64,000 nt of DNA from a virus, in IMG/VR virus record IMGVR_UViG_3300036792_000284, positions 1 through 64,000 of that record. One strand, 5' to 3'. Positions 1 to 64,000 of this stretch are shown piece after piece. The first letter of the stretch is position 1. Each line of letters opens with the position of its first letter. The position numbers and the translations under genes were made by a program. The notes under the pieces were generated by a model. The model ran no database searches and was not told the DNA's origin. It saw only the letters and a list, made by a program, of their open reading frames with translations.

Positions 1-54
1 GTCCAAGCCTCCGCACTCCCTTGCATTCCCGTGCAATCACCTTGATTCCGCCAC

Positions 55-72
55 TGTACGGTGAACGGTACA
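55..72. promoter_or_regulatory. operator-like palindrome upstream of the GntR gene
   Basis: TGTAC and GTACA half-sites are separated by 8 nt, just upstream of the -35 element. A related TGTACGTGTAC sequence lies at 124-134, between the -10 and the start codon. Two TGTAC-type sites flanking a promoter fit autoregulation by the adjacent GntR/UTRA protein. The palindromes are seen; binding is inferred. Confidence 0.45.
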
Positions 73-90
73 GGTTCGCAAGATGTTCCC

Positions 91-118
91 TTGAGGCTGG
101 TCATCGTCGAAGTAAAAT
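91..118 (+). promoter_or_regulatory. sigma-70/HrdB-type promoter of the GntR gene
   Basis: TTGAGG (91-96) and TAAAAT (113-118) are separated by 16 nt, close to the vegetative consensus. The start codon of the GntR gene follows 40 nt after the -10 and is preceded by AGGAGG at 149-154. Confidence 0.65.
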
Positions 119-157
119 CGGGCTGTACGTGTACTGACCGAATAACAGGAGGCCGCA

Positions 158-898
158 ATGCCTGAGGCCCGGCGCAGCGCACCGCTGTGGAAGCAGATCG
201 CCGACCACTACAAGGGGGAGATCCTGCGCGGCGAGCTGCGACAGGGCGACGCGCTCCCGTCCATCCGCGCCATCCGCGACGAGTGGCGGGTGTCCCAGTC
301 CGTCGCCCAGCAGGCCGTCAGCCACCTGCACCTGGCCGAGCGGCTGGTGCGCACCGACGCCACCGGCACCTACGTGGACGCCCCGCGCGCCGCGCTCGGC
401 CCGCAGCAGCGGATGCACCTGGCGGCGGCGCCGGCCTCGGAGGTGGTGACGGTGACGTCGGCCGGGCTGGTGCCGGCGCCGGACTACATCGTGCCGCTGC
501 TGAACCTGCCGGCCAGCGACGCGGTGGTGCTGCGCCGCGAGGAGATCACCCGGCGGCCCGACGGGTCCCCGCACATGCTGAGCGTCACCTGGTGCCCGCC
601 GTGGTTCACCGCGGTGGTGCCGGAGCTGACGGCCGAGGTCCCGCTGCCCGACCCGAAAGGCGCGGCGCACCTCATCGCCGCCCGCGCCGGGCTCGACCTC
701 GCCCAGCTGCACGGGGACATCGCGTTCGAGGCCCGCACGGCCAAGGAGGACGGGCGCGAGCGCCCGGCGCTGGACCTGGCACCGGGCGCGTACGTGCTGG
801 CCGGGGTGAGCGGCTGGCGGCTGGCCGGGGAGATGCTGGAGTACACCGAGTTCATCCTGCCGCCCGGCCAGGTCATCGAGGCGGACATCGAGCCGTAA
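158..898 (+). CDS. GntR/UTRA-family transcriptional repressor
   Basis: A 246-residue protein with an N-terminal GntR winged helix-turn-helix (about residues 8-75, with the signature LPSIRAIRDEW and a recognition region around SQSVAQQAV) and a C-terminal UTRA-like ligand or dimer domain (about 85-240). This two-domain form is the HutC/KorSA type used as repressors by actinobacterial plasmids and phages. The start is set by AGGAGG eight bases upstream. It is transcribed opposite to the phage structural genes, has its own promoter and palindromic sites, and ends in a strong terminator. Autoregulation or control of early/lysogeny genes to the left of the window is inferred; the effector is unknown. 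Confidence 0.9.
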   Translation: MPEARRSAPLWKQIADHYKGEILRGELRQGDALPSIRAIRDEWRVSQSVAQQAVSHLHLAERLVRTDATGTYVDAPRAALGPQQRMHLAAAPASEVVTVTSAGLVPAPDYIVPLLNLPASDAVVLRREEITRRPDGSPHMLSVTWCPPWFTAVVPELTAEVPLPDPKGAAHLIAARAGLDLAQLHGDIAFEARTAKEDGRERPALDLAPGAYVLAGVSGWRLAGEMLEYTEFILPPGQVIEADIEP

Positions 899-932
899 GC
901 TGGAAGCGGCGCTTGACGGGGCCGCTCAGCAC

Positions 933-972
933 AAGAACCCGCACCTTTGGCGAGGTGCGGGTTCTTTATTTT
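933..972 (+). terminator. intrinsic terminator after the GntR gene
   Basis: A perfect 14-bp inverted repeat (933-946 with 953-966, 6-nt loop) is followed by TATTTT. On the opposite strand the stem is followed by mixed bases, so it mainly serves the GntR transcript but may also face the converging minus-strand operon. Confidence 0.85.
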
Positions 973-984
973 CCCAGTACCGGG

Positions 985-1290
985 TTACGCGGCGGCAGCC
1001 TCCGCTAGCCGGGCACCCAGGCCGAGCACGCGGTCTCCCCATTTCCGGGCGTAGACCGGGCAGTTGGCGCAGGTGCTCGGCTGGCCGACGTACCTGCCCC
1101 GCTGCCGCATGTGCGAGCACTCCGGAAGCCGGGTCCCCCGCCGGGCGTCCACGCTCCAGGCGGCGGAGTCGTGCGAGGCGATGTTCGGCCAGACGAACGG
1201 CAAGCCGGTCAGCTTCAGCCCGAACCAGTGCAGCGGCAAGTTCAGGCCGGCCAGGCCGGCGTGGCCAGGCGGCCCTTGCCGAAGGTGCGG
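985..1290 (-). pseudogene. C-terminal fragment of a TGT/DpdA-like protein
   Basis: About 100 codons without a plausible start read HWFGLKLTG, then a DSAAW segment, then cysteines in a CSH/CANC arrangement. This order resembles the C-terminal end of phage queuine tRNA-ribosyltransferase-like (deazapurine DNA modification) proteins, but the catalytic barrel is missing. The fragment begins next to a near-copy (1281-1304) of the right arm and tail of the terminator at 953-974, suggesting a deletion or illegitimate recombination. It could instead be an unrelated small zinc protein whose start I cannot identify. Confidence 0.4.
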
Positions 1291-1295
1291 GCTCT

Positions 1296-1478
1296 TTACT
1301 TTCCCCAGGAGGGCCTCACCAGGCCGAGCTTCTTCAGCCGCCGGGCCCGCCAGCGGTTCATGCTGCTCGCCCCGCACACGCCAGGGCCAGGGACGGCCGA
1401 GTGCACCGGGAGCACGCCGCCGGGCTTCAGCTCCAGGTAACAGCCGCAGAACGCGCAACGGTCGGCCTGGCGCGTCAC
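1296..1478 (-). CDS. small cysteine-rich (zinc-finger-like) protein
   Basis: A 60-residue product with RCAFCGC near the N terminus and a further His/Cys pair (VHS...VCG), a likely zinc site, followed by a basic tail. The GTG start overlaps the stop of the upstream membrane-peptide gene as GTGA, so translation is probably coupled. Function unknown. Confidence 0.6.
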   Translation of the reverse strand: MTRQADRCAFCGCYLELKPGGVLPVHSAVPGPGVCGASSMNRWRARRLKKLGLVRPSWGK

Positions 1479-1582
1479 CACAAGCTCTTCGCCAGCCTCC
1501 GCCAGAACACCAGCAGGGCAGTGCCGATGCCGACAAGTGCCGCACTCAGCAAGGCGATGACGAGCCATCCCCACCAGGGCAT
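1475..1582 (-). CDS. 35-residue single-span membrane peptide
   Basis: Starts MPWWGWLVIALL and continues as one hydrophobic segment, ending in a basic RRLAK tail. ATG is preceded by GGGGGAG at 8 nt. The gene overlaps the C-terminal end of the upstream gene in another frame and is coupled to the downstream gene through GTGA. It could be a lysis or superinfection factor; there is no direct evidence. Confidence 0.6.
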   Translation of the reverse strand: MPWWGWLVIALLSAALVGIGTALLVFWRRLAKSLW

Positions 1583-1752
1583 AACGGCTGCTCCCCCAGG
1601 TACAGCTTCAGGGCGTTGAGCGCGCGGACCGCCCGCAGCCGGCAGTCGCAGATGAGGCCGCCGCGGGGGCAGGACTGCGAGCAGTCCCCCTCCAGGGCAG
1701 CCATCGTCCGCCCCACCGCCGCCCGGGCCTCGTCGCTGTCCAGCTCGGGCAT
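1546..1752 (-). CDS. small cysteine-containing phage protein
   Basis: A 68-residue product (MPELDSDEARAAV start) with a C-S-x3-C and a C-x-C group in the middle. The start ATG overlaps the upstream stop as TGATG; an in-frame ATG at 1764 is an alternative. Part of a chain of coupled tiny genes; function unknown. Confidence 0.55.
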   Translation of the reverse strand: MPELDSDEARAAVGRTMAALEGDCSQSCPRGGLICDCRLRAVRALNALKLYLGEQPLCPGGDGSSSPC

Positions 1753-2006
1753 CAGCCGAGCCATACAGTCACGTGTGCCTGGCCGCACCCGTCTGCGCAC
1801 GGCCACTCAACCGCGGCCACGACACCGGGAGGAAGTTCTGCGTCAGGAACCCGGGCAGCTCCCGGGCGTTTCATCATCTCGCCCACCGGCTGCTGAACCT
1901 TAGGGACCGCCGGGCACCCGGCCGCTGCGCCCCCGAGGGGAATCTCACGTGCCCGTCGCGCCTTGCGGCGCGCTGCGCTGGCCGCACGTGCGCTGCGCTG
2001 GCCCAT
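1752..2006 (-). CDS. small basic phage protein
   Basis: An 84-residue product: Arg/Ala-rich N-terminal third, then a C-terminal segment with CADGCGQAHVTVW, a possible metal-binding knuckle. ATG overlaps the preceding stop as TGATG, supporting this start; MMKRP at 1877 is an internal alternative. Function unknown. Confidence 0.5.
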   Translation of the reverse strand: MGQRSARAASAARRKARRAREIPLGGAAAGCPAVPKVQQPVGEMMKRPGAARVPDAELPPGVVAAVEWPCADGCGQAHVTVWLG

Positions 2007-2518
2007 CAGATGGTCCCGAAGCGGCCGAAGTCGGGGATCGGGTCCGCGGTCAGGCACGTCCAGATGTGCGCCACCTCGCCTATGTTCACGTGGCTGGCCG
2101 CCGGGGCCACCACCTGCACGCCGGCCAGGCCCGGGTACATCAGCCACTGCATGTCGCGCAGCGTCTCCCAGCCGGGCAGCACGTTCCCCCGGCGCGACAT
2201 GGAGAAGTGGCCCCACAGGTGGCCGTCGGTCTCGCGGCCGACGGAGTGGATCATCTTCATCCCCCGGCCCGGGTGCGCCCACCAGCCGGCCCCGTCGGTG
2301 CCCTCGGACACCTGCAGCCAGCCGCCGCGGCGCAGCCGGTCGCGCTGGCCCGGGTAGTCGCCCTTCCAGCGGGCCTGCAGCTGCCCGTCGGCCAGGGCGG
2401 CCTCGTGCACGGCGACGACCTCCGGCCGGGCCGCGGTCTGCGCGAACGCGAGCTGCGCCTTCGCCCGCTCGACGTCGGTGACTTCCCGGCGCATCTTCTT
2501 CAGCTTCGCTTGTCCCAT
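2006..2518 (-). CDS. phage protein resembling the DUF7694 type
   Basis: A 170-residue soluble protein starting MGQAKLKKMRR. The C-terminal half has the order GHFSMSRR, LPGWETLRDM, VNIGEVAHIW, which I associate with a widespread small phage family (DUF7694-like; W..L followed by VN and HIW). That assignment is from memory of the motif order and is tentative. It is the first gene of the small-gene chain at the left end. Confidence 0.6.
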   Translation of the reverse strand: MGQAKLKKMRREVTDVERAKAQLAFAQTAARPEVVAVHEAALADGQLQARWKGDYPGQRDRLRRGGWLQVSEGTDGAGWWAHPGRGMKMIHSVGRETDGHLWGHFSMSRRGNVLPGWETLRDMQWLMYPGLAGVQVVAPAASHVNIGEVAHIWTCLTADPIPDFGRFGTI

Positions 2519-2920
2519 GCCCGGTTACTACGGCTCAGCCGCACCCCCGACGCCGGGCACACGGGGGCCCGAATTGCCATGCCGGGGCATGGCTCGCCCC
2601 CTACCCCACGATTCGAACAAAAATGATCCCGTTCGAATGCGAGGCGGTGGCCCGTGCCCCGGCTGTCTGTCGCCGTCCGCATGGGGAGAGCTGCCCCAAG
2701 GCTTCTCCACCAGTACCCACGCCAAACAGGTCGACGGCCTGCCCATTCAAAACGCGAAAGGCGGCGGTGTCGTTGTTTGGTTGTACGGGTACTGGTCTCG
2801 CCGCAGAGCATAGCAAAGGCCCTCGCGTTGAGACCAGTACCTGCAACCGAATGACACAGCCGCCTGAACTGACACGAGGGCCTTCACCCAAGGATAGAGC
2901 AATCTCTCCCCTGCGGCCAC
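2519..2920. other. 402-bp intergenic region with inverted repeats
   Basis: I see no convincing gene here. It holds ATTCGAAC (2611-2618) and GTTCGAAT (2631-2638) around a 12-nt AT-rich loop, and a 12-bp arm GGTACTGGTCTC (2788-2799) matched at 2830-2841. The second is nested in a wider GGCCCTCG/CGAGGGCC pair (2817-2824 with 2875-2882). These may be operators or terminator hairpins between two minus-strand transcripts. Confidence 0.45.
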
Positions 2921-3535
2921 TCATGAGAGTTCCACGACTGTCCGGAACACCCAGGCCACGCCGGGTTCCTTCAGCCCGTAGCCCTGCGGGCTGGCCTTTC
3001 GATTGACCATGACCGGCTGCTCCCCGCCGTAAGCGCCGTGCAGCGCGTGGTGCGGCGCCGGCCGCCCCGGCCCCGACGCCCAGCACCACTCGCGCCACTC
3101 GAAGCAGGCCTCCGACTCGGTGAACGTGGCCTGCCCCTCGATCGCCAGCCCGTTGGCCCGCGGGTAGCCCTGGTCCATCGGCCGGTACCAGGACCGGCCC
3201 GGCTCCTCGCCCAGGGCACGGCTCAGGTGCACGTGCTCGCGGTCGAACGGCGTGTCGTCGGACCCCACCCCGAACACCGCGCGGCCGGGCGACAGCGGGT
3301 GGCCGGTCACCTCCCCGGTCAGCACGCGGGACAGGTTCAGCAGGCCGGCCACCGTCAGCCCGTTGCCCTCGTCGTGCAGCGTCCCGTCTTCGGGCTCCGG
3401 AAAAACGTGGTGCAGCATTTCCCCGGTCAGCGGGCCGCCCAGGCGCCGCCGGAACCGTGCCACCTGGGCGACGCTGTACTTCTCAATCGCGATCCGCGGA
3501 TACCAGCGGAGCCCCTCCCGGGCGACAGCTTCCAT
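2921..3535 (-). CDS. phage structural-type protein (tail or decoration), paralogue family
   Basis: A 204-residue product starting MEAVAREGLRWYP. Its second half reads FGVGSDDTPFDRE, a WYRPMDQGYPRANG segment, ATFTESEACFEWREW, then a short Asn-Arg motif and a C-terminal W-containing strand. The same plan (aromatic strand, E/D-F-x-W-x-E, N-x-x-x-G-x-K/T, W strand) occurs in the proteins at 10678 and 35859, so I place it in a common virion-surface family. It is separated from the tail module by the divergent DivIVA-like gene. Start chosen at an ATG after an open region; precise role unknown. Confidence 0.6.
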   Translation of the reverse strand: MEAVAREGLRWYPRIAIEKYSVAQVARFRRRLGGPLTGEMLHHVFPEPEDGTLHDEGNGLTVAGLLNLSRVLTGEVTGHPLSPGRAVFGVGSDDTPFDREHVHLSRALGEEPGRSWYRPMDQGYPRANGLAIEGQATFTESEACFEWREWCWASGPGRPAPHHALHGAYGGEQPVMVNRKASPQGYGLKEPGVAWVFRTVVELS

Positions 3536-3627
3536 GCCGCCTTGATCGGTTGCCAGGCTGCGCCCGTCTCTTGCATTCAGGTAAGCACCGGGTACAGCGG
3601 GTGACCCGGTGTTAGGCTCCGCGTTAT

Positions 3628-3649
3628 GCCCGGGTTGCGTACAACCGGG
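3628..3649. promoter_or_regulatory. inverted repeat in the divergent control region
   Basis: GCCCGGGTTG and CAACCGGGC face each other across 4 nt, between the start of the minus-strand gene at 3535 and the plus-strand gene at 3720. This 184-bp gap must hold promoters for both directions; I do not see an unambiguous -35/-10 pair. Confidence 0.35.
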
Positions 3650-3687
3650 CGTAGTAAGGGGAAATCGCACACACTCGGGCGGCGGAC

Positions 3688-3719
3688 CGTGCTGTCCCGT
3701 GTCAGGGAGGGACAGCACG
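3688..3719 (+). promoter_or_regulatory. 11-bp hairpin ending at the start codon of the DivIVA-like gene
   Basis: CGTGCTGTCCC (3688-3698) pairs perfectly with GGGACAGCACG (3709-3719), and ATG follows directly at 3720. The only Shine-Dalgarno (GGGAGGGA) lies across the loop and right arm, so the hairpin could hide it or act as a DNA operator. Confidence 0.65.
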
Positions 3720-4373
3720 ATGACCATGAACCGAAGTACCGAACTGCTGACCGGCGACCGCCTCACCGCGGAAGAGGCTGACAACGTCCGGTTCCCCTGG
3801 ACCCTGCGCGGCTACGGGCCCGCGAGCGTCGAGCGGTTCTGCCGCCGGGTCGCCGAGGAGCTGGAGCGGCAGGACCGGGCGCTGGCCGACCGGGCCACCG
3901 AGCAGCGGGAACTGGAAGCCGAGATCGAGCGGCTGAACGGGGAGCTGGCGGCAGCCGGAGCCTCGCTGCCGAACGAGCAGCAGGCAGTGGCCATCTTGCG
4001 AATGGCCCAGCAGAACGCGGACGCCCACGTCGCCCAGGCCCGGCAGCAGGCCGAGCGGGGCCTGGCCGAGGCACGGCACCAGCATGACCAGATCATGCAG
4101 CACGCGCACCAGCAGGCCGGCGGGATACTGACGTCCGCGAAAGAGCAGGCCGACGCCATCGTGGCCGCCGCGCGCGAGCAGGCGGCAGTCGAGCGGAAGG
4201 TCATTGTCGACGGCGCCACCGAGCAGGCCCGGCGCGAGGTCGATCACCTCATGCGGCTGGCGGCCGAGGTGCGCGAGGCGCTGCGCACCGGCACGGACAC
4301 GCTGTTCCAGCAGGTGGCGGAGTGGAGCCAGCAGGTGAACGACGGGGCCCCGAAAGAGGTCGCCGCGCCCTAG
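3720..4373 (+). CDS. DivIVA/Wag31-like coiled-coil protein
   Basis: A 217-residue protein. Residues about 18-42 (VRFPWTLRGYGPASVERFC) match the DivIVA N-terminal membrane-binding/polarity segment with its RGY signature. A long Gln/Ala/Glu-rich heptad coiled coil follows (about 45-205), with the repeated AR-QAE pattern seen in actinobacterial DivIVA and ATP-synthase-b-like proteins. It runs opposite to all neighbours, has its own control region, and its stop TAG overlaps the stop of the convergent tail gene in a shared CTAG. DivIVA organises polar growth in actinobacteria, so a role in host takeover, polar attachment or lysis is possible (inference). Confidence 0.75.
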   Translation: MTMNRSTELLTGDRLTAEEADNVRFPWTLRGYGPASVERFCRRVAEELERQDRALADRATEQRELEAEIERLNGELAAAGASLPNEQQAVAILRMAQQNADAHVAQARQQAERGLAEARHQHDQIMQHAHQQAGGILTSAKEQADAIVAAAREQAAVERKVIVDGATEQARREVDHLMRLAAEVREALRTGTDTLFQQVAEWSQQVNDGAPKEVAAP

Positions 4374-7300
4374 TCCAGCGGGACGAAGACGTGGAAGAAA
4401 ATCTCCTTGTTCGCCGCCTCGATGCCGATTACCTCGGCCTGCCCGGCGTTGTTGATGAACAGCCACGGGGTCGAAGGCGAGTTGGACGTCACCGGGTCGT
4501 TCCACGTGGCCGTGTAGGACGCCGACACTGACGGGATGTACCCGGACGGCAGCGTGAAGAAGAAGCTGTTGCCGGTGGCGGTGGCGTGGATGATGTCGCC
4601 CTGGATCTCGACCATCCCGCCGGCGAGCGGCAGCAGCCGGTACCGGACGCCGTTGAGGACGCCGCTGCCCGCCCAGCCGTTGATCAGCGTCGCCGTCTGC
4701 CAGTTCTCCGGCTGCGCCGGGTTCGTGTGGCTGGTGCCCGTCCCGGGGTGCGTCCCGTCGATCCGGCTGGCCTGCAGCGATACGCCCTCCGGCCCGAGGC
4801 TGAGCATGACCCACGCGACGTTGCTGGGGTCGATGAAGCGCATGTAAAGGTGCGCAGGGGTGGTCCCGCCGGCTCCGGTGAACGAGTTCAGGAGCATCTG
4901 CACCGAGTCGGTGAAGCCGGCCTGGGCCAGGGCCGGGCCGGAGATGGCCATCTGCCCGGTGCTGCTGCCGCTGGAGGCGGCGATATTCGGCGGGCCGTTG
5001 AAAAACGCGGTCGGGTACAGCGGGAACTGCAGCTCGGCCGGGGTCCCCGGGCCGCCCGCCGCCGGGACCAGCGCCACCTGCGGGGTTGACCCGGCCGAGT
5101 TGCCGACGGTGAGGCCCTCGATGAAGGCGTTGCCGAACGAGTCTGTACCCGCCGACGCGGCGAACGACATAATCAGGTTGCCCGCCGCCGGGGTGCCCGA
5201 GTAGGCGAGGAACTCCCCGCTCGTGCCGGTCGCGACGAACGTCGCGCCGGTGATGGTGGTGCCGTTGATGATGCCGGCCACCACGATGCCTGCCGCCAGC
5301 TTCGCCGCGGTGATGGTGTTGGCGGCGATCTGGGCGGCGGTGATGGTGCTGGCGGCGATCTGCGTGGCGGTGATGGTCGCCGACGCGATCTGGCTGGCGG
5401 TGATGGTGTTGGCGGCGATCTGCGCTGCCGTGATCGTGTTGGCGGCGATCTGGCCGGCGGTGATGGTGTTGGCGGCGATCTGCGCGGCGGCGACCGAGTT
5501 GGCCACCAGCAGCTGGCCGGGCACCTGCCCGGCGGCGACCGCGCCGAGCACCCAGACCGTGACGCCGGAGGCGGTCGGCCCGATGACCTGGTAGGCGCTG
5601 GTCACCCCGCCGGGGGTGGTCTGCACGGTGGTCACCGGCGTCCAGATGTTCGGCGGGACCGACACTGTGACGGTGCCGCCGGCCCAGTTGAACCCGATGG
5701 CCACGTTCACCGCGGAACCGCCCGGGTTGAAGACCCAGGCCGTCATCGCGTACGGGTCCCCGGCCGTCACCGGGAACGGCGCGGGCGAGCCGGTGATGAG
5801 GCAGTTCGCCGAGGTGGACGCGACCCGGGCGGCGAACTGCGCGGCGCCGGGCGCGCCGACGGGCGGCGCGGCGGCCGACAGCGAGCCGTTGACGACCACC
5901 CACCCGGTCAGGTCCCCGCCGTTGAAAAACGGGTTCGGGTTGAGCGCGACCCCGGCGCTGTTGCCGATGAGGCTGGCCGGCATCTGCCCGGTGAGGTCGG
6001 ACGTCGGCAGCCCGACCACGGCCACGCTCACCGCCGTGGTGGGGACCGACGCCAGGCCCGCGGTGCTGACCGCCACCAGCTTCACGTAGTAGGTGGCGCT
6101 GACGGTCAGCCCCGACACCGACAGCGTGCCCGCCGTCGCCAGCGTGCCCACCAGGGAGGCGACGCTGGGCACGAAGCTGGCCGAGGTGCCGATGAACACC
6201 TGCACGTACTGGAAGTTGGCCAGCGGCGCGCTGCCGGCCAGCAGGCCGTCCCAGGCCACCTGCAGGCCCTGCACGATGCCGATGACCGAGGGCTGGTCCG
6301 GGGTGGCGGGCGGCGTGCCGCCGCTGTCCACCGCGGTGACCGTGCCGTCGCCCTGCAGGCCGACGGTGGTGGTGGCGCCGTTGGCGGTCACCGTCACGGA
6401 GACGTCGGTGAGGGTGGCCGAGCCGTTCGGGGTCTGCACCGTGACCGGCAGCATCTTCCCGCTCACCGGGTCGGTGGTGCCGGCGTGCTGGTACTGGCCG
6501 GTGGCCGGGTTGTAGACCAGCGGCGTGCTGGCCATGGTGGACCCGGCCGAGGCCCCGGCGACGTCGGCCAGGCTGCCCAGCGTGGCGGCCGGGGTGAAGT
6601 AGGTGGGCACCTGGCCGGTGCCGTACTTGGACGGCGCGACCGGGGAGGTGCCGAGCGCGAAGACGAACTTGCCGCCCAGCTTGTTGGCCAGGTAGGTGAG
6701 TTGCTCGGCCAGCCACTGGATGTAGCTCAGGAAGGTCAGTTCGTGCGTCTCGGTGCCGGTGCTGTCGACCGACACCGCGATGCCCACCACGCGCGCCGTG
6801 TCCACGCCGGAGAAGTCCGGCCGCTCCATGCCCACCCAGTCGCCGACGTCAAAGTTATCGAAGATCGTCTTGCCGGGCAGATTGGGAACGAGGGTGAAGG
6901 TCCAGGACAGGATCTCGGTTTCGTTCTGTGCCAGCGCGGCGGCGGACGCGAACGTCATCGACTGCGGGTCGACCTGCACCGCGGCCTGGAACCAGGCCTC
7001 GCGCTGCCCCCACTCGGCGATGAACGTGGGGCTGGAGGCGGATATCTCGTGCCCGTCGGCGTTCTCCCCGCCGAGCAGGGTGGTGATCTGGTTGCGCGCC
7101 CGGACCCGCTGCCGGGACGCGACGTCATGGCCCTCGCGGAAGATCAGGTAGTTCGAGCGGTCTACGCCGAGGGCCACCTGCCCGGGGGCCGGCTGGCCCA
7201 CCCGGAGCTGGAAGCCGGGGTCCATCACGTAGTCCGCGTTGACTACCGAGACCGCCGACTGGAGGAACGAGTACAGGTCGGTGCCGTTGGTCGCCTGCAC

Positions 7301-9016
7301 GTTCTGGATGTCCGCCCAGGCCCGCCCGTAGGAGTCGGCCGCGGCGGTGACGTTGGAGGTGATGAACGGGATGGTGCCGCGGCCCTGCGCCAAGTTGAAC
7401 TGGTCGAGCCACACCCCCATCAGCGGCACGTTCAGGTAGATCGCGCCCTGGTAGCTGGGCGTGGTGACGTTGGAGTTCAGGTTGGTGATCTGGGCCGACT
7501 TGGTGAAGTCGACGTCGTAGTAGGCGTCGACCACGAACCGCATGAACGTCGCGTCCCAGGAGTGCACGTACGTCCACTGCAGGGTCCACCCCTGGCCGTC
7601 GGAGCTGGTCCAGAAGTAGAACGTGCCCGGGCCGCCGCCGCTGCCGGCCTGCTCGGTGATCATCCAGTACGCGTGGTTGGTGCTGTCGTAGGGCGGCAGC
7701 GCCTTGGTGAAGCTGCCCTCCGGCCCGCCCGCCTGCGCGTAGAAGAGGTCGCGGGACAGCGCGATCATCGCGTAGTTGTTGTCGCTGTGCAGCGACTGGA
7801 TGTAGAACTGCGTCAGCTCGGACCCGTCCAGCCCGGTGCCGTAGGGCTGCGGGCTGGAGGAGTCGGTGGTGGTGCCCGCCAGTCCGACCGGGGTCACCTG
7901 CGCGGAGATGAGCGTGTCGGTGGCGTCCCACGGGAAGCTGCCCAGGAACGTGCCGGCCGGCCGGGCCTCCAGGGTCAGCGAGCCCGACGGGAACAGGGTG
8001 CCCAGGTTGTAGCCGACCCCGCCCGGGTAGCTGTAGATGTTGGCGATCGGCGTGATGAAGATGTGGTCGGCCGGGTCGGGGTGGTTCCAGATGTTGGTGT
8101 CGAGCACCGGGTTGCCGTTGACGTCGACCTCGTCAAAGGAGTCGAGCAGCCCGTCCAGCTTCAGCACGATGTCGGGGAAGCCCTGCGGGGCGATCATCGC
8201 CCACTTGAGGGCGGCGATGGTGCCCGGCCCGGTAATAGTGACCTGGCGCTGCTCGCTAGGGTCTACTAGCTGTTCGGTTATGGTCTCGCCGAGGTACTCG
8301 AACCGGGCCACGCCGTCCTTGTAGAACTGCCACAGGCACTCCTCGTCCAGCAGCGTCGAGGTCGGCAGCCCGCCGGGCAGCGTGACCGTCGTCCACCACG
8401 GGTCGTCCAGCGACAGCACCACGGTGCCGGACCCGATGTCGTTGAGCTGGCGGACGAACTGGAAGTTCAGCAGCATGCTCTGCGGGATGACGGCCAGCAG
8501 CGTGACGTAGTCCAGCCCTGAGCGGACGACGATCTCCCAGCTGTTGCCGACCGCCGACGGGGCGACGGACGCGGCGCCGGCCGGGCCGCCCTGGTAGCCG
8601 GCCGGGTTCACCTGGGTGGCGACAAAGCTGGGCAGGGTGCCGCCGAAGCTGGGCGCCGCGCTGCCGTGGGCGGACGTCATCGCGTCGGCGGCGCCGGCGG
8701 TGTCGCGCAGGGCGACAGTGGCGGCGGGCACCGTCCGCGCGTCGGTCGCGGCGGCGGTGTCGTGCAGCGGGACGGAGACGCTGACCGTGAGGGCGTCAGC
8801 CACGCCCGCGGTGTCGGCGAAAGAGACAGGACTGCCGGACACCATCGCGTCGGCGGCGCCGGCGGTGTCGCTCAGCGGGGCGGAGACGGCAACCGACAGG
8901 GCGTCAGTCGCGCCCGCGACGTCGGCCTCTGCGACCGAGGCCGTCGTCGCTCCCAGCTGGGCCGGGCGGACGATCTTGTAGTTGCTCGCGGGCCTGCTGC
9001 GGCCTAGCCGGGACAC
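4370..9016 (-). CDS. tail hub / central tail fibre protein
   Basis: A 1548-residue modular protein. Residues about 20-125 hold five copies of an 18-22 residue repeat (LSDTAGAADAM type) shared with the protein at 33607. About 170-800 looks like the siphovirus hub (Tal/gp27-type) region with beta-rich segments and several FITSN/VGMERPDF-like motifs. About 880-1080 contains a fibronectin type III-like domain, about 1090-1200 a carbohydrate-binding-like jelly roll, then seven ITAAQIAANT decapeptides as in gpJ-type trimeric stalks, and a C-terminal beta head. GTG start preceded by GAGGAGG. It is the last gene of the tail module and probably contacts the cell surface. Domain boundaries are estimates. 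Confidence 0.8.
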   Translation of the reverse strand: MSRLGRSRPASNYKIVRPAQLGATTASVAEADVAGATDALSVAVSAPLSDTAGAADAMVSGSPVSFADTAGVADALTVSVSVPLHDTAAATDARTVPAATVALRDTAGAADAMTSAHGSAAPSFGGTLPSFVATQVNPAGYQGGPAGAASVAPSAVGNSWEIVVRSGLDYVTLLAVIPQSMLLNFQFVRQLNDIGSGTVVLSLDDPWWTTVTLPGGLPTSTLLDEECLWQFYKDGVARFEYLGETITEQLVDPSEQRQVTITGPGTIAALKWAMIAPQGFPDIVLKLDGLLDSFDEVDVNGNPVLDTNIWNHPDPADHIFITPIANIYSYPGGVGYNLGTLFPSGSLTLEARPAGTFLGSFPWDATDTLISAQVTPVGLAGTTTDSSSPQPYGTGLDGSELTQFYIQSLHSDNNYAMIALSRDLFYAQAGGPEGSFTKALPPYDSTNHAYWMITEQAGSGGGPGTFYFWTSSDGQGWTLQWTYVHSWDATFMRFVVDAYYDVDFTKSAQITNLNSNVTTPSYQGAIYLNVPLMGVWLDQFNLAQGRGTIPFITSNVTAAADSYGRAWADIQNVQATNGTDLYSFLQSAVSVVNADYVMDPGFQLRVGQPAPGQVALGVDRSNYLIFREGHDVASRQRVRARNQITTLLGGENADGHEISASSPTFIAEWGQREAWFQAAVQVDPQSMTFASAAALAQNETEILSWTFTLVPNLPGKTIFDNFDVGDWVGMERPDFSGVDTARVVGIAVSVDSTGTETHELTFLSYIQWLAEQLTYLANKLGGKFVFALGTSPVAPSKYGTGQVPTYFTPAATLGSLADVAGASAGSTMASTPLVYNPATGQYQHAGTTDPVSGKMLPVTVQTPNGSATLTDVSVTVTANGATTTVGLQGDGTVTAVDSGGTPPATPDQPSVIGIVQGLQVAWDGLLAGSAPLANFQYVQVFIGTSASFVPSVASLVGTLATAGTLSVSGLTVSATYYVKLVAVSTAGLASVPTTAVSVAVVGLPTSDLTGQMPASLIGNSAGVALNPNPFFNGGDLTGWVVVNGSLSAAAPPVGAPGAAQFAARVASTSANCLITGSPAPFPVTAGDPYAMTAWVFNPGGSAVNVAIGFNWAGGTVTVSVPPNIWTPVTTVQTTPGGVTSAYQVIGPTASGVTVWVLGAVAAGQVPGQLLVANSVAAAQIAANTITAGQIAANTITAAQIAANTITASQIASATITATQIAASTITAAQIAANTITAAKLAAGIVVAGIINGTTITGATFVATGTSGEFLAYSGTPAAGNLIMSFAASAGTDSFGNAFIEGLTVGNSAGSTPQVALVPAAGGPGTPAELQFPLYPTAFFNGPPNIAASSGSSTGQMAISGPALAQAGFTDSVQMLLNSFTGAGGTTPAHLYMRFIDPSNVAWVMLSLGPEGVSLQASRIDGTHPGTGTSHTNPAQPENWQTATLINGWAGSGVLNGVRYRLLPLAGGMVEIQGDIIHATATGNSFFFTLPSGYIPSVSASYTATWNDPVTSNSPSTPWLFINNAGQAEVIGIEAANKEIFFHVFVPLD
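5294..5499 (-). repeat. 30-bp tandem repeat coding for ITAAQIAANT units
   Basis: Seven imperfect 30-bp units encode decapeptides such as ITAGQIAANT and ITASQIASAT inside the tail hub protein. In tail-tip proteins this periodicity forms a trimeric stalk, and copy number can vary by recombination. Confidence 0.8.
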
Positions 9017-9058
9017 TGCTCACCTCCTCACGGCACCGGGGAACTGCTAAGCGGTCGG

Positions 9059-9559
9059 TCACTCCTGCCAGAGCAAATAGCAATAAGCGTTCACCGCGGC
9101 AGCAGCGGTGACCCGGATACGCAGGAAGCGCGAGGCTGCGACGTAGAACTCGCGGCCGAGCGGCCACTGCTTCACGTACTGGTTGGTCGGGGCGATGAGC
9201 TGCAGGTCGCCGTACCGGGTGGCGGTGATGGTGCCCTCGACCGAGGAGCCGCTGTTGAACCCGGTGGCGCTCGTGCCGCCCACGCACGCCGAGGCCAGCG
9301 TTGAGTCGGGGCTGTAAAGCGACGGGGTGAGCGCGGTGAGCGACGTCGCGCCGACCGCGCCCGTGTCCACCAGCTCGCACTCGATCGGGGTGGCCGCGGC
9401 GGAGCCGTCGAAGCTGATGCCCCACTCGACCACGTGGATGTCCTGGGTGGACGGGGTAGCGACCTGCAGCAGCGTCTTGACCGACGTGCCGGTGGTCATC
9501 TTGGCCGGGGCAGCCGTCGTCGGGTAAGCCGCGTTCTGCGCGTAGTAAAGACCTGACAC
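9059..9559 (-). CDS. minor tail protein (beta-rich, unknown)
   Basis: A 166-residue Ala/Thr/Ser-rich protein starting GTG TCA GGT with a tyrosine pair (SGLYYAQ). Contains VVEWGISFDGSAA, an EW-GISFD motif common in small actinophage virion proteins. It sits between the tail hub and the DUF4082-type protein, so a tail-tip role is likely. No enzyme motif. Confidence 0.6.
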   Translation of the reverse strand: MSGLYYAQNAAYPTTAAPAKMTTGTSVKTLLQVATPSTQDIHVVEWGISFDGSAAATPIECELVDTGAVGATSLTALTPSLYSPDSTLASACVGGTSATGFNSGSSVEGTITATRYGDLQLIAPTNQYVKQWPLGREFYVAASRFLRIRVTAAAAVNAYCYLLWQE

Positions 9560-9561
9560 GG

Positions 9562-9915
9562 CTAGCCCACCTCTACATGCTGGACAAGGATGACCTGCAC
9601 GGCAGTCAGGCTGTTGAGCAGCACCTGCACAAGGCCTTGTGCAGGCTGGTTGTATTCACTCCCGAACGGCCCGAACATCGTCGGGTCACCTGCTGCGACA
9701 GGCACGGGGGCGGGGGGCTCGACAGGCAGGCCGTCTACCTGCTCGCCGATGGTCACCTGCACCGTCGTCCCCGAGCCGCTTGCGAGGACGATCAGGACCT
9801 CGTTGCCGGTGTTCGAGAACTCCAGCGCTGTGTCCGTCGGCGTGACTGCCTGCTGGAACATCGCCAGTCCGGCGTAGCCGGGTATTTCCGGTACCGGCGT
9901 CAGTGTCTGAGCCAT
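9562..9915 (-). CDS. minor tail protein (small beta-sandwich-like)
   Basis: A 117-residue product starting MAQTLTPVPEI; ATG preceded by AGGAG at a good distance, which rules out the longer open frame. The FSNTGNEVLIVLAS and FGPFGSEYNQ segments suggest a small beta-sandwich of the type that follows hub proteins. Function inferred from position. Confidence 0.6.
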   Translation of the reverse strand: MAQTLTPVPEIPGYAGLAMFQQAVTPTDTALEFSNTGNEVLIVLASGSGTTVQVTIGEQVDGLPVEPPAPVPVAAGDPTMFGPFGSEYNQPAQGLVQVLLNSLTAVQVILVQHVEVG

Positions 9916-9922
9916 GGGTCTC

Positions 9923-10597
9923 CTAGTAGTAGTTCGAGCGCTTGACGGCCTGGCGGGCCACATACGACAGCTCGGGCACCGCAGCGGCGGCCCCGGTCGC
10001 GACGGTGACGTCAATCCACCAGTTAGAGTTCTGGAAATTCGCGCCCGGGAACTGCAGAGTCCCCGCTGTACCGTCACCGGCGCTGTTGTGAACATCGCCC
10101 TGTGCCTGGGTGTTGCTGACCGAGTTCGGGCCGGGGGCGGTCAGGATTCCGTTGGCTACCCCGCTGAACCCGGGACCCCCCGAAGCGAAGTAACCGAAGG
10201 AATACGCATTCCAGAAGTTGCTAGCGCCGCTAGTCGCGTCCCCCTCAATTGCAGCGATGTACACGGTGTTGGCGGATATCGCGGTGCTGGTGATGTTGGT
10301 GGAAACCCAGCCGCTGCCCGCGGCGCCAGACCAGGTGGGACTCGTGTTGCTGTAAAGAACCGTGGCGGCAGTGTCGTAAAGAGCGACAGCGGCAGGCAGC
10401 GCGTTAATTGCCGTGAGGCCCGCTGGGCTCGTTGCCGAAGGCGGGGCGGAGTAGTACCAAATCTGGGTGACGTTGCCGGCACTGGAAGAAACAAAGGCCA
10501 CGCCGAGCGTCTGGGCGTTCGTGCCCTGGGAACCGATGGCCCCCGCGCTGCCGAACGCAGGCGGCGCTGCGGGCTGCCAGATCGACTGGGTGGTCAT
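9923..10597 (-). CDS. DUF4082-type carbohydrate-binding-like tail protein
   Basis: A 224-residue protein. The order QIWYYSAP, ALYDTAATVLYS, SGWVSTNI, NTVYIAAIEGD, then FPGANFQNSNWWIDVTV matches the DUF4082 beta-sandwich (a domain of bacterial surface and carbohydrate-active proteins), here as a stand-alone tail protein. Likely receptor or polysaccharide recognition (inference). Flanked by minor tail genes on both sides. Confidence 0.65.
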   Translation of the reverse strand: MTTQSIWQPAAPPAFGSAGAIGSQGTNAQTLGVAFVSSSAGNVTQIWYYSAPPSATSPAGLTAINALPAAVALYDTAATVLYSNTSPTWSGAAGSGWVSTNITSTAISANTVYIAAIEGDATSGASNFWNAYSFGYFASGGPGFSGVANGILTAPGPNSVSNTQAQGDVHNSAGDGTAGTLQFPGANFQNSNWWIDVTVATGAAAAVPELSYVARQAVKRSNYY

Positions 10598-10677
10598 CGG
10601 AATCCCCCCTGCGAGCCGACGGCGGAGACGCTCACCGGGGCATCACCGCCTCGCTACGTCGTGGCAGGCGGGGCCAC

Positions 10678-11370
10678 CTAGGTGACCGAGCCCGCGCCAC
10701 TCGGGAAGCCGAAGGTGAGGGTCTCCGTTGCGGTCCAGGTCTGGCCGCTGGCCTTGGTGCCCTGCGAGCTGACGCCGTGGTTCAGGAACACACCGGAAAC
10801 CGTGCTGGAGTCGGCCGTGCCGTTGTCGGTGCCGAACTCGGCCCACGCGAAGTTGGCCGCGGCGGTGCCGAATACCGCGGTGAAGGTCAAGGTGGGCGGC
10901 GAGGAGCCGGTGGCGATGGCCGGCGCGCCGGAGACCAGCTTGTAGAGGGCGGTAGCCGCACTGCCGTCCCCGCCCAGGTGCGCGTCGGTGTACGCGGCGG
11001 CGGTGCTGACGGTGCCCGCCCCGATCCGGCCGGCGGTCGCGCTGAACTTAGTGGCGATCGACGTGCCGGCGATCGAGCCGAGGATGGCGACCCAGCCCGC
11101 CTGCGTCACCAGGTTGCAGTCGTCGTCCTGCGTCTCGGAGTACGGCGCCACGCCGAGGCGGGCGAACGTCTCCGGGCGGATGGTGACGTCCCGGCCCCTG
11201 CGGAGCCAGCCGACCGCGTCCCGGTCGATCCGGCGCAGCGCCCACTCGGTCTGCTCGGCGTCCCACCGCCGGACGTTGAACGAGGTGCTCACGCGGACGT
11301 ACTCGCGCAGCGGCGCGCCGACTGCGACAGACAGCCGCTCCGCCGCCACTGCATTGTCCCCGGACGTCAC
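10678..11370 (-). CDS. minor tail protein, paralogue of the protein at 35859
   Basis: A 230-residue protein whose GTG start overlaps the upstream stop (GTGA). It carries DDDCNLVTQAGWVAIL, ATKFSATAGRIGAGT, FAWAEFGTDNG and GTKASGQTW, each with a counterpart in the 226-residue protein at 35859 (EDCNNIQDAGW, TKFASGVGRIGLGSG, ITEFGVDLG, KTSVQTWNA). The pair points to duplication of a virion-surface domain. Confidence 0.6.
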   Translation of the reverse strand: MTSGDNAVAAERLSVAVGAPLREYVRVSTSFNVRRWDAEQTEWALRRIDRDAVGWLRRGRDVTIRPETFARLGVAPYSETQDDDCNLVTQAGWVAILGSIAGTSIATKFSATAGRIGAGTVSTAAAYTDAHLGGDGSAATALYKLVSGAPAIATGSSPPTLTFTAVFGTAAANFAWAEFGTDNGTADSSTVSGVFLNHGVSSQGTKASGQTWTATETLTFGFPSGAGSVT

Positions 11371-11513
11371 TGCGGCCTCCTGGCAGTCTCCGGCCACGGA
11401 GGTGGCCCTGGCGTAGCCGGGAACGGGACGAAGCGGGTGCCTCGCACGTGCAGCTCCAGCCCCTCGCTGACCCGGCATTCGTCGTTATCGGTCACCACCA
11501 CGGGTTCGCTCAC
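11367..11513 (-). CDS. small hypothetical protein in the tail module
   Basis: A 48-residue product (VSEPVVVTDNDECRV start, proline-rich end) linked on both sides by GTGA overlaps. No recognisable domain; the double coupling is the main support. Confidence 0.5.
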   Translation of the reverse strand: MSEPVVVTDNDECRVSEGLELHVRGTRFVPFPATPGPPPWPETARRPQ

Positions 11514-11743
11514 CAGTCGTCCTCTCCCAGCACGATGAGCAGGTCTGTCAGGTCGGAGCGGTCCAGGCACCCGCGCGGCCGGCCGGCGTACTCGCGCACC
11601 CGCTTGCGCAGCCGGGCGACCGCGGCGGCCCGGCGGTCGGCCCGCGCCTGCTCGGCCGCCGCGGTGCTGGCCGGCAGCTCGCCCTCGTACGGGCGGTCGG
11701 CGTACCGCTGGTTCGCCAGGTCGATGACCCGCTCGGTAGCCAT
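11510..11743 (-). CDS. small helical protein in the tail module
   Basis: A 77-residue highly charged, Arg/Ala-rich product (MATERVIDLANQRY), probably helical, ending in an acidic LIVLGEDDW. The stop overlaps the next gene's start. Function unknown. Confidence 0.55.
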   Translation of the reverse strand: MATERVIDLANQRYADRPYEGELPASTAAAEQARADRRAAAVARLRKRVREYAGRPRGCLDRSDLTDLLIVLGEDDW

Positions 11744-12669
11744 CAGCCGAGGCCGTAAAGCGTGAATTCGGAGCCGGTCAGGAAGTTGGACCCGGCCGGG
11801 GCAGTCAGCGAGACGGCGGTGACCGCGGCCTGCACCGTCGGGTTCCAGAAGCCCCAGCGCATCCGCCCGTCCACCATCGAGCTGGTGGCGTTGCCGGCCC
11901 CGCTCATGCCGTAGGCCGCCTTGTTGAACGTGGCGCTGTTGTAGTTGGGCACGTAGGCGAAGCCGCCGCCGGCGTTGACCGGGGCGCCGCCCTGGCTGGC
12001 CGCCACCCGGAACAGCGGGATGCTGCTGACCGCGAACGCGGTGGAGGCGGCCGGGCCGACCAGCGAGCCGGAGATGTTGGTGGCGGAGACGGTGAGCTGC
12101 GAGTAGTGCGCCCCGGTGTCGCCGTTGAACGTCAGCGAGATGTCGTCGGTCAGCGCGGTCGTCTCAGTCAGCCGGGCCTGCACCACGATGAGCAGGTGCT
12201 CGAACGTCTGCGGGATGGACGACCAGGTGATGACGTTGGACGTCGAGTTGGTCAGCGTCGTCTCGTTGATGGTGGCCAGCGCGTTGCCGTTCCACGCGCT
12301 GGCCGGCAGGCCGTGCACGCCGGAGCCGGAGCCCATCGCGTAGTGCAGCGCCGCGGTGGTCAGGTCCCCGGCACTCCAGGTGTGCGCGATGGCCGTGCCC
12401 GGCGCGTGCACCTTGGCTAGAGTGCCGTCGTAGGCGCGGGTCACGGTCCACGGAGTAGCCGCTGTACCCGCGCCTCCCGTAACACTGACCAGCTCGAAGT
12501 TGCTGGTGCCCGGCTCCAGGCACAGGGTGAACGGGAAGCTGGTGGGGTAGCCGACCGGCGCGCCGGACCCGGCGTACAGCGAGGTAGCCGAGGTGGACAG
12601 GCTGCCGCCGCCCGGCACCGCGAGGGTATCCGCGACCGCCGTGTTGCTGTAAAAACGCCACTGCACCAC
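11743..12669 (-). CDS. minor tail / receptor-binding-type protein
   Basis: A 308-residue protein. The N-terminal 110 residues contain TLCLEPGTSNFELVSVT and TPWTVTRAYDGTLAKVH, a fold typical of actinophage minor tail proteins; the C-terminal 170 residues are a beta-rich lectin-like domain (FEHLLIVVQARL ... FTLYGLG). Encoded right after the distal tail protein. GTG start with GAGGAGG upstream at a slightly long spacing; CGATT motif 44 nt upstream. Confidence 0.65.
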   Translation of the reverse strand: MVQWRFYSNTAVADTLAVPGGGSLSTSATSLYAGSGAPVGYPTSFPFTLCLEPGTSNFELVSVTGGAGTAATPWTVTRAYDGTLAKVHAPGTAIAHTWSAGDLTTAALHYAMGSGSGVHGLPASAWNGNALATINETTLTNSTSNVITWSSIPQTFEHLLIVVQARLTETTALTDDISLTFNGDTGAHYSQLTVSATNISGSLVGPAASTAFAVSSIPLFRVAASQGGAPVNAGGGFAYVPNYNSATFNKAAYGMSGAGNATSSMVDGRMRWGFWNPTVQAAVTAVSLTAPAGSNFLTGSEFTLYGLG

Positions 12670-12723
12670 GCTGCCGGTCGCCTCCTCGGTCCTCGTCGGG
12701 ACTCTGGAGGCCTAATCGGCGGG

Positions 12724-13590
12724 TCACACGTAAGCGTCGGACCAAGTGAACAGCGCGGTCCCGGCGCTGACCGAAATGTGGTTGGAGCCGCTCACGAGAC
12801 ACATCCACATCCGGCTGCCGATGTGGCTGAGGCCGCCGACCACGTTGTTCCCGACGTTGTCGACCGCGGTGTAGCGCAGCACGTCGATCGTCACCGGCCA
12901 GGACGCTACGCCGGCGCCGTTGTGGGTGACGGACACCCCGGCCGTGTTGTTGGTGACCGTGCTGGCCTGGGAGATGGTGACGGTGAAGGCGTTGACCGCC
13001 GAGGCGAACCCTTCGCCCACCACGCCCTCGCCCGGCGCGGTAATCGTACTGCCGCTGGTGTTCACCACCTGGCTGCGCTGCGCCCCGTAGAAGTACGGGT
13101 CGGACAGCAGCAGGTCGACGGAGAACGCGGCCGAGGTGCGCCCGTTCATCGTCGGGTCCATCGAGCCGGCGATCTCGGCCATCGCGGTGGAGGTGACCAT
13201 GCCGGGGCCGCCGGAGGTCAGGTACCAGTTGCGCTGGAGCTGGCCCTGGGTGCTGCCCTGGGCCCCGCGGGTGAAGAACGCGGCGCGCAGCGCCTGCCAG
13301 TTGTCGTTGAACGCGCGGCGCGGGTCGCCGGCCGGGTAGGACTGGTTGGCCGACATCTGGCTGTCGGTCCACATGGTCAGCGTGATGGTGCGCTCGTCGG
13401 GGTACTTGGCCCGCCAGAGCTGGCCCGCCCGGTAGGGCACCGCGTAGTCCTGGCCACGGTTGGTGGGCAGGCCGAAGCGCGAGCCGCCGAAGGTCGCGAC
13501 GTTGTAGTAGCTGGTCGACAGCGGCATCCCGTTCCAGAACCAAATCTCGTTCGGCGAGTACGCGCCCACCGGAGCCGACGGCAACGGCAT
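12724..13590 (-). CDS. distal tail protein (Dit-like)
   Basis: A 288-residue protein directly downstream of the tape measure. It has the siphovirus tail-component plan: an N-terminal beta domain with YAVPYRAGQLWRAKYPDERTI-like text, a WTDSQ segment, GGDPRRAF-type loop, then ALLLSDPYFYG-type strand and a C-terminal galectin-like domain. Expected to form the hexameric hub between tail tube and tail tip. Start ATG overlaps the tape-measure stop by one base. Confidence 0.75.
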   Translation of the reverse strand: MPLPSAPVGAYSPNEIWFWNGMPLSTSYYNVATFGGSRFGLPTNRGQDYAVPYRAGQLWRAKYPDERTITLTMWTDSQMSANQSYPAGDPRRAFNDNWQALRAAFFTRGAQGSTQGQLQRNWYLTSGGPGMVTSTAMAEIAGSMDPTMNGRTSAAFSVDLLLSDPYFYGAQRSQVVNTSGSTITAPGEGVVGEGFASAVNAFTVTISQASTVTNNTAGVSVTHNGAGVASWPVTIDVLRYTAVDNVGNNVVGGLSHIGSRMWMCLVSGSNHISVSAGTALFTWSDAYV

Positions 13591-16500
13591 CAGACCATCC
13601 CCCTTCCGCCGAGGAACGCGAGCCTGTTGGACGCCCTGGTAATCGAGTCGCTCGGCTTCTCGGCGCGGGGGTTGTTGATCGTGAGGTTGTCCACCTGCAG
13701 GCCCACCCGGTTGCCGGCGGCGTCCGACAGGGTGCGCGGCAGCTGGCCTGCGGTGGCCGCCGAGAGCTGCCGCGACAGGTTGGCCGACAGGCCCGGCACG
13801 AACAGGTTGGGCACCACCCCGCCCGCGGCCATGCCGCCGCCGAACATGGCGGCCACGTTAGACAGCCCCGCGGCCGGGACCCCGCCGCCGGAGGCGAGAC
13901 CGAAGCCCATGGAAGACGTGGGGGCGACCGGCCCGCCGCCCGCGTACCAGCCGAACTGCTGCTCGTGCGCCCAGGCGCCCTCGGGCGTCCCGTAGCGCTG
14001 GGCAATGTAGTTCAACATCGCGGTCACCTGGCCGAGCGCGGTGGTCGAGTTGCCGCCGTACTGGGCGTACTCGCCGGGACCGTTAATAAACTGCGCCAGG
14101 CCGTACGCACCCGACGTCGGGTTCTGCGCGGTCATGTTGAAGCCGGCCTCGCGGTTCTCCACGTCGTACAATGCGCTCCACTGCGCCCCGGTCCAGCCGC
14201 GCGCGGCGGCCAGGTTCTTCATCATCGCCGCGATGATGCCGCCGCCGGTCCCGGCCGAGGGGATGGCCGCGTTGGCTGCGGTCGTCTGGCCGGTCATCCA
14301 GTTGGAGATGCCGGTGTGGATGTTCTGCAGCCAGGCGGCGCCCATGTCGCCCGGCGTGCCGAGCGCCTCCAGCCCCTTCTGTGCCGGCGCCCCGGCCACG
14401 TTCCACATCGCGTTGAAGACGGCCTGCTCGCCCCACTGGGTCACGTCGCTGGCCGCGCCGGTGATCCCGTGCCAGGCCGCGCCGGCCACGCTGCCTACGT
14501 CGCCCAGCCAGTTGGTGATGTCGCCGACGATGCCGCCGCTCGCGTGCCGGCCGAAGCCGGGGCCCCGCCGCTGGCTGGCTGTGTTGCCGCGCGAACCTGA
14601 GCCCAGCCAGGTGTCGGCGTTGTTCAGGGCGTCCAGGAAGTCGGGGCCGAACGCGGCCTGCAGGGCCATCCGGGCGGGCTTGCGGAGCATGAACTCCCCG
14701 CCCATCGCGATGATGTGCGTGCCGTCTTCGTCGCCCGTCCCCGGCACCGAACCGGACACCTTGTGGACCGGGCCGCCCGCCGCCAGCGTGGGGATGGTGC
14801 CGATGTGGATGCCCACCACCGACGTCACCGAGTTGATCCAGCCGATGACGGTGTTCAGCCCGCCGATGACGTGGTCAATCCCTCCCCTGAGGGAGTTCCA
14901 CATGGCGTTCGGCAAGGTGGTGGTGAAGAAGCTCTCGATCTTCCCCAGGACCTGGCTGGCGCCGGTCCACGCGGACGACCAGAAGCTGTTCCACTTGGTG
15001 CCCAGGCTGTTCCACCAGCCCGGGATGTCGTTGACGAAGAACCTCTGCATCGGCGCCAGGATGTTGCCGTTGAACGCCTGCCACCCCTGCACCCAGTGCT
15101 GCGACCACGAGCTGGCGTAGCCGGCGAACCACCCGGGGATCGTCGTGGTGAAGAACTTGCCCATCGGCGCCAGGATGTTGCCGTTAAAGGCCTGCCAGCC
15201 CTGAATCCAGTGCTGGGACCAGGAGTTGGCGTAGCCGGTAAACCAGCCTGGCACCGTGACGGTGAAGAACTTGCCCATCGGCGTCAGGATGTTGTTGTTG
15301 AACGCCTGCCAGCCTTGGACCCAGTGCTGGGACCAGGAGTTGGCGTAGCCGGTAAACCAGCCCGGCACCGTGACGGTGAAGAACTTGCCCATCGGGGCGA
15401 AGATGTTGTTGTTGAACGCCTGCCAGCCCTGCACCCAGTGCTGCTGCCAGGAGGCGGCATAGCCGGTGAACCAGCCCGGCACGATGGACGTGAAGAACTT
15501 GCCCATCGGCGCCACGATGTTGCCGTAAAAGAACTGCCAGCCCTGCACCCAGTGCTGCTGCCACGAGGTGGCGTAGCCGGCGAACCACCCGGGGAGGGTC
15601 TTGTTGAAGAAGTTCCCGCTCTGCGCCTGGTAGGCGGGCGCGGGGACGGACGCCTGGCCGATCTCGTTGCTCAACTGCTGCAGCTTCGCCTGCAGCGGGC
15701 CCGTGTCCAGGGTCGGCTTGACGGGCGCCGGCTGGTCCTTCGCCCACAGGGCCAGCGCCTGCTTCCGGTCGATGCCCATCTGGGAGAGCGTCGCGAGGAA
15801 CTCGTCTTTCGCCTGACTCAGCCCCTGCGGGCTGGTGCCGTAGACGGCGATCAGGGCGTTGGCCACCTGCTTGGAGAGGCTGACTTCCTGCGGGGTGATG
15901 CCTTTGGCGAGGTCGGCCCGGTGGGTCAGGACGTACTGGTAGAAGTTGGCTACCGCCTTGGTCATCTGCGGCATGTTGACCAGGCCGGCGGCGATGGCCT
16001 GGTTGAGGTTGGTGTTGATGGCGCTGGCCAGGTTCTGCACGTCGGTGGTCAGGTTGGCCGAGCCGGTCTCCAGAATCCCGACCTGCTTGTTCAGGTCCGC
16101 GGTGGTGCCCTTGAGGGTCTGGTTGCCGCCCGACCACTTCAGCAGCGCGTCGTAGGTGGCCTTGCCCGTGTAGCCCATGGTCTGGGCGAGGGCGTAGGCG
16201 CCCTGCACCGATTCCGTCGTGGCGCCGCCCTGGGCGAGCAGGCTGTTGACGATGTCCCGGCCGGACGCGGCGAGCGCCGCGTTGGACTTGGCGTTGTTCC
16301 CGGCCGCCGCGTTCTGCAGCAGCAGGTTGTTGTAGAGGGTCTGGCCGGCGGTGAGGTTGGCCTCCCACGACTGGCGCAGCGTCAGGCTCACCGCGTTCAG
16401 CCCGCCCATGGAGGCCCCGGCCACCTTGGAGTTGGTGCCGACGGTGTTAATGCCGGTCGCGTAGGCCTCGAACGAGTTCTGGCCGCTGTCCACTAGCGTC

Positions 16501-19500
16501 AGGAACGAGGTGAAGTCGCCGGTCAGCGCCGTGATCTGGCTGTTCTGGACCTCGCTGGCCAGCGTCACGGCGTCGACCGCCGCGCCCAGCTGGTTCATCC
16601 CGTTCTTGAGGTTGTAGCCGGCGACCCCCATGTTCAGCCAGCCGGTCACCAGGTCTTTGACCTTGGTCTCCTGGGTGGCCAGGTCGTCGGTGACCTTGAC
16701 CCCGGCCAGGTCCATCAGCGCGAACGACTGCTGGACCGACGTGCCGTACTGCTTGGTGGTGGCCGCCGCCGTCTCCAGCGTGGTCGTCCAGTCCTTCTGC
16801 TCGGCCGTCAACTGCTTCAGCACCAGCGACGTCGAGCCCGGCTGCTGGTTGGTGCCGGTGACGGCCTCCCACAGGTCCTTGAACGCCTGCAGGTGCAGCC
16901 CGAAGCCGGACGCGTCCTTCGTCAGATTCGACCAGCCCTGCGCCATGTTGCCGACGAAGTTCCGGCTGCTGGCCGCCGACTGGGCCAGCCACTTGTTCAT
17001 CGAGGAGAGGTTGGTCTGGATCTGGGCAAAGCCCTGGCTGGCGTTGTCGTTGGCCAGCGAGGAGATCAGGCCGCCGACGTAGGCCTTGGCCTGGCTGCTG
17101 GCCTGGCCAGCGGCGTAGATCGCGTAGCCGACGGCGCCGATGGCCGCGGCGATGGCGAGGATGGTGCTGGCGGGGATGGCCGCGAAAGCGGCTTTCGTCT
17201 GGACCCCGAGCGCCTCGAAGGCGCCGCCGACCAGCGGCAGCTTGGCCAGCAGGCCGATGAAGTTCAGAGTGAGTTTCTCAACCCAGCCGACCAGGTTTAT
17301 CACCTGGGTGGCCAGCAGCCCGCCGTAGTGCACTACGGAGAAGAAAGCGATGCCGGCGGCCAGCGCGTACGGCCCGACGGCGTTGAGGGCCTTCTGCACC
17401 ACCGACAGCGCGTAGGCGATGCCCTCGAATAGCAGCTCCGAGACGTGCGTCATCTGCCCGGCCTGCAGGAACAGGCCGAGGATCTTGAGGATGGAGGTCC
17501 CGATGCCGGCCAGGATGTGCATGTCGTTGGTCGCGGTGTTGATCATCGGCCCCAGCAGGTTCGAGTGGCTCGAAACTGCCTGCTGGATCTTGATGACCAT
17601 GTCCTCGACCCAGGTGCCGGCCTTCTGCGTGATGGACTGCAGCAGGCCCATGTGCCCGGTGAGGGTGTTGATGGCGGCGCCGAAGATCGTGACCACGGTG
17701 GGCGCCATGGCGCCCTGCATGGTCCGGATGGTGACCGGCAGGCGGCTCATGGTCGCGTTGAGCGAGCCCGCCTTGGCCTGCAGCGGACCGAAGTGCGCGG
17801 TGCCCAGGTTGTCGGCCCCGGTGCCGAGCGCGTCCAGCGCGGTGTGCACCCCGGTGAGGTGCGCGATGACGTCCTTGGTCGCAGGCTCGGCGGCGACGGC
17901 GAAGGCACCGAGGGCGACGCTGGCGGCGATGACGGCAGGAACCAGGACGATGAAGAAGTCGATGAGCGTGTGCAGGGCCAGCGCCCACACACTGATGGTG
18001 CCGGCAAAGGGGATCTTGCTGAACACCCCGCCGAACAGGGTCAGGTCCCTAGTGAAGAAACCCCACAAGCCGCCGGCCCCGCGGGCAGTGTTCCCCGCCG
18101 TGTTGGCGGCAGTGCCGGCGTCCTTGGAGGCAGCGGCGGTGGCTTTCGCCTTAACCCCGGCCCGCTCCATCGCGTCTGCGAGCATGTTCCAGGCGGCAGC
18201 GTCCGCCGGGTCCGGCTCCCCTGGCGAAGCGGCCCCGGGCGGAGCCGGAGGCGGCCCGCCGCCCCCGCCGCCCGCCGCCCCGCCCCGCCCGAGCAGGGCC
18301 ATCAGGGCCTTGCCCTGCTCCTGCGCGCTGAGCATCCGGCCCTCGATCTGGTTCAGGTCGTCCAGCACCTCGGCGTCGTTCATGGTCGCGTAGAACTCGT
18401 ACTTCTTGCGGGCCGCCTCAATCAGCTTGCCGACGAAAACGTCCAGCTCGTCCTCGGCCGCGGACCCGTCCCACTCGACGCTGGTCCGGACCTCCTTCGG
18501 GACCTTCTCCTCCTCCTTGATGAACTCCTCCACGCCGGAGATGGCCCCGGTGGCGTCCACGTTGATGACGATGTCGGACTCGTCCCGGTCCAGCCGTTCC
18601 ATCGCGTCGTTGAGTGCTGCCAGCTCCGCCTCGGTCAGGTCGGCGCCCCGCAGGCCGACCTGAGGCTCCGCGTGCTCCCGGCCGAACTCGGTCAGCATCG
18701 CGGACAGCGCGTCCAGGTCGTCCTGGGCCTGGGACCAGCCCTCGATCGCGAGGTGCGGCTCGACAACCTCGCCGTCCAGCACTTCCAGCTCGTCCTGCAG
18801 GGCGTCGGCCTCCAGCCGGGCCGCCTCGACCTCCGCGAAGCTGATGCCGACGTTCAGCCGGGACCGCGTGTCCAGTTCCTTCAGCTCGGCGGCCAGCAGG
18901 GTCGCCTCGGTGACCGCCTCCGGCCCGCCCACAAGCTCGATCCTGGGATGCGCGGTCACCGTGTCCAGCGCCTTCAGCTCCGCGGCCAGGGCCCGGGCCG
19001 CGGCCGAGCTGGTCACCTCCGGGGTGATGCTGACCGGGACCTTGCCGCCGGTGAACGGGATGCCGCCCAGCCGCGTCGCCGAGGACACGATGTCGGTGGT
19101 CTCCGCGCGCGGCAGCCCCATTAGCGCCGCCCGGTACGTGGCCAACTGGGCCATCGCCTGGGAGTCGTCGAGGACCGCGCGCGTCTGTACCGTGTTCGGC
19201 AGGCCGATGAGCGCCGCGTTGTAGGCGTTGACCGTGGACAGCCCCTCGCCGAGGCTGCCCGCCGACGCGTGCGTGCCCTGCAGCGCGTTGGCGTGCGCCA
19301 GCAGCAGAGCCGTCTCGGCGCCGATCGCCGCGCTGCGGTCGCGGATGGCGGCCGACAGCGCCGCGGTCTGCATGGTCTCGCGCTGCAGAAAGCCCAGGTA
19401 CTGGTCGGCCGTCAAGTACCCCGCGAAGTGCGCCTTGTTCTCCAGCAGCGACAGTGCGTACATCTGCTGGCGGTAGGACATCGCCTGCTGGACCGAGGAG

Positions 19501-19790
19501 AACCCGAGCCACTTCTGCCGGTTGAGCAGCGTGGTGTAGTTCAGCTCCTGAGACAGGTCGCTCAGGTGCTGGGTCATGTCGTTCCGGCCGCCGAACAGCA
19601 GCTGGGTGTTGGTCTGCTTGGCGGAGTTGGCCAACTGGGACAGGGCCTGGGACTCGGCCTGGATGGCCGCGATGTCCTTCTGCCGGGCGGCGGCTGCCGC
19701 CGTCGAGCCCGCCACCTCGGCCGCGGTCTCCGCCTTGACCGCGTCCGCCATGCCCTGCAGTGCCGCCTTGGCCTGGGCGGCGTCACGCAT
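13590..19790 (-). CDS. tape measure protein with C-terminal lysozyme-like domain
   Basis: A 2066-residue protein, by length and position the tail length ruler. Residues about 1-560 are helical coiled coil, then a Pro/Gly-rich hinge. About 600-980 carries several strongly hydrophobic helices (WALALHTLIDFFIVLVPAVI) likely to insert in membrane. About 1390-1620 holds a Trp-rich 38-residue repeat. The C-terminal end has an SLT-type motif (YDVENREAGFNM, SGAYGLAQFI, QRYGTPEGAWAHE), suggesting local peptidoglycan cleavage at entry. Start ATG overlaps the stop of a 30-codon ORF as TGATG. Confidence 0.9.
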   Translation of the reverse strand: MRDAAQAKAALQGMADAVKAETAAEVAGSTAAAAARQKDIAAIQAESQALSQLANSAKQTNTQLLFGGRNDMTQHLSDLSQELNYTTLLNRQKWLGFSSVQQAMSYRQQMYALSLLENKAHFAGYLTADQYLGFLQRETMQTAALSAAIRDRSAAIGAETALLLAHANALQGTHASAGSLGEGLSTVNAYNAALIGLPNTVQTRAVLDDSQAMAQLATYRAALMGLPRAETTDIVSSATRLGGIPFTGGKVPVSITPEVTSSAAARALAAELKALDTVTAHPRIELVGGPEAVTEATLLAAELKELDTRSRLNVGISFAEVEAARLEADALQDELEVLDGEVVEPHLAIEGWSQAQDDLDALSAMLTEFGREHAEPQVGLRGADLTEAELAALNDAMERLDRDESDIVINVDATGAISGVEEFIKEEEKVPKEVRTSVEWDGSAAEDELDVFVGKLIEAARKKYEFYATMNDAEVLDDLNQIEGRMLSAQEQGKALMALLGRGGAAGGGGGGPPPAPPGAASPGEPDPADAAAWNMLADAMERAGVKAKATAAASKDAGTAANTAGNTARGAGGLWGFFTRDLTLFGGVFSKIPFAGTISVWALALHTLIDFFIVLVPAVIAASVALGAFAVAAEPATKDVIAHLTGVHTALDALGTGADNLGTAHFGPLQAKAGSLNATMSRLPVTIRTMQGAMAPTVVTIFGAAINTLTGHMGLLQSITQKAGTWVEDMVIKIQQAVSSHSNLLGPMINTATNDMHILAGIGTSILKILGLFLQAGQMTHVSELLFEGIAYALSVVQKALNAVGPYALAAGIAFFSVVHYGGLLATQVINLVGWVEKLTLNFIGLLAKLPLVGGAFEALGVQTKAAFAAIPASTILAIAAAIGAVGYAIYAAGQASSQAKAYVGGLISSLANDNASQGFAQIQTNLSSMNKWLAQSAASSRNFVGNMAQGWSNLTKDASGFGLHLQAFKDLWEAVTGTNQQPGSTSLVLKQLTAEQKDWTTTLETAAATTKQYGTSVQQSFALMDLAGVKVTDDLATQETKVKDLVTGWLNMGVAGYNLKNGMNQLGAAVDAVTLASEVQNSQITALTGDFTSFLTLVDSGQNSFEAYATGINTVGTNSKVAGASMGGLNAVSLTLRQSWEANLTAGQTLYNNLLLQNAAAGNNAKSNAALAASGRDIVNSLLAQGGATTESVQGAYALAQTMGYTGKATYDALLKWSGGNQTLKGTTADLNKQVGILETGSANLTTDVQNLASAINTNLNQAIAAGLVNMPQMTKAVANFYQYVLTHRADLAKGITPQEVSLSKQVANALIAVYGTSPQGLSQAKDEFLATLSQMGIDRKQALALWAKDQPAPVKPTLDTGPLQAKLQQLSNEIGQASVPAPAYQAQSGNFFNKTLPGWFAGYATSWQQHWVQGWQFFYGNIVAPMGKFFTSIVPGWFTGYAASWQQHWVQGWQAFNNNIFAPMGKFFTVTVPGWFTGYANSWSQHWVQGWQAFNNNILTPMGKFFTVTVPGWFTGYANSWSQHWIQGWQAFNGNILAPMGKFFTTTIPGWFAGYASSWSQHWVQGWQAFNGNILAPMQRFFVNDIPGWWNSLGTKWNSFWSSAWTGASQVLGKIESFFTTTLPNAMWNSLRGGIDHVIGGLNTVIGWINSVTSVVGIHIGTIPTLAAGGPVHKVSGSVPGTGDEDGTHIIAMGGEFMLRKPARMALQAAFGPDFLDALNNADTWLGSGSRGNTASQRRGPGFGRHASGGIVGDITNWLGDVGSVAGAAWHGITGAASDVTQWGEQAVFNAMWNVAGAPAQKGLEALGTPGDMGAAWLQNIHTGISNWMTGQTTAANAAIPSAGTGGGIIAAMMKNLAAARGWTGAQWSALYDVENREAGFNMTAQNPTSGAYGLAQFINGPGEYAQYGGNSTTALGQVTAMLNYIAQRYGTPEGAWAHEQQFGWYAGGGPVAPTSSMGFGLASGGGVPAAGLSNVAAMFGGGMAAGGVVPNLFVPGLSANLSRQLSAATAGQLPRTLSDAAGNRVGLQVDNLTINNPRAEKPSDSITRASNRLAFLGGRGMV
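15042..15611 (-). repeat. five 114-bp tandem repeats in the tape measure gene
   Basis: Five in-frame 114-bp units encode 38-residue copies with PGWF-GYA-SW-QHW-QGWQ-F-NI--PMGK; a sixth, degenerate copy (PGWWNSLGTKWNSFW) follows down to about 14934. The 8-9 aromatic residues per unit are nearly invariant while the linker positions drift. Confidence 0.9.
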
Positions 19791-19882
19791 CAGGTCACCG
19801 AAGTCGCCTGGATGTTAAACCGATCGCCTTGTAAATTACGTACCAGGCGATCTAACCAGTACTCCGGTCCCTCATAAGCCAC
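19790..19882 (-). CDS. 30-residue ORF coupled to the tape measure gene
   Basis: GTG start inside the end of the preceding gene, then VAYEGPEYWLDRLVRN and an IQATSVT end; its TGA overlaps the tape-measure ATG. Either a tiny coupled gene or a leader that delivers ribosomes to the tape measure start. No homology recognised. Confidence 0.45.
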   Translation of the reverse strand: MAYEGPEYWLDRLVRNLQGDRFNIQATSVT

Positions 19883-20051
19883 AACTGTGGCTCAGAGGCT
19901 CAGAGTAAGGCGTCATGAGCACCACCCCCTCTCCCAGAAGGGGCCGCAGCCCGATGTAGTCAGCGAACCTGACGGCTAGGACCGGCTTCCGCACCTGCGC
20001 GGCCTCGCGCAGGCAGGCCGCGTCGCGCGCATCGTCTCGCACGATGCTCAC
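19872..20051 (-). CDS. small hypothetical protein between tail chaperone and tape measure
   Basis: A 59-residue product (VSIVRDDARDAACLREA start) whose GTG overlaps the chaperone stop as GTGA. Codon third positions remain G/C-rich through its length except at the end. Function unknown; possibly a third tail assembly factor. Confidence 0.55.
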   Translation of the reverse strand: MSIVRDDARDAACLREAAQVRKPVLAVRFADYIGLRPLLGEGVVLMTPYSEPLSHSCGL

Positions 20052-20634
20052 CCCCCGCCTCCGCTCAGCGCGATGTCCTCCGGCACCGGCGGCGGCGCCG
20101 CGGCACCGAACATCGCCGCGAAACCCTCGTACGAGCCGGCTGCGTTGCTCGCCTCCACCCCGGCCGCCGGGTCAGCAGCGACCCTGGCGAACCGCGCGTC
20201 GTCCTCAAGCCGGTCGGCGACCTTCGGCCCGCGGATGCGGTCCAGCTCCCGCTCTTCCGGCGACCTGGTGGCGAAGATGTCGAGGGACGCCGCCAGCTCC
20301 ACCAGCGGGTTACGCCCGCCGTGCTTCTCGGTGTCCACCATCGCCTGCGCTCCGATGAAGCTGCATATCGTCTTGACCTGCCACTCGGCCACCTTCAGGC
20401 GCGACCTGTGCTCCCGGTCGCGCCGCGCGGTGGCAGCCTCCAGGACCTGCCTCAGACGGCAGACGTAGAGGTCGAGGATGTAATCGTCGGTCCATCCGTA
20501 CTCGTGGCTGAGGACGTCGAACGCCGCCGCGAACGAGCCGGCGAGTTGAGTTCCTGCACCGACGCCTCCGGCTCCGCCGGCGCCTTGTCCTGACCCGTCT
20601 TGCGGAACATCTCGATCGTCCGCTGGAGCTTTTT
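20048..20634 (-). CDS. tail assembly chaperone gpT-like part, made by -1 frameshift
   Basis: In the -1 frame after the slippery site the protein continues through a Gly-rich linker to FDVLSHEYGWTDDYIL, CRLRQVLEAAT and AEWQVKTICSF, the usual C-terminal part of actinophage tail assembly chaperones. The shorter frame from 20392 lacks the conserved YGWT/RLRQ part, so I take the fused product as the real one. It should bind tape measure and tail tube during assembly (family knowledge). Confidence 0.8.
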
Positions 20635-21084
20635 TCCCAGGGCCTGCAGCTCCGGGGCCTCGTTGCGGACGATGACCTCGATCAGGTCGAAGGCGTCTTC
20701 CAGCTCCGGGTTATGCAGCTCCTCGCCGAACTGGGACCACAGCGCCTGGTTGGCCTCGCTCTCCTGCTTGGTCAACTGGGAGGCGGCCTTGTCGACGATG
20801 CCGGCCGGGCGGCACATCGACGCCAGGAAGGCGATGGCTTCCCCTTCGGCGTCGGGGATCGACATGGCGATAAGCATCAGCAGCTTCTGGCCGAACTCCG
20901 CGGGGTCGTCCTGGAAGTTGAGCTGCGTCTGGGTCAGCGCCGGGCCGGCCCCGTGGGTGAGCACGCGCAGCAGGCGGAAGAACTGGCGGGTGCGCATCCG
21001 CAGCACTTCGACCGTGAAGCCGGTCGACAGCTTGCACTCGGCTGGCTGCGGGTCGATGCGGTCCAGCTCGGAATCGTCCGGCAC
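20452..21084 (-). CDS. tail assembly chaperone gpG-like
   Basis: A 210-residue product between the major tail protein and the tape measure, the standard place for lambda gpG equivalents. GTG at 21084 follows GGGAGGG, which I prefer to the longer open frame. Contains FRLLRVLTHGAGPALTQ and a helical, acidic middle. It carries the slippery heptamer near its 3' end, so two products (G and GT) are expected. CGATT motif 37 nt upstream of the start. Confidence 0.8.
   Translation of the reverse strand: MPDDSELDRIDPQPAECKLSTGFTVEVLRMRTRQFFRLLRVLTHGAGPALTQTQLNFQDDPAEFGQKLLMLIAMSIPDAEGEAIAFLASMCRPAGIVDKAASQLTKQESEANQALWSQFGEELHNPELEDAFDLIEVIVRNEAPELQALGKKLQRTIEMFRKTGQDKAPAEPEASVQELNSPARSRRRSTSSATSTDGPTITSSTSTSAV
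20632..20638 (-). other. -1 ribosomal slippery sequence in tail chaperone gene
   Basis: On the minus strand the codons CTG GGA AAA AAG contain G-GGA-AAA in the correct phase, the same class as the lambda G/T slip site. Slipping back one base enters a frame that stays open down to 20048. Confidence 0.85.
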
Positions 21085-21139
21085 GTGGCCCTCCCGGGGG
21101 CTCTGAGGTAGTCGCCCGGACAATCGGCGGGCAACGCAA

Positions 21140-21191
21140 ACGGCCCGCTCCGGGTTATGTCTGGCGAACAAGTCCCCGTGGAGCGGGCCGT
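21140..21191 (-). terminator. long-loop hairpin upstream of tail chaperones
   Basis: A 12-bp perfect arm pair (21140-21151 with 21180-21191) with a 28-nt loop separates the major tail gene from the chaperone gene. No long T run follows, so attenuation or RNA processing is as likely as termination. Confidence 0.5.
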
Positions 21192-21250
21192 CTGGTCAGG
21201 CGTCGATCACTACTCTCAGCGCCTACTGTACCGCAGTCAAGCGGCCAGGG

Positions 21251-21886
21251 TTAGATGGCTAGCGACTGGAACGGCTCGGCGGTGAACGCGCCGACCTGGT
21301 TCCCCGGCCAGGAGATCAGGCGGCCGATCTGCATGCCCTGGGTGTTGAGGGTGGACAGCGTGGCGCCGACTTCGTTGGTCTGCGAGAACAGCGCGCGGCC
21401 CGCGATGCTGCAGCTCAGGCCGGTCTTGTAGCTCGGGCCGGTGAAGTTGAACGGCTGGAACTGCACACGGTAGAGGACGAAGTCCAGGGTGCGGATGCTG
21501 CCGCCGGCGTCCTTGGCGGGCACCCGGATGGCCAGCGGGCGGGTGACCTGGTTCATGCTGTTCAGGGTCCACAGCGGGATGGCGTAGTAGTCCGCCCCCG
21601 CGGCGCCGCTGGAGGTCACGGTCGTGCCGGTGATGAACGCGATCGTCGAGAAGGGGATGAAGCCCTCTTCGATGGTCACGTTCGCAAAGTTGATCCAAAA
21701 GTGCTCGGACAGGACGACGTCGTCGCCCGTGTTCTCGAAGTTCCCCTGGTCAGTGCTGATCGTCCCGTTACGGACGCCGTAGACGGTGGCCGTCTCGGCG
21801 CCAGACGTTCCGTCCAGGATGGCCGCGTGCGACAGCGAGAAGCCCTCGAACGGCGTGCCGGCGAAAGTGTTGCTGGCGGTGGGCAT
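21251..21886 (-). CDS. major tail (tube) protein
   Basis: A 211-residue protein starting MPTASNTFAGTPFEGFSL with GCAGGAGG upstream. Beta-rich composition (TATVYGVRNGTIST, RTLDFVLYRVQFQPF) and position immediately before the G/GT chaperones and tape measure make the tail-tube assignment likely. CGATT motif 44 nt upstream of the start. Confidence 0.7.
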   Translation of the reverse strand: MPTASNTFAGTPFEGFSLSHAAILDGTSGAETATVYGVRNGTISTDQGNFENTGDDVVLSEHFWINFANVTIEEGFIPFSTIAFITGTTVTSSGAAGADYYAIPLWTLNSMNQVTRPLAIRVPAKDAGGSIRTLDFVLYRVQFQPFNFTGPSYKTGLSCSIAGRALFSQTNEVGATLSTLNTQGMQIGRLISWPGNQVGAFTAEPFQSLAI

Positions 21887-21940
21887 GGTCGCGCGACCTC
21901 CTGCTAGACCGTTGGTCTTTCAGCAGGGCTAATCGGCGGG

Positions 21941-22345
21941 CTAGTTCTTGTAGAGCGCGGCGCAGTCCACCGGGGCGAACGTCTTCTGGATGTAGGCCAG
22001 GGCCTGCCGCTGCTGGGGGGTTTTCACGCCGCCGCCCAACTGGAACAGGTAGGCCCACAGCTGCTGCTCCTGCACCCGGGTCTGATTGCCGATGGAGCAG
22101 GCCGACAGCTGGGAGGCGTGTATGGTGGCGCCCTGGCTCAGCGCGCTCAGCGACAGCATGGTGACCACCACCGTGAGCACGATGTCGAGGGCGAAAGAGA
22201 CAGCCAGCCCGACAGCCAGGCGCCGAGTCTGCCGTCCGGAGATGGATACCTCCTGCAGCCGGGCAGCCACCCCGTCCAGCGCCCGGCTCAGGTTTTCCAG
22301 CCGACCCAGGACATCCGCAGGCGGCAGCCCCTCATCCGCGGTCAT
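21941..22345 (-). CDS. membrane protein of the lysis region (holin candidate)
   Basis: A 134-residue protein: helical N terminus (about 1-40), one strong transmembrane segment (about 45-72, VGLAVSFALDIVLTVVVTML), then an extracytoplasmic part with two cysteines. It is near LysM/lysozyme and peptidase genes. Single-span holin, antiholin or spanin-like function are all possible. Confidence 0.5.
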   Translation of the reverse strand: MTADEGLPPADVLGRLENLSRALDGVAARLQEVSISGRQTRRLAVGLAVSFALDIVLTVVVTMLSLSALSQGATIHASQLSACSIGNQTRVQEQQLWAYLFQLGGGVKTPQQRQALAYIQKTFAPVDCAALYKN

Positions 22346-22547
22346 CGTCGTCCCCCCCTGCAGCGGACCTGCGCAGCGAGTCCGCTGCCTGGCTGAGCGA
22401 CACCCGCAGCTCGCTCACCAGATCATCTGCCGTCTGCAGCAGGTCATCGATAACCCGATCTTTGTCCTTCAAATCGGACATGACCTTCCCGTGCTCAGCG
22501 CTGACCGGCCGGAGCTTCGAGTGGCGGCGCCACGGCAGCAGCCTCAT
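22332..22547 (-). CDS. small charged helical protein of the lysis region
   Basis: A 71-residue product beginning MRLLPWRRHSK, then a predicted helix (DKDRVIDDLLQTADDL) and an acidic tail. ATG preceded by AGGAGG. It overlaps the end of the upstream holin-like gene and the start of the downstream one. Confidence 0.55.
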   Translation of the reverse strand: MRLLPWRRHSKLRPVSAEHGKVMSDLKDKDRVIDDLLQTADDLVSELRVSLSQAADSLRRSAAGGDDDDRG

Positions 22548-22890
22548 GCCCGCCTCCTTCCGCGGAGCGCATCTCGCGCAGCAGGCGCAGCATGTCGGCC
22601 ACCGTGTCAGCCATGCTCCGGACGGTGGTGTTGATCTCCGTCAGCGCCGGGAACACCTGGGTGGTGTAGGCATCGATGAGGCGGTCGCGCTGCTCCTCGG
22701 CCTTGGTCTTCTCCGTGAGCAGCATCTCCCGGATGGCCTGCGACTGCTGCCACAGGACGGCAGCCTCTGACGTGTCCACCTTGCCGTGCGCCGCGCGGCG
22801 CATGCTGAGGTACGAGGCGAGCCCGGTCACCGCCCCGACCCCCGCCACGGCAACCGTGGCGAGGATGGCCATGAAATCCGTGGAGGTCAT
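22495..22890 (-). CDS. holin-like membrane protein
   Basis: A 131-residue product with one N-terminal membrane span (about 5-30, FMAILATVAVAGVGAV), then a basic junction RRAAHGK and a cytoplasmic helical coiled coil. The layout (N-out span, long charged tail) fits phage holins or tail-associated membrane proteins. It lies next to a papain-like peptidase gene. Confidence 0.55.
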   Translation of the reverse strand: MTSTDFMAILATVAVAGVGAVTGLASYLSMRRAAHGKVDTSEAAVLWQQSQAIREMLLTEKTKAEEQRDRLIDAYTTQVFPALTEINTTVRSMADTVADMLRLLREMRSAEGGGHEAAAVAPPLEAPAGQR

Positions 22891-22923
22891 TCAGAGACTG
22901 CCGTCCGTAGGGCTGGCTGCGGG

Positions 22924-23721
22924 CTAGACGTACGCCATGTCCGCCAGGAGCTGCTGCAGGTCCAGACCCTCCACCGTGGTGCCGTTGGCCTCCAGCCAGA
23001 GGTCGGTGACCACGGCCCAGGCCTCCTCGGCCGCACCAGCCTGGAAGCCGGTCGTCGCCGGCTGCAGCGCGCCCCAGGTGACGTACTCCAGCGGCGCGCT
23101 GCCCGAGCCGAGGCGGCGCTGCAGGCAGATGGCGTGGCCGCCCTCAACCGGCTCGCCCGGCGTCCAGGTCCACGGCCGGCCCTCGGCGAACTCCGTCTGG
23201 ATGGACGCCTGGCAGTTGATGCCGACGTACACCGTGCCGAACACGTCGAGCACCTGGCCGAGCAGCGTCTCGTCGGCCGGGTTGCCGAACGCCGCGAAGC
23301 CGGCCACCTTGCGCACGTGGCCGTGGGTGTCGGTCATCCCGTGCGCCTTGAGGTCGGCGAGCACCTCGGCCATGTTGCAGCCGTTGTCGGTGTCCGGGTC
23401 GCCCGGCACGTAGCCGCCGACGCGCGAGTAGACCGTCTGAATCTGGTTGTCGGAGAACAGCACCTCGGTGCCGCGGGCGTACCGCGACCACGCCCCGAAC
23501 ATGTGGCCGACAGCGGCGATGGTGCAGTCGCCCAGCTGGTCGTTGAGGTACATAGGCCAGGAGGACACCTTGCTGGCCCGGTCCACGTCCTGCGTGAGCG
23601 GCACCGGCGGCAGGCCGTGGCGGCTGAGCTGCGACCGCGGGTCCAGGTACTTCTCCAGGGTCAGGCGCTTCTTGCTCGGATCGAAAGGCTGGCGTCCGTA
23701 CTTTCCGGCCGTGCGCGGCAT
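22924..23721 (-). CDS. papain-like cysteine peptidase (lysin candidate)
   Basis: A 265-residue protein starting MPRTAGKYG after GGAGG. The YLNDQLGDCTIAAVGH segment (about residues 58-73) gives a Gln and nucleophile Cys, and EGGHAICL (about 205-212) gives the His, as in papain-fold peptidases. Together with the LysM/lysozyme gene just upstream it could cleave cell-wall peptide stems. No signal peptide; export by a holin would be needed. Alternatively an injected host-modifying protease. Confidence 0.6.
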   Translation of the reverse strand: MPRTAGKYGRQPFDPSKKRLTLEKYLDPRSQLSRHGLPPVPLTQDVDRASKVSSWPMYLNDQLGDCTIAAVGHMFGAWSRYARGTEVLFSDNQIQTVYSRVGGYVPGDPDTDNGCNMAEVLADLKAHGMTDTHGHVRKVAGFAAFGNPADETLLGQVLDVFGTVYVGINCQASIQTEFAEGRPWTWTPGEPVEGGHAICLQRRLGSGSAPLEYVTWGALQPATTGFQAGAAEEAWAVVTDLWLEANGTTVEGLDLQQLLADMAYV

Positions 23722-23741
23722 GATGCCTCCAGGAACGACGA

Positions 23742-23772
23742 AAGGGCGGGCCCAGGTTCCGGGTCCGCCCTT
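23742..23772 (-). terminator. hairpin between lysin genes
   Basis: A 12-bp arm pair with one G-T wobble (23742-23753, 23761-23772) and a 7-nt loop lies between the LysM protein stop and the peptidase start. Downstream bases on the minus strand are TCGTCG, so termination is weak at best. Confidence 0.5.
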
Positions 23773-23794
23773 CCGATCGGAGGCTAGCCAGGGA

Positions 23795-24583
23795 TTAGCA
23801 GCGGCCCTCGTAGGCGCCGCTGGTGTAAGTGGTCCACGGTGACCAGTCGGTGCCGTCGTGCGACAGGACAACTGCGGACCGCGCGCTGCCCGACGGGCTG
23901 AGCGTGGCCAGTGCGCCGTTGGAGGCATTGATCTGCCACAGGCCGTAGTCGTCGGTGAGGCTGACGGCATTCGGGTTGCCGCCGGACTCCGCCATGGCAA
24001 TCGCAGCAGCCGTGGACGCCTCCCCCGGGCTGCCTCCGGCGCCCTCCCACAGCGCCTCCAGGGCCGCACAGCCGAACGTCCCGCTCGCCGCGGTGAGCAC
24101 CGGAGCCTGCACGGCCTGAACAGGCTGCTGGGGCGGCGAACTGGCCGGCGGGCTAGCGGGCGGGCTCACCGGCTGGCTGGCGGTCGCAGGGGGCGGGTAC
24201 GCCGCGGCGACGGCGGCTGCCGCGGCCTGGCAGGCCACCTTCAGTACCTGCCCGGCGAAGATCGCGTCCGGGTTGCGGACGCGGTTGTTGTAGGCCAGGG
24301 CCAGGTAGTCGTACGGGTCCCCGCACACGCGCCCGGCGATCTTCCACAGGGTGTCGCCCGGGCGGACCAGGTAGCGGGCCGCCTCCGCGACCCGCGCCAC
24401 GGTCACCGGGGAGGCGGCCTGCACGTGCGTGGTGTCGTGCGCGGGCTCGATGATGGTCTTGACCGTCGGAGTCCCGCCCTGCGAAGTGAGCGGGATGGCG
24501 ATGGCACTGGCGCCCAGGGCGGTTACACCGAGGGCGGCGAACGGACGGCGGCGTGACGGGCGCGCGTGGCGCGGTGCTGGCAT
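23795..24583 (-). CDS. secreted LysM and lysozyme-like (Rpf/SLT-type) protein
   Basis: A 262-residue protein. Residues 1-40 are a basic start (MPAPRHARPSRRR) and hydrophobic segment, a probable export signal or membrane anchor. LysM at about 72-118 (YLVRPGDTLWKIAGR ... AGQVLKVA), a Pro/Ser/Gln linker, then a lysozyme-like domain from about 178 with AMAESGGNPNAVS and DDYGLWQIN. This is the plan of actinobacterial resuscitation-factor or transglycosylase proteins, here placed as endolysin or host-wall remodelling enzyme. GGGAGA precedes the chosen ATG. Confidence 0.75.
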   Translation of the reverse strand: MPAPRHARPSRRRPFAALGVTALGASAIAIPLTSQGGTPTVKTIIEPAHDTTHVQAASPVTVARVAEAARYLVRPGDTLWKIAGRVCGDPYDYLALAYNNRVRNPDAIFAGQVLKVACQAAAAAVAAAYPPPATASQPVSPPASPPASSPPQQPVQAVQAPVLTAASGTFGCAALEALWEGAGGSPGEASTAAAIAMAESGGNPNAVSLTDDYGLWQINASNGALATLSPSGSARSAVVLSHDGTDWSPWTTYTSGAYEGRC

Positions 24584-24712
24584 GCGGGTCTCCCAGCCAG
24601 ACGAGGATGCCCGTGCCATTCCGTACCAGCGCGCGCCTCAGGGTCAGGGAGGCGCCGGACCCTGCTGTCTGGCAGTCAGGTGCGGTTTTGGGTGACGCTA
24701 ACACTGCAATCG

Positions 24713-25318
24713 TTACGAGCGCAGGGAAACAGCGTGGTCGCCGGGGATGCGGCTCTGCAGGAGCTTGGCCAAATCACCTGGCTTTACGTACCCCTCCCAG
24801 CGCTTATCGGGGAACAATTCCACCCCGTTGAGCCGGTAGGCCGCGTCCACGTACTGGCTGCAGATCATGTGCCCGGTGCCCGCGATGAACGCACGCAGGC
24901 CCGGGGCGGGGACATGCAGGGCGTGCAGCACCAGCGCGCCGTAGTCGATGAACGCGTAGTCGATGTTCTGATGCGCCAGCGCCCAGTCGGTGATGTCCAC
25001 CCGCTGGGTGCCGGTCAGGTCGATCAGGCCGGAAGACCACAGTGAGCCCGGCAACTGGGCCGGCTGGCACGGGAGCGCGCGCTTGCCGGACCCGTTCGGG
25101 TAGGTGCTGACCGTGTAGCCGTACGGGCCGGCGTCGTCCGCCTGCCCCACGTAAATCTCGGTGTGGTCGTAGAACTGGAAGCGGTCGCCGTCCAGCCACT
25201 GGCCGACGGTGATGCCGACGCCGACCGGGCCGCTGATGGGCTTGCAGCAGAAGTCCCCGGGACGCGGCTGGGCCAGCACGACGGGGGCGGGCCAGTTGGC
25301 AGGTGAGGCGCGGTGCAC
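24713..25318 (-). CDS. YiiX/NlpC-P60-type cysteine hydrolase
   Basis: A 201-residue protein. PRPGDFCCKPISGPVG, YDHTEIYVGQ and MICSQYVDAAYRLNG give the pattern of permuted NlpC/P60 (YiiX-like) enzymes, in which the catalytic Cys lies in the C-terminal CSQ/CSE motif and the His in the central strand. Substrate may be peptidoglycan or lipid/amide; not clear. GTG start exactly 8 nt after the CGATT motif, which also contains the stop of the upstream gene. Confidence 0.6.
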   Translation of the reverse strand: MHRASPANWPAPVVLAQPRPGDFCCKPISGPVGVGITVGQWLDGDRFQFYDHTEIYVGQADDAGPYGYTVSTYPNGSGKRALPCQPAQLPGSLWSSGLIDLTGTQRVDITDWALAHQNIDYAFIDYGALVLHALHVPAPGLRAFIAGTGHMICSQYVDAAYRLNGVELFPDKRWEGYVKPGDLAKLLQSRIPGDHAVSLRS

Positions 25319-25331
25319 GCCCCCCTAATCG
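25319..25331 (-). promoter_or_regulatory. CGATT-N8-start element
   Basis: CCCGATTAG on the minus strand, GATT exactly 8 nt before the GTG at 25318. It overlaps the stop codon of the upstream gene. Confidence 0.5.
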
Positions 25332-25585
25332 GGCGCGGCGGCGTTCTTGTGCACCTTCAGCAGCCACTCCATGCCCTCGATGTGGCCGACGATCTCCCGG
25401 CAGGGACCGCCGCCTTCAGGGAAAAAGCGGTGCTCCCGGTGCCGTCGCAGCCGCTTGGACCGGCCGATGATGACGCTGCCCTCAGCATGCGGCACGCCCA
25501 GCCAGATGACGTACCAGACGGCGGGCCGCTCTTTGCCCTGCCGTTCGCGGTGAAGCTCCGGCGGGGCGAACCGCATACCAGGCAC
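25325..25585 (-). CDS. small hypothetical protein
   Basis: An 86-residue basic protein (MPGMRFAPPELHRE) with VWYVIWLGVPHAEG, EHRFFPEGG and a helical C-terminal end. No motif recognised. Stop codon lies inside the CGATT element of the next gene. Confidence 0.55.
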   Translation of the reverse strand: MPGMRFAPPELHRERQGKERPAVWYVIWLGVPHAEGSVIIGRSKRLRRHREHRFFPEGGGPCREIVGHIEGMEWLLKVHKNAAAPD

Positions 25586-25594
25586 TGAGGCTCC

Positions 25595-26071
25595 CTACCC
25601 GCTGAACCGGGCGGAGTACGACCGGCGGCCGGGCTCTTCGGCCGCGCGCGGGCCGGCGGTCCGCAGCAGCGCCCGCACCTGCGGCATGCTGCGGCGGAAC
25701 CGCTCGCGCCGCAGCACGCGGCGCCCGTGGGGCAGCTCCATCGGAATCGAGTGCCATCCTCTCGGGTACAGGAGCCAGGTCCGCAGGTCGCCGTCCAGGC
25801 CGCCGTCCGGCTGGGTCTCGATGATCCGCCGCGTCGTGCACCGGGGGCACAGGTCGACCAGGAGGTAGCGCCCGCCCTCCGTCGTCTCGGCGTAAACAGT
25901 GGGCGGCACCGGCGCGCCGATCTCCCAGTCATCTAGCGCGAACTGGTGCCGGCCCGCCCGGCACACCACCTGGTCGTTGGGGATCTGGTCAAGCTCCCCC
26001 TGCAGCTCCTGCGCGTCCGACCGGCTCAAGCTCTTTGAGACCAGCCGCAGGCCACGCCTCTTTTCGTTCAT
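25595..26071 (-). CDS. hypothetical protein with a CxxC site
   Basis: A 158-residue protein. VVCRAGRHQFALDDW and LVDLCPRCTTRR look like a two-part zinc ribbon; the C-terminal third is Arg-rich. Small zinc-ribbon proteins are frequent in actinophages; role unknown. Confidence 0.55.
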   Translation of the reverse strand: MNEKRRGLRLVSKSLSRSDAQELQGELDQIPNDQVVCRAGRHQFALDDWEIGAPVPPTVYAETTEGGRYLLVDLCPRCTTRRIIETQPDGGLDGDLRTWLLYPRGWHSIPMELPHGRRVLRRERFRRSMPQVRALLRTAGPRAAEEPGRRSYSARFSG

Positions 26072-26102
26072 TAAAAACCCACCTCCGGAGGCGAGGCTAC
26101 AT

Positions 26103-26372
26103 CTATATCACCGCGCCGTCAGTCAGTGTCTCCACGAGCGTCCCCGCCAGGTCGAAGCGGTGCAGCACCCTTTTCACGCTGACTCCGCGCTTACGCAGGC
26201 GGGTGCGGCAGTCCTCGCACGCCAGCTCGATCAGGTTGTCCGGGTAGACGTAGCTGGGGATCTCGCCGGACAGCCGCAGCTTCAGCAGCAGCTTGCCCGG
26301 GATGCAGTGGCCGCTTGGCAGCTCCGTCGGGACCGGGCAGCGGACCTCGACCTCTTCCACCACCGCGGTCAC
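26103..26372 (-). CDS. small zinc-binding-type protein
   Basis: An 89-residue protein whose GTG overlaps the upstream stop as GTGA. It has RCPVP, HCIPGKLLLKLRL and ACEDCRTRLRKRG, enough Cys/His for one zinc site. Function unknown. Confidence 0.55.
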   Translation of the reverse strand: MTAVVEEVEVRCPVPTELPSGHCIPGKLLLKLRLSGEIPSYVYPDNLIELACEDCRTRLRKRGVSVKRVLHRFDLAGTLVETLTDGAVI

Positions 26373-26536
26373 CGCTCCTCTGTCCAGATCCGGACGCCGG
26401 CCAGCGGGATATGACGGTTCGGCGTGCCGGTGTCGTTCGGTGACCACAGGCGCAGCTCCCCGTCCCGGATCTCCCACCGCTGGGTCCGGTAGGTCTCCTG
26501 CTTCCCGTCCATCCAGGTGACGATGACCGTGCTCAC
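26369..26536 (-). CDS. small beta-rich hypothetical protein
   Basis: A 55-residue product (VSTVIVTWMDGKQETYR start, VRIWTEER end) linked by GTGA overlaps to both the glycosyltransferase upstream and the zinc protein downstream. Its alternating polar/hydrophobic strands suggest a small beta protein. Confidence 0.6.
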   Translation of the reverse strand: MSTVIVTWMDGKQETYRTQRWEIRDGELRLWSPNDTGTPNRHIPLAGVRIWTEER

Positions 26537-27744
26537 GGGCGCAGCAGGGCCCCGGGCCCCGGCTCGGGCTCGCGCCGGCAGGCGAACGCCTGCGCGGCCA
26601 CCTCCGGCCCCGGCCCGGTCACCTGGTCGCCGATGCGGCGGAACAGGCTCTCCACCACCACCGGCCAGTCGCACATCTTGGGAATGGTCTGGGCGGCCAG
26701 CTCGGCCTTCTGCCGGGCCTCGCCGCGGTGGGTGTAGATGTGCCAGATGACGTCCTTCAGGTGCTCCACCGACACCCGGGCGTCGTGCGCGGCCCATGGC
26801 TTGTCCTCGAATGTCGGGGTCAGGGTGTAATCCAGCGGGTAGGCGTAGTCCCCGTTCATCCACATGGTGTGGCCGCCGAAGTTGGTGCCGGCCACCACCC
26901 CGCCGGTGGTCATGAACTCCAGGGCCGGCAGGTTCTTGCCCTCGCCCCGGCTGGGCGCCAGCAGGCAGTGCGCGGAGGCGTAGAAGTCGTCCAGTGTCGG
27001 CTTGTCGAACGCCTCCACGAACACCCGGATCTTCTGCGGCTTGAACGGCTCGTTCAGCTCGGGGAACAGCTTGCCGGGGGCGCTGGTGTGCAGCGCGAGG
27101 GTGGCGCCCTCGAACTCGGCGCCCTTCTCGAACTTCAGCTCGTTGAATGCCTGGATCGCCGTCCAGGGCTGCTTGCGGTCGTTGAGGGCGCCGTGCATGA
27201 TGAACCCGAAGCGGTCGCCGAACCAGTCGCGCTCGGTGCGCTTCCACTCGCTCGCGTCGTAGCCGCCCTGCAGGATGCCGCGGTGCACCTTCGCCGGGAT
27301 GTACGGCTCCAGCGCGTCCAGCGACACCGGGTCGTAGCCCAGCACCAGGTCGAACCAGCGCAGCGTGTTCCGCAGCTTGGACCGCTGGTCACAGTGCGGC
27401 ACCAGGCCGGACACGCCCTTGCCGTCCTTGCCCGGCCCGCCGGCGAACTCCCACATGGTCCAGGCCACCGCCACCCGGCTGCACTGCCGGGCCTCCGGCG
27501 TGATGCCCAGGTGACTCGGGTCCCAGTGGTTGACCAGCAGGTCGAACGGGGCGCGCAGCTCCTTGGCGAACAGCGGCAGCATGTCCCGCGGGATAGGCAC
27601 GTCCAGCCAGAGCGGCTGCAGGTAGACGTCGCAGCCCCACTGGTGCAGCGCGCGGGCCAGCCCGAAACCGTCATTGCCGTAGCCGCTGAACTTGCTAAAT
27701 GGGGACTTGATCAGGACCCGGAGAGGGTGATCCGACGACGGCAT
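26533..27744 (-). CDS. GT4-type (GT-B fold) glycosyltransferase
   Basis: A 403-residue protein with an N-terminal Rossmann-like half (LRVLIKSPFSKFSGYGN) and a C-terminal donor-binding half carrying GFIMHGALNDRKQPWTAIQAF and the APSRGEGKNLPALEFMTTG motif, the E-x7-E region of GT4 enzymes. Donor and acceptor unknown. Placed inside the tail/lysis region; could glycosylate virion proteins or host surface polymers. Its first 50 bases overlap the end of the endonuclease gene upstream. Confidence 0.75.
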   Translation of the reverse strand: MPSSDHPLRVLIKSPFSKFSGYGNDGFGLARALHQWGCDVYLQPLWLDVPIPRDMLPLFAKELRAPFDLLVNHWDPSHLGITPEARQCSRVAVAWTMWEFAGGPGKDGKGVSGLVPHCDQRSKLRNTLRWFDLVLGYDPVSLDALEPYIPAKVHRGILQGGYDASEWKRTERDWFGDRFGFIMHGALNDRKQPWTAIQAFNELKFEKGAEFEGATLALHTSAPGKLFPELNEPFKPQKIRVFVEAFDKPTLDDFYASAHCLLAPSRGEGKNLPALEFMTTGGVVAGTNFGGHTMWMNGDYAYPLDYTLTPTFEDKPWAAHDARVSVEHLKDVIWHIYTHRGEARQKAELAAQTIPKMCDWPVVVESLFRRIGDQVTGPGPEVAAQAFACRREPEPGPGALLRP

Positions 27745-28291
27745 TGCTCAGCCCTCCCAGGTAGGAGAGGACTTCAGATGCGAACTGCTCGAACCAGCCG
27801 AGCGAGCCGTTGCACTTCGTGCAGAGGAGCCCTCGTACGCACTTACCGCACGAGGAATCGCCTGGGCAGCACCGCCGGTCGTGGTCCACGGCGAAGCGGG
27901 CCGTCCGCGAGTTAGCCGCCTCCTCGGGAGTCCGACGGCAGATTTTGCACCGGCCGTCCTGCTCAGCCAGCATCTGCCAGTAATCAGCGGGAGTGATGTG
28001 GAACTTTCGGCGTAGCCCGTTCTCCCAGTGCAACTGATTGTCCTGCGCCAGCCGGTCAGCATCCCAGGAATCGCGCAGGTCCTTGGCGTAGCCACGTCGG
28101 CAGACCTTGCAGGGAGACATGAGCGAGCCGCTGGACTTGCGGTAAAACTCGTCGCGCGAGCGCTCTTCCTGGCACTGGTAACACACCAGCGTGGCCGGGG
28201 TGCAATCAGGCCGGCAGTACCTCTGTGCCGGACCCTGGGGGGTGAAGCTGGTACCGCATCCCCCGCAGTCACGGTCTGGCCATCGGCCCAC
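27695..28291 (-). CDS. endonuclease VII-type HNH homing endonuclease
   Basis: A 198-residue protein with an N-terminal zinc ribbon (CGGCGTSF ... YCRPDC), a second Cys pair (CYQCQEERSRDEFY ... CKVCRRGYAKDL) and a C-terminal endonuclease-VII-like HNH (DGRCKICRRTP, FAVDHDRRC, VRGLLCTKCN, GWF). It is free-standing, has its own promoter-like sequence and GGAGGT plus GTG start, and separates tail-terminator and glycosyltransferase genes: a typical mobile homing gene in a structural operon. Confidence 0.8.
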   Translation of the reverse strand: MGRWPDRDCGGCGTSFTPQGPAQRYCRPDCTPATLVCYQCQEERSRDEFYRKSSGSLMSPCKVCRRGYAKDLRDSWDADRLAQDNQLHWENGLRRKFHITPADYWQMLAEQDGRCKICRRTPEEAANSRTARFAVDHDRRCCPGDSSCGKCVRGLLCTKCNGSLGWFEQFASEVLSYLGGLSNAVVGSPSPGPDQVPI

Positions 28292-28322
28292 GTAACACCT
28301 CCATCAGCACTGTTGCTGATGT

Positions 28323-28350
28323 AAGGATAACGGATAGACAGTTTTCCGTT
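28323..28350 (-). promoter_or_regulatory. promoter-like sequence of the endonuclease VII-type gene
   Basis: On the minus strand TATCCGTTATCCTT includes a -10-like TTATCCT. The block TATCCGTTATNCTT is shared with the promoter of the other HNH module at 46575, suggesting the two mobile genes carry related promoters. Confidence 0.45.
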
Positions 28351-28454
28351 TAGCGGCTGGTCAGACTGCACCAGCACCACCCCCTGCAGGCTCCCGTGGA
28401 CTCAGGCAGTTCTCACACTGGGCAGGGCAGCGCTGATGACGCGCCCGCAGGTAA

Positions 28455-28982
28455 CTATTCGGTCGCATCCGACCAGCCGCTGTATTCGACCCCGTAATAG
28501 GCGGTGCCGCGCAGCAGCCAGTCACCGTCGGTCACCGGCAGGAACGGGCCGATGTCGGTCAGCAGCTGGCAGCCGATGGTGACCATGTCGCCCCAGAGCA
28601 CCGCGTCCGGGTCGGTGCGCTGCAGCCGGAACTGGACCGCGTTGAACACGGCCAGCCCGCGGTTGGCGGTGATGGAGGACGTCTCGGTGACGTTGGCCTG
28701 GGCGTCGCGCGCCGGGTCCACCCAGACGTCCACGCGCAGCCTGCGGAACCGGGCGGTAGCCAGCGGCGCCGGCGCCTCCCAGCCGCCGAAGTCGGAGAAC
28801 ACCAGCGCCGCGGCCGACGTGCCCTCCATGACCTTGAGCACGCCCTGGCTGTTGTCGGAGAACAGCCAGGGCCGGCCGGCGAAGCTGGGCCTGGGGTCAG
28901 AGCCGGGGTACGAGCCGAGCAGCGAGGTGACGTCGCTGAAGCCGGCCAGGTACTTTACGGCTCCACTGGCGACGTCGTCCAT
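28455..28982 (-). CDS. tail terminator / tail completion protein
   Basis: A 175-residue protein (MDDVASGAVKYLAGFSDV) with FRRLRVDVWVDPARD and a C-terminal GTAYYGVEYSGWSDA strand. Position last in the neck gene series, before the tail genes (interrupted by inserts), matches gpU-like terminators. ATG exactly 8 nt after the CGATT motif. Confidence 0.6.
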   Translation of the reverse strand: MDDVASGAVKYLAGFSDVTSLLGSYPGSDPRPSFAGRPWLFSDNSQGVLKVMEGTSAAALVFSDFGGWEAPAPLATARFRRLRVDVWVDPARDAQANVTETSSITANRGLAVFNAVQFRLQRTDPDAVLWGDMVTIGCQLLTDIGPFLPVTDGDWLLRGTAYYGVEYSGWSDATE

Positions 28983-28996
28983 GCACGGCTAATCGC
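28983..28996 (-). promoter_or_regulatory. CGATT-N8-start element
   Basis: GGCGATTAG on the minus strand, GATT exactly 8 nt before the ATG at 28982; there is no Shine-Dalgarno in the gap. Overlaps the upstream stop codon. Confidence 0.5.
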
Positions 28997-29414
28997 CGCC
29001 GCTCTTCCAGGGCAGCCCGCCGTCCGGGGCCACGCCGCCCTTGTAGTCAGTCACCCAGTTCCAGAACGCCTGCCGGACGCCCTTCTCGAACTCGTGCCCG
29101 CCGGGGTCGAAGAAGTAGTGGCGGCCGGGCTCGGGGTGGTACTTGGTCGGCGCGTCGCCGCGGGCCAGCTCGAAGATGCCGGGGTAGCGCGCGTAGTCGA
29201 TCTCGCCCGACCAGGTGAACTTGTCGAAGTCCGACCGCGGGTGCCCGGATTCCTTCAAAAAGCCGGTGATGACGTGCACCCGCGCCTCGGTGATGGCGTA
29301 GCCCAGCAGCAGGGCCGCCTCCATGTCGGCGATGGTGCGGCTGTCCGGGCCGCGGGCGAGGCGGTCCAGCTCCTCGCCGGCGCCGTTCAGGTAGACAACG
29401 AAGTACTCAGCCAT
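28989..29414 (-). CDS. neck/minor tail component (HK97 gp10-like position)
   Basis: A 141-residue protein (MAEYFVVYLNGAGEELDR) with ITGFLKESGHPRSDF and HYFFDPGGHEFEKGVRQAFWNW. Small proteins at this position usually belong to the gp10/tail-completion group. Start overlaps the previous stop as TAATG. Confidence 0.55.
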   Translation of the reverse strand: MAEYFVVYLNGAGEELDRLARGPDSRTIADMEAALLLGYAITEARVHVITGFLKESGHPRSDFDKFTWSGEIDYARYPGIFELARGDAPTKYHPEPGRHYFFDPGGHEFEKGVRQAFWNWVTDYKGGVAPDGGLPWKSGGD

Positions 29415-29653
29415 TAGGTGCTGCCTCGCACGACCGTGGTGCCGGTCGCCTCCAGCACGCGCAGCTCCGCCTCCCAGACATTCTGCTGACCCAGCCAGTA
29501 GCCGTTGACTATCGCGACGGTACCGTGGTGCAGCCCGAGAAGGTGTTCAGGCCCCGAGGCGTACCGCCACTGTGTGCGCTGCAGGCCCTGCCGACGGGCC
29601 CACAACTCAGCCTCGCGGAACCGCGGGGCGGCGACCAGGACAGGCCCGTTCAC
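29414..29653 (-). CDS. small hypothetical neck-region protein
   Basis: A 79-residue product (GTG start; VLVAAPRFREAELWARR) with a HGTVAIVNGYWLG strand. GTGA and TAATG overlaps tie it to both neighbours. Function unknown. Confidence 0.55.
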   Translation of the reverse strand: MNGPVLVAAPRFREAELWARRQGLQRTQWRYASGPEHLLGLHHGTVAIVNGYWLGQQNVWEAELRVLEATGTTVVRGST

Positions 29654-30147
29654 GGTGCCGTCCCGGGGAACGGCTGCGGCGAGCCCGGCTTCAGCATCTG
29701 GCTGACCTCCACCACCTGTACTTCGACGTGGTGCGCGCCGGTCAGGTCCTGCGCCACGTCGGGAATCAGGCGGATCTCGAACGTCCCGAAGATCGGGCCG
29801 GCCACGGCCTGCAGGCGGTCGCCCGCGACCACCAGCGGCACCCCGTTCACGTCGGTCGCCAGGTCAAAGAAGCAGACCCCCGCCCGGTCCGGTGCCCGCC
29901 CGGCCACGATGGGGGCGGGCTGGTCCTTGCCCGGCCGCAGGAACGTCAGGTCCAGGCGGCACTTCAGCAGGCCCGGCTGGTTGAAGATCGGGTCCACGAT
30001 GGTGGCCACCGGGTCCCAGGAGAACGTCATGCCGCCGCCCGCGCCGAGCGTGGGGTCGAGGCGGAGCACCTGGCAGGTGGAGGTGTAGAACATCCGCAGG
30101 CCGCCCTGGCCCGGGGCGAACGGGACGTAAGGCTGCGGGGTCGTCAC
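29650..30147 (-). CDS. head closure / neck protein
   Basis: A 165-residue beta-rich protein (GTG start; PQPYVPFAPGQGGLRMF) with LKCRLDLTFLRPGKD and FGTFEIRLIPDVAQDL. Size and place between connector and tail completion genes fit head-closure proteins. No enzymatic motif. Confidence 0.55.
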   Translation of the reverse strand: MTTPQPYVPFAPGQGGLRMFYTSTCQVLRLDPTLGAGGGMTFSWDPVATIVDPIFNQPGLLKCRLDLTFLRPGKDQPAPIVAGRAPDRAGVCFFDLATDVNGVPLVVAGDRLQAVAGPIFGTFEIRLIPDVAQDLTGAHHVEVQVVEVSQMLKPGSPQPFPGTAP

Positions 30148-30150
30148 GTC

Positions 30151-30456
30151 CTAGTGATCGGAGGACGGGTCCTCAGTCCGGAACAGGGTCTTCACGGTGA
30201 GCACCGGGTCAGCGGTCAGCTTGTCCCGCACGAGCGTAACCTCCAGGACCAGCTTCCTGGTCTCGAAGACCGAAGGTGCCAGGGATATGTCGCGAAGACC
30301 CTGCACCTCGACGTCAGGCCCGAGGGCAAGCGGGAAAGACGCCTCGGCGTACAGGTCCTCGCCGTCAACCAGCACGGTGTAGCCGTCCGGGTACTGCATC
30401 ACCAGTGACAGCTTGGCGACCTTCTGCTTCACGCCAGGCGGCAGCGGGTCCCTCAC
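30151..30456 (-). CDS. small beta-rich neck-region protein
   Basis: A 101-residue product whose GTG overlaps the upstream stop (GTGA). Contains KVAKLSLVMQYPDGYTVLVDGEDLY and FETRKLVLEVTLVR-like strands. Unknown; probably structural from context. Confidence 0.55.
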   Translation of the reverse strand: MRDPLPPGVKQKVAKLSLVMQYPDGYTVLVDGEDLYAEASFPLALGPDVEVQGLRDISLAPSVFETRKLVLEVTLVRDKLTADPVLTVKTLFRTEDPSSDH

Positions 30457-30590
30457 CAGTTCACCCGGCCGTAGAACAGCAGGTCGCCGAGGATGAACAG
30501 CGCGGAGAAGACGCCTGCCGCAGCAGCCATGAACAGCAGGTCGCGGCCCAGTCTCCACAGCAGGCCGTGCTCTGTGGCTCCTCGGTACAT
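30453..30590 (-). CDS. 45-residue membrane protein
   Basis: MYRGATEHGLLWRL followed by a hydrophobic span (LLFMAAAAGVFSALFIL) and a YGRVNW end. ATG overlaps the upstream stop as TGATG and its own stop overlaps the next GTG. A membrane peptide embedded in the neck operon, role unknown. Confidence 0.6.
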   Translation of the reverse strand: MYRGATEHGLLWRLGRDLLFMAAAAGVFSALFILGDLLFYGRVNW

Positions 30591-30739
30591 CACATCACCT
30601 GCCATCCGTAGCCGTGGAGGAAATTCCACACCTTGCCGTGCACGCCCTCAGGGAAATACCAGTCGGTAGCCCAGCCTGAGGGGGCCAGGAAGCACCACCA
30701 GTCCCGTACGGTCAGGTGCTCGCGAACCGATCTGCTCAT
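30590..30739 (-). CDS. 49-residue Trp-rich protein
   Basis: MSRSVREHLTVRDWW start, six tryptophans in total, ending GYGWQVM. ATGA overlap with the upstream SLOG gene. No family recognised. Confidence 0.6.
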   Translation of the reverse strand: MSRSVREHLTVRDWWCFLAPSGWATDWYFPEGVHGKVWNFLHGYGWQVM

Positions 30740-31182
30740 ATCGCCAGGATCGGCGTGAACCTTTTGACCGGAATGCCGCAGGACTCAGCATAGCGAGCGC
30801 AGTGCCCGGTGCCGTGCGTAACGTGAAACGGCCACCCCGGGTTCGGGGCCTTGCCCCGGCAGGCCTCGCGCTCGCACGGCAGCCCGAAAGCCAGGCAGCC
30901 CCACGCGCCGAGGCGGACCATCATCTCATTGCGGCGGATGCCTGCCGTGCTGTCGTACGTCCCGCGGGGGTACCAGTCAGCCGGGTGCCGCTCGATGTCG
31001 CCGCCCAGGTACTCGGTCCAGAAGGTCTCGCACATCAGGTCGGCGCCGCGCGGGCACCCGCCGGAGACCAGCAGTATGTCTGGGTCGAAATCCCACAGCG
31101 CTTTCAACGGACGGCGGACAGCCTCCCAGTCGTCCCAGTCCTGTGAGCCGGTGACCAGCAGCCGGCGGCGTGGTTCTGTCAT
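30736..31182 (-). CDS. SLOG-superfamily (DUF2493/YspA-like) nucleotide-binding protein
   Basis: A 148-residue protein with the Rossmann-like opening RRLLVTGSQDWDDW, LLVSGGCPRGADLMCETF (the phosphate-binding GG-x-G-A loop of SLOG domains) and RNEMMVR. Such proteins bind nucleotides or NAD/ADP-ribose derivatives, often in phage and defence contexts. It is unusual inside a neck operon, to which it is joined by ATGA overlaps at both ends. Confidence 0.75.
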   Translation of the reverse strand: MTEPRRRLLVTGSQDWDDWEAVRRPLKALWDFDPDILLVSGGCPRGADLMCETFWTEYLGGDIERHPADWYPRGTYDSTAGIRRNEMMVRLGAWGCLAFGLPCEREACRGKAPNPGWPFHVTHGTGHCARYAESCGIPVKRFTPILAI

Positions 31183-31727
31183 GCTCCTGCGGCCTGTGCG
31201 TCGTCTGCAGCATCGGCGGCTACTTCCGCCGTGTGCAGGTCAAAGCAGCCCTGGCACAGCTGAACCGGGTCACACGTCTTGCATATCTCGCCCGACCAGC
31301 GCGGTGCCGGGCGCTTATTGCAGCGGTCGCATATGCCGTCGAACTCGCGCTGAGCCTGCTCCACCATGTCGGCGAACTGGCGGGCCGCGTTGACGATGGC
31401 CTTGACGTCGTCGGGGCGGTCGAGGCGGAACTTGAGCACGCCCATGAAGCCGGTGGCGAAGACGGCCGGGCCGTCCTGGCTGTAAGAGGCGACCGCGTCG
31501 GCCCCGTTCCACCGTGACCGCCACTCCAGGTTCGCGAACTGGAGGCCGGGCTCTTTCGGGGCCACTGCCCGCAGAGCGCTGGCCAGCCCCTCGTTGCCCG
31601 GCAGTTCCACAACCTGGCCGAAAGCCCGCCAGAAGGCTTCCTTGGCAGTGCGCCGTTCTTGAATGGTCACCCGCTCAGGCTTCCCGCCTGAGATGGCGCT
31701 AGCCAGTTCCTTGTAGATATCAGCCAT
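31179..31727 (-). CDS. hypothetical protein with C-terminal zinc cluster
   Basis: A 182-residue protein. The N-terminal two thirds are alpha/beta without known motif (FWRAFGQVVELPG, SYSQDGPAVFATGF); the C-terminal end has CDRCNKRPAPRW, CKTCDPVQLCQGC, a double zinc ribbon. Overlaps the SLOG gene by ATGA. Confidence 0.55.
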   Translation of the reverse strand: MADIYKELASAISGGKPERVTIQERRTAKEAFWRAFGQVVELPGNEGLASALRAVAPKEPGLQFANLEWRSRWNGADAVASYSQDGPAVFATGFMGVLKFRLDRPDDVKAIVNAARQFADMVEQAQREFDGICDRCNKRPAPRWSGEICKTCDPVQLCQGCFDLHTAEVAADAADDAQAAGA

Positions 31728-31741
31728 GCTGACTGCTACGT

Positions 31742-32320
31742 CTAACCAGGGTCAGCTGGGAAGCTCTCGGCACTGATCGAGAACATGTTCGTGTCGAACT
31801 GGTCGTGGTCGGCCGGGCCGACCAGCTCCGTGCGCTGCGTGTGCTCGTCGAAGTGAATCCAGACCTCGTCGCTGCGGGCGCGCTTTTCAAAGCCGGTGAT
31901 CTGGCCGAAGAAGACGCCGGCCAGCGCCTGGCGCTTGGCGAGCCGCCGGACGGCCAGGTCGAACAGTTGGATGCCCGTCTGCTCCGCCTTGACCTCGATG
32001 GCCTGGGCGTTGCGGGCGATCTCCTGGTCCGGCTTGGCGTAGGAATAGGACCCGATCGACTCGCTTTCCAGCGGGTTGGCGAGCACCTGCTGGTAGGGGA
32101 AGCGCAGGTAGATGTAGTCGCCCATGGCCATGATGCCCATATTGGCCAGCAGCTGGAAGTCGGGTGCCATCCCGGCGTAGTCGTCAGCGCTCAGTTCGGC
32201 CATGACGGTGAACATCAGGGCGGCCTGCAGCAGCGCGGAGTTGACGTAGCTGGTGTAGCTGGCCAGCGGCCGGCCGGAGAAGTCGGCCAGCTCCGCCGCA
32301 GTCGGTACCGGCCAGGTCAC
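31742..32320 (-). CDS. head-tail connector-type protein
   Basis: A 192-residue product starting VVTWPVPTAAELADFSG; the helical region with SYTSYVNSALLQAALMF and YIYLRFPYQQVLANP resembles gp6/gp15-like adaptor proteins at this position. GTG start within a GTGA overlap. Assignment mainly by position. Confidence 0.55.
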   Translation of the reverse strand: MTWPVPTAAELADFSGRPLASYTSYVNSALLQAALMFTVMAELSADDYAGMAPDFQLLANMGIMAMGDYIYLRFPYQQVLANPLESESIGSYSYAKPDQEIARNAQAIEVKAEQTGIQLFDLAVRRLAKRQALAGVFFGQITGFEKRARSDEVWIHFDEHTQRTELVGPADHDQFDTNMFSISAESFPADPG

Positions 32321-32565
32321 GACGGGCTCCGCAGCCCGGTCAGCAGCATCCGGAACTCGGGCAGGTGAGCTTTCCGGACAGCGGCGTACGCGTCTGCGCC
32401 GGCCTTGTGGCTGGTCGCCCCGGCCTGGCGTGCGTCCGCGTACGCCTGACGGCGCTCGTCCGGGTACCGCTGCGCCAGCATGGTCTGCGCCTTTACGTAG
32501 GCCCGCATGGCGGCCTGGCGCCGTTCCCTGTTCTCGGCGTACCACGCCATCGACCGGGCGCTCAC
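32317..32565 (-). CDS. small basic helical protein
   Basis: An 82-residue product (VSARSMAWYAENRERRQ) rich in Arg/Ala/Tyr with repeated AY-AxR spacing, likely one long helix. Coupled by GTGA at both ends. Function unknown. Confidence 0.55.
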   Translation of the reverse strand: MSARSMAWYAENRERRQAAMRAYVKAQTMLAQRYPDERRQAYADARQAGATSHKAGADAYAAVRKAHLPEFRMLLTGLRSPS

Positions 32566-33293
32566 GACTGCCCCGCGAAAGCCAGCCGGGCCAGTTCGTG
32601 GCTGGCCGGCAGAATCAGTGCCTCGCCGTCTGCCCGGGCGGCCATGTGCATGGCGTGCACCGGGCTGCCCACGTTGGCCCACAGCACTTGCACCCGGCGG
32701 TCGCCGGACCCGCGCGGCGCGACCGGCACCACCGCCACCTGGTGCCCCTCGCTGTCGGTGACGAACAGGTTGAAGTCAGCCTGCTTGAACGTCTCGATCT
32801 CGACGATGGGCGACGGGTAGTGGTGCACCCCGGCGCCGCGCGGCAACACACCGGAGTGCACGTTGGCAGGCATCGGCACGCTGGCGTTGCAGATGCTGTC
32901 GGTCCACTGCGCGACCCCGGCCGCGTCGGTGACGGGGGTGTCGAGCAGATCGCGGATGCCCAGCTCGGCCACCGCGTCGGGGAAGGCGGCGTACAGCCTG
33001 CGCGCGTTCTGGCGGAGCAGGTCGACGCGCTCCGGATCGGCGCAGAACTGAGCACTCCACTCGATCCCAGCCAGGTTGCGGACGAAGAACCAACCCTGCC
33101 CGTCCTTCAGCCACAGGCCGCCGCCGTGGTGGTCCTGGATGGGCGGGGCACCGTAGTAGGTGCCACTGCCGGCCAGCTCGTGCAACCTGGCCCGCGAGGC
33201 CTTGTACTCCTCGGAGTCCGTGCGGGGCGGGTGGTCGGGGATGTTAATGTCCCACCCGTGGTCCTCGTGCTCGGTGTGCTCGCCGCCGCTCAT
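32562..33293 (-). CDS. hypothetical virion-operon protein
   Basis: A 243-residue protein (MSGGEHTEHEDHGWD) with PPRTDSEEYKASRARLH, GQGWFFVRNLAGIEW and VHYYPSP-like segments, no recognised domain. ATGA overlap with the upstream gene and exactly 8 nt after a CGATT motif. Position among connector genes suggests a structural or assembly role. Confidence 0.55.
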   Translation of the reverse strand: MSGGEHTEHEDHGWDINIPDHPPRTDSEEYKASRARLHELAGSGTYYGAPPIQDHHGGGLWLKDGQGWFFVRNLAGIEWSAQFCADPERVDLLRQNARRLYAAFPDAVAELGIRDLLDTPVTDAAGVAQWTDSICNASVPMPANVHSGVLPRGAGVHHYPSPIVEIETFKQADFNLFVTDSEGHQVAVVPVAPRGSGDRRVQVLWANVGSPVHAMHMAARADGEALILPASHELARLAFAGQS

Positions 33294-33610
33294 GCCGGTG
33301 GAATCGGCGGCGCGGCGACCTCGAAGTAGTCCGCGCCGACCACCTGCACCTCCCCGGTGCCGAGCCACTGGACGGCATAGAGCACGGTTCCCGGGCCTGC
33401 CCACCCGCTGGTGTCGATGTCGTAGTAGTAGACGCCCGTCGACTGCCGGATCACCTGCGCGGAGGCATAGGTGACCGTGGTCACGGCCCCGGCCGCGCCC
33501 GCCTGGTATTGCAGGGTGACGGCAGCGGGGTCCGCCGCCTCGCCGTTCAGGTCGAAGAAGTTGCCGGTCTCGCGGACCAGCGTCCCGGCTATGTAGGTGT
33601 TCGTGCTCAT
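33290..33610 (-). CDS. small Ig-like neck or fibre protein
   Basis: A 106-residue protein (MSTNTYIAGTLVRETGNF) with TLQYQAGAAG, GVYYYDIDTSGWAGPGT and YAVQWLGTGEV, the pattern of a single beta-sandwich domain common in actinophage neck operons. ATGA overlap with the long repeat protein upstream. Confidence 0.6.
   Translation of the reverse strand: MSTNTYIAGTLVRETGNFFDLNGEAADPAAVTLQYQAGAAGAVTTVTYASAQVIRQSTGVYYYDIDTSGWAGPGTVLYAVQWLGTGEVQVVGADYFEVAAPPIPPA
33294..33307 (-). promoter_or_regulatory. CGATT-N8-start element
   Basis: GCCGATTCC on the minus strand, GATT exactly 8 nt before the ATG at 33293; it lies inside the coding end of the upstream gene and there is no Shine-Dalgarno. Confidence 0.5.
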
Positions 33611-35175
33611 GTGCTGTTCTCCGGTCTCACGTGCGGGGCGGCATTGGCGGGCTGCACCTGCGGCGCGGCATTGGCGGGCTGCACCTGCGGCGCGCCATTG
33701 GCGGGCTGCACCTGCGGCGCGGCATTGGCGGGCTGCGCCCGCGGGGCGGCGTTGGCGGACTGCAGGTGCGGGGCGGCGTTAGCGGACTGCAGGTGCGGGG
33801 CGGCGTTGGCTACCCCGACAGAGCCGGACTGGCCAGGGCTGTTGCCGGTGACAGCGAGAACATCCTGCGCCAGCCCGGTATCGGTCAGGGCCAGGGCCCT
33901 GACCAGGGCAAGCTCGTCGGCGGCGGCCCCGGAGTCTGCTAGCAGCAGCTGTCCGACCGTTAGCTGCTCCGCGGCGGCTCCGCTGTCAGCCAGAGTGACC
34001 AGGACGGCCAACTGGAGAGACTCCGTGCCGGCCCCAGAGTCGGGCAGCCGGACGGTCAGTCCGGCCAGGAACTGCTCAGCCGACTGGCCGGCGTCAGTCA
34101 GGGCCACGGCCACCGTGACGGCCAGATGGTCCAGCCCGGAGCCGGCATCAGCCAGAGGCGCCGCCGAAGACACCGCCAGGGTGTCCGCCCCGGACCCTGA
34201 ATCACTCAGTTGCGGGCTGCTGGTTCCCCCGACCGACAACATGTCAGTGCCGGCGCCGCCGTCAGCCAGCCCCAGGGCCTGCGCCGGAATGGCGAGAGCG
34301 TCCGTCCCGGACCCCAGGTCGGCCAGTGACACGGCCACCTGGCCGACGGCCAGGACATCGGTACCCTGGCCCGCGTCAGCGAGGCTAGTCGCCGCGACCT
34401 GCGAGGTGACCAGGACATCGGCACCCGCGCCGCTGTCGGCCAGGCCGGGCATCACCCCGAGCGCGGCGGACCCGGCCCCGGCTTCAGTGAGGCTGACCGC
34501 CGCGGTCTGGGACGTGACGAGCGTGTCTGTGCCTGTGCCGGCTTCGGCGAGACTCGGCATCACCCCGAGCGCGGCGGCCCCGGCTCCGGCTTCGGTGAGT
34601 GAGACAGGCTGCATCAGGGTCAGCGCATCCGCGCCCAAGCCACTGTCGGCCAGCCCCGGCATCACCCCGAGTGAGGCGGTGCTGGCCCCGGCTTCGGCGA
34701 GTGACACAGCCTGCAGCAGGGTCAGCGCATCCGCGCCCAAGCCGCTGTCGGTGAGCGGTACCGGCTGGGTCGCCGTGAAGGCGTCGGCCCCAGATCCCGC
34801 CTCCGTCAGGCCGGGCAGGACCCCTAGCGCGTCCGAGCCGGTGCCTGATTCGGTCAGGGGAACGGTCGTCACGCCCGTGACCGTCAGGCTGTCAGCCCCG
34901 GCCCCGGCCTCCGCCAGGCTCGGCATCACCCCGAGCGTGTCGGAGCCGGCTCCCGAGTCAGCTAGGGGCGCTGGCTGGGTAAACGCCAGGGAATCGGTTC
35001 CGGCTCCGGTATCGGTAAGCGGGATACCGACCTGTGAAACATCCAGAACATCCGCGCCCGTGCCAGTCTCGGCGAGCGGGACTCCGACCGCGGCCGAGAC
35101 TGCGGGCGGAGTTATGACCTGCTGAGTCCTCCGGTGCCGGCGCCTCCATGCCGCGCTGCCCGGCTGTGTGGCCAC
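33607..35175 (-). CDS. long two-repeat virion protein
   Basis: A 522-residue protein made almost only of repeats. Residues about 28-440 hold 23 copies of a 16-20 residue unit, L-[TA]-[DE]-[SAT]-G-x-G-[AST]-D-x-L followed by a short hydrophobic strand and a turn. The C-terminal 75 residues are eight copies of a nonapeptide (ANAAPQVQP type). The first repeat family is also present at the N terminus of the tail hub at 9016. Overall acidic, low complexity, no Cys. Probably an elongated capsid- or neck-associated fibre; the repeat may form a beta-solenoid (inference). Confidence 0.7.
   Translation of the reverse strand: MATQPGSAAWRRRHRRTQQVITPPAVSAAVGVPLAETGTGADVLDVSQVGIPLTDTGAGTDSLAFTQPAPLADSGAGSDTLGVMPSLAEAGAGADSLTVTGVTTVPLTESGTGSDALGVLPGLTEAGSGADAFTATQPVPLTDSGLGADALTLLQAVSLAEAGASTASLGVMPGLADSGLGADALTLMQPVSLTEAGAGAAALGVMPSLAEAGTGTDTLVTSQTAAVSLTEAGAGSAALGVMPGLADSGAGADVLVTSQVAATSLADAGQGTDVLAVGQVAVSLADLGSGTDALAIPAQALGLADGGAGTDMLSVGGTSSPQLSDSGSGADTLAVSSAAPLADAGSGLDHLAVTVAVALTDAGQSAEQFLAGLTVRLPDSGAGTESLQLAVLVTLADSGAAAEQLTVGQLLLADSGAAADELALVRALALTDTGLAQDVLAVTGNSPGQSGSVGVANAAPHLQSANAAPHLQSANAAPRAQPANAAPQVQPANGAPQVQPANAAPQVQPANAAPHVRPENST
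33625..33830 (-). repeat. 27-bp tandem repeat (nonapeptide array)
   Basis: Eight units of 27 bp encode ANAAPQVQP-like nonapeptides. The four units nearest the 3' end are almost identical in DNA, the others have drifted, which indicates recent expansion from that end. Confidence 0.85.
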
Positions 35176-35215
35176 AGCCGCACCCCCTCAGCTAGTTCTC
35201 ACCGCGAAGGGGCGG

Positions 35216-35794
35216 CTAGTTCTCTCCGTACACCTTGAACTGCTGAAGCGTGGTCGTGTTGCTTGAGCTAGCCACAGACCATGTGCCCCACAGCTCCAGG
35301 AACAGGCTGATCTCGTTGTTCAGCGCAGTAAGGGAGTTAGAGAGGATGGCCGCGTTGTAGGCGGTGCCGAAAGCATTCGCTGTCGTACCCGACACCCGCA
35401 CAGCCCCGTTGAACTGGATGGTCGTGCCGGCATTGCCGACCGCCTGGCAGGTGATGTCACCAGTCAGGTCCCAGTTGGAGGTACCTGTAGCGGGGGTGAT
35501 CGTACCCGTGGTGAACAGGGTTGCGCCGCCGACACCCCCGATCGTGCCCGCCGCCACGTCGAGCCCGCCTGCGAAGGCGAACGTTGCGGTGCCTGCCCCT
35601 CCCCCGACCGTGCCCGCCGCCATGATCTTCAGCGCCTTGCCGACCTGGCTGAAGTAGTTAGCCGGGATAATGCACCGGGGCACCGACGTGGAGGCAGCGG
35701 CGGAGATGACCGCCTGCGCTGTGTAGTTGTTCTTTATGACAGGTGCCGGGAGTTCGTACAGCAGCTCCGGCCACGTGTTCGTGTAACTCGACAT
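35216..35794 (-). CDS. beta-rich virion surface protein
   Basis: A 192-residue product (MSSYTNTWPELLYELPAP). It has repeated Gly/Thr-rich strands (MAAGTVGGGAGTATFAF, TNWDLTGDI-type) ending in FKVYGEN. Similar small proteins form decoration or fibre pieces on actinophage virions. No enzyme signature. Confidence 0.55.
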   Translation of the reverse strand: MSSYTNTWPELLYELPAPVIKNNYTAQAVISAAASTSVPRCIIPANYFSQVGKALKIMAAGTVGGGAGTATFAFAGGLDVAAGTIGGVGGATLFTTGTITPATGTSNWDLTGDITCQAVGNAGTTIQFNGAVRVSGTTANAFGTAYNAAILSNSLTALNNEISLFLELWGTWSVASSSNTTTLQQFKVYGEN

Positions 35795-35806
35795 GACCGC
35801 CGCCTG

Positions 35807-35848
35807 TCAGATGAACGTGTAGGTGACGGGGGCGTTCCAGGTCATCAT
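35807..35848 (-). other. 13-codon echo of the upstream C terminus
   Basis: A mini-ORF MMTWNAPVTYTFI lies 10 bp after the stop of the preceding gene, whose own end is QTWNATVTYTWT. The DNA of the two segments is also alike, so this looks like a partial tandem copy of the last beta strand, perhaps an alternative C terminus awaiting recombination. Confidence 0.5.
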
Positions 35849-35858
35849 GGTGCCATCC

Positions 35859-36539
35859 TCATGTCCAGGTGTAAGTGACGGTGGCGTTCCAGGTCTGCAC
35901 CGATGTCTTCTGCCCCGCCGCGCATGCCCCGTGAGAGAAGAACGGAGCCGTCTGGATCGTCGCCAACGGGCCTGTCGCGGTTGTCCCCAGGTCCACGCCG
36001 AACTCTGTGATGCCGCTGCCAGTGGAGTCATTAGCTTCAGTGGTGGCGAACTGCGCCCCCAAGATCAGGCCCCCTGTGTGCGTGGACGACACCGTGGGGG
36101 TCGCATTAAGCGGCTTCCAGTTGCTGCCGGTGATGTTCGTGACGGAGGTGAGCCCGGTGTCCGCGTAGTTGCCCGCCGTGTACGCCCCGGAACCCAGGCC
36201 GATGCGCCCCACGCCGCTGGCGAACTTGGTCACCGCCGAACCGGCGACGCCGTTCATGAGCATCTGCCAGCCCGCGTCTTGGATGTTGTTGCAGTCCTCA
36301 GCGAGGACACTCTCGAACGGCTTGCACTTGAGCCGGGCGAAGTCGGCAGCGATCGGCTCCACGCCGGGCCGAATCAGCCGCTGGCCGTCATAGTCCTTGC
36401 GCGTGGCCCACTTGATCTGGTCGAGATCCCACTTCTCCACCAGAAAATTGGTACGGTGCCCGCCGCTTTCCGCGTGGCCTAGGCCGACGTTCAGGCCGAA
36501 GGCTTCGCGCCCGGCCCCTCGCTCCTGCGCCACTGGCAC
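35859..36539 (-). CDS. virion protein, paralogue of the protein at 10678
   Basis: A 226-residue protein, GTG start after AGGAG. Contains EDCNNIQDAGWQMLMNG, TKFASGVGRIGLGSG, a Thr/Ser-rich middle and a C-terminal strand QTWNATVTYTW. The ordered motif matches to the 10678 protein show common descent. Probably a surface or fibre protein; one copy lies near the capsid gene, the other in the tail-tip module. Confidence 0.6.
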   Translation of the reverse strand: MPVAQERGAGREAFGLNVGLGHAESGGHRTNFLVEKWDLDQIKWATRKDYDGQRLIRPGVEPIAADFARLKCKPFESVLAEDCNNIQDAGWQMLMNGVAGSAVTKFASGVGRIGLGSGAYTAGNYADTGLTSVTNITGSNWKPLNATPTVSSTHTGGLILGAQFATTEANDSTGSGITEFGVDLGTTATGPLATIQTAPFFSHGACAAGQKTSVQTWNATVTYTWT

Positions 36540-36599
36540 TCCTGTCGCCGGGTAGCCGGCTGCCTCTGGTTTGTCTTCGGCTACAGGCTGTGCAATCGT

Positions 36600-37322
36600 C
36601 TAGCCGAACGCCGGAGCGGGGACTGCCCGGCCGCGGCGCTGCTCGGCGAGGTCCGCCTGGCGGAGCTGCTCTTCGGACGGGCCGGCGAACGCGACCTTGT
36701 TGCCCTGCGGGTCGGTGCCCGCCAGCTGCTCGAAGCTGCCCAGTGCCTCGGTATACGAGCGGCGCCCGGGCCACGGGCCGAAGTCGAACTTCTGCACCCC
36801 CCACCGCTCGATCTGCTGCCAGCGGTTCAGGGTGATCCACGCCAGGGCCTCTGCCCAGCGCGGGTGGTTCGGCCCGATCTCCAGCTCCTGCCCCCGGTAC
36901 CACACCGCGCCGAACGCGGTCAGCCCGTCGGCCACGAAGTGGATGAGCACCGCCTCGCCCTCGGCGGGAACGTAGGACGGCGGAGCGGCCTCAAACTGCG
37001 CGGCGGCGGCCATCGCCTCGGCGTGCTGGCGGTCGCGCTCGGCCCGCTCGGCAGGGGTCAGCTCCCCGGCGGGGCGGGGACGCATCAGCTCGCCGGCCAC
37101 CGGGAGGGCGGCGCCCATCGGCAGCCCGCAGGCGGCGCAGAACCGGGAGTCGGGGTGGTTCTCGTGACCCAGTGCGCACCGGGCAATCTCCGTTGGAGCG
37201 TCAGAGGCAACTTCCAACGAACGGGCCTGTTCCGTTGGAACGTCGGCTGACCTGCTGGGGCGCAGCCGCTCGGAAGCGGCCACCACATCGACGACGACCT
37301 GCTGGCCGCTAAGTCCTGCCAT
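36600..37322 (-). CDS. hypothetical protein with zinc ribbon, downstream of capsid
   Basis: A 240-residue protein. The central CALGHENHPDSRFCAACG is a zinc ribbon; a helical Ala/Glu segment follows, then GAVWYRGQELEIGPNHPRWAEALAW. Zinc-ribbon proteins with this HENHP-C-x-x-C pattern occur in several actinophage head operons as far as I recall. ATG lies 8 nt after a CGATT motif and has no Shine-Dalgarno. Confidence 0.6.
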   Translation of the reverse strand: MAGLSGQQVVVDVVAASERLRPSRSADVPTEQARSLEVASDAPTEIARCALGHENHPDSRFCAACGLPMGAALPVAGELMRPRPAGELTPAERAERDRQHAEAMAAAAQFEAAPPSYVPAEGEAVLIHFVADGLTAFGAVWYRGQELEIGPNHPRWAEALAWITLNRWQQIERWGVQKFDFGPWPGRRSYTEALGSFEQLAGTDPQGNKVAFAGPSEEQLRQADLAEQRRGRAVPAPAFG

Positions 37323-37336
37323 GCGGGAGGAATCGG
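37323..37336 (-). promoter_or_regulatory. CGATT-N8-start element
   Basis: GCCGATTCC on the minus strand, GATT exactly 8 nt before the ATG at 37322. The 8-nt gap contains only pyrimidine-rich bases, so no ribosome-binding site is present. Confidence 0.55.
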
Positions 37337-37347
37337 CGGCAGGGCAC

Positions 37348-37385
37348 GCAAAAGGGGCCCGGTTTGCGACCCGGGCCCCTTTTGC
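37348..37385. terminator. bidirectional intrinsic terminator
   Basis: A perfect 15-bp inverted repeat (37348-37362 with 37371-37385, 8-nt loop) whose arms end in AAAA/TTTT on either strand. It separates the capsid-proximal small gene from the zinc-ribbon protein gene. Confidence 0.85.
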
Positions 37386-37401
37386 AGTGACTCCCCCGTG
37401 C

Positions 37402-37518
37402 TTACCTGCTCACCGGGAAGGCGCCGGCGCTGGTGATGCGCCGGTCCAGGCCGAAGCCCGCTTCGGTGTCGAGTTCGGCGGCGGGGGCGATAGCGGCACC
37501 CTGGCTGTTACTGAACAT
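37402..37518 (-). CDS. 38-residue capsid-proximal peptide
   Basis: MFSNSQGAAIAPAAEL start, ending TSAGAFPVSR; ATG preceded by AGGAG. Stand-alone gene between two terminators, so probably separately expressed. Product unknown. Confidence 0.6.
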   Translation of the reverse strand: MFSNSQGAAIAPAAELDTEAGFGLDRRITSAGAFPVSR

Positions 37519-37793
37519 GACTGCTCCTATGAGTTGGGTGAGAATGACCCGAAATCGGGAGGGACGACTCGCGGCCCTGCTTCGGTCCCGCAGGCTCGTA
37601 CTGGGTCGTGGCCTGGACCCGGTCTCCCGGATGGCGGCGTCCGCCCCTCCCTCATTCCCGGTGCCGGGTCCGAGGGGAAAACCCTCGTGCCGCGGCACGC
37701 TAACTACTACGTCCGAGGATGCAGCAACCTGCGTGCACGTGCATCCGGGTCGTGCAAACTTCAGGAACGTTTAAGGTACGTGATCATAGGAAA
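37519..37793 (-). other. non-coding leader of the 38-residue gene
   Basis: 275 bp between the capsid terminator and the small gene. I see no convincing ORF; it contains a CCCGATTTCGGG palindrome related to the CGATT motif (37549-37560) and probably a promoter. Confidence 0.4.
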
Positions 37794-37829
37794 GGCCCCG
37801 ATTCTTGTCAAGAGTCAAGAATCGGGGCC
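37794..37829 (-). terminator. terminator after the major capsid gene
   Basis: A perfect 13-bp inverted repeat (37794-37806, 37817-37829, 10-nt loop) directly follows the capsid stop; TTTCCTAT follows on the minus strand. Confidence 0.8.
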
Positions 37830-37839
37830 CGCCTAAGAG

Positions 37840-39153
37840 CTAGTCGATATTGCCGCCGCCCGCAGCGTTCCCAACCGATCCAGCCCAGTAACCGGCAGGA
37901 ACGGTCGGGCTGGCGGCGTTGGCGATGATGTTGGTGGCGACCAGCATCTGCTCCGGCCGGGTCACGATCGGCAGCATGTGCCATTCGAGCAGGTACTGCC
38001 GCGCGGACGGGTCCTTCTCTTTCCACGTCTTGGCGTACTTGCCCGTGAAGCCCTCGGGCGCCTCGTCGTCGGCGGTCGGACCAATCAGCAGCTCCACCGG
38101 CCGCTGGTCGGTGTAGTTGCCCATGTAGAGCTGGCCGTCCGGCACAAAAAACGTCAGGTTGCCGAGGTCGGACTCGAAGACCTGCTCGACGGTGTTCCAG
38201 GTGAGGCCCATGAAGCCGGTCATCAGGCCGGTCGAGTAGTACTCGTCCTTCATCCGGTCGCTCAGCATGGTCGCCGGAATCGACACGGTGGACGCCTGGG
38301 TCGCGGACACCCACGCCTCCATCAGGCCGGCCATGGTGACCGAGGTGGCGAAGACTTCCTTGGCCGGCACGCGCCCGTGCACCTGCAGCAGCCGCTTCCA
38401 GGACCGGACGTCCTCCATGATCTGGACCGGCGTGGCGTAGGTGATGGTCGGGCTGGTGCCGGCATTCAGCCGGGTGTTGGCCTGGCCGAGCGTCGCACCC
38501 GTCGGGTCGTTCGGCGTGCCAGCACCGGCACCGCCGGTGGTGTAGTACTTCAGCGCGGTGTTCGTGACCCACGGCGCGGCCGGGGTGACGAAGTGGGAGG
38601 CCGGGAACTTGTAGTCGACCGTTGCCTGGACGTCCGCGTAGTTGTACTGGATACCGCCGCCCAGAGCCTGCCAGCAGCTCCACTCCGCGAAATTGTCGAA
38701 CCTCATGTTGAGGTCGTTGATCTCCCGCAGCACCGCGCGCTCGGCGTTGATGCGGGCGATCTCGCCCGGCGTCCGCAGCCAGTGCAGGGTGGTGGGCTCG
38801 AAGACCTTCTTCTCGCGCAGGTAAATGAAGCTCGCGCTTTCCTGGCTGCGGCCGAGACGGCTGATGATGTGTGCCTCGGAGTTGGGCACGTTCGGCTTGG
38901 CGACCGCGCGCGAGCCCTTCACCACGTCCCAGGTAGCGCTCGGGAACGGCCACGGCGTCTGGTCGAGGCGGTTCAGGAGCATCAGGGTCTCGGGCGTTAC
39001 GAATTTCTCCACAACGCCGCGAAGGACCACAGGCTCAAGGAGGCTGATATCAGGAATTTGGCTCACCCCTCCGGGCGTGTCGATGACAGGTCCTCGTGTC
39101 AGCGACACCCGAACGGGTGCCCGGCCTGCGCCGCTCCTTATCACAGGAGCCAC
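37840..39153 (-). CDS. major capsid protein
   Basis: A 437-residue protein following protease and decoration genes. QIPDISLLEPVVLRGVVEKF, a helical FLREKKVFEP-type region, a long P-domain-like middle and NLTFFVPDGQLYMGNY, AKTWKEKDPSARQYLLEWHMLPIV fit the lambda gpE/HK97-fold capsid group. GTG at 39153 gives 29 extra residues; GTG at 39066 (VSQIPDISLL) is a possible alternative start but with its GGAGGG too close. It is flanked by hairpins and a terminator, as expected for a highly expressed gene. Confidence 0.85.
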   Translation of the reverse strand: MAPVIRSGAGRAPVRVSLTRGPVIDTPGGVSQIPDISLLEPVVLRGVVEKFVTPETLMLLNRLDQTPWPFPSATWDVVKGSRAVAKPNVPNSEAHIISRLGRSQESASFIYLREKKVFEPTTLHWLRTPGEIARINAERAVLREINDLNMRFDNFAEWSCWQALGGGIQYNYADVQATVDYKFPASHFVTPAAPWVTNTALKYYTTGGAGAGTPNDPTGATLGQANTRLNAGTSPTITYATPVQIMEDVRSWKRLLQVHGRVPAKEVFATSVTMAGLMEAWVSATQASTVSIPATMLSDRMKDEYYSTGLMTGFMGLTWNTVEQVFESDLGNLTFFVPDGQLYMGNYTDQRPVELLIGPTADDEAPEGFTGKYAKTWKEKDPSARQYLLEWHMLPIVTRPEQMLVATNIIANAASPTVPAGYWAGSVGNAAGGGNID

Positions 39154-39211
39154 CTGGCTGGCCTGGCCGCCGTGAGGCGGTTACCCGGTCTAATCGGATA
39201 CAAGGAAAGCA

Positions 39212-39243
39212 CTGAGCCCCGGAGGGCGGGCTCCGGGGCTCAG
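39212..39243 (-). terminator. duplicated 13-bp hairpin, copy 1
   Basis: CTGAGCCCCGGAG and its complement around a 6-nt loop, upstream of the capsid gene. A near-identical element is at 39640-39670, and the flanking GCGGGGACGGCAGGAGG is also shared. Confidence 0.65.
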
Positions 39244-39270
39244 CGGGGACGGCAGGAGGACCGCCGGCAA

Positions 39271-39516
39271 CTACGGCGCGGGCGCCGGCACGATGGCCGT
39301 AACCGAGGTGACCGCCGTGTCCAGGTTCTGCTGAGTCGCCGCGAGCGAAGCAACCGCAGCGTTGAGCGCCGTGGTGTCGACGGTCGCCGGAAGGGCCGCC
39401 AGGGCGGCCCTAATGTTCGTGACGTCAGTGCCCAACTGCGTGACCTGGGTCCCCACGTCGGTCATGGTGGCCTGGATCTGGGTGACTGCCGCGTTGATGT
39501 CGTCCTGCGCCGCCAT
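39271..39516 (-). CDS. small coiled-coil protein before the capsid gene
   Basis: An 81-residue product (MAAQDDINAAVTQIQ) of heptad-like V/L/A with Thr, ending in a Pro/Ala tail. ATG at 39516 follows AGGAGC, so I prefer it to the longer frame from 39636, although those 40 extra residues (RTLQAALRDMEQRLNRRL) also look helical. Similar tiny coiled-coil proteins accompany capsid genes in actinophages. Confidence 0.6.
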   Translation of the reverse strand: MAAQDDINAAVTQIQATMTDVGTQVTQLGTDVTNIRAALAALPATVDTTALNAAVASLAATQQNLDTAVTSVTAIVPAPAP

Positions 39517-39639
39517 AACAGCTCCTAGTCTGCTGTCAACTTGTGACAGCCGCCGGTTAAGCCGCTGCTCCATGTCCCGGAGCGCAGCCTGAAGAGTCCT
39601 CCACGGAACCCACACGCCCGGGCTATCGGCCCGCAAGCA

Positions 39640-39670
39640 CTGAGCCCCGGAGGGGGATTCCGGGGCTCAG
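39640..39670 (-). terminator. duplicated hairpin, copy 2
   Basis: CTGAGCCCCGGA with complement at 39659-39670 and a 7-nt loop, after the stop at 39691. Same stem sequence as 39212-39243; each copy follows one small gene, which suggests transcript processing or partial termination upstream of the capsid. Confidence 0.65.
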
Positions 39671-39690
39671 CGGGACGGCAGGAGGCGCCG

Positions 39691-40017
39691 TCAGATTCTC
39701 CCGATAAGCGTCAGCTTGGTGGTGGTCGCGTCGGCCGCCGCCTGCACCACGTTCACCCGGAAGTACGGGCTGATGATGCTGAACGGCGTGCCGCTGGTCA
39801 CCGTGTATGCCAGGTCCGCGTCCACAGTCACCCCGTCGAAGCTGCCCTGCACCGTGACCGTGGTCGTGCCGCCTGCCACGGCCCACCACAGCAGCGCCTG
39901 GCTGATGGCTTTCGAGTCCTCCACCTGGCTGGACAGCTCGAACCACGGCGAGTTAAGCGTGCCGACTGCCTGCGTAAGCGGCGGCCCGCTGTAAGCCCAC
40001 AGCAGCCCGTCAGGCAT
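39691..40017 (-). CDS. small virion-type protein
   Basis: A 108-residue product (MPDGLLWAYSGPPLTQ) with repeated Thr/Val strands (TTTVTVQGSFDGVTVD, FRVNVVQAAADATTTKL). One beta domain, probably a capsid accessory protein. ATG shares a base with the upstream stop. Confidence 0.55.
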   Translation of the reverse strand: MPDGLLWAYSGPPLTQAVGTLNSPWFELSSQVEDSKAISQALLWWAVAGGTTTVTVQGSFDGVTVDADLAYTVTSGTPFSIISPYFRVNVVQAAADATTTKLTLIGRI

Positions 40018-40700
40018 CAGAAGATGAAGGCGTTCACGCCGACGCCGGTCGGCACCGTACCGTTGGCGGCCACCGGGATGCCGTCCATCGGGCCGCCGGG
40101 GAACGCCGCCGGGGTGCCAGCAACCGAGCCGCCGTAAGGCACGTACCGGGCGCCGAGCAGCTGCAGCGCCTGGCCCGCACCGGAGCCGAGGCCCTGACCG
40201 TTGATGATGTTGGTCGTGTCGGTGCCGGACACCAGGTTGCCGTTGAGCATGCCGCGAACCACCATGTTGCCCTGCGCGTCGACCGGCACCTTGCCCGCCG
40301 GGCTGGCCGGGAACACGACAGTGCCGCCGGCTAGCGTGATGCCGTCCGGGTTCACGCCGTTGACGTTGCTGTTGTAGTTGGCCAGCGAGGCGGCGCCGGG
40401 GCCGCCGGTGTCGCGGGCATCACGCAGCACGCCGACCGGCAGAGCCCGGCCGTCGGTGGCGCCGCTGTTGTAGGAGAAGTACCTGCCCGATGCGGTGTGA
40501 CGCGCGATCACGCACCCGGTCGGGAGCACGCCCTGTCCGGCCGCCAGCGTGACACCCCGCTGGGTGAAGCCGGCGTAGGACAGCAGGAGTTCCTGAACGA
40601 CTTCAGCGTGGAACTCGTCGCCGTACGGCTGGCCGTACTCGTGGGTCGGCTTGACATACCCGGGGGTGTAGTCAAACTCGGTGCTGTCGTTGGCTGGCAT
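40017..40700 (-). CDS. head decoration protein
   Basis: A 227-residue protein (MPANDSTEFDYTPGYVKP) with GVTLAAGQGVLPTGCVIARHTASGRY-like lambda gpD/decoration pattern (GxxLxxGqgvlxxGtvl), located between protease and capsid genes. ATG preceded by GAGGAGC. Expected to stabilise the expanded capsid. Confidence 0.75.
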   Translation of the reverse strand: MPANDSTEFDYTPGYVKPTHEYGQPYGDEFHAEVVQELLLSYAGFTQRGVTLAAGQGVLPTGCVIARHTASGRYFSYNSGATDGRALPVGVLRDARDTGGPGAASLANYNSNVNGVNPDGITLAGGTVVFPASPAGKVPVDAQGNMVVRGMLNGNLVSGTDTTNIINGQGLGSGAGQALQLLGARYVPYGGSVAGTPAAFPGGPMDGIPVAANGTVPTGVGVNAFIF

Positions 40701-40730
40701 CTGCCGCGCTCCTCGTCGCTAAAAGCCCGG

Positions 40731-41852
40731 TTACTTCCGGGTACCGTTCGGCGTGAAGAACTGGCTGTGCTCCGCCGTCAGCTTGGCCACTTCGGCGTCG
40801 ATGTCCTGCTCGTGCTTCTGCTCGCCGTCGGGGCCGCCGATGCCCGTCTGGACCGAGAGCTGCACGTAAGGGCGGTCGGCGGGGGCGAGGATCGCATCCA
40901 GGCCCGCACGGTTGGACAGCGCCATCTCGATGCCGACTTCGCGGGTCTTGGGCAGCAGCCGCCCGGTGCTGATGTAGCCGTCCACCTCGGTCTCGGCAGC
41001 CGCGAGCTTCAGCTCGTCCACCGTCGAGTGCAGGCTCTTGTTGTCGGCGGCCAGCTCCACCACCGCGGCGGTGACGTCGGACAGGCTCACCTGGCCCGGG
41101 TCGGCGGACAGCTGGATCGCGCCCGAGTCCTTGAGCGCCTGCGCGACGGCGGTGGTCAGCGCGGTCATGTCCGGAGCGGGGACCACGGCAGCAGCAGAAG
41201 CCTGCAGAGCCGTAACATCGATCCCGTGCTGCTCCTTCAGCTGAGCGAGCAGCTCTTCCTTGGTAAGCGGCACGGTTTCCTCCGGCGCGGCAGTCAGTAC
41301 GACAACTTCGCCGGGATTATCGGCGGAGGCCGCGAGGACCTCCTTGTAGTCGTCCAGCCCGGTGACGTAGGGCCGGTTGGTGACCGCGACGTGCAGCAGG
41401 GTGGGGCCGGCCTTCTTGCCGGTGGAGCTGTCGGTGTAGTCCGTGCTCAGGTACGCGCTCGCGCCGAGGTAGGTCTTGCCGAACTTCTCCGCGTCCTGGC
41501 GCGCGTCGATGAGCGCGTACACCTTGTTGTCGCGCGAGCGGATGCCTACGACCTCACCGAGATTGGCGGCCGGGCCCTCAACATGCTCGTTGCGGTCGTT
41601 CGCGAGCGGGACCTGCACGATGTCGCACACGCCTTTGGCGAAGTTGTCCTGCATCTGCGACACGAAGCTGCTGTCGATGCGGATCTTCTCGCCGGTCTTC
41701 GGGTGAATGAGGTCACCCATGTTCAGGATGTGCTTCTCGTACAGCTTTCCCTGCACCCGGCGCGACCGCGCGAGAGCCACCGGGACGTCAGTCACCGGCT
41801 GGTAGGTGTCACCGCCGGGGGCCGGCACGATATAACGCAGGTCATCGCCCAT
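40731..41852 (-). CDS. prohead protease / scaffold (XkdF or Mu gpI-like)
   Basis: A 373-residue protein. Residues about 30-175 (GKLYEKHILNMGDLIHP, VPLANDRNEHVEGPAANLGEV, YLGASAYLSTDYTD, VAVTNRPYVTGLDDY) match the serine-protease domain that precedes scaffolds in Mu-like and SPP1-like phages; the rest is Ala/Glu helical scaffold ending with YVQLSVQTG. Protease plus scaffold in one chain is common. ATG exactly 8 nt after a CGATT motif that also reads AGGGGG. Confidence 0.75.
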   Translation of the reverse strand: MGDDLRYIVPAPGGDTYQPVTDVPVALARSRRVQGKLYEKHILNMGDLIHPKTGEKIRIDSSFVSQMQDNFAKGVCDIVQVPLANDRNEHVEGPAANLGEVVGIRSRDNKVYALIDARQDAEKFGKTYLGASAYLSTDYTDSSTGKKAGPTLLHVAVTNRPYVTGLDDYKEVLAASADNPGEVVVLTAAPEETVPLTKEELLAQLKEQHGIDVTALQASAAAVVPAPDMTALTTAVAQALKDSGAIQLSADPGQVSLSDVTAAVVELAADNKSLHSTVDELKLAAAETEVDGYISTGRLLPKTREVGIEMALSNRAGLDAILAPADRPYVQLSVQTGIGGPDGEQKHEQDIDAEVAKLTAEHSQFFTPNGTRK

Positions 41853-41866
41853 GGCCCCCTAATCGG
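41853..41866 (-). promoter_or_regulatory. CGATT-N8-start element
   Basis: TCCGATTAG on the minus strand with GATT exactly 8 nt before the ATG at 41852; here AGGGGG follows, so a ribosome-binding site is also present. Confidence 0.5.
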
Positions 41867-41867
41867 A

Positions 41868-42074
41868 TTAACGGGCCTCCGGGGCGAACGCCCTCACCAA
41901 GACCGCGGCCTCCACCAGCACCCGGGAGGCCTCCTCCGGGTTCGTCTCGGCCAGAGCGCGGCCCTCCCGCACCTTCTCCTCCGCCTCGGTCAGCCCGGCG
42001 TCGTGCAGGAACTGGGCCATCCTGTCAAGCTGCGCGAGCACCTCGCCGTCGGGGCGGGGCTCCTTGCTTCTCAC
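41868..42074 (-). CDS. small helical protein of the head operon
   Basis: A 68-residue product (GTG start, KEPRPDGEVLAQLDRMAQF) with a helix-turn-helix-like hairpin of charged helices. GTGA overlap with the upstream gene. Unknown. Confidence 0.55.
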   Translation of the reverse strand: MRSKEPRPDGEVLAQLDRMAQFLHDAGLTEAEEKVREGRALAETNPEEASRVLVEAAVLVRAFAPEAR

Positions 42075-42199
42075 GGCGTGACCTCCGGCTCCGGCGCAGG
42101 CGGGGGCTCCTCAGCAGGAGGGGTCTCCGCCTCCCCCTCGCCCGGCTCGGGCACGTCGCGGAACGCCCACTCCTCGCGGGTCACCCAGTCGCTGTCCAC
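42071..42199 (-). CDS. 42-residue acidic Pro/Glu-rich peptide
   Basis: Starts VDSDWVTREEWAFRD and ends in a Pro/Glu run. GTG is exactly 8 nt after a CGATT motif and the stop overlaps the next GTG. Function unknown. Confidence 0.55.
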   Translation of the reverse strand: MDSDWVTREEWAFRDVPEPGEGEAETPPAEEPPPAPEPEVTP

Positions 42200-42213
42200 A
42201 TGCCGCTAATCGG
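42200..42213 (-). promoter_or_regulatory. CGATT-N8-start element
   Basis: CCCGATTAG on the minus strand with GATT exactly 8 nt before the GTG at 42199; it overlaps the upstream stop. The nearer ATG at 42201 gives only a 6-codon frame, which supports GTG as the real start. Confidence 0.5.
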
Positions 42214-42442
42214 GCTGGTACTCCGCCAGGCCCGGGATGCCGGCCAGCACCCCGGCCGCGTGCGCCAGGTCCTCCTCGCTACCGGAGACGGTCAGGCCGC
42301 CGTCGGTCATCGCCTTGGTGTCCAGCGGTCCGAAGACGTAGTTGACGTGACGGTTGGCCCGCGCGTGCTCGAATAGCGCGATAGCTGCCAGTGCGTAAGA
42401 GGCGGTCGTGTCCGCGAACCACTGGCTCGTCTTGTCAGCCAC
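42206..42442 (-). CDS. small hypothetical head-operon protein
   Basis: A 78-residue protein (MADKTSQWFADTTASYAL) with NYVFGPLDTKAMTDGG; overlaps the end of the MuF-like gene by 8 bases. Unknown. Confidence 0.55.
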   Translation of the reverse strand: MADKTSQWFADTTASYALAAIALFEHARANRHVNYVFGPLDTKAMTDGGLTVSGSEEDLAHAAGVLAGIPGLAEYQPD

Positions 42443-43445
42443 CGCCCCCTGCCAGCCTCTTCAGGACCTGGTCCAGTTCGTAGACAGCCGCCTGCAGGAA
42501 AGCGAGGTCGGCCTCGTACTCGTCGGCGGGCATGTCCCGGATGTCGTCCGCCGACAGGAATCCTGCAGGCACTCCGGGGTCATCCCCCGCAGGTACTTCG
42601 GCAACGGTCCCGACCCGCACGATTTCGAGTCGGCAGTGGCAGAACGGGTGCAGCAGCGGGCCCTGGAGCCTTCCCCGGTACGGCCGGGGCGGCTGCGTGT
42701 AGATGATCCTAGCCCCTGCGGGCAGGCCGTACTTCCGCGTTCCGGCCGGCGTCGCCACGCGCCGCTCGCGGGACTGCGGCATCGCCACCGCGCTGCCCAG
42801 GTAGGGGGCGAACGACTCGCGCAGCCCGATCGTTACCCCGTGCAGCCGCCGACACCAGAAGCAGCAGGTCGGGCTCTCGACGCGCGCCTTCCACCGCTTC
42901 ATCAGGCGCTCGCCGGCGGCCTCGCGGGCCAGCGCGCCCTCCAGCACCGCGGCGGTGCGCCCGGCCGCCTGCGCCGTATGCGCGGCCATCCGGGCGCGCA
43001 GCGCGGCCTGGCGCCCCCAGCCGAGCAGGGCGTCCCGCACCGCGTCGGCCCGCTCCTCGGCCGCCCGCTGCGACGGGTGCTCGCCCGGGCTGTGGACCCC
43101 GCGGATGAACTGACGCTGCGGGACCGAGGCATGCGCGTGCCGGACTAGCCCGTGCAGGTGGGGGAGGTTCTCGAAGATGCGCCCGATGTCGTCCAGCAGG
43201 TGGCGCAGCACCGCGTCGTCGCCAGCCGGGGCACCCTCGGCGGACCAGGCCTGGCGGACTACGTCCTCGGTCGCCGCGCGTGCCTGGTCCAGGCCCTGCC
43301 GCAGCACCGCGTCGGTGTCCGGCCGGGCCAGCAGTGCGTCCGCCGACCCGAGCGGGTTGGTGCGGGTGACCAGCGCGAGGTAGCCGGCCGCCTCAGCCAT
43401 CGCCTGGCGGACGGCGGCAGCCAGTTGCTGACCGAGGTCCGCCAC
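42435..43445 (-). CDS. MuF-like head morphogenesis protein
   Basis: A 336-residue protein after the portal. C-terminal zinc-like motif with ESPTCCFWCRRLHG ... HPFCHCRLEIV is the signature of the Mu gpF/SPP1 gp7 minor head family. N-terminal part is helical. GTG start 8 nt after a CGATT motif. Expected inside the prohead near the portal. Confidence 0.8.
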   Translation of the reverse strand: MADLGQQLAAAVRQAMAEAAGYLALVTRTNPLGSADALLARPDTDAVLRQGLDQARAATEDVVRQAWSAEGAPAGDDAVLRHLLDDIGRIFENLPHLHGLVRHAHASVPQRQFIRGVHSPGEHPSQRAAEERADAVRDALLGWGRQAALRARMAAHTAQAAGRTAAVLEGALAREAAGERLMKRWKARVESPTCCFWCRRLHGVTIGLRESFAPYLGSAVAMPQSRERRVATPAGTRKYGLPAGARIIYTQPPRPYRGRLQGPLLHPFCHCRLEIVRVGTVAEVPAGDDPGVPAGFLSADDIRDMPADEYEADLAFLQAAVYELDQVLKRLAGGGG

Positions 43446-43459
43446 TGCCCGCCAATCGG
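43446..43459 (-). promoter_or_regulatory. CGATT-N8-start element
   Basis: GCCGATTGG on the minus strand with GATT exactly 8 nt before the GTG at 43445. Confidence 0.5.
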
Positions 43460-43693
43460 CTACCTGCCGAAGAGAATCCGCCGGGCTAGCCGGAGCCGGA
43501 AGCGGAAAGAGGTGCCGGCCGTGCAGACCCAGGCGATGCCGGCAGCCAGCTCGGCCTGGCCGTGCTCCGGGTGCAGCCGGGCCGCGGCCTCCAGGTAATC
43601 GCGCACCTCCCGCGCCCCTGCGTTCAGCCCCTCGTTCCTGGCATCGTCCTGTGCCAGCGCCCCGGCCAGCCACTCCGGCGACGGGCTAGGCAC
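43460..43693 (-). CDS. small hypothetical head-operon protein
   Basis: A 77-residue protein (VPSPSPEWLAGALAQD) with RDYLEAAARLHPEHGQAELAAG and a basic C-terminal helix. GTG overlaps the upstream stop by 8 bases. Unknown. Confidence 0.55.
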   Translation of the reverse strand: MPSPSPEWLAGALAQDDARNEGLNAGAREVRDYLEAAARLHPEHGQAELAAGIAWVCTAGTSFRFRLRLARRILFGR

Positions 43694-43940
43694 CGGGTGC
43701 CTGCTGTCCCGGCGGCGGAGCGAGCTGGAGGTGGGCGTAGGCCAGTCCGGAGATAGTGTCACCCGGAAATGATGCCAGGTGCTGGCCGAGCTGCGGGTAC
43801 ACGGCGGCGGGCCCCTTCGGGGCGGGGCGGGGCGGCTGCGGGCCGGGCGTCATCCCGGCGGCCAGCTCCACGGCCATGCCGGCGGCAATCTCCTCTACCA
43901 GGTCGCGGGCGAGCGCCACCATGGCGTCATGCGCGCTCAC
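43686..43940 (-). CDS. small hypothetical protein after the portal
   Basis: An 84-residue product with helical N terminus (SAHDAMVALARDLVEEI) and proline-rich end. GTGA overlap with the portal stop. Unknown. Confidence 0.55.
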   Translation of the reverse strand: MSAHDAMVALARDLVEEIAAGMAVELAAGMTPGPQPPRPAPKGPAAVYPQLGQHLASFPGDTISGLAYAHLQLAPPPGQQAPGA

Positions 43941-45551
43941 GACCCGCCCAGCCCGTTACCCTTGGTGGTCTGCCCGACGACGCTGCCGCCCGACGCCGAG
44001 GTGCCGGTGCCGGTCGGGTGAGCGGTGGTGGGGATCTTGACGGTGATGGCGGGCGGCTGGGCGCCGCCGGAGCCCCGGCCCGCGCCCTGCACCTGGGCCG
44101 GGTTCGCCGCGGCGGCCTGCGCCTGCTTCTGGGCGGCCTGCTGCATGACCTGCGCCTGCTTCTCCCGGTCGGCCTCGACCTGGTCGTAGTCGATGTCGAA
44201 CCCGAAGTTCTGAGCCATCCGCGATTCCAGGTGCAGCATGAACTCGGGGGTGACGTTCGCCTGCGGGCCGGCGGTCGCCAGCTTGTCGAACGTGTCCTGG
44301 ATGGCGGCCTTGGCCTCCTCGGTCAGCGGGCCCCACTTGAACTGCGGGTACTTGCCGGAGCCGAAATTCCAGTCGACGAACCGCGGGAAGATGTGGTCGT
44401 TGATGACCTGCGCCATCTCCTCCAGGATGCCCTCAAGCATCAGGAAGAACGTGACGTCGTCCTGCTTGCCGAAGTCGACCAGGGTGCTGTCCCCCTGGCC
44501 GCCGCCCTGCTCGTTGTCGAACCACTGCGCAAGCACCGACTTGGACATCTGGCTGTTGTGGTGGTTGATCAGGCCGAGGAAGTCAAAGCGCGACGCGGAC
44601 TCATTCAACGTCTGCACCGTCCAGTCGGCGGTGGGCAGCGCGATGTACTGGGCGAGCCCGAGCTGGCTCAGCGCCCTGACGAAGTTGTTCTTGTCCTGCG
44701 TGGGGGCGTTCGGCACCATCGTGCCCACCCGCAGGCCGACCGCGGCCCTTTGCGCAGCCAGGTGGGCGATGTAGTAGAGCTTCTCCTTCTTGTCGTAGTG
44801 GTAGAACGCCGACTCGAACATGGACACGCCGTAGAACGGCCTTTCGGCCTCCTCGTGCGCGTAGTACAGCGCGGTTTCCTTCTCGATCTTGACGTCGATG
44901 GTGCGGCCCTGGAAGAAGGTCCTCTGCCGGAAGCCGTTGAACTCGCCCTGGCCGTCGAGCAGGAACGTGAGGGTCTCGCTCGGGCGCCAGTCGATCTTGC
45001 GCAACGTGTACTTGCCCTTGTTCGGCCCGGTCTTCGGCTGCCAGTAGACCATCTCCCAGGCGCTGAACCCGTTGAACAAGGCCAGCAGCATCTGCTTGAC
45101 GAACTTGTCGAAGCTGTGGGTCATGCCGCCCTGCGACCGCGGGGCGAACAGCAGGTCCTTGCAGAACTGCGCTTCCTTGGTGCCGCCGGCCTGGCCGTCG
45201 ATGGGCACCACGTCGGCGTTCTTCATCGCGGACAGCAGCGGCTTGGTCAGCAGCCGGTACAGCGCCCGGGCCTGGCCGTCGCGCCGTCGCATGGTGACCA
45301 GCTGGCGGATGCTGACCGGGTCGTCACGGAAGACTTCCCACGAGTCGCGGTACGGGGTCGCGAACGGCAGGAAGTACGGGACACCCGTGGCAAAGCTGAG
45401 TGCTTCCGGGGGCGGCTGCGGCAGCGCCTGCTCATCCTGGAGGACGTAGCCCTCCTGGCCGTAACCCTGCGTGGTCTAAGGTGACGCCCATTCCTCCGGG
45501 CGGCTGCACGCTAGCGGTGTACGAACCTTGTCCCGAACCTGGGGTCGTCAT
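43937..45551 (-). CDS. portal protein, N terminus in a different frame
   Basis: The main frame (down from 45475) encodes a portal of the Mu gp29/DUF935-like group: YFLPFATPYRDSWEVF, a helical clip/stem with FNGFSAWEMVYWQPKTGPNKG, KLYYIAHLAAQRAAVG, and a Gln/Ala-rich tail. It begins after an in-frame TAG and has no ATG/GTG before codon about 62, while an ATG at 45551 with GAGGAGG opens MTTPGSGQGSYTASVQPPGG in the -1-related frame and runs 39 codons. A +1 shift (for example at GGG TTA, about 45461) would join them. Programmed shift, real mutation and sequence error are all open. Portal identity is firm. Confidence 0.75.
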
Positions 45552-45586
45552 TCGGCATCACCTCCTCGCAGACAGGAGGCGGTGCC

Positions 45587-46351
45587 TCAGAGCTGCATGA
45601 CATCTCCCGTCTGATCGGAGGCAAGTTGCGCGGCTACCGCGGCAGGCAGTTCTTCCCAGGCGTGCTCTGGACGCTTAAAGTGACACGACTCGCACAACGT
45701 CACCAGCCAGCGCAGATCGTTCACCGGCCGGAACCGGAACGGGATGATGTGGTGGACGTGCAGCTTCTGCGCCGAGAAGTCAGTTAGCCCGCAGTCCTGG
45801 CAGGTATAGCCGTCGCGTTCAAGCGCCTGGCCCCGGACCTCCAGCCAGTCGCTGCCTCGGTAGGTGGGTGCGTAGTTGCCTGCGCACCAGCGCCAGTGCT
45901 GCGCTCCGCGCTGAGCCCCGCGCACAATTCCCCGCAGCGAGGCCTCGCTGTAGACGGAACCGAGCTTCTTTCCCGTGCGCCGGGCCACTTCCACCAGCGG
46001 CAGAGACGTATCCCGCAAGAGGGCAAGCTCTTCCTCAGACCAGCCAGGACGGCGCACCACACCATGCCGGGACGCCATGGCCTTGACTGCATCCGGCGTC
46101 CTGCTCGTAGTCCGAGCCACCTCGGCAATGGACAGCGATACATCGCGCAGCAGCTCCAACTCGGCATCGGTCCACGGATTGTCGTCTCCGCGCTTCAGCC
46201 CTACTCCGACCCGAAACGAGCGATCGATGCCCAACCGGATAGCCTTGTGCTCCACCGCCACCAACGAACGCCCGGTCCGCTCGGCGACCTCGGCCAGCGT
46301 CAGTGACGTGTCCCGCAGCAGGGCCAGCTCGTCTTCAGCCCAGCGCGACAC
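45587..46351 (-). CDS. HNH homing endonuclease with three helix-turn-helix repeats
   Basis: A 254-residue protein. Three related Myb/SANT-like segments (WAEDELALLRDTSLTLAEVA; WTDAELELLRDVSLSIAEVA; WSEEELALLRDTSLPLVEVA) precede a C-terminal HNH (RDGYTCQDCGL, KLHVHHIIPFRF, LVTLCESCHFK). The repeat array should give DNA-sequence specificity. The GTG start overlaps the preceding small gene, and the pair sits between portal and upstream head genes as a mobile insertion. Confidence 0.85.
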   Translation of the reverse strand: MSRWAEDELALLRDTSLTLAEVAERTGRSLVAVEHKAIRLGIDRSFRVGVGLKRGDDNPWTDAELELLRDVSLSIAEVARTTSRTPDAVKAMASRHGVVRRPGWSEEELALLRDTSLPLVEVARRTGKKLGSVYSEASLRGIVRGAQRGAQHWRWCAGNYAPTYRGSDWLEVRGQALERDGYTCQDCGLTDFSAQKLHVHHIIPFRFRPVNDLRWLVTLCESCHFKRPEHAWEELPAAVAAQLASDQTGDVMQL

Positions 46352-46568
46352 GGACCAGTTCCAGCTTGCGCTCCGCCTCGCGAGCCCGCCGCTCCCAGTC
46401 CTCGCCGCCAACGGCCAGGTCCTGCTGCGCGGCAGTACTAATCAGGCCACGGAGGAAGTCCAGCGGCGGCGTTTCCCCGCGCATCCTCTCAATGGCCGCG
46501 AGCATGTCATCGCTGACCTTGAGGCCGATGAGGTTACGGTAACTACCAGGCTCCAGGTTTCTTGTCAC
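46335..46568 (-). CDS. small DNA-binding-like protein of the HNH module
   Basis: A 77-residue protein (GTG start; GLKVSDDMLAAIERMRG) with the spacing of a ribbon-helix-helix or similar strand-helix-helix protein, then a C-terminal coil. First gene of a two-gene unit with the HNH nuclease; perhaps its regulator. The start codon lies 6 nt after the -10, so the message should be leaderless. Confidence 0.6.
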   Translation of the reverse strand: MTRNLEPGSYRNLIGLKVSDDMLAAIERMRGETPPLDFLRGLISTAAQQDLAVGGEDWERRAREAERKLELVRVALG

Positions 46569-46574
46569 CAGTCA

Positions 46575-46603
46575 AGTATAACGGATAACCGGAAACCTGT
46601 AAA
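46575..46603 (-). promoter_or_regulatory. promoter of the HNH module (leaderless)
   Basis: TTTACA and TATACT separated by 17 nt on the minus strand, with the GTG start 6 nt after the -10. Expected transcription start coincides with the start codon, the arrangement of leaderless actinobacterial mRNAs. Confidence 0.7.
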
Positions 46604-46613
46604 CCTAAAGAGG

Positions 46614-46997
46614 TTACTTCCCGGCGCGGCGCTGGGCGGCGGCCTTGTCCTGGCCCTCGCCCTTGCCGGCGTCCTCGCCCTGGCCGGGATCGAGGTCCTC
46701 GCCGGCGTCGCCCTTGCCCTGCCCGGCCCTGCCGCGGCGGGCCGACTCCACAGGCGCGTCGATCATGCCGGCCAGGTTGCCTGCGGCGACGAACAGGTGC
46801 CGCCCGTCGGGGAGCAGCAACTGCACCCCGATCAGGTTGCCAGCCTCGGCCGCGATGGTCACGTCATTGCTCGGCACGGTGACCTCGCCGACGCCGCCGA
46901 CCGGCTGCACGAGGGTGACGACGACGTCGCCCTGCTGTGCGCCGGGCGCGTTGCCAGCCGCGGCCATGAACTGGTGCCACATCCCCTGAAGGTGCAT
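46614..46997 (-). CDS. hypothetical protein upstream of the portal
   Basis: A 127-residue product (MHLQGMWHQFMAAAG) with VVVTLVQPVGGVGEVTVPSNDV and a long Gly/Gln/Lys/Asp-rich low-complexity tail. ATG exactly 8 nt after a CGATT motif. Unknown. Confidence 0.55.
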   Translation of the reverse strand: MHLQGMWHQFMAAAGNAPGAQQGDVVVTLVQPVGGVGEVTVPSNDVTIAAEAGNLIGVQLLLPDGRHLFVAAGNLAGMIDAPVESARRGRAGQGKGDAGEDLDPGQGEDAGKGEGQDKAAAQRRAGK

Positions 46998-47011
46998 GCC
47001 GGGGCAATCGG
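46998..47011 (-). promoter_or_regulatory. CGATT-N8-start element
   Basis: TCCGATTGC on the minus strand with GATT exactly 8 nt before the ATG at 46997; the gap is C-rich and has no Shine-Dalgarno. It follows directly on a terminator hairpin, consistent with a new transcription start. Confidence 0.6.
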
Positions 47012-47051
47012 AAAAGCGCGCAGCCCCCGGCGTCACTGCCGGGGGCTGCGC
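47012..47051 (-). terminator. terminator after the secreted-protein gene
   Basis: A perfect 13-bp inverted repeat (47018-47030, 47039-47051, 8-nt loop) followed by GCTTTTCC on the minus strand. Confidence 0.75.
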
Positions 47052-47082
47052 AGGTGGAGCTATTCAGTTGTCACCAGGCTGG

Positions 47083-48027
47083 CTACGGGGTGGGCTGGTT
47101 GCTCACGAAGAAGACGTAGCCGGTGTGCGTGCCGATGATCTGGCGGTTGCTGCCCTGGCCGGTGACCGGCGTGTAGAGCACGGTGTAGCCGTGGTTCGGC
47201 AGCAGGCCGGAGTAGACGCCCGTGTTCTCCACGCCGCCACCCTGGCCGTGCACCCACCCCTGGTGGCCATTGATGGCACCAGGACCGACGATGACGAACT
47301 TGTCCCAAGCGGTGAGGGTCTGCTTGTAGCTGACGTTCTCGCGCGTCGCCGCGACGAAGACGGCGTGACCACCGTAGAGGACCGGCACCGGGCAGATGCG
47401 CCCGGTGATGTTCCCGTCAGCAGCCAGGTTGCCGTCGCCGTTGATGGCGCTGTCAGTCCAGCTTTCGCACGCGGTCGCGTACGTCCAGCTCCAGACCTGG
47501 TTCTCCGTCACCACGGCGAGCGCCGGGTTGGCGAAGACCTGAGCGGGCCACTGGGCCGTCGTGTTGTTGCCAGCCGGGGCAGCGAAGTTGTCGTTCTCGA
47601 CCACGGGCCCGGCCGGCGCGACCAGGTTGTCAGTGCTCGGCGCGACCACGGTGTAGGAGATGCCGCCACTCATGGTGCCCTTGACCGCGTGGGCGACCAG
47701 CGCCCCGGCCGTGACCTGGTTCGGGGTCTTGGTGCCCTGGACAGAGCTGAACCCGCCGTTGTCAACCACGGTGGCGACGTAGTCCGTCTTCCCGGCAGCA
47801 GCGTCGGCCGGATTCTGGGTGGCCGCCACAGCGACGGTCAGCGTGCGCGTGAAGCTGTCGTACGCCCACGTGCCGCCGTTCCCGCCGTCGGGGCGGTTCA
47901 CGATGTGCGTGACCTGGGTGACCGTGGTCGGGGTCGCGGCGCTGGCAGCGCTCATGGCAGCCACACCGCCGCCCAGAGCCACTGCGGATACAGCCGCGGC
48001 GGTAATAAGCCGCCTGCCAAACCTCAT
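47083..48027 (-). CDS. secreted protein with Sec/Tat-like signal peptide
   Basis: A 314-residue protein. MRFGRRLITAAAVSAVALGG and an AASAA cleavage region form a clear signal peptide. The mature part is Thr/Val/Asn-rich beta structure with four Cys (CESW, ICPV). AGGAGG at 7 nt sets the ATG. Own operator-like palindrome upstream and terminator downstream mark it as an independently expressed gene; it resembles host exported proteins more than virion parts. Possibly superinfection exclusion or host-surface modification (speculative). Confidence 0.7.
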   Translation of the reverse strand: MRFGRRLITAAAVSAVALGGGVAAMSAASAATPTTVTQVTHIVNRPDGGNGGTWAYDSFTRTLTVAVAATQNPADAAAGKTDYVATVVDNGGFSSVQGTKTPNQVTAGALVAHAVKGTMSGGISYTVVAPSTDNLVAPAGPVVENDNFAAPAGNNTTAQWPAQVFANPALAVVTENQVWSWTYATACESWTDSAINGDGNLAADGNITGRICPVPVLYGGHAVFVAATRENVSYKQTLTAWDKFVIVGPGAINGHQGWVHGQGGGVENTGVYSGLLPNHGYTVLYTPVTGQGSNRQIIGTHTGYVFFVSNQPTP

Positions 48028-48057
48028 ATGCAATCCTCCTGTTACGAGCCCCTGTGC

Positions 48058-48078
48058 TTGTCACGAGGCAACTGACAA
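48058..48078. promoter_or_regulatory. palindrome upstream of the secreted-protein gene
   Basis: TTGTCA and TGACAA are separated by 9 nt, ending 30 nt before the start codon. Could be an operator overlapping the promoter; no clear -10 is seen. Confidence 0.4.
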
Positions 48079-48136
48079 CTATTACGTACCAGGAAGATCA
48101 GCAGGGCGGTTTTCCCCTAAAACGTGGCCGGAACGC

Positions 48137-48170
48137 AAAAGCCCCGCCAGTCCCGGAGGGACGGCGGGGG
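48137..48170 (-). terminator. terminator at the end of the tRNA operon
   Basis: CCCCGCC-GTCCC paired with GGGAC-TGGCGGGG around a 3-nt loop, followed by CTTTTG on the minus strand. It closes the tRNA island. Confidence 0.8.
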
Positions 48171-48233
48171 GTAGTAGGTCCAGCTTAGTACGAAGTTGTG
48201 CAGATATGCTGCCACAGCGTGAGCATCTTCGAG

Positions 48234-48306
48234 TGGCCTCGGCTGGACTCGAACCAGCGACCCACGCCTTAGGAGGACGCGGCTCTATCCACTGAGCTAC
48301 GGGGCC
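48234..48306 (-). tRNA. tRNA-Arg (CCT)
   Basis: Cloverleaf with D-arm GCTC/GAGC, anticodon loop CTCCTAA and T-loop TTCGAGT. Acceptor has one C-A mismatch; CCA not encoded. Confidence 0.9.
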
Positions 48307-48307
48307 C

Positions 48308-48383
48308 TGGAGGCGGAAACCGGAATCGAACCGGTGTGCGTCGCTTTGCAGGCGACTGCATATCCAGACTCTGCCATACCGCC
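48308..48383 (-). tRNA. tRNA-Cys (GCA)
   Basis: Anticodon arm GTCGC-CTGCAAA-GCGAC, T-loop TTCGATT; CCA encoded. Confidence 0.92.
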
Positions 48384-48384
48384 G

Positions 48385-48461
48385 TGGTGCGCTCGGAGGG
48401 ACTCGAACCCCCGACCCCTGGTTCCGGAAACCAGTGCTCTATTCCACTGAGCTACGGGCGC
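48385..48461 (-). tRNA. tRNA-Arg (CCG)
   Basis: Anticodon arm CTGGT-TTCCGGA-ACCAG, T-loop TTCGAGT; CCA encoded after discriminator A. Confidence 0.92.
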
Positions 48462-48462
48462 T

Positions 48463-48546
48463 TGGTGACGGACGCAGGAATCGAACCTGCCGTGCCGAAG
48501 CAGCCGGGTTACAGCCGGCCCCCATGCCATCTCGGGTCACTCCGCC
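48463..48546 (-). tRNA. tRNA-Tyr (GTA)
   Basis: Class II tRNA with anticodon arm GCCGG-CTGTAAC-CCGGC and a variable arm TGCTTCGGCA. CCA encoded; one G-G mismatch at the base of the acceptor. Confidence 0.88.
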
Positions 48547-48547
48547 T

Positions 48548-48622
48548 TGGGGTTGGTAACGAGAATCGAACTCGTATATCTGGAGCCACAGTCCAGCGCT
48601 CTGCCGTTGAGCTATACCGACC
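48548..48622 (-). tRNA. tRNA-His (GTG)
   Basis: Anticodon arm CTGGA-CTGTGGC-TCCAG. An extra 5' G faces discriminator C, the His identity pair. CCA encoded. Confidence 0.92.
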
Positions 48623-48623
48623 G

Positions 48624-48695
48624 TGGGCGATGCTGGGATCGAACCAGCGACAACTGGTGTGTGAGACCAGCGCTCTTCCGCTGAGCTAAACGCCC
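48624..48695 (-). tRNA. tRNA-Val (CAC)
   Basis: Anticodon arm CTGGT-CTCACAC-ACCAG with normal U33; T-loop TTCGATC; CCA not encoded. Confidence 0.9.
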
Positions 48696-48706
48696 TCGTA
48701 CTTGCG

Positions 48707-48779
48707 TGCCCCCCGGGAGACTCGAACTCCCACCCTCCTGATCCGTAGTCAGACGCGCTATCCGTTGCGCTAGAGGGGC
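48707..48779 (-). tRNA. tRNA-Arg (ACG)
   Basis: Anticodon loop CTACGGA; A34 needs inosine formation by host TadA to read CGU/CGC. D-arm GCGC/GCGC; CCA not encoded. Confidence 0.9.
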
Positions 48780-48783
48780 AAAG

Positions 48784-48855
48784 TGGGCGTACCTGGGGTT
48801 GAACCAGGGTCCTCTTCCGTGTCGGGGAAGCGCGCTTCCGCTGCGCTACACGCCC
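48784..48855 (-). tRNA. tRNA-Val (GAC), C33
   Basis: Anticodon arm CTTCC-CCGACAC-GGAAG: position 33 is C instead of U. Acceptor GGGCGTG pairs with TACGCCC by wobble; CCA not encoded. Confidence 0.88.
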
Positions 48856-48896
48856 ATCGCTAGACAGTGGTCAAGAAACAGGTACCGTTTAATCAC

Positions 48897-49031
48897 GTGG
48901 ACACTTTCATCCTGCTGGCCATCGTCTTCGCTGCCGGCGTCTGGGTCGGCATGCGGTTCGGCGGCAGGCGCGCGCTGTGGCGGCTGCACACCGGGAACTA
49001 CAAGAAGATGGTCCGTGACCTCGACCTGTGA
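48897..49031 (+). CDS. 44-residue membrane peptide, plus strand inside the tRNA island
   Basis: GTG start, VDTFILLAIVFAAGVWVG membrane span, then a basic tail RRALWRLHTGNYKKMVRDL. Nearly every codon ends in G or C. It is antisense to the tRNA operon and ends one base before the 3' end of tRNA-Asp. Upstream AGGT gives only a weak ribosome site. Confidence 0.6.
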   Translation: MDTFILLAIVFAAGVWVGMRFGGRRALWRLHTGNYKKMVRDLDL

Positions 49032-49032
49032 G

Positions 49033-49108
49033 CGCTCCTGACGGGATTCGGACCCGCGGTCTCCACCGTGACAGGGTGGCGGGGACGGCCAGACTCCCCT
49101 ACAGGTGC
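49033..49108 (-). tRNA. tRNA-Asp (GTC)
   Basis: Anticodon arm CCACC-CTGTCAC-GGTGG, T-loop TCCGAAT, discriminator G; one A-A mismatch in the acceptor. Confidence 0.88.
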
Positions 49109-49120
49109 ATGTGTACTGCG

Positions 49121-49195
49121 CTCTCGCGGCAGGATTCGAACCTGCAACCCCCCGATTAACAGTCGGGCGCTAACTGCCAGTTGAGCTACGCGAGA
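49121..49195 (-). tRNA. tRNA-Asn (GTT)
   Basis: Anticodon arm CCCGA-CTGTTAA-TCGGG, perfect acceptor TCTCGCG/CGCGAGA, discriminator G. Confidence 0.92.
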
Positions 49196-49214
49196 TCGCT
49201 TGAGAGGCCTCCGG

Positions 49215-49973
49215 TTATTTAGCCCTTATCCAGCAGGGCCAGCCACGTATTCCCCGGAGCTTACGCCGGCCGCCAGTGCCGGACCTCGGTAAACAGTAAA
49301 GGCTCCCGGCGCCAGGAGCCCTCGCTGCTCTGTTGCCAGCCTGTCGAGGTGACTGGTCAGACCGTGGCGGGGGCAGGATTCGAACCTGCGTCTTCCGGGT
49401 TATGAGCCCGGGCTGGGACCTAGCTCCAGTCACCCCGCACCGTGTGGCACCAGGATAGCCCCCCAGGTGCCCGTGCTGCCGACGGGAATCGAACCCGTGT
49501 CGCTTATCCGGTTTGAAGGACCGGCGGCCCCTATCCAGCAGAGCAACGACAGCATGTAACTTAACGTGAGCCCAGTCAATCCCGCACCTGACACGGCTGA
49601 CCGTAGCCCGGGAAACTCCAAAACGTGCAGCAGCTGCCCGGGTGGGCTCACTTGATGCCCTGATCTCACGCACCAACTGTGGAGTCAGCTTGGCCTGAAC
49701 CTGCTGCTCTCCGTGCAACTTCTCCCCGGCAGACTTCTCATCATGATGCGGCCGACAGAGCACTTGGCACTTAGCTAGCTCAAGCTCACGCCGCATGCGC
49801 GACCACGACCAGACGTTATGACTAACCTTCAAGGCAGGGTCAATATGGTCCAGTTGAAGGTCATCGGCGCTGCCGCACCGGACACACGTCTTGTCGGCGA
49901 ACCAGGATGCACGAGTAGCTGCGGCCCGCTCTCTCTGGTATCTGCGCTGCTGTTCCGGGTCCTTATAGGGCAC
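49215..49973 (-). CDS. HNH endonuclease with C-terminal HTH, frame runs on into tRNA genes
   Basis: GTG at 49973 (VPYKDPEQQRRYQRER) opens an HNH domain: KTCVRCGSADDLQLDHIDP ... KCQVLCRPHHDEK, followed by a helix-turn-helix (LTPQLVREIR ... AAARFGVSRATVSRV). Homologous free-standing nucleases normally stop right after this HTH; here the frame continues about 115 codons through tRNA-Glu and tRNA-Met. A TAA lies one frame away at DWAHV (about 49563), so a single-base change may have removed the native stop. TTACACT just before GTG suggests leaderless expression. Confidence 0.75.
   Translation of the reverse strand: MPYKDPEQQRRYQRERAAATRASWFADKTCVRCGSADDLQLDHIDPALKVSHNVWSWSRMRRELELAKCQVLCRPHHDEKSAGEKLHGEQQVQAKLTPQLVREIRASSEPTRAAAARFGVSRATVSRVRCGIDWAHVKLHAVVALLDRGRRSFKPDKRHGFDSRRQHGHLGGYPGATRCGVTGARSQPGLITRKTQVRILPPPRSDQSPRQAGNRAARAPGAGSLYCLPRSGTGGRRKLRGIRGWPCWIRAK
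49365..49439 (-). tRNA. initiator-like tRNA-Met (CAT)
   Basis: Anticodon arm CCGGG-CTCATAA-CCCGG has the three G-C pairs (29-31/39-41) typical of initiator tRNA, and the first acceptor pair is a T-C mismatch as in formylated initiators. Acceptor GCGGGG/CCCCGC otherwise intact. Confidence 0.8.
49474..49553 (-). tRNA. tRNA-Glu (TTC), C33, atypical
   Basis: Acceptor GCTGTCG/CGGCAGC, anticodon arm CCGGT-CCTTCAA-ACCGG: position 33 is C. The variable region is long (about 9 nt) for a class I tRNA, giving 80 nt. Confidence 0.75.
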
Positions 49974-49992
49974 AAACAAGTGTAACCCCTAC

Positions 49993-50186
49993 CGCGTATA
50001 ACCCGTGCTCTCGCCTTGAAAGGACGGCGACCTCGGCCGCTAGTCGATGGGGGCTCAGGAGACGAGCCGAATACCTTGTCTAAGGGCTCGGCCCGCTCCA
50101 CCGTGCCTGATATGTGTGCCAAGGCCGACTTCCCTCCGGTAGACAGTCCGGAGGTACTCACACACTGGGACAGGCTTGCCCGGCCG
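49993..50186 (-). other. spacer upstream of the HNH gene
   Basis: 194 bp with a CTCCGG/CCGGAG hairpin (50138-50157). A minus-strand open frame from GTG at 50161 could encode a Ser/Gly/Arg-rich peptide overlapping the HNH start, but codon use and lack of a ribosome site leave it doubtful. Confidence 0.35.
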
Positions 50187-50261
50187 TGGTCCTGGCGGGC
50201 TTCGAACCCGCGTCACCGACTTGAGGGGCCGGCGTCCTGAGCCTGACTAGACGACAGGACC
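50187..50261 (-). tRNA. tRNA-Glu (CTC), C33
   Basis: Acceptor GGTCCTG/CAGGACC, anticodon arm CCGGC-CCCTCAA-GTCGG (C33), T-loop TTCGAAG. Confidence 0.87.
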
Positions 50262-50272
50262 ATGTTCTTGCG

Positions 50273-50346
50273 CGCGCCGTGCAGGACTCGAACCCGCGAC
50301 CGTTCGCTTAGAGGGCGACCGCTCTGTCCGACTGAGCTAACGGCGC
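50273..50346 (-). tRNA. tRNA-Arg (TCT), C33
   Basis: Perfect acceptor GCGCCGT/ACGGCGC; anticodon stem TCGC/GCGA around CCTCTAA (C33); discriminator G. Confidence 0.85.
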
Positions 50347-50350
50347 TGGG

Positions 50351-50422
50351 TGAGCTGCCAGGGACTTGAACCCTGTTCCCTGGATTAAAAGTCCGGTGCA
50401 TAGCCGTACATGCTCGCAGCCC
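50351..50422 (-). tRNA. tRNA-Lys (TTT)
   Basis: Anticodon loop CTTTTAA with one C-A mismatch in the stem; T-loop TTCAAGT. Almost identical in its central part to tRNA-Lys (CTT) at 51827. Confidence 0.88.
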
Positions 50423-50423
50423 G

Positions 50424-50500
50424 TGGTAGCGGTAGCGGGACTTGAACCTGCGACCTCGCGAATTATGAGTTCGGCGCTCTGCCAGCTGAGCTATACCGCC
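50424..50500 (-). tRNA. tRNA-Met (CAT), elongator-type
   Basis: GGCGGTA-TA-GCTC start, loop CTCATAA, T-loop TTCAAGT, CCA encoded. Closely follows bacterial elongator Met; a lysidine-type Ile2 cannot be excluded by anticodon alone. Confidence 0.88.
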
Positions 50501-50501
50501 G

Positions 50502-50575
50502 TGGGCGAGGCAGGATTTGAACCTGCGTCCTTCTCCTTATCAGAGAGCTGCTCGAACCGACTGAGCTGCTCGCCC
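50502..50575 (-). tRNA. tRNA-Ile (GAT)
   Basis: Acceptor GGGCGAG/CTCGCCC, loop CTGATAA, T-loop TTCAAAT; weak G-A pair at the top of the anticodon stem. Confidence 0.88.
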
Positions 50576-50576
50576 G

Positions 50577-50663
50577 TGGAGGAGACGGTGGGATTCGAAC
50601 CCACGGGGCCGTAGCCCGCCGGTTTTCGGGACCGGAGCCTTAATCCACTCGTGCCACGTCTCC
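50577..50663 (-). tRNA. tRNA-Ser (CGA), C33
   Basis: Class II with long variable arm, anticodon arm CCGGT-CCCGAAA-ACCGG (C33; enterobacterial counterpart has CTCGAAA). CCA encoded. Confidence 0.9.
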
Positions 50664-50664
50664 A

Positions 50665-50750
50665 TGGAGGAACGGGCGGGATTCGAACCCGCGGGGCCGT
50701 GGCCCTCCACGCTAGCAACGTGGTGCGATCGTCCGCTCTGCCACCGTTCC
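50665..50750 (-). tRNA. tRNA-Ser (GCT)
   Basis: Class II, anticodon arm CCACG-TTGCTAG-CGTGG, long variable arm, T-loop TTCGAAT, CCA encoded. Confidence 0.92.
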
Positions 50751-50754
50751 AAAG

Positions 50755-50839
50755 TGTCCGAGGAGAGATTTGAACTCTCACGCCCCGTGTGGAGCACTAG
50801 GGCCTGAACCTAGCGTGTCTGCCGTTCCACCACCCGGAC
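50755..50839 (-). tRNA. tRNA-Leu (CAG)
   Basis: Class II, anticodon arm CTAGG-TTCAGGC-CCTAG, long variable arm, T-loop TTCAAAT, discriminator A. Confidence 0.92.
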
Positions 50840-50840
50840 T

Positions 50841-50916
50841 TGGAGCCGACGACGGGACTCGAACCCGCGGCCTCAACCTTGGCAAGGTTGCACGCTTCCA
50901 GCTGCGCTACGTCGAC
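50841..50916 (-). tRNA. tRNA-Gly (GCC)
   Basis: Anticodon arm CAACC-TTGCCAA-GGTTG, T-loop TTCGAGT, CCA encoded. Confidence 0.92.
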
Positions 50917-50928
50917 ATGCTTACTGCG

Positions 50929-51001
50929 AGCCCGGAAACGGATTTGAACCGATGGCCTCTTCCGTACCGAGGAAGCGCTCTGCCTACTGAGCTATCCGGG
51001 C
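50929..51001 (-). tRNA. tRNA-Thr (GGT), C33
   Basis: Acceptor GCCCGGA/TCCGGGC, anticodon arm CTTCC-TCGGTAC-GGAAG: loop reads T32 C33 GGT. Confidence 0.88.
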
Positions 51002-51032
51002 ATACTGGTCTCCGACAAGCGGAGGTAGCTAC

Positions 51033-51149
51033 ATGAACAAGGGCGCCAGCATCGCTAACGGGCCGATGCCGCACCAAGTGCCACAAGAAGTCCTCGACGC
51101 GAAAGCCGTCTCCACGACCTCCTGGGACCTAATCGAGCCGGGCATTTAG
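51033..51149 (+). CDS. 38-residue ORF on the plus strand of the tRNA island
   Basis: ATG preceded by GGAGGT at 6 nt; product MNKGASIANGPMPHQV ... WDLIEPGI with mostly G/C third positions. It runs against the tRNA operon and is followed by a GGCCAGGG/CCCTGGCC hairpin (51165-51206). A tiny minus-strand frame also exists here but is less convincing. Function unknown. Confidence 0.55.
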   Translation: MNKGASIANGPMPHQVPQEVLDAKAVSTTSWDLIEPGI

Positions 51150-51245
51150 AGAGGGCGTTCTTTAGGCCAGGGTTGTTGGCATCTTGAACTAACGGAAGCC
51201 CTGGCCCCCGCCCGGCCCCGCCGTAGGTACCGGATCTCCCTCAGG

Positions 51246-51331
51246 TGTCCGAAGCGGGACTCGAACCCGCACGCCCCTTGCGGGACACCCGCACCTCAAG
51301 CGGGTCAGTCTACCAATTGCAGCATTCGGAC
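51246..51331 (-). tRNA. tRNA-Leu (GAG)
   Basis: Class II, anticodon arm CCCGC-TTGAGGT-GCGGG, variable arm TGTCCCGCAAGGGGC region, T-loop TTCGAGT. Confidence 0.9.
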
Positions 51332-51464
51332 TTGATTTACAGGAGAACCCGAAGACCGGACCCCGGCGTGCACACCGAGGCGGCTGCCCTCACTCCGACT
51401 AGTTGCGGCCTGCGCACGACCGACTGGCACGGCGAGTCTTCTGGGGATGTTGCACGTTCTCCCG

Positions 51465-51537
51465 AGCCCCGAACCGGCATCGAACCGATGACCTCCCCAT
51501 TACGAGTGGGGCGCTCTGCCATCTGAGCTACCGGGGC
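51465..51537 (-). tRNA. tRNA-Thr (CGT)
   Basis: Acceptor GCCCCGG/TCGGGGC, anticodon arm CCCCA-CTCGTAA-TGGGG, T-loop TTCGATG. Confidence 0.9.
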
Positions 51538-51548
51538 ATTGTTACCAG

Positions 51549-51619
51549 CTGGAGTACCTGGACTCGAACCAAGACCGACGGGTTCAGGGCCCGTCACGCT
51601 GCCATTACGCCATACTCCA
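51549..51619 (-). tRNA. tRNA-Gln (CTG), C33
   Basis: TGGAGTA-TGGC start typical of Gln, anticodon arm ACGGG-CCCTGAA-CCCGT (C33), discriminator G. Confidence 0.88.
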
Positions 51620-51716
51620 CCGTCGCCGGGGCCCTTTGCTCGCCCCGGAGTGACGACCTTGTTCCTCCCCAGGGAGGGGCCGGGCAAGGATTCGCAGGAC
51701 GGCCTTGCCAGCCGTG

Positions 51717-51791
51717 TGGGCGAGGCGGGATTCGAACCCGCACGTTCCGCTGTTTGAGAGCGGCGAGTCTGCCGAGTTGCCCCACTCGCCC
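51717..51791 (-). tRNA. tRNA-Leu-like (CAA) without long variable arm
   Basis: Anticodon arm CCGCT-CTCAAAC-AGCGG and a Leu-type D arm (CTCGGCAGAC), but the variable region is only AACGT. All bacterial Leu tRNAs are normally class II, so identity is uncertain. Confidence 0.75.
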
Positions 51792-51826
51792 TGAGGACCC
51801 GGCGAGCATCGCTCCCCGGGCCCAAG

Positions 51827-51898
51827 TGCGCCGCCAGGGACTTGAACCCCGTTCCCTGGATTAAGAGTCCGGTGCATAGCCGTACATGCTCGCGGCGC
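51827..51898 (-). tRNA. tRNA-Lys (CTT)
   Basis: Acceptor GCGCCGC/GCGGCGC, loop CTCTTAA. D and anticodon arms match tRNA-Lys (TTT) at 50351 apart from the anticodon wobble base, so one arose from the other by duplication. Confidence 0.9.
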
Positions 51899-51992
51899 GT
51901 AACCCGGACCTATTCTGGCCTCACAGCACTTATGCGAGGCGCTGTAGTCTATTTGGCCAGGTGGTTTCCGGGGGCGGTATGCATCCCGCCAG

Positions 51993-52065
51993 AGGGGATG
52001 ACGGGAATCGAACCCGCATCTGCTGATTGGAAGTCAGTCATCCTGAGCCATTGGACGACATCCCC
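51993..52065 (-). tRNA. tRNA-Gly (TCC)
   Basis: Acceptor GGGGATG/CATCCCC, anticodon stem CTGA/TCAG with loop CTTCCAA, T-loop TTCGATT. Confidence 0.9.
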
Positions 52066-52079
52066 GTTGTGTTACTGCG

Positions 52080-52152
52080 TAGGACCTGGAGATTCCGAGA
52101 CTCCGACCTGCAGGGTTTCAATCTGCCGCTCTGCCATCTGAGCTAAGGCCCC
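52080..52152 (-). tRNA. tRNA-Phe-like (GAA), degenerate T arm
   Basis: 5' half GGGGCCT-TA-GCTCAGATGGCAGAGC is normal and the anticodon loop is TTGAAAC. The T arm (GGAG-TCTCGGAAT-CTCC) lacks the TTCGA consensus, and the anticodon stem has one mismatch. May be decaying. Confidence 0.55.
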
Positions 52153-52156
52153 ATAG

Positions 52157-52268
52157 TGACAGCTCACTCAGGAAACCACGGGAACCCGGTACCCGAGCCT
52201 CTCCTGGGATGGACGTCTCCACTTCCGCTGACTACCGCTTAAAGGCGGCTCCTGCGTCGGAGCTGTCA
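52157..52268 (-). ncRNA. structured RNA A (homologue of RNA B)
   Basis: A 112-nt segment between tRNA-Pro and tRNA-Phe, closed by TGACAGCTC/GAGCTGTCA. Inside are a hairpin CCGC-CTTTAA-GCGG, a TGGA-GACG-TCCA hairpin and a CGGG-TACCGGGTT-CCCG hairpin. RNA B has the same order with compensatory changes in each helix. No known RNA class recognised; no ORF. Confidence 0.7.
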
Positions 52269-52271
52269 AGT

Positions 52272-52341
52272 CGGGACACAGGGACTCGGACCCCGTCTGC
52301 CTGCTCCCAAAGCAGGCGCGCTAACCCTTACGCGATATCCC
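52272..52341 (-). tRNA. tRNA-Pro (TGG)
   Basis: Anticodon arm CCTGC-TTTGGGA-GCAGG, acceptor GGGATAT/GTGTCCC, short D loop, T-loop TCCGAGT. Confidence 0.85.
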
Positions 52342-52479
52342 GTAGACGGGCGGAGTGCTGCCGTTACACCACAGCCCTCAGCTCCTCGGGGCGGCCTACC
52401 CCGGCGTCCCTGGTGGCCACCAGGTCGGCGCGGAACCTTCGCGAGAGCTGCCGGGGACTTGAACCCCGGACTGCCGCCC
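52342..52479 (-). tRNA. candidate circularly permuted tRNA X
   Basis: In transcription order: a 3' tRNA half (52479-52444: anticodon-stem strand GGGCGG, variable AGTC, T arm CGGGG-TTCAAGT-CCCCG, acceptor CAGCTCT), 65 nt, then a 5' half (52378-52342: acceptor AGGGCTG, D arm TGTAACGGCAGCA, anticodon-stem strand CCGCCC plus GTCTAC). Both half-stems pair completely across the break. The 3' half starts right after the CCA of tRNA-Pro (CGG); the 5' half ends right at tRNA-Pro (TGG). Recombination remnants are the alternative. Confidence 0.5.
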
Positions 52480-52558
52480 TGGTCGGGGTGGTGAGATTTG
52501 AACTCACGACCTCTTCGTCCCGAACGAAGCGCGCTCGACCAAGCTGCGCTACACCCCG
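52480..52558 (-). tRNA. tRNA-Pro (CGG)
   Basis: Acceptor CGGGGTG/CACCCCG, anticodon arm CTTCG-TTCGGGA-CGAAG, T-loop TTCAAAT, CCA encoded. Confidence 0.92.
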
Positions 52559-52562
52559 AAGG

Positions 52563-52675
52563 TGACGGTGCACCCAGTCCGCCCGGGGAACCCGGTACCC
52601 CGGCGCAGGCTCAGGCCATGCGTCCATGCTTCGGCCGACCACCTCTTTGCGGAGGCTCCTGCTTCGGCACCGTCA
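52563..52675 (-). ncRNA. structured RNA B (homologue of RNA A)
   Basis: A 113-nt segment just upstream of tRNA-Pro (CGG), closed by TGACGGTGC/GCACCGTCA, with hairpins CCTC-CGCAAA-GAGG, CATG-GACG-CATG and CCGGGG-TACCGGGTT-CCCCGG. It shares GACTTGAC, GCAGGAGCC, GTC-GC-GAAG and the GGTACCGGGTTCCC core with RNA A. Confidence 0.7.
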
Positions 52676-52688
52676 AGTCGAACTAAGT

Positions 52689-52802
52689 TCACGGCATGAC
52701 CGTCCAGCTGTTGGTCTGCTCGTGCAACTGGATCTCACTGTGGCGAACCCAAGACGGCTCGCCGGGCCCGCCGGTGCAAGCGACGTTTCCCTTGTCTCCC
52801 AT
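52689..52802 (-). CDS. 37-residue ORF in the tRNA island
   Basis: ATG preceded by GGGGAGG at 8 nt; MGDKGNVACTGGPGEPSW then RHSEIQLHEQTNSWTVMP. Lies between tRNA-Ala (CGC) and RNA B on the same strand as the tRNAs. No family recognised. Confidence 0.55.
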   Translation of the reverse strand: MGDKGNVACTGGPGEPSWVRHSEIQLHEQTNSWTVMP

Positions 52803-52853
52803 GAGGATTACCTCCCCTCAGCAGTCGGCATGTTTTCCACACCAGCTACTACG

Positions 52854-52926
52854 TGGAGCCTGCGGGATTCGAACCCGCGACCTTTTCCGTGCGAGGGAAC
52901 TGCGCTACCAGTTGCGCCAAGGCCCC
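52854..52926 (-). tRNA. tRNA-Ala (CGC)
   Basis: Acceptor GGGGCCT/AGGCTCC, anticodon stem TTCC/GGAA with loop CTCGCAC, T-loop TTCGAAT. Confidence 0.9.
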
Positions 52927-53061
52927 AGATGCGGCACTCTGCCAATTGAGCTACCGGCCAGCGACAGCCAGACTGACCCCGGCTTTCCGCTAAGCGTACT
53001 GACCTGGTGCTGACTGCCTCGCATGTGACCGGGCAGGACTCGAACCTGCAACCCGCCGCCG
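52927..53061 (-). tRNA. candidate circularly permuted tRNA Y
   Basis: In transcription order: 3' half (53061-53026: GCGGC stem strand, variable GGGTT, T arm GCAGG-TTCGAGT-CCTGC, acceptor CCGGTCA), 65 nt, then 5' half (52960-52927: acceptor TGGCCGG, TA, D arm GCTCAATTGGCAGAG, stem strand GCCGC, ATCT). Acceptor and anticodon stems pair across the break. It directly abuts tRNA-Ala genes at both ends. The spacer ends also pair (GCGA/TCGC and CAGTCAG/CTGGCTG). Confidence 0.5.
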
Positions 53062-53134
53062 TGGAACCTGCCGGATTCGAACCGGCGACCTCCTGCATGC
53101 CATGCAGGCGCGCTACCAGCTGCGCCAAGGCCCC
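53062..53134 (-). tRNA. tRNA-Ala (GGC)
   Basis: Acceptor GGGGCCT/AGGTTCC, anticodon arm CCTGC-ATGGCAT-GCAGG, T-loop TTCGAAT. Its 5' flank (TGCCGCA-CTCT) resembles that of tRNA-Ala (CGC), indicating a tandem duplication. Confidence 0.92.
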
Positions 53135-53349
53135 AGAGTGCGGCAGGCCGGACCGCGGTGTGAACACGGCCCCGCCCGCCACGTCTGAACAGGCAGCTCT
53201 TGTATCCGCTTCTTTCGCTGCCTGCAACCGGGACATAATCAACGGCCCCGGCTGCGGCGGGATGGCGCCCGCCGCTGATGCTCACGCTGTGGAGTTAGCA
53301 AGTTACGGTGACATGCGCCTGCGCGGGCTCTCGCCGTTGCTGACGGTCG
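53135..53349. other. 215-bp spacer between tRNA-Ala and tRNA-Trp
   Basis: I see no tRNA, no convincing ORF and no homologue of RNA A/B here; several GC-rich self-complementary stretches are present. Confidence 0.4.
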
Positions 53350-53421
53350 CAGGGACGGGGGGAGTCGAACCCTCATTCCGCTGGTTTTGGAGACCAGCCG
53401 CCGAGCCGCTGGCTCGTCCCT
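53350..53421 (-). tRNA. tRNA-Trp (CCA)
   Basis: Acceptor AGGGACG/CGTCCCT, anticodon arm CTGGT-CTCCAAA-ACCAG, T-loop TTCGACT, discriminator G. First tRNA of the island; its first two bases overlap the stop of the HNH gene. Confidence 0.92.
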
Positions 53422-53812
53422 AAGTTGACTTACTTGTGAGTCTGTGGTTCCGGTTGTACTCGGACTTCCTGGCTCTGCATGGACCACACGGGCAGTTCCT
53501 CTTGCCAGAGACTCCGCCTCCGTGGTCTACGCCTACCTCGCTCCGAGTCTTCTCCAGGTGATGCTCCCGGCAGAGAAGCTGGCACTTCGCTAGTTCTGCC
53601 TGTAGCTCAGCCGGGCTCCGGTTCCACCTGTCCGTGATGGCGAACTCTTTCAGCTCACGCTCAACATGATCGAACTGCAGGTCTTCCGAAGAACCGCACC
53701 GAACACATTTCCCGCCCAGCAACTCGATGAGCTTTGCCTTCGCGGCTTGGTAGCGGGCCTGGTCGTAATCCGACCGATCCCACTCTGCAGCCCACCACTC
53801 TCTGTCTGGCAT
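53420..53812 (-). CDS. HNH endonuclease at the head of the tRNA island
   Basis: A 130-residue protein with GGKCVRCGSSEDLQFDHVER ... LAKCQLLCREHHLEKT (HNH with Cys pair) and a C-terminal CPCGPCRARKSEYNRNHR segment. ATG is only a few bases after TAGTAC, so the message may be leaderless. Typical mobile nuclease bordering a tRNA array. Confidence 0.85.
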   Translation of the reverse strand: MPDREWWAAEWDRSDYDQARYQAAKAKLIELLGGKCVRCGSSEDLQFDHVERELKEFAITDRWNRSPAELQAELAKCQLLCREHHLEKTRSEVGVDHGGGVSGKRNCPCGPCRARKSEYNRNHRLTSKST

Positions 53813-53856
53813 ACCTGGTACTACGTGCGAGTTTGTCTCTGTTGAGTTGTCCCACT

Positions 53857-53893
53857 AAAAAACCGCCTCGCCGGATTCTCTCCGGGGGCGGCT
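53857..53893 (-). terminator. terminator upstream of the HNH gene
   Basis: CCGCC...CCGGA/TCCGG...GGCGG stem followed by TTTTTT on the minus strand. It ends the transcript from the terminase side before the HNH/tRNA unit. Confidence 0.8.
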
Positions 53894-53914
53894 CCTGCAG
53901 GTCAGGATTTGGCC

Positions 53915-54022
53915 TTAGCCAGGAACCACCTCGCCGGGGATGTAATTGTCTTCGGGCAGCATGCAGGCTGCGAAGGGCTCGTGCCCTCGCTGCCACTGCT
54001 TGCTCGATGACCTGCTCACCAT
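53915..54022 (-). CDS. 35-residue ORF
   Basis: ATG preceded by AGGAG; MVSRSSSKQWQRGHEPF then ACMLPEDNYIPGEVVPG. Sits between a small terminase-region gene and a terminator. Unknown. Confidence 0.5.
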   Translation of the reverse strand: MVSRSSSKQWQRGHEPFAACMLPEDNYIPGEVVPG

Positions 54023-54108
54023 GACTCCTAGCCTAGCCAGACGCTCGTTCAGCGCCACCCGTTTTATCGGATGCTTCTACCGTACTACCCTGCTTGACTC
54101 GTGTCAAC

Positions 54109-54384
54109 CTACATTTCGGAGAACAAGTTGGCGGCCAGACCGCTGGCCACCCCCGCCTGGTCGTCCAGCAGGACCTGCCGGACTAGCGGGTCCCCAGCGG
54201 CGCGGATGTCGGCCGGGCCGATGTAGGTGCGCTCGCCCCGCATCACCCGGACCGCGGTGATGGCGTCCATCAGGCGCTCGGGCTTCTCCCCCAGCGGCCC
54301 GGCCAGCTCGCCCATGGTCTTCTCGCGGTCCGCCTCGCCGAGCCCGGCCGCGTACTCCATCAGCTTCTCGAACGGCATCTGCAT
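54109..54384 (-). CDS. small helical protein after the terminase
   Basis: A 91-residue product (MQMPFEKLMEYAAGL) predicted all-helical, with TYIGPADIRAAGDPL. Unknown; possibly packaging-related by position. Confidence 0.6.
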   Translation of the reverse strand: MQMPFEKLMEYAAGLGEADREKTMGELAGPLGEKPERLMDAITAVRVMRGERTYIGPADIRAAGDPLVRQVLLDDQAGVASGLAANLFSEM

Positions 54385-54416
54385 GCGTTTCTCCGTCTAG
54401 CCCTCTATAGCCCTGT

Positions 54417-56381
54417 CTACTGCAGGTAGTCTCCGCTAACCGAGCCCCAGTCGTCCAGGTAACTGCTGCCGTACTCCATGCCGGGCCGGTCGCTCGGCAT
54501 GAACTCATCCGGCCCCAGCACCGTCAGCGACATCGGCATTCCCGCCGGCGAGGGGATCTCCGCCGTCGGGCCGTAGAACTCGACCTGGCCGAGGTAGGCG
54601 CGCTTGCCCGCCGGGTCCTCCTGGCCGCCGACCTCCAGCGCGCCGGACACCGCGCCGGCCAGGGAGTCGGCCTCGTCCTTGGAGCTGTCGCCCAGGTGGT
54701 CGATCCGGCCGTTCGGCAGCCGGGACAGGCCGAGCAGCTCGATGATGGTCAGCTCGCGGGCCGGGGCCTCCATCCGGCCCTCGTACATGACGTCGCGCAG
54801 CGTCCGCCAGCCCTCTTCGGACACGTCGGTGGAGAAGCGGTCGGTCTCGATGCCGTGGCTTTCGAGGATCTGCATCGAATCCTTGGACTGCCACTGGTCG
54901 AAGGTGAAGCGGACGATCGGGAAGCCCATCCGGCGCAACTCCAGGCACAGCATGCGCGCCCACCGAATCTGGATCTCCATCGGCGGGACCGCGCCGGCGT
55001 CGGACTCGTAGCTGATGGTGAAGTCGACCTTCACCACCGGCCGCCGCTCGGCCACCTGGATCTCGATGCCGTCCTCGTCGTGGCCGACCAGCGCGTGGTC
55101 CTGCCAGCGCTTGACGTGCGCCATGGACACGCCGGCCCGGTCGCCGGTGGCCGCCAGGTCGGCGTGCATCGCGTACAGGGCGCCCTTGACCGGGAAGAAG
55201 TCCGGGCTGAAGGTGTAGAGCGGCTTCCAGGTGGCGCCCTCGCGCACGTACGCCACGCTCACCGGCGGCTGGGTGACCTCGGTGAAGCACTCCCGGACCG
55301 CCTGCTCGTTGGCGAAGTACGGGTTGATCGCGCGCCGCGGCTTGCACTCGTATTTCGCCTCGGCCAGCGCCGGGTCCTTCTCGTAGTCCTCCGCGAACGC
55401 CTCTTTCCCGCTGATGCGGGGATTGGCCTCCCACGTCGCCAAAGGACCGCTGACGTAGTACCGGCTGTTCTCGCCCTTGGCCGCGTTGTCCGCCTTGCCC
55501 TTGGCCACCAGCTGCTGGATGGTGCTGCCCAGGTAGCGCGGGTAGGAGATGTGCACGTTCTTGAACGTGCCGGGGAACCGGGTGGTCGCCGAGGTGCGGA
55601 GCATGTCGAGGATCGCCTCGGCCGAAGACGACGACTCGCGCTGCCGGGCGCCGGCGTTGCGGGCCAGCTCGGCCGCCGAGCGGAACGCGTCGATCTCGTC
55701 GGCGATGCCGAGCACCAGGTTGAGGCCCTCCTGGCTGTCGGCATCAGAGTGACCGCTGACGGCCTCGATGTTGTGCTCGAAACGGATCGTGTCCAGCAGC
55801 GCGGTGGTGCGCTCGCCGCTGCTGCGCCGCTGCCGCTCAGCCGCGTCGAGGATGTCGATCCCGCCGACCCGCTGGAACCAGCAGCCCGGCCGCTGCACCG
55901 CGCGGCGCATCGGGGCGAAGAACGCGCGCTGGGCCTGCTTGGACGACGACGCCACGTTCAGCACGTGGATCGAGTCCTGCTCGGGCATCTGGAAGTAGAC
56001 CTGCGGGGACTTCAGGCACAGCAGCAGGTAGCAGACCCGCATGGCGATCATCCGGCAGGTGTGGTCCTTGCCGCCGCCTTTGCCCCACTCCAGTTCCAGG
56101 AAGTTGACCATCCGGCACGGCTGGCTCCAGTAGTCGCGGACCCGCTTGTCCGCGCTGCCGGCCAGCAGCTCGTAGGTCTCCGGGTAGTAGACGCGCTCGG
56201 CGTGCCGGACCGCCTCGTACTGGACCTCGCTCAGCGGCGGGTTGGCCAGGTACCCGCGGTCCTGCACGAACACGCTGAGCGGGACCGGCTCCTCCTCGAA
56301 GATGCCCAGCCCGCGCGCTGACGTGCCCGTGCCGCCCGCCCGACCGAGCAGGGCCGCGGCGGCTGCCCCCGCGGAAGCCAC
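54417..56381 (-). CDS. terminase large subunit
   Basis: A 654-residue protein (GTG start). Residues about 98-107 carry the ATPase P-loop EWGKGGGKD, followed by the adenine/helicase-like region (MIAMRVCYLLLCLKSP) and GIADEIDAFRS as Walker B; the RNase H-like nuclease begins near MHADLAATGDRAG with catalytic Asp residues and ends near DSLAGAVSGALE. Packages DNA into the prohead through the portal. The small subunit is not identified. Confidence 0.9.
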   Translation of the reverse strand: MASAGAAAAALLGRAGGTGTSARGLGIFEEEPVPLSVFVQDRGYLANPPLSEVQYEAVRHAERVYYPETYELLAGSADKRVRDYWSQPCRMVNFLELEWGKGGGKDHTCRMIAMRVCYLLLCLKSPQVYFQMPEQDSIHVLNVASSSKQAQRAFFAPMRRAVQRPGCWFQRVGGIDILDAAERQRRSSGERTTALLDTIRFEHNIEAVSGHSDADSQEGLNLVLGIADEIDAFRSAAELARNAGARQRESSSSAEAILDMLRTSATTRFPGTFKNVHISYPRYLGSTIQQLVAKGKADNAAKGENSRYYVSGPLATWEANPRISGKEAFAEDYEKDPALAEAKYECKPRRAINPYFANEQAVRECFTEVTQPPVSVAYVREGATWKPLYTFSPDFFPVKGALYAMHADLAATGDRAGVSMAHVKRWQDHALVGHDEDGIEIQVAERRPVVKVDFTISYESDAGAVPPMEIQIRWARMLCLELRRMGFPIVRFTFDQWQSKDSMQILESHGIETDRFSTDVSEEGWRTLRDVMYEGRMEAPARELTIIELLGLSRLPNGRIDHLGDSSKDEADSLAGAVSGALEVGGQEDPAGKRAYLGQVEFYGPTAEIPSPAGMPMSLTVLGPDEFMPSDRPGMEYGSSYLDDWGSVSGDYLQ

Positions 56382-56546
56382 CTACGGATGCCGCCAGGGG
56401 TACCACGCCCAGGCGGCGTGCAGCGCCAGGCACACCAGGGCGAGGATCACGAAGCCCGTCGGCGTCCAGGGCACGTTGGTGCTGGCCTTGGCCGCGAACA
56501 GGATGAACGCGATAGCGGAGAACAGCGCCGAGAGCCAGGCGAACAC
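56382..56546 (-). CDS. 54-residue two-span membrane protein
   Basis: GTG start inside the end of the upstream gene; VFAWLSALFSAIAFILFAAK and VILALVCLALHAAWAWY are two membrane segments joined by a polar turn. Stop TAG is immediately before the terminase GTG. Unknown role. Confidence 0.65.
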   Translation of the reverse strand: MFAWLSALFSAIAFILFAAKASTNVPWTPTGFVILALVCLALHAAWAWYPWRHP

Positions 56547-56548
56547 GG

Positions 56549-57355
56549 CTACCAGCCCCGCTTCGGCGTCGACCCGGGCCGGTGCAGCGGGCCGCCATCG
56601 TGGCTGCTGTCGTTGACGTGCTGGTGCGGGTGGTTGTGCGCCGCGGACATGAAGTGGTTGTGCGAGTGCACCCCGTTGTGCGGCGCGTGGTTCATCGCCA
56701 CCCCGCCGTCCCCGACCACCTTGGCGGCCAGCGCGACCATCGACGCGGCGGCCTTCTCCCCGTCCTCGTCCTTCTGCCCGAAGCCCGGCAGGGTGCTGAC
56801 GTCCACGCCCAGCTCGCGGGCCCGCTTGCGGATCAGGGCCTTGGCCGCGGCGGCGTCGCCGTGGCCGGAGGCGGCCAGCACTGCGGCCGAGTGCAGGTGC
56901 TTCTTGTCCTCGATCGGGTAACTGCCGCCGGGAAGCGCGTGGCCGGCGGCAGCGGCCTTCTTGCGCCCCTCCGCGGTCTCGCTCGCCGGCGCGGCCAGCG
57001 TCACCAGGCTGATGTCGATGCCGGGGCGGCCGGACAGCAGGACCGCCAGCGACTGCGCCAGCTGGGTCGCCTTCACGTTCTTGTCCGACTTGGCACACAT
57101 CGACGCGGCCCGCTTGGCCGGGATGTTCCGCTTCACCAGCGCCTTGAAGGTGGCGTGGCCGGAGTGCTCGCCGCCGCCCTCGTCGCTGTCGTCGTCCTTG
57201 CCGCCCTTGCCCTTGTCGTCGTCCTCGTCATCGTCGGCGGCCAGCAGCAGGGCCAGCTCGCCGCTGGCAATCTGGGCGGCGAGCAGCATCTCGGCGTCCA
57301 GGTCCGGAGCCTCGGGTACGGCACCAGCCAGGGCAAGCAGCTTATCCAGTGACAT
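56549..57355 (-). CDS. head-region protein with DUF6582-like segment
   Basis: A 268-residue protein. After an acidic Asp-rich stretch comes ATFKALVKRNIPAKRAASMC, then LPGGSYPIEDKKHLHSAAVL ... ALIRKRARELGV, a YPI-x-D-x-x-H pattern found in many phage capsid/protease-linked proteins (DUF6582-like), and a His/Asn-rich tail. GGGAGG precedes ATG. Possibly a scaffold or injected protein. Confidence 0.6.
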   Translation of the reverse strand: MSLDKLLALAGAVPEAPDLDAEMLLAAQIASGELALLLAADDDEDDDKGKGGKDDDSDEGGGEHSGHATFKALVKRNIPAKRAASMCAKSDKNVKATQLAQSLAVLLSGRPGIDISLVTLAAPASETAEGRKKAAAAGHALPGGSYPIEDKKHLHSAAVLAASGHGDAAAAKALIRKRARELGVDVSTLPGFGQKDEDGEKAAASMVALAAKVVGDGGVAMNHAPHNGVHSHNHFMSAAHNHPHQHVNDSSHDGGPLHRPGSTPKRGW

Positions 57356-57397
57356 CGGGCCTCCCGGGCACGAACGGCAGTGCCCAGGTAATCGGAA

Positions 57398-59281
57398 CTA
57401 CGCGGGCTTCCGGGCGGGCGCGCTCGCGGGGTGCGGGCCGGGCGCCGTGCTGCTCTTCGGCTTGGGGGTCGTAGAGTGCGAGGCCGGGTGGGTAGCCACG
57501 TGCGCCATGTGCTCGACATGCAGATGGTGCAGGTGCTCCAGGTGGGCGACATGCTCGGTGTGGAGCTTGTGCAGGTGCGCCAGGTGCTCGACGTGGAGCT
57601 GGTGCGCGTCCGGGTGGCCCGCGGGGGCGGCCGGGGCCGCGCTGCGCGGAGCCCGGCCGGCGCTTGAGCCTGCCGTCTTCCCGGCGCTCGACCCGGCCCC
57701 GGCTGCGGCCAGCAGGACGTCCACCGCTGTCAGCCGCGCGGGCCCGTTCGGGTTGTCAGTGCCGGCCTGCAGGCGGTTCTGCGGGCTGACGGTCTTGCCA
57801 CCGGCCTGCATCTGGGCTGCCACTTCGGCCTGGTGCGTCATGTTGCCCATGTCGGCCAGCGCCTGCACGTGGTGCTTGATGTGCCGGGCCAGGTCGTGAG
57901 CGCCGGACTCGCGCGCGATCATGCCGGCGCGCAGCGCGGACTGGGCGGCGCCGGCCGGGTTGGTGGCCAGCATGCCCCGCGCCCGGTCCAGGTAGGCGTT
58001 CACCCGGGCCTTGTCCACCGCGGGCAGCGCGGCCAGCTGCCGCGCAGCGTCCGCATCGGTGATGTTCAGCAGGTCCTCGGGCGGCTGGATGAGCGGCGCC
58101 GCGCCGGACGTGTCCGACTGCGACGGCTCCGAGACGTCCTTGCCGGTGACGACAGCCAGCGCGAGCCGGTCCAGAGCGGTCATGTCACTGTCCTCCGTAA
58201 GCCGTGCCTGCTGGCTGGGCCCGTTGAAAACACCATGGAAGTACCTCTTGCGGATGCGGTCGCTCAGCGCGCCCAGCGCCTGCTCCGCCTTGCGCCAGGC
58301 CAGCACCCTGTCGTGGCTCTGCTTCATCGCCGCGGTGGCCGACGACTGCCCGGCCGGCGGGATGCGGGTGAACACGTTGGCGGTGTAGGCGCTCGGCAGC
58401 AGGCTGCCCATGTCGGCCTTGTGCGCGGCGTACAGCGCCGTCTGCGCGCTGCGCATCACCGCCAGGGCCTCCAGCGGGTTGTCCTTGCTCAGCTTGTAGG
58501 CGGCCTGCTCCAGGAACTTGCGGGCGGTCGCTGACAGGCTGGCGTCGCTGCAGTCGGGCACCAGCGGGATAACGGCGCGGACCTCGGCCGCGGTCGGCAG
58601 CGCGACCAGCGGCGGCAACGGCGGGCTCGGCGAGATCGACTGCACCGGGTTCTGGTACAGCCCGTACTGGCTGTAGTGCCCGCCGTTGGGCGGGTCGACG
58701 AACGGGCGGGCACCCGGCGCGGTGGACACCGCAGGCTTGGCCAGTTCCAGCCCTTCAACTTCACCCGCCGACGCCTTCGCGTGCTCGTGCGCCTCCGCCT
58801 TTTCCTGCTCCCACTGAGCCACGTTCCTGGCCGCGGCGGCCCGCACGTCCGGGTGGGTGCGCTTGCCCTTGCCGGACTTGGTGTCCCAGCCGCCCGGGTT
58901 GACGCCGGCCGCCCATTTCTTGACGATGCCGACGGCAACCCCGTACGCGGCGTGCTTGCCGTACCGGGCCACCAGGTGCGGGTACAGGTGCTCGATGTAC
59001 GGCGGCAGGTGGTGGCCTTTCATGTGGAACAGGCCGGGCCCGCCGGGCGGCACCGTCGGCTTGACGACGGTCGACGCCTCGGGCGTGTGCGGGGTGAACT
59101 TAACCAGCGCACCGCCGCCGTGCAGCCCGGTGCTCTCGCCTGCTGCGGGCCTGCAGTGCAGGTCAGGGTGATCCCGGCCGCCTTTGCCGACATGCTGGTA
59201 CCACGGGCACTCGCGCATGAGGTGCGCGTGCGCCTCGCGCTCTTCGTGCGCCGCTTCCAGCAGCTCCAGGGCACCGGCCAT
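57398..59281 (-). CDS. large head-region protein with His-rich C terminus
   Basis: A 627-residue protein. The N-terminal 200 residues contain HHLPPYIEHLYPHLVARYG, GVAVGIVKKWAAGVNPGGW and KRTHPDVRAAAARNVAQWE, a helical unit seen repeatedly in actinophage head proteins. A helical middle follows, and the C-terminal 90 residues include HVEHLAHLHKLHTEHVAHL-type repeats, then a Pro/Lys tail. Start fixed by the stop two bases upstream. Function unknown; perhaps capsid-internal. Confidence 0.6.
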   Translation of the reverse strand: MAGALELLEAAHEEREAHAHLMRECPWYQHVGKGGRDHPDLHCRPAAGESTGLHGGGALVKFTPHTPEASTVVKPTVPPGGPGLFHMKGHHLPPYIEHLYPHLVARYGKHAAYGVAVGIVKKWAAGVNPGGWDTKSGKGKRTHPDVRAAAARNVAQWEQEKAEAHEHAKASAGEVEGLELAKPAVSTAPGARPFVDPPNGGHYSQYGLYQNPVQSISPSPPLPPLVALPTAAEVRAVIPLVPDCSDASLSATARKFLEQAAYKLSKDNPLEALAVMRSAQTALYAAHKADMGSLLPSAYTANVFTRIPPAGQSSATAAMKQSHDRVLAWRKAEQALGALSDRIRKRYFHGVFNGPSQQARLTEDSDMTALDRLALAVVTGKDVSEPSQSDTSGAAPLIQPPEDLLNITDADAARQLAALPAVDKARVNAYLDRARGMLATNPAGAAQSALRAGMIARESGAHDLARHIKHHVQALADMGNMTHQAEVAAQMQAGGKTVSPQNRLQAGTDNPNGPARLTAVDVLLAAAGAGSSAGKTAGSSAGRAPRSAAPAAPAGHPDAHQLHVEHLAHLHKLHTEHVAHLEHLHHLHVEHMAHVATHPASHSTTPKPKSSTAPGPHPASAPARKPA

Positions 59282-59282
59282 G

Positions 59283-59726
59283 TCAGGCCGTCGCCAGGAC
59301 CTCGACGAGCTTGTCCTGCAGCAGGGCGCGCAGGCCCCCGTCCGGCACCTCGCCGAGCACCGCCAGGAACACGTCGCGGACCTTCTCCGGGGAGAGGCCG
59401 CCGGCATCGCGGGCCTTGCTCTTGAGCCGCACGTCATCCCAGGTCTTGGCGATCTGCTCCCAGGCCAGCAGCGCGTCCTTCTCCTGGCCGGGGTGCTGGT
59501 AGCCGTCGTCGGTGCCGTAGCCCCGGCGGCTGGTCTGCTGGTGCTTGAAGAACCAGTTCAGCATCGCGGACGTCCGCATGATCTGCGCGGCGGACATGTC
59601 CAGACCGTCGCACTCGCGGCGCACCGTGGCGTAGAACTCCTCGTACCCGCGACGCAGGTCCTGGTCCTCTACGCTCGTGGGGCAGGAGAACAGGCCGTCG
59701 AACTTGTCCCAGTTAGCACTCGCCAT
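59283..59726 (-). CDS. hypothetical helical protein
   Basis: A 147-residue product (MASANWDKFDGLFSCP) with RTSAMLNWFFKHQQTSRRGYG and a helical C-terminal third. ATG exactly 8 nt after a CGATT motif. Unknown. Confidence 0.6.
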   Translation of the reverse strand: MASANWDKFDGLFSCPTSVEDQDLRRGYEEFYATVRRECDGLDMSAAQIMRTSAMLNWFFKHQQTSRRGYGTDDGYQHPGQEKDALLAWEQIAKTWDDVRLKSKARDAGGLSPEKVRDVFLAVLGEVPDGGLRALLQDKLVEVLATA

Positions 59727-59740
59727 GACCTGCTAATCGG
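59727..59740 (-). promoter_or_regulatory. CGATT-N8-start element
   Basis: CCCGATTAG on the minus strand with GATT exactly 8 nt before the ATG at 59726. The TAG also closes a 15-codon GTG frame (GWDNPADRWERPPD) in the gap. Confidence 0.5.
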
Positions 59741-59781
59741 GCGGTCGCTCCCAGCGGTCCGCCGGGTTATCCCAGCCCACG

Positions 59782-59964
59782 CTAGAGCCCCGTCACGGTG
59801 CACAGCGGCAGCGGCTTCTCCAGGCTCTGCTGAAGCATGTCCCGCGAGTACCGCGCGAACAGCATCGCCGTGCCGGGGCTGTGCCCGTAATCCGCCTGCA
59901 GGCGGGCAGCTTCCTCCAGCATCCGGTTGTCCAGGCTCCGGCGCTCTTCCTCACTCAGGTCCAT
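59782..59964 (-). CDS. small helical protein
   Basis: A 60-residue product (MDLSEEERRSLDNRML) overlapping the end of the glycosyltransferase gene by 14 bases. Mostly one long helix. Unknown. Confidence 0.55.
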   Translation of the reverse strand: MDLSEEERRSLDNRMLEEAARLQADYGHSPGTAMLFARYSRDMLQQSLEKPLPLCTVTGL

Positions 59965-60742
59965 CAGTCACCAGCCTGTACCTCACCGGGCGCTCGCGGT
60001 ACTCGCGGAACGACTGCGCCTGCTGCAGCGGGAAGATGCCCGGCGTCGAGTACACCCCGGCCAGTTCGCCGATCGTCTGGCTGCGCGCGGCGTCCGGCAC
60101 CAGGTTCCGCCACGGCCCGACCGCCGACAGCCGCTGCATCTGCCAGTCGTACCCGGAGTCGTTCGGGCCACCCCCGTTGCAGTCCCAGTCCCAGACCGGG
60201 CGCACCACTGTCCTCCACTTTTCCCCACTGACGCACCATACCCACGGGTTGAAGTACGCCAGCCGCTGCACAGCCTGCTGGTCAGCGTCCTGGTCGGTCC
60301 GCGGGGCGCTCAGGCCGTCCCAGCCGGCCCCGCCGCGGTTGTGCGCGCAGATGCACAGCGTGTTCTCGTCGTACCGCTCCTGGGCCCACGCCGTGTAGGC
60401 CAGGACGTCGTCGGAGACGATGACGTCCTCCTCGCCGCACAGCACGAACCCGGGGCGGAAGTTGTCGAACAGCGTGTCGATCCCCTCGCCGAGCGCGCGG
60501 TGCATGCCGGGGCTGCCGTGGGCGGCGTCGCTGTCGAGGATGACGACGATGTTCCGCTCCAGCTTCTCCTCCGCCTCCCGGATGACGTCCATCTGGTCGT
60601 CGTACCGGTGCGACCGGCCGAGCGCGACGGCGATCATCCGCAGGTCCCCGATCTCGGGCACGGCGGCCCAGGAGGACAGCACCCGGCTCAGGTACTCAGG
60701 ACGGCGGCACGCGGTGATGAGCAGGGCCGTGTCGGTCAGCAT
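59951..60742 (-). CDS. GT-A-type glycosyltransferase (GnT-I/GT13-like)
   Basis: A 263-residue protein with TALLITACRRPEYLSRVLSSW at the N terminus (nucleotide-sugar strand), VLCGEEDVIVSDDVLAY as an E-E-D metal motif of the GnT-I type, and WCVSGEKW later. Encoded directly after a GT17-like gene and before small genes. Acceptor unknown. Confidence 0.65.
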   Translation of the reverse strand: MLTDTALLITACRRPEYLSRVLSSWAAVPEIGDLRMIAVALGRSHRYDDQMDVIREAEEKLERNIVVILDSDAAHGSPGMHRALGEGIDTLFDNFRPGFVLCGEEDVIVSDDVLAYTAWAQERYDENTLCICAHNRGGAGWDGLSAPRTDQDADQQAVQRLAYFNPWVWCVSGEKWRTVVRPVWDWDCNGGGPNDSGYDWQMQRLSAVGPWRNLVPDAARSQTIGELAGVYSTPGIFPLQQAQSFREYRERPVRYRLVTDGPE

Positions 60743-61551
60743 GCGTTCTCCCTCGGACGGAACCAGATGGCGGGCGCCGGGCCTTCCGGGCGCCGGCAGC
60801 GGTTAACCGGGTCCCAGGACTCCCAGATCCACTTCGGCCAGGTCTCGTCCGGGTCCACGTCGGTGGTGCCCGGGTACACCTCGCCGCCGGGGTTCACCCA
60901 GCCGTGCGCCCACATCTCGTACGCAATGCCCGGCTGAGTGCCGTCGCCGCAAATCTTCGGCACAGCCTCGGTATGGCTGAACGACCGGACCTTGCGCCTA
61001 ATCACGTCCGGGCCGCCGAGCCAACTGAGATGCCACCCGGCATGCTCGATCCGGGGGTAGCGCTCCCGAAGCTCGCGCACCGCGTTGAGGGAATGGACGG
61101 CGCCGCGGCGGGCCAGGGACGCCATCACCTGCCGGTTGCCGAGCCGGTCGACCGCGCCGTACAGCAGCTGCAGGTTGCACCCGAGAAACGGCTCCGGCTG
61201 GGCTTTCAGGGTCTCGTGGAAGAGCAGCTCGTCCACGTCGGCGACGATGACGACGTCATCCGGCGCCGAGCCCTCAAGCGCGCGCATGGCGAAGTCCCGC
61301 TGGTGGCGCTCCCGCACCCAGGGGTCGTTCGTCTCCGGCGGCTCGTTGTCCACCAGGTGGACGATGCGGTCGGCCCACGGCGCGAACCGCTCCTTGTTCT
61401 CCGCGTAGTACAGGGGCTTCGGCTGGCCGGTGAACGTCAGCGGGGCCTCCACCAGGATGTGCCGGTAGATGTCCGTGTCCTCGTACTCCCGCAGGTGGCA
61501 CTCAAGGATGTCCAGCTCGTCGCGGATCATGAAGGTGTCCCACAGCTTCAC
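60736..61551 (-). CDS. GT17-like glycosyltransferase
   Basis: A 271-residue protein starting VKLWDTFMIRDELDILECHLRE, the very characteristic opening of family GT17 (beta-1,4-N-acetylglucosaminyltransferase-like), then VEAPLTFTGQPKPLYY, RHQRDFAMRAL, VVIVADVDELL (D-x-D) and AGWHLSWLGG. GTGA overlap with the methyltransferase. Together with the neighbouring GT it could build a short glycan on phage or host molecules. Confidence 0.8.
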   Translation of the reverse strand: MKLWDTFMIRDELDILECHLREYEDTDIYRHILVEAPLTFTGQPKPLYYAENKERFAPWADRIVHLVDNEPPETNDPWVRERHQRDFAMRALEGSAPDDVVIVADVDELLFHETLKAQPEPFLGCNLQLLYGAVDRLGNRQVMASLARRGAVHSLNAVRELRERYPRIEHAGWHLSWLGGPDVIRRKVRSFSHTEAVPKICGDGTQPGIAYEMWAHGWVNPGGEVYPGTTDVDPDETWPKWIWESWDPVNRCRRPEGPAPAIWFRPRENAC

Positions 61552-62096
61552 AGGACGACCCACCACAGCTTGTTGAACTGGACGTTGATCCGGTCGTCGG
61601 TGAACTGCTCTCGGACCCCGGCCGCCACCGTCGGGAAGTCCCAGTCGTCGCCGGCGAAGATGGCGCCGGGCACCGCGCGCGGCAGCAGCGCGGCGAGGTT
61701 GTCCGACACCTCCTGCGTGGTGTGCGCGGCGTCCAGGTGCAGGAACCGGATCGGCTTGTCCCACAGCTCGGCGAACTTCCGCCAGCCCATCTTCCAGGTG
61801 ATGACGTTGCCGGCAGTGCCCTCGGCGATGTTGGCCTGGAAGATCCCGTAGTTGTCCCGCTTGACCAGCTCGGGGTTGATGCCGATACCGGCCGCGGCCG
61901 ACTCCGGGCCGTCGCCCTCCCAGTGGTCGACCACGTGCAGGAACGCCGGCACGATGGCGTTGGCGAGGGGGACGGCCGACCAGCCCTGCCAGGTGCCGAC
62001 CTCCACGACCTCGCCGGGCAGGTGGCTGGTGGACTGAGCCAGCCCGGCCAGAACAGCGATCTGGGCCGGGCTCATCCACTGCTCGTCGAAATGCAC
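61548..62096 (-). CDS. class I SAM-dependent methyltransferase (Methyltransf_24 type)
   Basis: A 182-residue protein. GEVVEVGTWQGWSAVPLA is the SAM-binding motif I, VDHWEGDG follows, and IRFLHLDAAHTTQEVSDNL is the motif with the D-x-H pair of the class associated with sugar or small-molecule methylation. It begins a three-gene sugar-modification set. Confidence 0.75.
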   Translation of the reverse strand: MHFDEQWMSPAQIAVLAGLAQSTSHLPGEVVEVGTWQGWSAVPLANAIVPAFLHVVDHWEGDGPESAAAGIGINPELVKRDNYGIFQANIAEGTAGNVITWKMGWRKFAELWDKPIRFLHLDAAHTTQEVSDNLAALLPRAVPGAIFAGDDWDFPTVAAGVREQFTDDRINVQFNKLWWVVL

Positions 62097-62098
62097 GA

Positions 62099-62332
62099 CT
62101 ACCCGGCGTCCGCGAGGGCCTGGCGGACCAGGGCGTCCTTGGCGTCGACCAGCCGCTGCAGCCCGATGGTCAGCTGCGGCCCGTCGCCGAGGATTTCGAG
62201 CAGCTCGTCCCGCAGGTCGCGGAACATGTAGGCCACCGCAGCGGGCGCACCGGCCGGAAGGTTGGGGTTCGGCTCAAGCCACAGGGCCTTCTCCTGCGTG
62301 GCCCCGTGACGGCCGGTCAGGTCGGTACTCAT
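62099..62332 (-). CDS. small hypothetical protein
   Basis: A 77-residue product (MSTDLTGRHGATQEKALW) with helical end (LRDELLEILGDGPQL). ATGA overlap with the clamp loader gene. Unknown. Confidence 0.6.
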   Translation of the reverse strand: MSTDLTGRHGATQEKALWLEPNPNLPAGAPAAVAYMFRDLRDELLEILGDGPQLTIGLQRLVDAKDALVRQALADAG

Positions 62333-63480
62333 GCGTGCTCCATGATGCTTTTCATCTCGGCGAGGGAGGCCGGGCCGGCCTGCTCCGGAGCGATCGGTGC
62401 CGGAGGTGGGCACAGACGGCGGCCGACCTCGGATATGGCCAGCGACAGGGCCGTCTCGCGGTCGTCCACCCGCACCTTGGTCTGCAGGTCCCACAGCACG
62501 TGCATCGCCGCCGACACCCGCCCCGCCCCGAGACGGCCGATAAGCTCCTGGCGGGCGGCGAGCGCCTGCCCCTGCGCGGCGACGTCTCCCCCGCAGGCCA
62601 GCACCAGCAGGTCCCGCAGGCACCGGACCAGCTCGCGGGTGACGTGCCCGGGGTCGCCGTGGGCCGACAGCGCCTCGTCCACCGCGGCGTACATGGCAGT
62701 GGCGTTGCCGTCGGCGGCGGCGGTCAGCAGCGCGGGTGCGAAGTCGGTCTCCCCGGTCAGCTCGCGCCACATCTCCAGGGAGCCGATGCCGACGCTGGCC
62801 ACCTGGTCGAGCCGCACCACGGCGTCGCGCATCGCCCCGCCGCTCGCCTCGGCGATGGCGGTCAGCAGCGCGGGCTCGGTCGAGAATCCCTCGGCCTGGC
62901 AGATGTGCGCCAGCCGGTCGCGGATGACGGGCACCGTCAACGGGTCGAACCGGAACGGGCTGCAGCGGCTGCGCACCGGCCTCGGCACCTTCTCGAACTG
63001 CGTGGTGACCAGGATGAACACCACGCCCGGCGGCGGCTCCTCAAGGACCTTCAGGATGGACTCGAACGCGGCGTCGGACAGGCCGTGCGCCTCATCGATG
63101 ATGTAGACCTTGTACTTCCCGCCAACCGAGCCGTAGTAGGCCCGCTCGCGGATAGCGCGGATCTCCGCCACCGTGCCGTTGCTGGCCGCGTCCAGCTCCT
63201 CCACGTCCAGGCTGGTGCCGTCGTCCACCGCCCGGCAGCTCGTGCACGCGCAGCACGGCCACTCGGCCGCCTTGCCCGGCGGGGTCTCGCAGTTGAGTGC
63301 CTTGGCCACGATGCGAGCCATGGTCGTCTTGCCCGACCCCCACTTGCCGTAGAACAGCATCCCGCCGGGCACGGTCTGACGCTTGCACATCAGGTACAGC
63401 AGCGCCACCGCCGGCCGCTGCCCGGCGACGTCGCCGAACATGGCCGGGCGGTACTTCTGGGCCAGTGCGCCCTCGCTCAT
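62329..63480 (-). CDS. dnaX: DNA polymerase III gamma/tau-like clamp-loader subunit
   Basis: A 383-residue protein. Walker A GKWGSGKT (45-52), zinc module cysteines 76-82, Walker B region IIDEAH (127-132) and sensor/arginine finger SRC (171-173) are all present in DnaX order, followed by a helical collar domain. Shorter than bacterial tau, with no polymerase-binding tail. Suggests the phage replisome uses a sliding clamp. Confidence 0.9.
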   Translation of the reverse strand: MSEGALAQKYRPAMFGDVAGQRPAVALLYLMCKRQTVPGGMLFYGKWGSGKTTMARIVAKALNCETPPGKAAEWPCCACTSCRAVDDGTSLDVEELDAASNGTVAEIRAIRERAYYGSVGGKYKVYIIDEAHGLSDAAFESILKVLEEPPPGVVFILVTTQFEKVPRPVRSRCSPFRFDPLTVPVIRDRLAHICQAEGFSTEPALLTAIAEASGGAMRDAVVRLDQVASVGIGSLEMWRELTGETDFAPALLTAAADGNATAMYAAVDEALSAHGDPGHVTRELVRCLRDLLVLACGGDVAAQGQALAARQELIGRLGAGRVSAAMHVLWDLQTKVRVDDRETALSLAISEVGRRLCPPPAPIAPEQAGPASLAEMKSIMEHA

Positions 63481-63734
63481 TCAGGCCTCCTCGTGATGGT
63501 GGTGCCGAGAAACACCGGGGCCGCGGCGGCAGGCTCCCGGACTTCGACAGGCAGACCGGCCGCGCAGACCGGACCCGGCTGCACCGCGCGGCGGTGCCCG
63601 AACTCGGCGCCGCAGTCCTCATCGCTACAGGCGAAATAGACGACGTCGCCGTCCTGCTCGGGCTCTGCCACCCCGCCGCACTGCGGGCAGCTGGCGCTCT
63701 TCTCGAAAAACGCGGGCTCAGGCGGCCTGGTCAA
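63477..63734 (-). CDS. zinc-ribbon protein
   Basis: An 85-residue product: ASCPQCGGVAEPEQ and YFACSDEDCGAEFGH form a C-x2-C ... C-x4-C ribbon. Likely TTG start at 63734 overlapping the upstream gene; its stop overlaps the clamp loader ATG. Confidence 0.65.
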   Translation of the reverse strand: MTRPPEPAFFEKSASCPQCGGVAEPEQDGDVVYFACSDEDCGAEFGHRRAVQPGPVCAAGLPVEVREPAAAAPVFLGTTITRRPE

Positions 63735-63849
63735 CGGCCTGCTCTGGCTCCAGCTCGGCGGGCGCGGGGACCCGGGTGAATCCAGGTCCCGCCCAGTTGT
63801 CGGTGTCGTCTGGCGCAGTCCCGAAAGGCTGGCCGTACTGGTGGGTCAT
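63718..63849 (-). CDS. 43-residue acidic peptide
   Basis: MTHQYGQPFGTAPDDT start, ending ELEPEQAVDQAA. ATGA overlap with the upstream gene and 17-bp overlap with the zinc-ribbon gene. Unknown. Confidence 0.5.
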   Translation of the reverse strand: MTHQYGQPFGTAPDDTDNWAGPGFTRVPAPAELEPEQAVDQAA

Positions 63850-64000
63850 TGTGCAGCCTGGGATATCCACAGGTCCCTCCACAGGGTGTGAAGATCGGGT
63901 ACCTGTAATACGCCGACCCCCGCGAGCGCCGCGATTACCTTCCCTTCGGCTTCGTCAGCGCACCGCGGGCAGAACTGCCCGGGCCAGGGGACGTCCAGCA
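63846..64000 (-). CDS. partial small Cys-containing protein (window edge)
   Basis: Only the last 50 codons are in the window: WPGQFCPRCADE followed by a helical end (TLWRDLWISQAAQ). Looks like the C-terminal zinc site of another small protein of the same cluster. Confidence 0.5.
   Translation of the reverse strand, partial: LDVPWPGQFCPRCADEAEGKVIAALAGVGVLQVPDLHTLWRDLWISQAAQ

Follow-up and report, generated by a model that had tools for sequence, protein, structure and literature searches.

We examined a 64,000-nt window (positions 1 to 64,000 of a 124,279-bp virus record) that carries a minus-strand array of 33 tRNA genes, called by ARAGORN between 48233 and 53421. Two gaps in this array are exactly filled by elements that we call X and Y, putative tRNA-mimic modules that, like the tRNA genes around them, are read on the minus strand. 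X (52343..52479) takes up the whole gap between tRNA-Pro(cgg) upstream (52480..52558) and tRNA-Pro(tgg) downstream (52270..52342), and Y (52927..53061) that between tRNA-Ala(ggc) upstream (53061..53134) and tRNA-Ala(cgc) downstream (52853..52926), the gene coordinates being those of ARAGORN. Base 52342 is C1 of tRNA-Pro(tgg), and base 53061 comes directly after the discriminator of tRNA-Ala(ggc). In both elements a tRNA 3' half is followed by 65 nt and then by the matching 5' half. A preliminary description of the locus had reported this reversed order and the pairing of the separated halves; the order is confirmed, with slightly corrected coordinates, and the acceptor-like and anticodon-like stems are complete, with 7/7 acceptor pairs and 5/5 closing-stem pairs in X and in Y alike.

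In the direction of transcription, X begins with the 5' strand (GGCGG, 52474..52478) of a basal closing helix that resembles an anticodon stem and whose 3' strand (CCGCC, 52349..52353) lies near the other end. Enclosed between the two are a T-arm (CCGGGG-TTCAAGT-CCCCGG, 52451..52469), an acceptor arm (52372..52450) and a D-arm (GTGT-AACGGCA-GCAC, 52355..52369). The acceptor arm consists of the 3' strand CAGCTCT (52450-52444), the 65-nt insert, itself structured (52443-52379), and the 5' strand AGGGCTG (52378-52372), and it folds into a closed hairpin at -40.2 kcal/mol. An alternative fold of X is nearly equal in energy (free, -65.7 versus -63.6 kcal/mol).

Y is built in the same way, with the closing helix GCGGC (53055..53059) and GCCGC (52931..52935), the T-arm GCAGG-TTCGAGT-CCTGC (53033..53049), an acceptor arm that folds closed at -33.0 kcal/mol (52954..53032) and the D-arm GCTC-AATTGGCA-GAGT (52936..52951). 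Its acceptor strands are CCGGTCA (53032-53026) and TGGCCGG (52960-52954), and the 65 nt between them (53025-52961) contain an inner hairpin related to that of the counterparts in L004 and L008. The last four bases, ATCT (52927..52930), had been read as part of an anticodon loop; they more probably belong to tRNA-Ala(cgc) as its 5' leader, because similar pyrimidine-rich ends (TCT, ATCT) also lead tRNA-Ala genes that have no element before them, in L009 and L010. Such leaders also speak against a remnant of tandem duplication, which had been considered because CCGCACTCT, before tRNA-Ala(ggc), resembles the end of Y.

Relatives were gathered through the large terminase (54417-56378 in the window, minus strand), 14 at first and then further IMG/VR contigs. 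Their terminases are 51-89% identical to that of the window and many share its tRNA order; no relative in a cellular genome was found by terminase. About 18 elements with matched halves occur in this clade, mostly in syntenic tRNA arrays, where they sit in Ala-Ala, Pro-Pro, Pro-Phe, Ala-Pro and Gln-Thr gaps, and the gaps that are occupied differ from relative to relative. The copies near Gln in L008 and in L029 were picked up by a covariance model. Nearly all copies start 0-4 nt past the upstream tRNA, while the distance from the 5' half to the next tRNA is 36-129 nt in at least five, and two have no adjacent tRNA. One copy in L005 lies about 2.5 kb beyond the tRNA array, and one in the L007 genome (L073) lies far outside it. 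Every copy has an acceptor arm that folds into a closed hairpin, which is either short and capped (GAAA, GAGA, GGAA or UUCG/UCCG) or longer, with a long extra hairpin and extra helices. The spacers of the related elements measure 3, 3, 6, 6, 6, 8, 8, 12, 35, 41, 54, 60, 64, 64 and 74 nt. The equal spacers to which the preliminary description drew attention are thus both 65 nt long but agree by coincidence, and a constant 65-nt spacer was discarded as a clue.

To measure pairing between halves, these were picked by their T-arm and D-arm, leaving acceptor pairing unused, which gave 14 distinct elements from the window and its relatives. Acceptor halves pair at 6.21 of 7 positions within elements and at 4.19 of 7 between elements, and closing stems at 4.64 of 5 and 3.65 of 5; for each, none of 200,000 permutations reached the observed value. 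In alignment A2, all seven acceptor pairs vary on both of their sides, pairing holds in 88.3% of cells (68.1% when shuffled), and the covariation score is 0.576 as against 0.202 for shuffles, dropping to 0.10-0.24 when the partners are slid. Measured against such re-pairings and shuffles, the covariation of the halves points to selection on the structure of the element. Conservation of T8, TTCRA and GG is to be read as partly built in, since the element finder required them. Of the two signs for which the preliminary description had looked to related phages, the covarying halves are found, and the fixed spacing (3-74 nt) is not.

The order of helices in X and Y is that of the Rfam YrlA consensus (RF02553), in which a basal stem encloses, in this order, the T-arm GCGGGUUCGAgaCCCGC, a capped acceptor hairpin, UA and the D-arm GCUCA..GGUAGAGC. 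YrlA has been described as a basal stem with tRNA-like D, T and acceptor arms; it is reported to be acted on by tRNA-modifying enzymes and to tether PNPase (PMC8394870). X and Y share with it the tRNA-like domain, the D-arm, the T-arm, the capped acceptor arm and the permuted order. YrlA is also the best non-tRNA family match, at 33.3 bits on Y and 37.9 bits on the GAAA-capped copy of L005/L006, scores below the Rfam gathering cut-off of 69 bits; X is absent among the listed YrlA matches. The module of A3Wally, a phage for which a Ro-like protein is annotated, reaches 40.8 bits and likewise falls under 69, so that phage Y RNAs are probably missed at this threshold. From a Listeria phage, RNAs that are abundant and lie close to a Ro-like gene have been suggested to be Y RNAs (PMC12282133).

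A covariance model, R1, was made from 15 elements of this clade only and then run on Ro-encoding phages. In Mycobacterium phage Alice its best match (127090-127169) lies 190 nt upstream of Ro (127358), and in Microbacterium phage FuzzBuster its sole match (49096-49164, minus strand) has Ro (48901-47324) 195 nt downstream; the best matches in A3Wally and Comrade are 0.7-2.6 kb from Ro, and that in Samisti12 is 5.5 kb away. Those matches that were folded show the module, several of them with a CGGTTATC...GCACC stem. A model built from this clade thus finds RNAs beside phage Ro genes. Within tRNA arrays R1 is a weak detector, since the 3' half of one ordinary tRNA and the 5' half of the next can together score up to about 48 bits. 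Y is found at 52931-53059 with 57.8 bits, as a sequence on which the model was trained; the match to X (52349-52478, 40.9 bits) is within the tandem-tRNA background. The case for X is therefore weaker than that for Y, the more so with its near-equal alternative fold, and it rests on its own pairing and on its relatives. In L053 (Samisti12), L055 (A3Wally) and L073 (relative G004) the modules are preceded by TTATCTTCA or TTATCTTTA and not by CGGTTATC, and these modules, from Streptomyces and Microbacterium phages and one clade member, are possibly a second class. Arthrobacter phage Mimi (L057) has two tandem modules, at 1345-1418 and 1501-1592, with no Ro match in our search, an instance of Ro-less modules outside this clade.

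The structure first seen in X and Y is real and conserved; the name first given to it, permuted tRNA gene, is not supported. Our preferred reading, to which we assign a probability of about 0.72, is that X and Y are Ro-less, Y-RNA-like tRNA mimics, noncoding RNAs that are released as the flanking tRNAs are processed and whose ends are not joined. Each would be a single uninterrupted RNA, its 5' end paired with its 3' end in a basal stem that occupies the position of an anticodon stem and carries the T-arm, the closed acceptor-like hairpin and the D-arm in the YrlA tRNA-like fold. Both would be transcribed as part of the tRNA array, and, as they lie flush against their neighbours, processing of these would free them, as had been proposed from the start; 3' processing of the upstream tRNA together with an RNase P cut of the downstream tRNA is the most likely route. 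The products would not be made into decoding tRNAs but may persist as stable free RNAs and bind proteins that recognise the tRNA elbow.

Such RNAs would most likely act as decoys or competitors, aimed at an enzyme of the host that binds tRNA, for example a tRNA-cutting defence nuclease. This would suit RNAs in which the tRNA elbow is present while the anticodon loop and a free acceptor end are both missing. A comparable suggestion has been made for YrlA, whose tRNA-like domain may be a competitive inhibitor of anticodon nuclease (PMC7790460). The main alternative role would be control of RNA decay independently of Ro. We offer only tentatively, as a possibility with most of the weight against it, the fuller proposal that a phage lineage has converted the tRNA-like module of Y RNAs into Ro-independent cassettes, which were inserted at several sites in its tRNA array, are freed by tRNA processing and act as decoys for host enzymes that cut or bind tRNA.

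The modules might instead be structured spacers, which would only keep tRNAs apart and help to process or stabilise the polycistronic transcript, and have no function in trans. The start of nearly all copies within 0-4 nt of the upstream tRNA would agree with this, as would the unrelated structured elements in other gaps and the variable presence of the element at a given gap. A plain spacer, however, has no need of a tRNA elbow and of matched acceptor arms, which are kept here over the divergence of the relatives, and some copies stand alone outside arrays; we regard this explanation as unlikely.

Y RNAs are understood as tethers that join Ro60 to PNPase, and X and Y could be bona fide members of this class, recruiting PNPase and a Ro60 that is made by the host or is too diverged to be recognised, as in the RYPER complex. 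Ro is carried by many actinophages, and the structural kinship to Ro-linked phage RNAs set out above is in favour. Against it, a search of the clade with Pfam and with the A3Wally protein, which took in clade records of 124-152 kb, possibly incomplete, and matched its A3Wally and Myrna controls, turned up neither a TROVE domain nor a Ro homologue; X and Y thus differ from YrlA in having no Ro60/Rsr gene found near them. Their basal stem has only 5-6 bp, up to the tRNA neighbours, in place of the long Ro-binding stem of YrlA, and the CGGTTATC motif of Ro-linked phage RNAs is absent from both. Other differences from YrlA and the Ro-linked RNAs are the flush position of X and Y between tRNA genes, the several divergent copies per phage in this clade, in which acceptor inserts reach 74 nt, and the clade scores below the Rfam cut-off. 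We consider Ro recruitment quite improbable, and retain the Ro-less form of the Y-RNA-like reading.

Circularly permuted tRNA genes are known in unicellular algae and in an archaeon, and the preliminary description had proposed that X and Y are of this kind and that processing of the neighbours would free a linear RNA with both ends in the anticodon loop, to be joined there. In full, such a pathway would go on from ligation to excision of the spacer by RNase P and RNase Z, and CCA addition would complete a decoding tRNA. X and Y do have the 3' half first, an intervening sequence at the acceptor end, and perfect acceptor and anticodon-like stems, and of 17 elements that were joined artificially, 15 are recognised by ARAGORN as folding like a tRNA. 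Neighbour processing would also leave a 5'-phosphate and a 3'-OH near the loop. The joined loops, though, are of 4-11 nt, with the usual 7 nt in 4 of 17, and have no anticodon in common, even among copies at the same site; an amber-suppressor or other defined anticodon was rejected for this inconsistency. For X, the loop GTCTAC that had been put forward needs a base borrowed from tRNA-Pro(tgg), since 52342 is C1 of that tRNA. The acceptor hairpins are capped or extended in all relatives, many closed by tetraloops as they are not in the algal and archaeal genes, and the copies with a distant next tRNA (at least five, at 36-129 nt) or apart from tRNAs (two) also speak against the proposal. To our knowledge, no BHB splicing machinery is to be expected in a bacterium. 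BHB splicing, a ligase and a circular intermediate are believed to be needed for the permuted tRNAs known so far, and those of algae mature through such an intermediate, which gives the proposal a precedent (PMC3978253). Profiles of RtcB and RNA_ligase found nothing in 12 records, with positive controls, and neither did that of T4 Rnl1, whose control was silent. Maturation by end-joining is on these grounds very unlikely.

The permuted two-piece tmRNA (Rfam RF04321) also has a tRNA-like domain with the 3' part before the 5' part; X and Y differ from it by their D-arm and the stem at the anticodon position, and RF04321 gave no match to either. Recombination debris, left by tandem duplication of a tRNA gene and deletion of the outer halves, might yield the observed order and would be in keeping with HNH genes in the array and with gaps that differ between relatives, and the spacing is indeed as loose as the preliminary description had expected of debris, yet the halves covary where decaying ones would not, and we give this explanation almost no credence.

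If X and Y are Y-RNA-like mimics as we propose, the many covarying, Ro-less tRNA-like copies in phage tRNA arrays would split the mimic from the tether, making the function of the mimic itself testable, and the use of neighbouring tRNAs as cutters would be a simple route to the production of such RNAs. For annotation, a tRNA 3' half found before its 5' half in a bacterium or phage may be a Y-RNA-like mimic and not a permuted tRNA gene.

Some other features of the array can be noted. (i) An element 'E' occurs in two structured copies beside Pro tRNAs (52153-52269 and 52561-52684, minus strand), whose closing stems compensate (GACAGCTC/GAGCTGTC and GACGGTGC/GCACCGTC); it has homologues in L008 (13961-14078) and L040 (13474-13582) and no match in Rfam. 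(ii) An element 'F' (51332-51463, minus strand) fills the Thr(cgt)-Leu(gag) gap, with the closing stem GGAGAAC/GTTCTCC, and is 74-78% identical in L005/L006 and L008. (iii) The Gly(tcc)-Lys(ctt) gap (51899-51991, minus strand) folds far better than shuffled sequences (z -4.57). (iv) A probable tRNA-Tyr(GTA), recognised by eye at 48463-48547 on the minus strand, was missed by ARAGORN, and a weak Rfam tRNA-Sec match (48467-48546) falls on it. (v) Genes for HNH endonucleases lie within the array (49215-49976) and at its edge (53420-53809), both on the minus strand, and in L009 the Ala-Ala gap has by eye an HNH-like reading frame where others have the mimic. (vi) In the Trp-Ala(ggc) gap (53135-53348, minus strand) a stretch GACCGTCAGCAACGGCGAGAGCC...CACAGCGTGAGCATC is conserved in most relatives.
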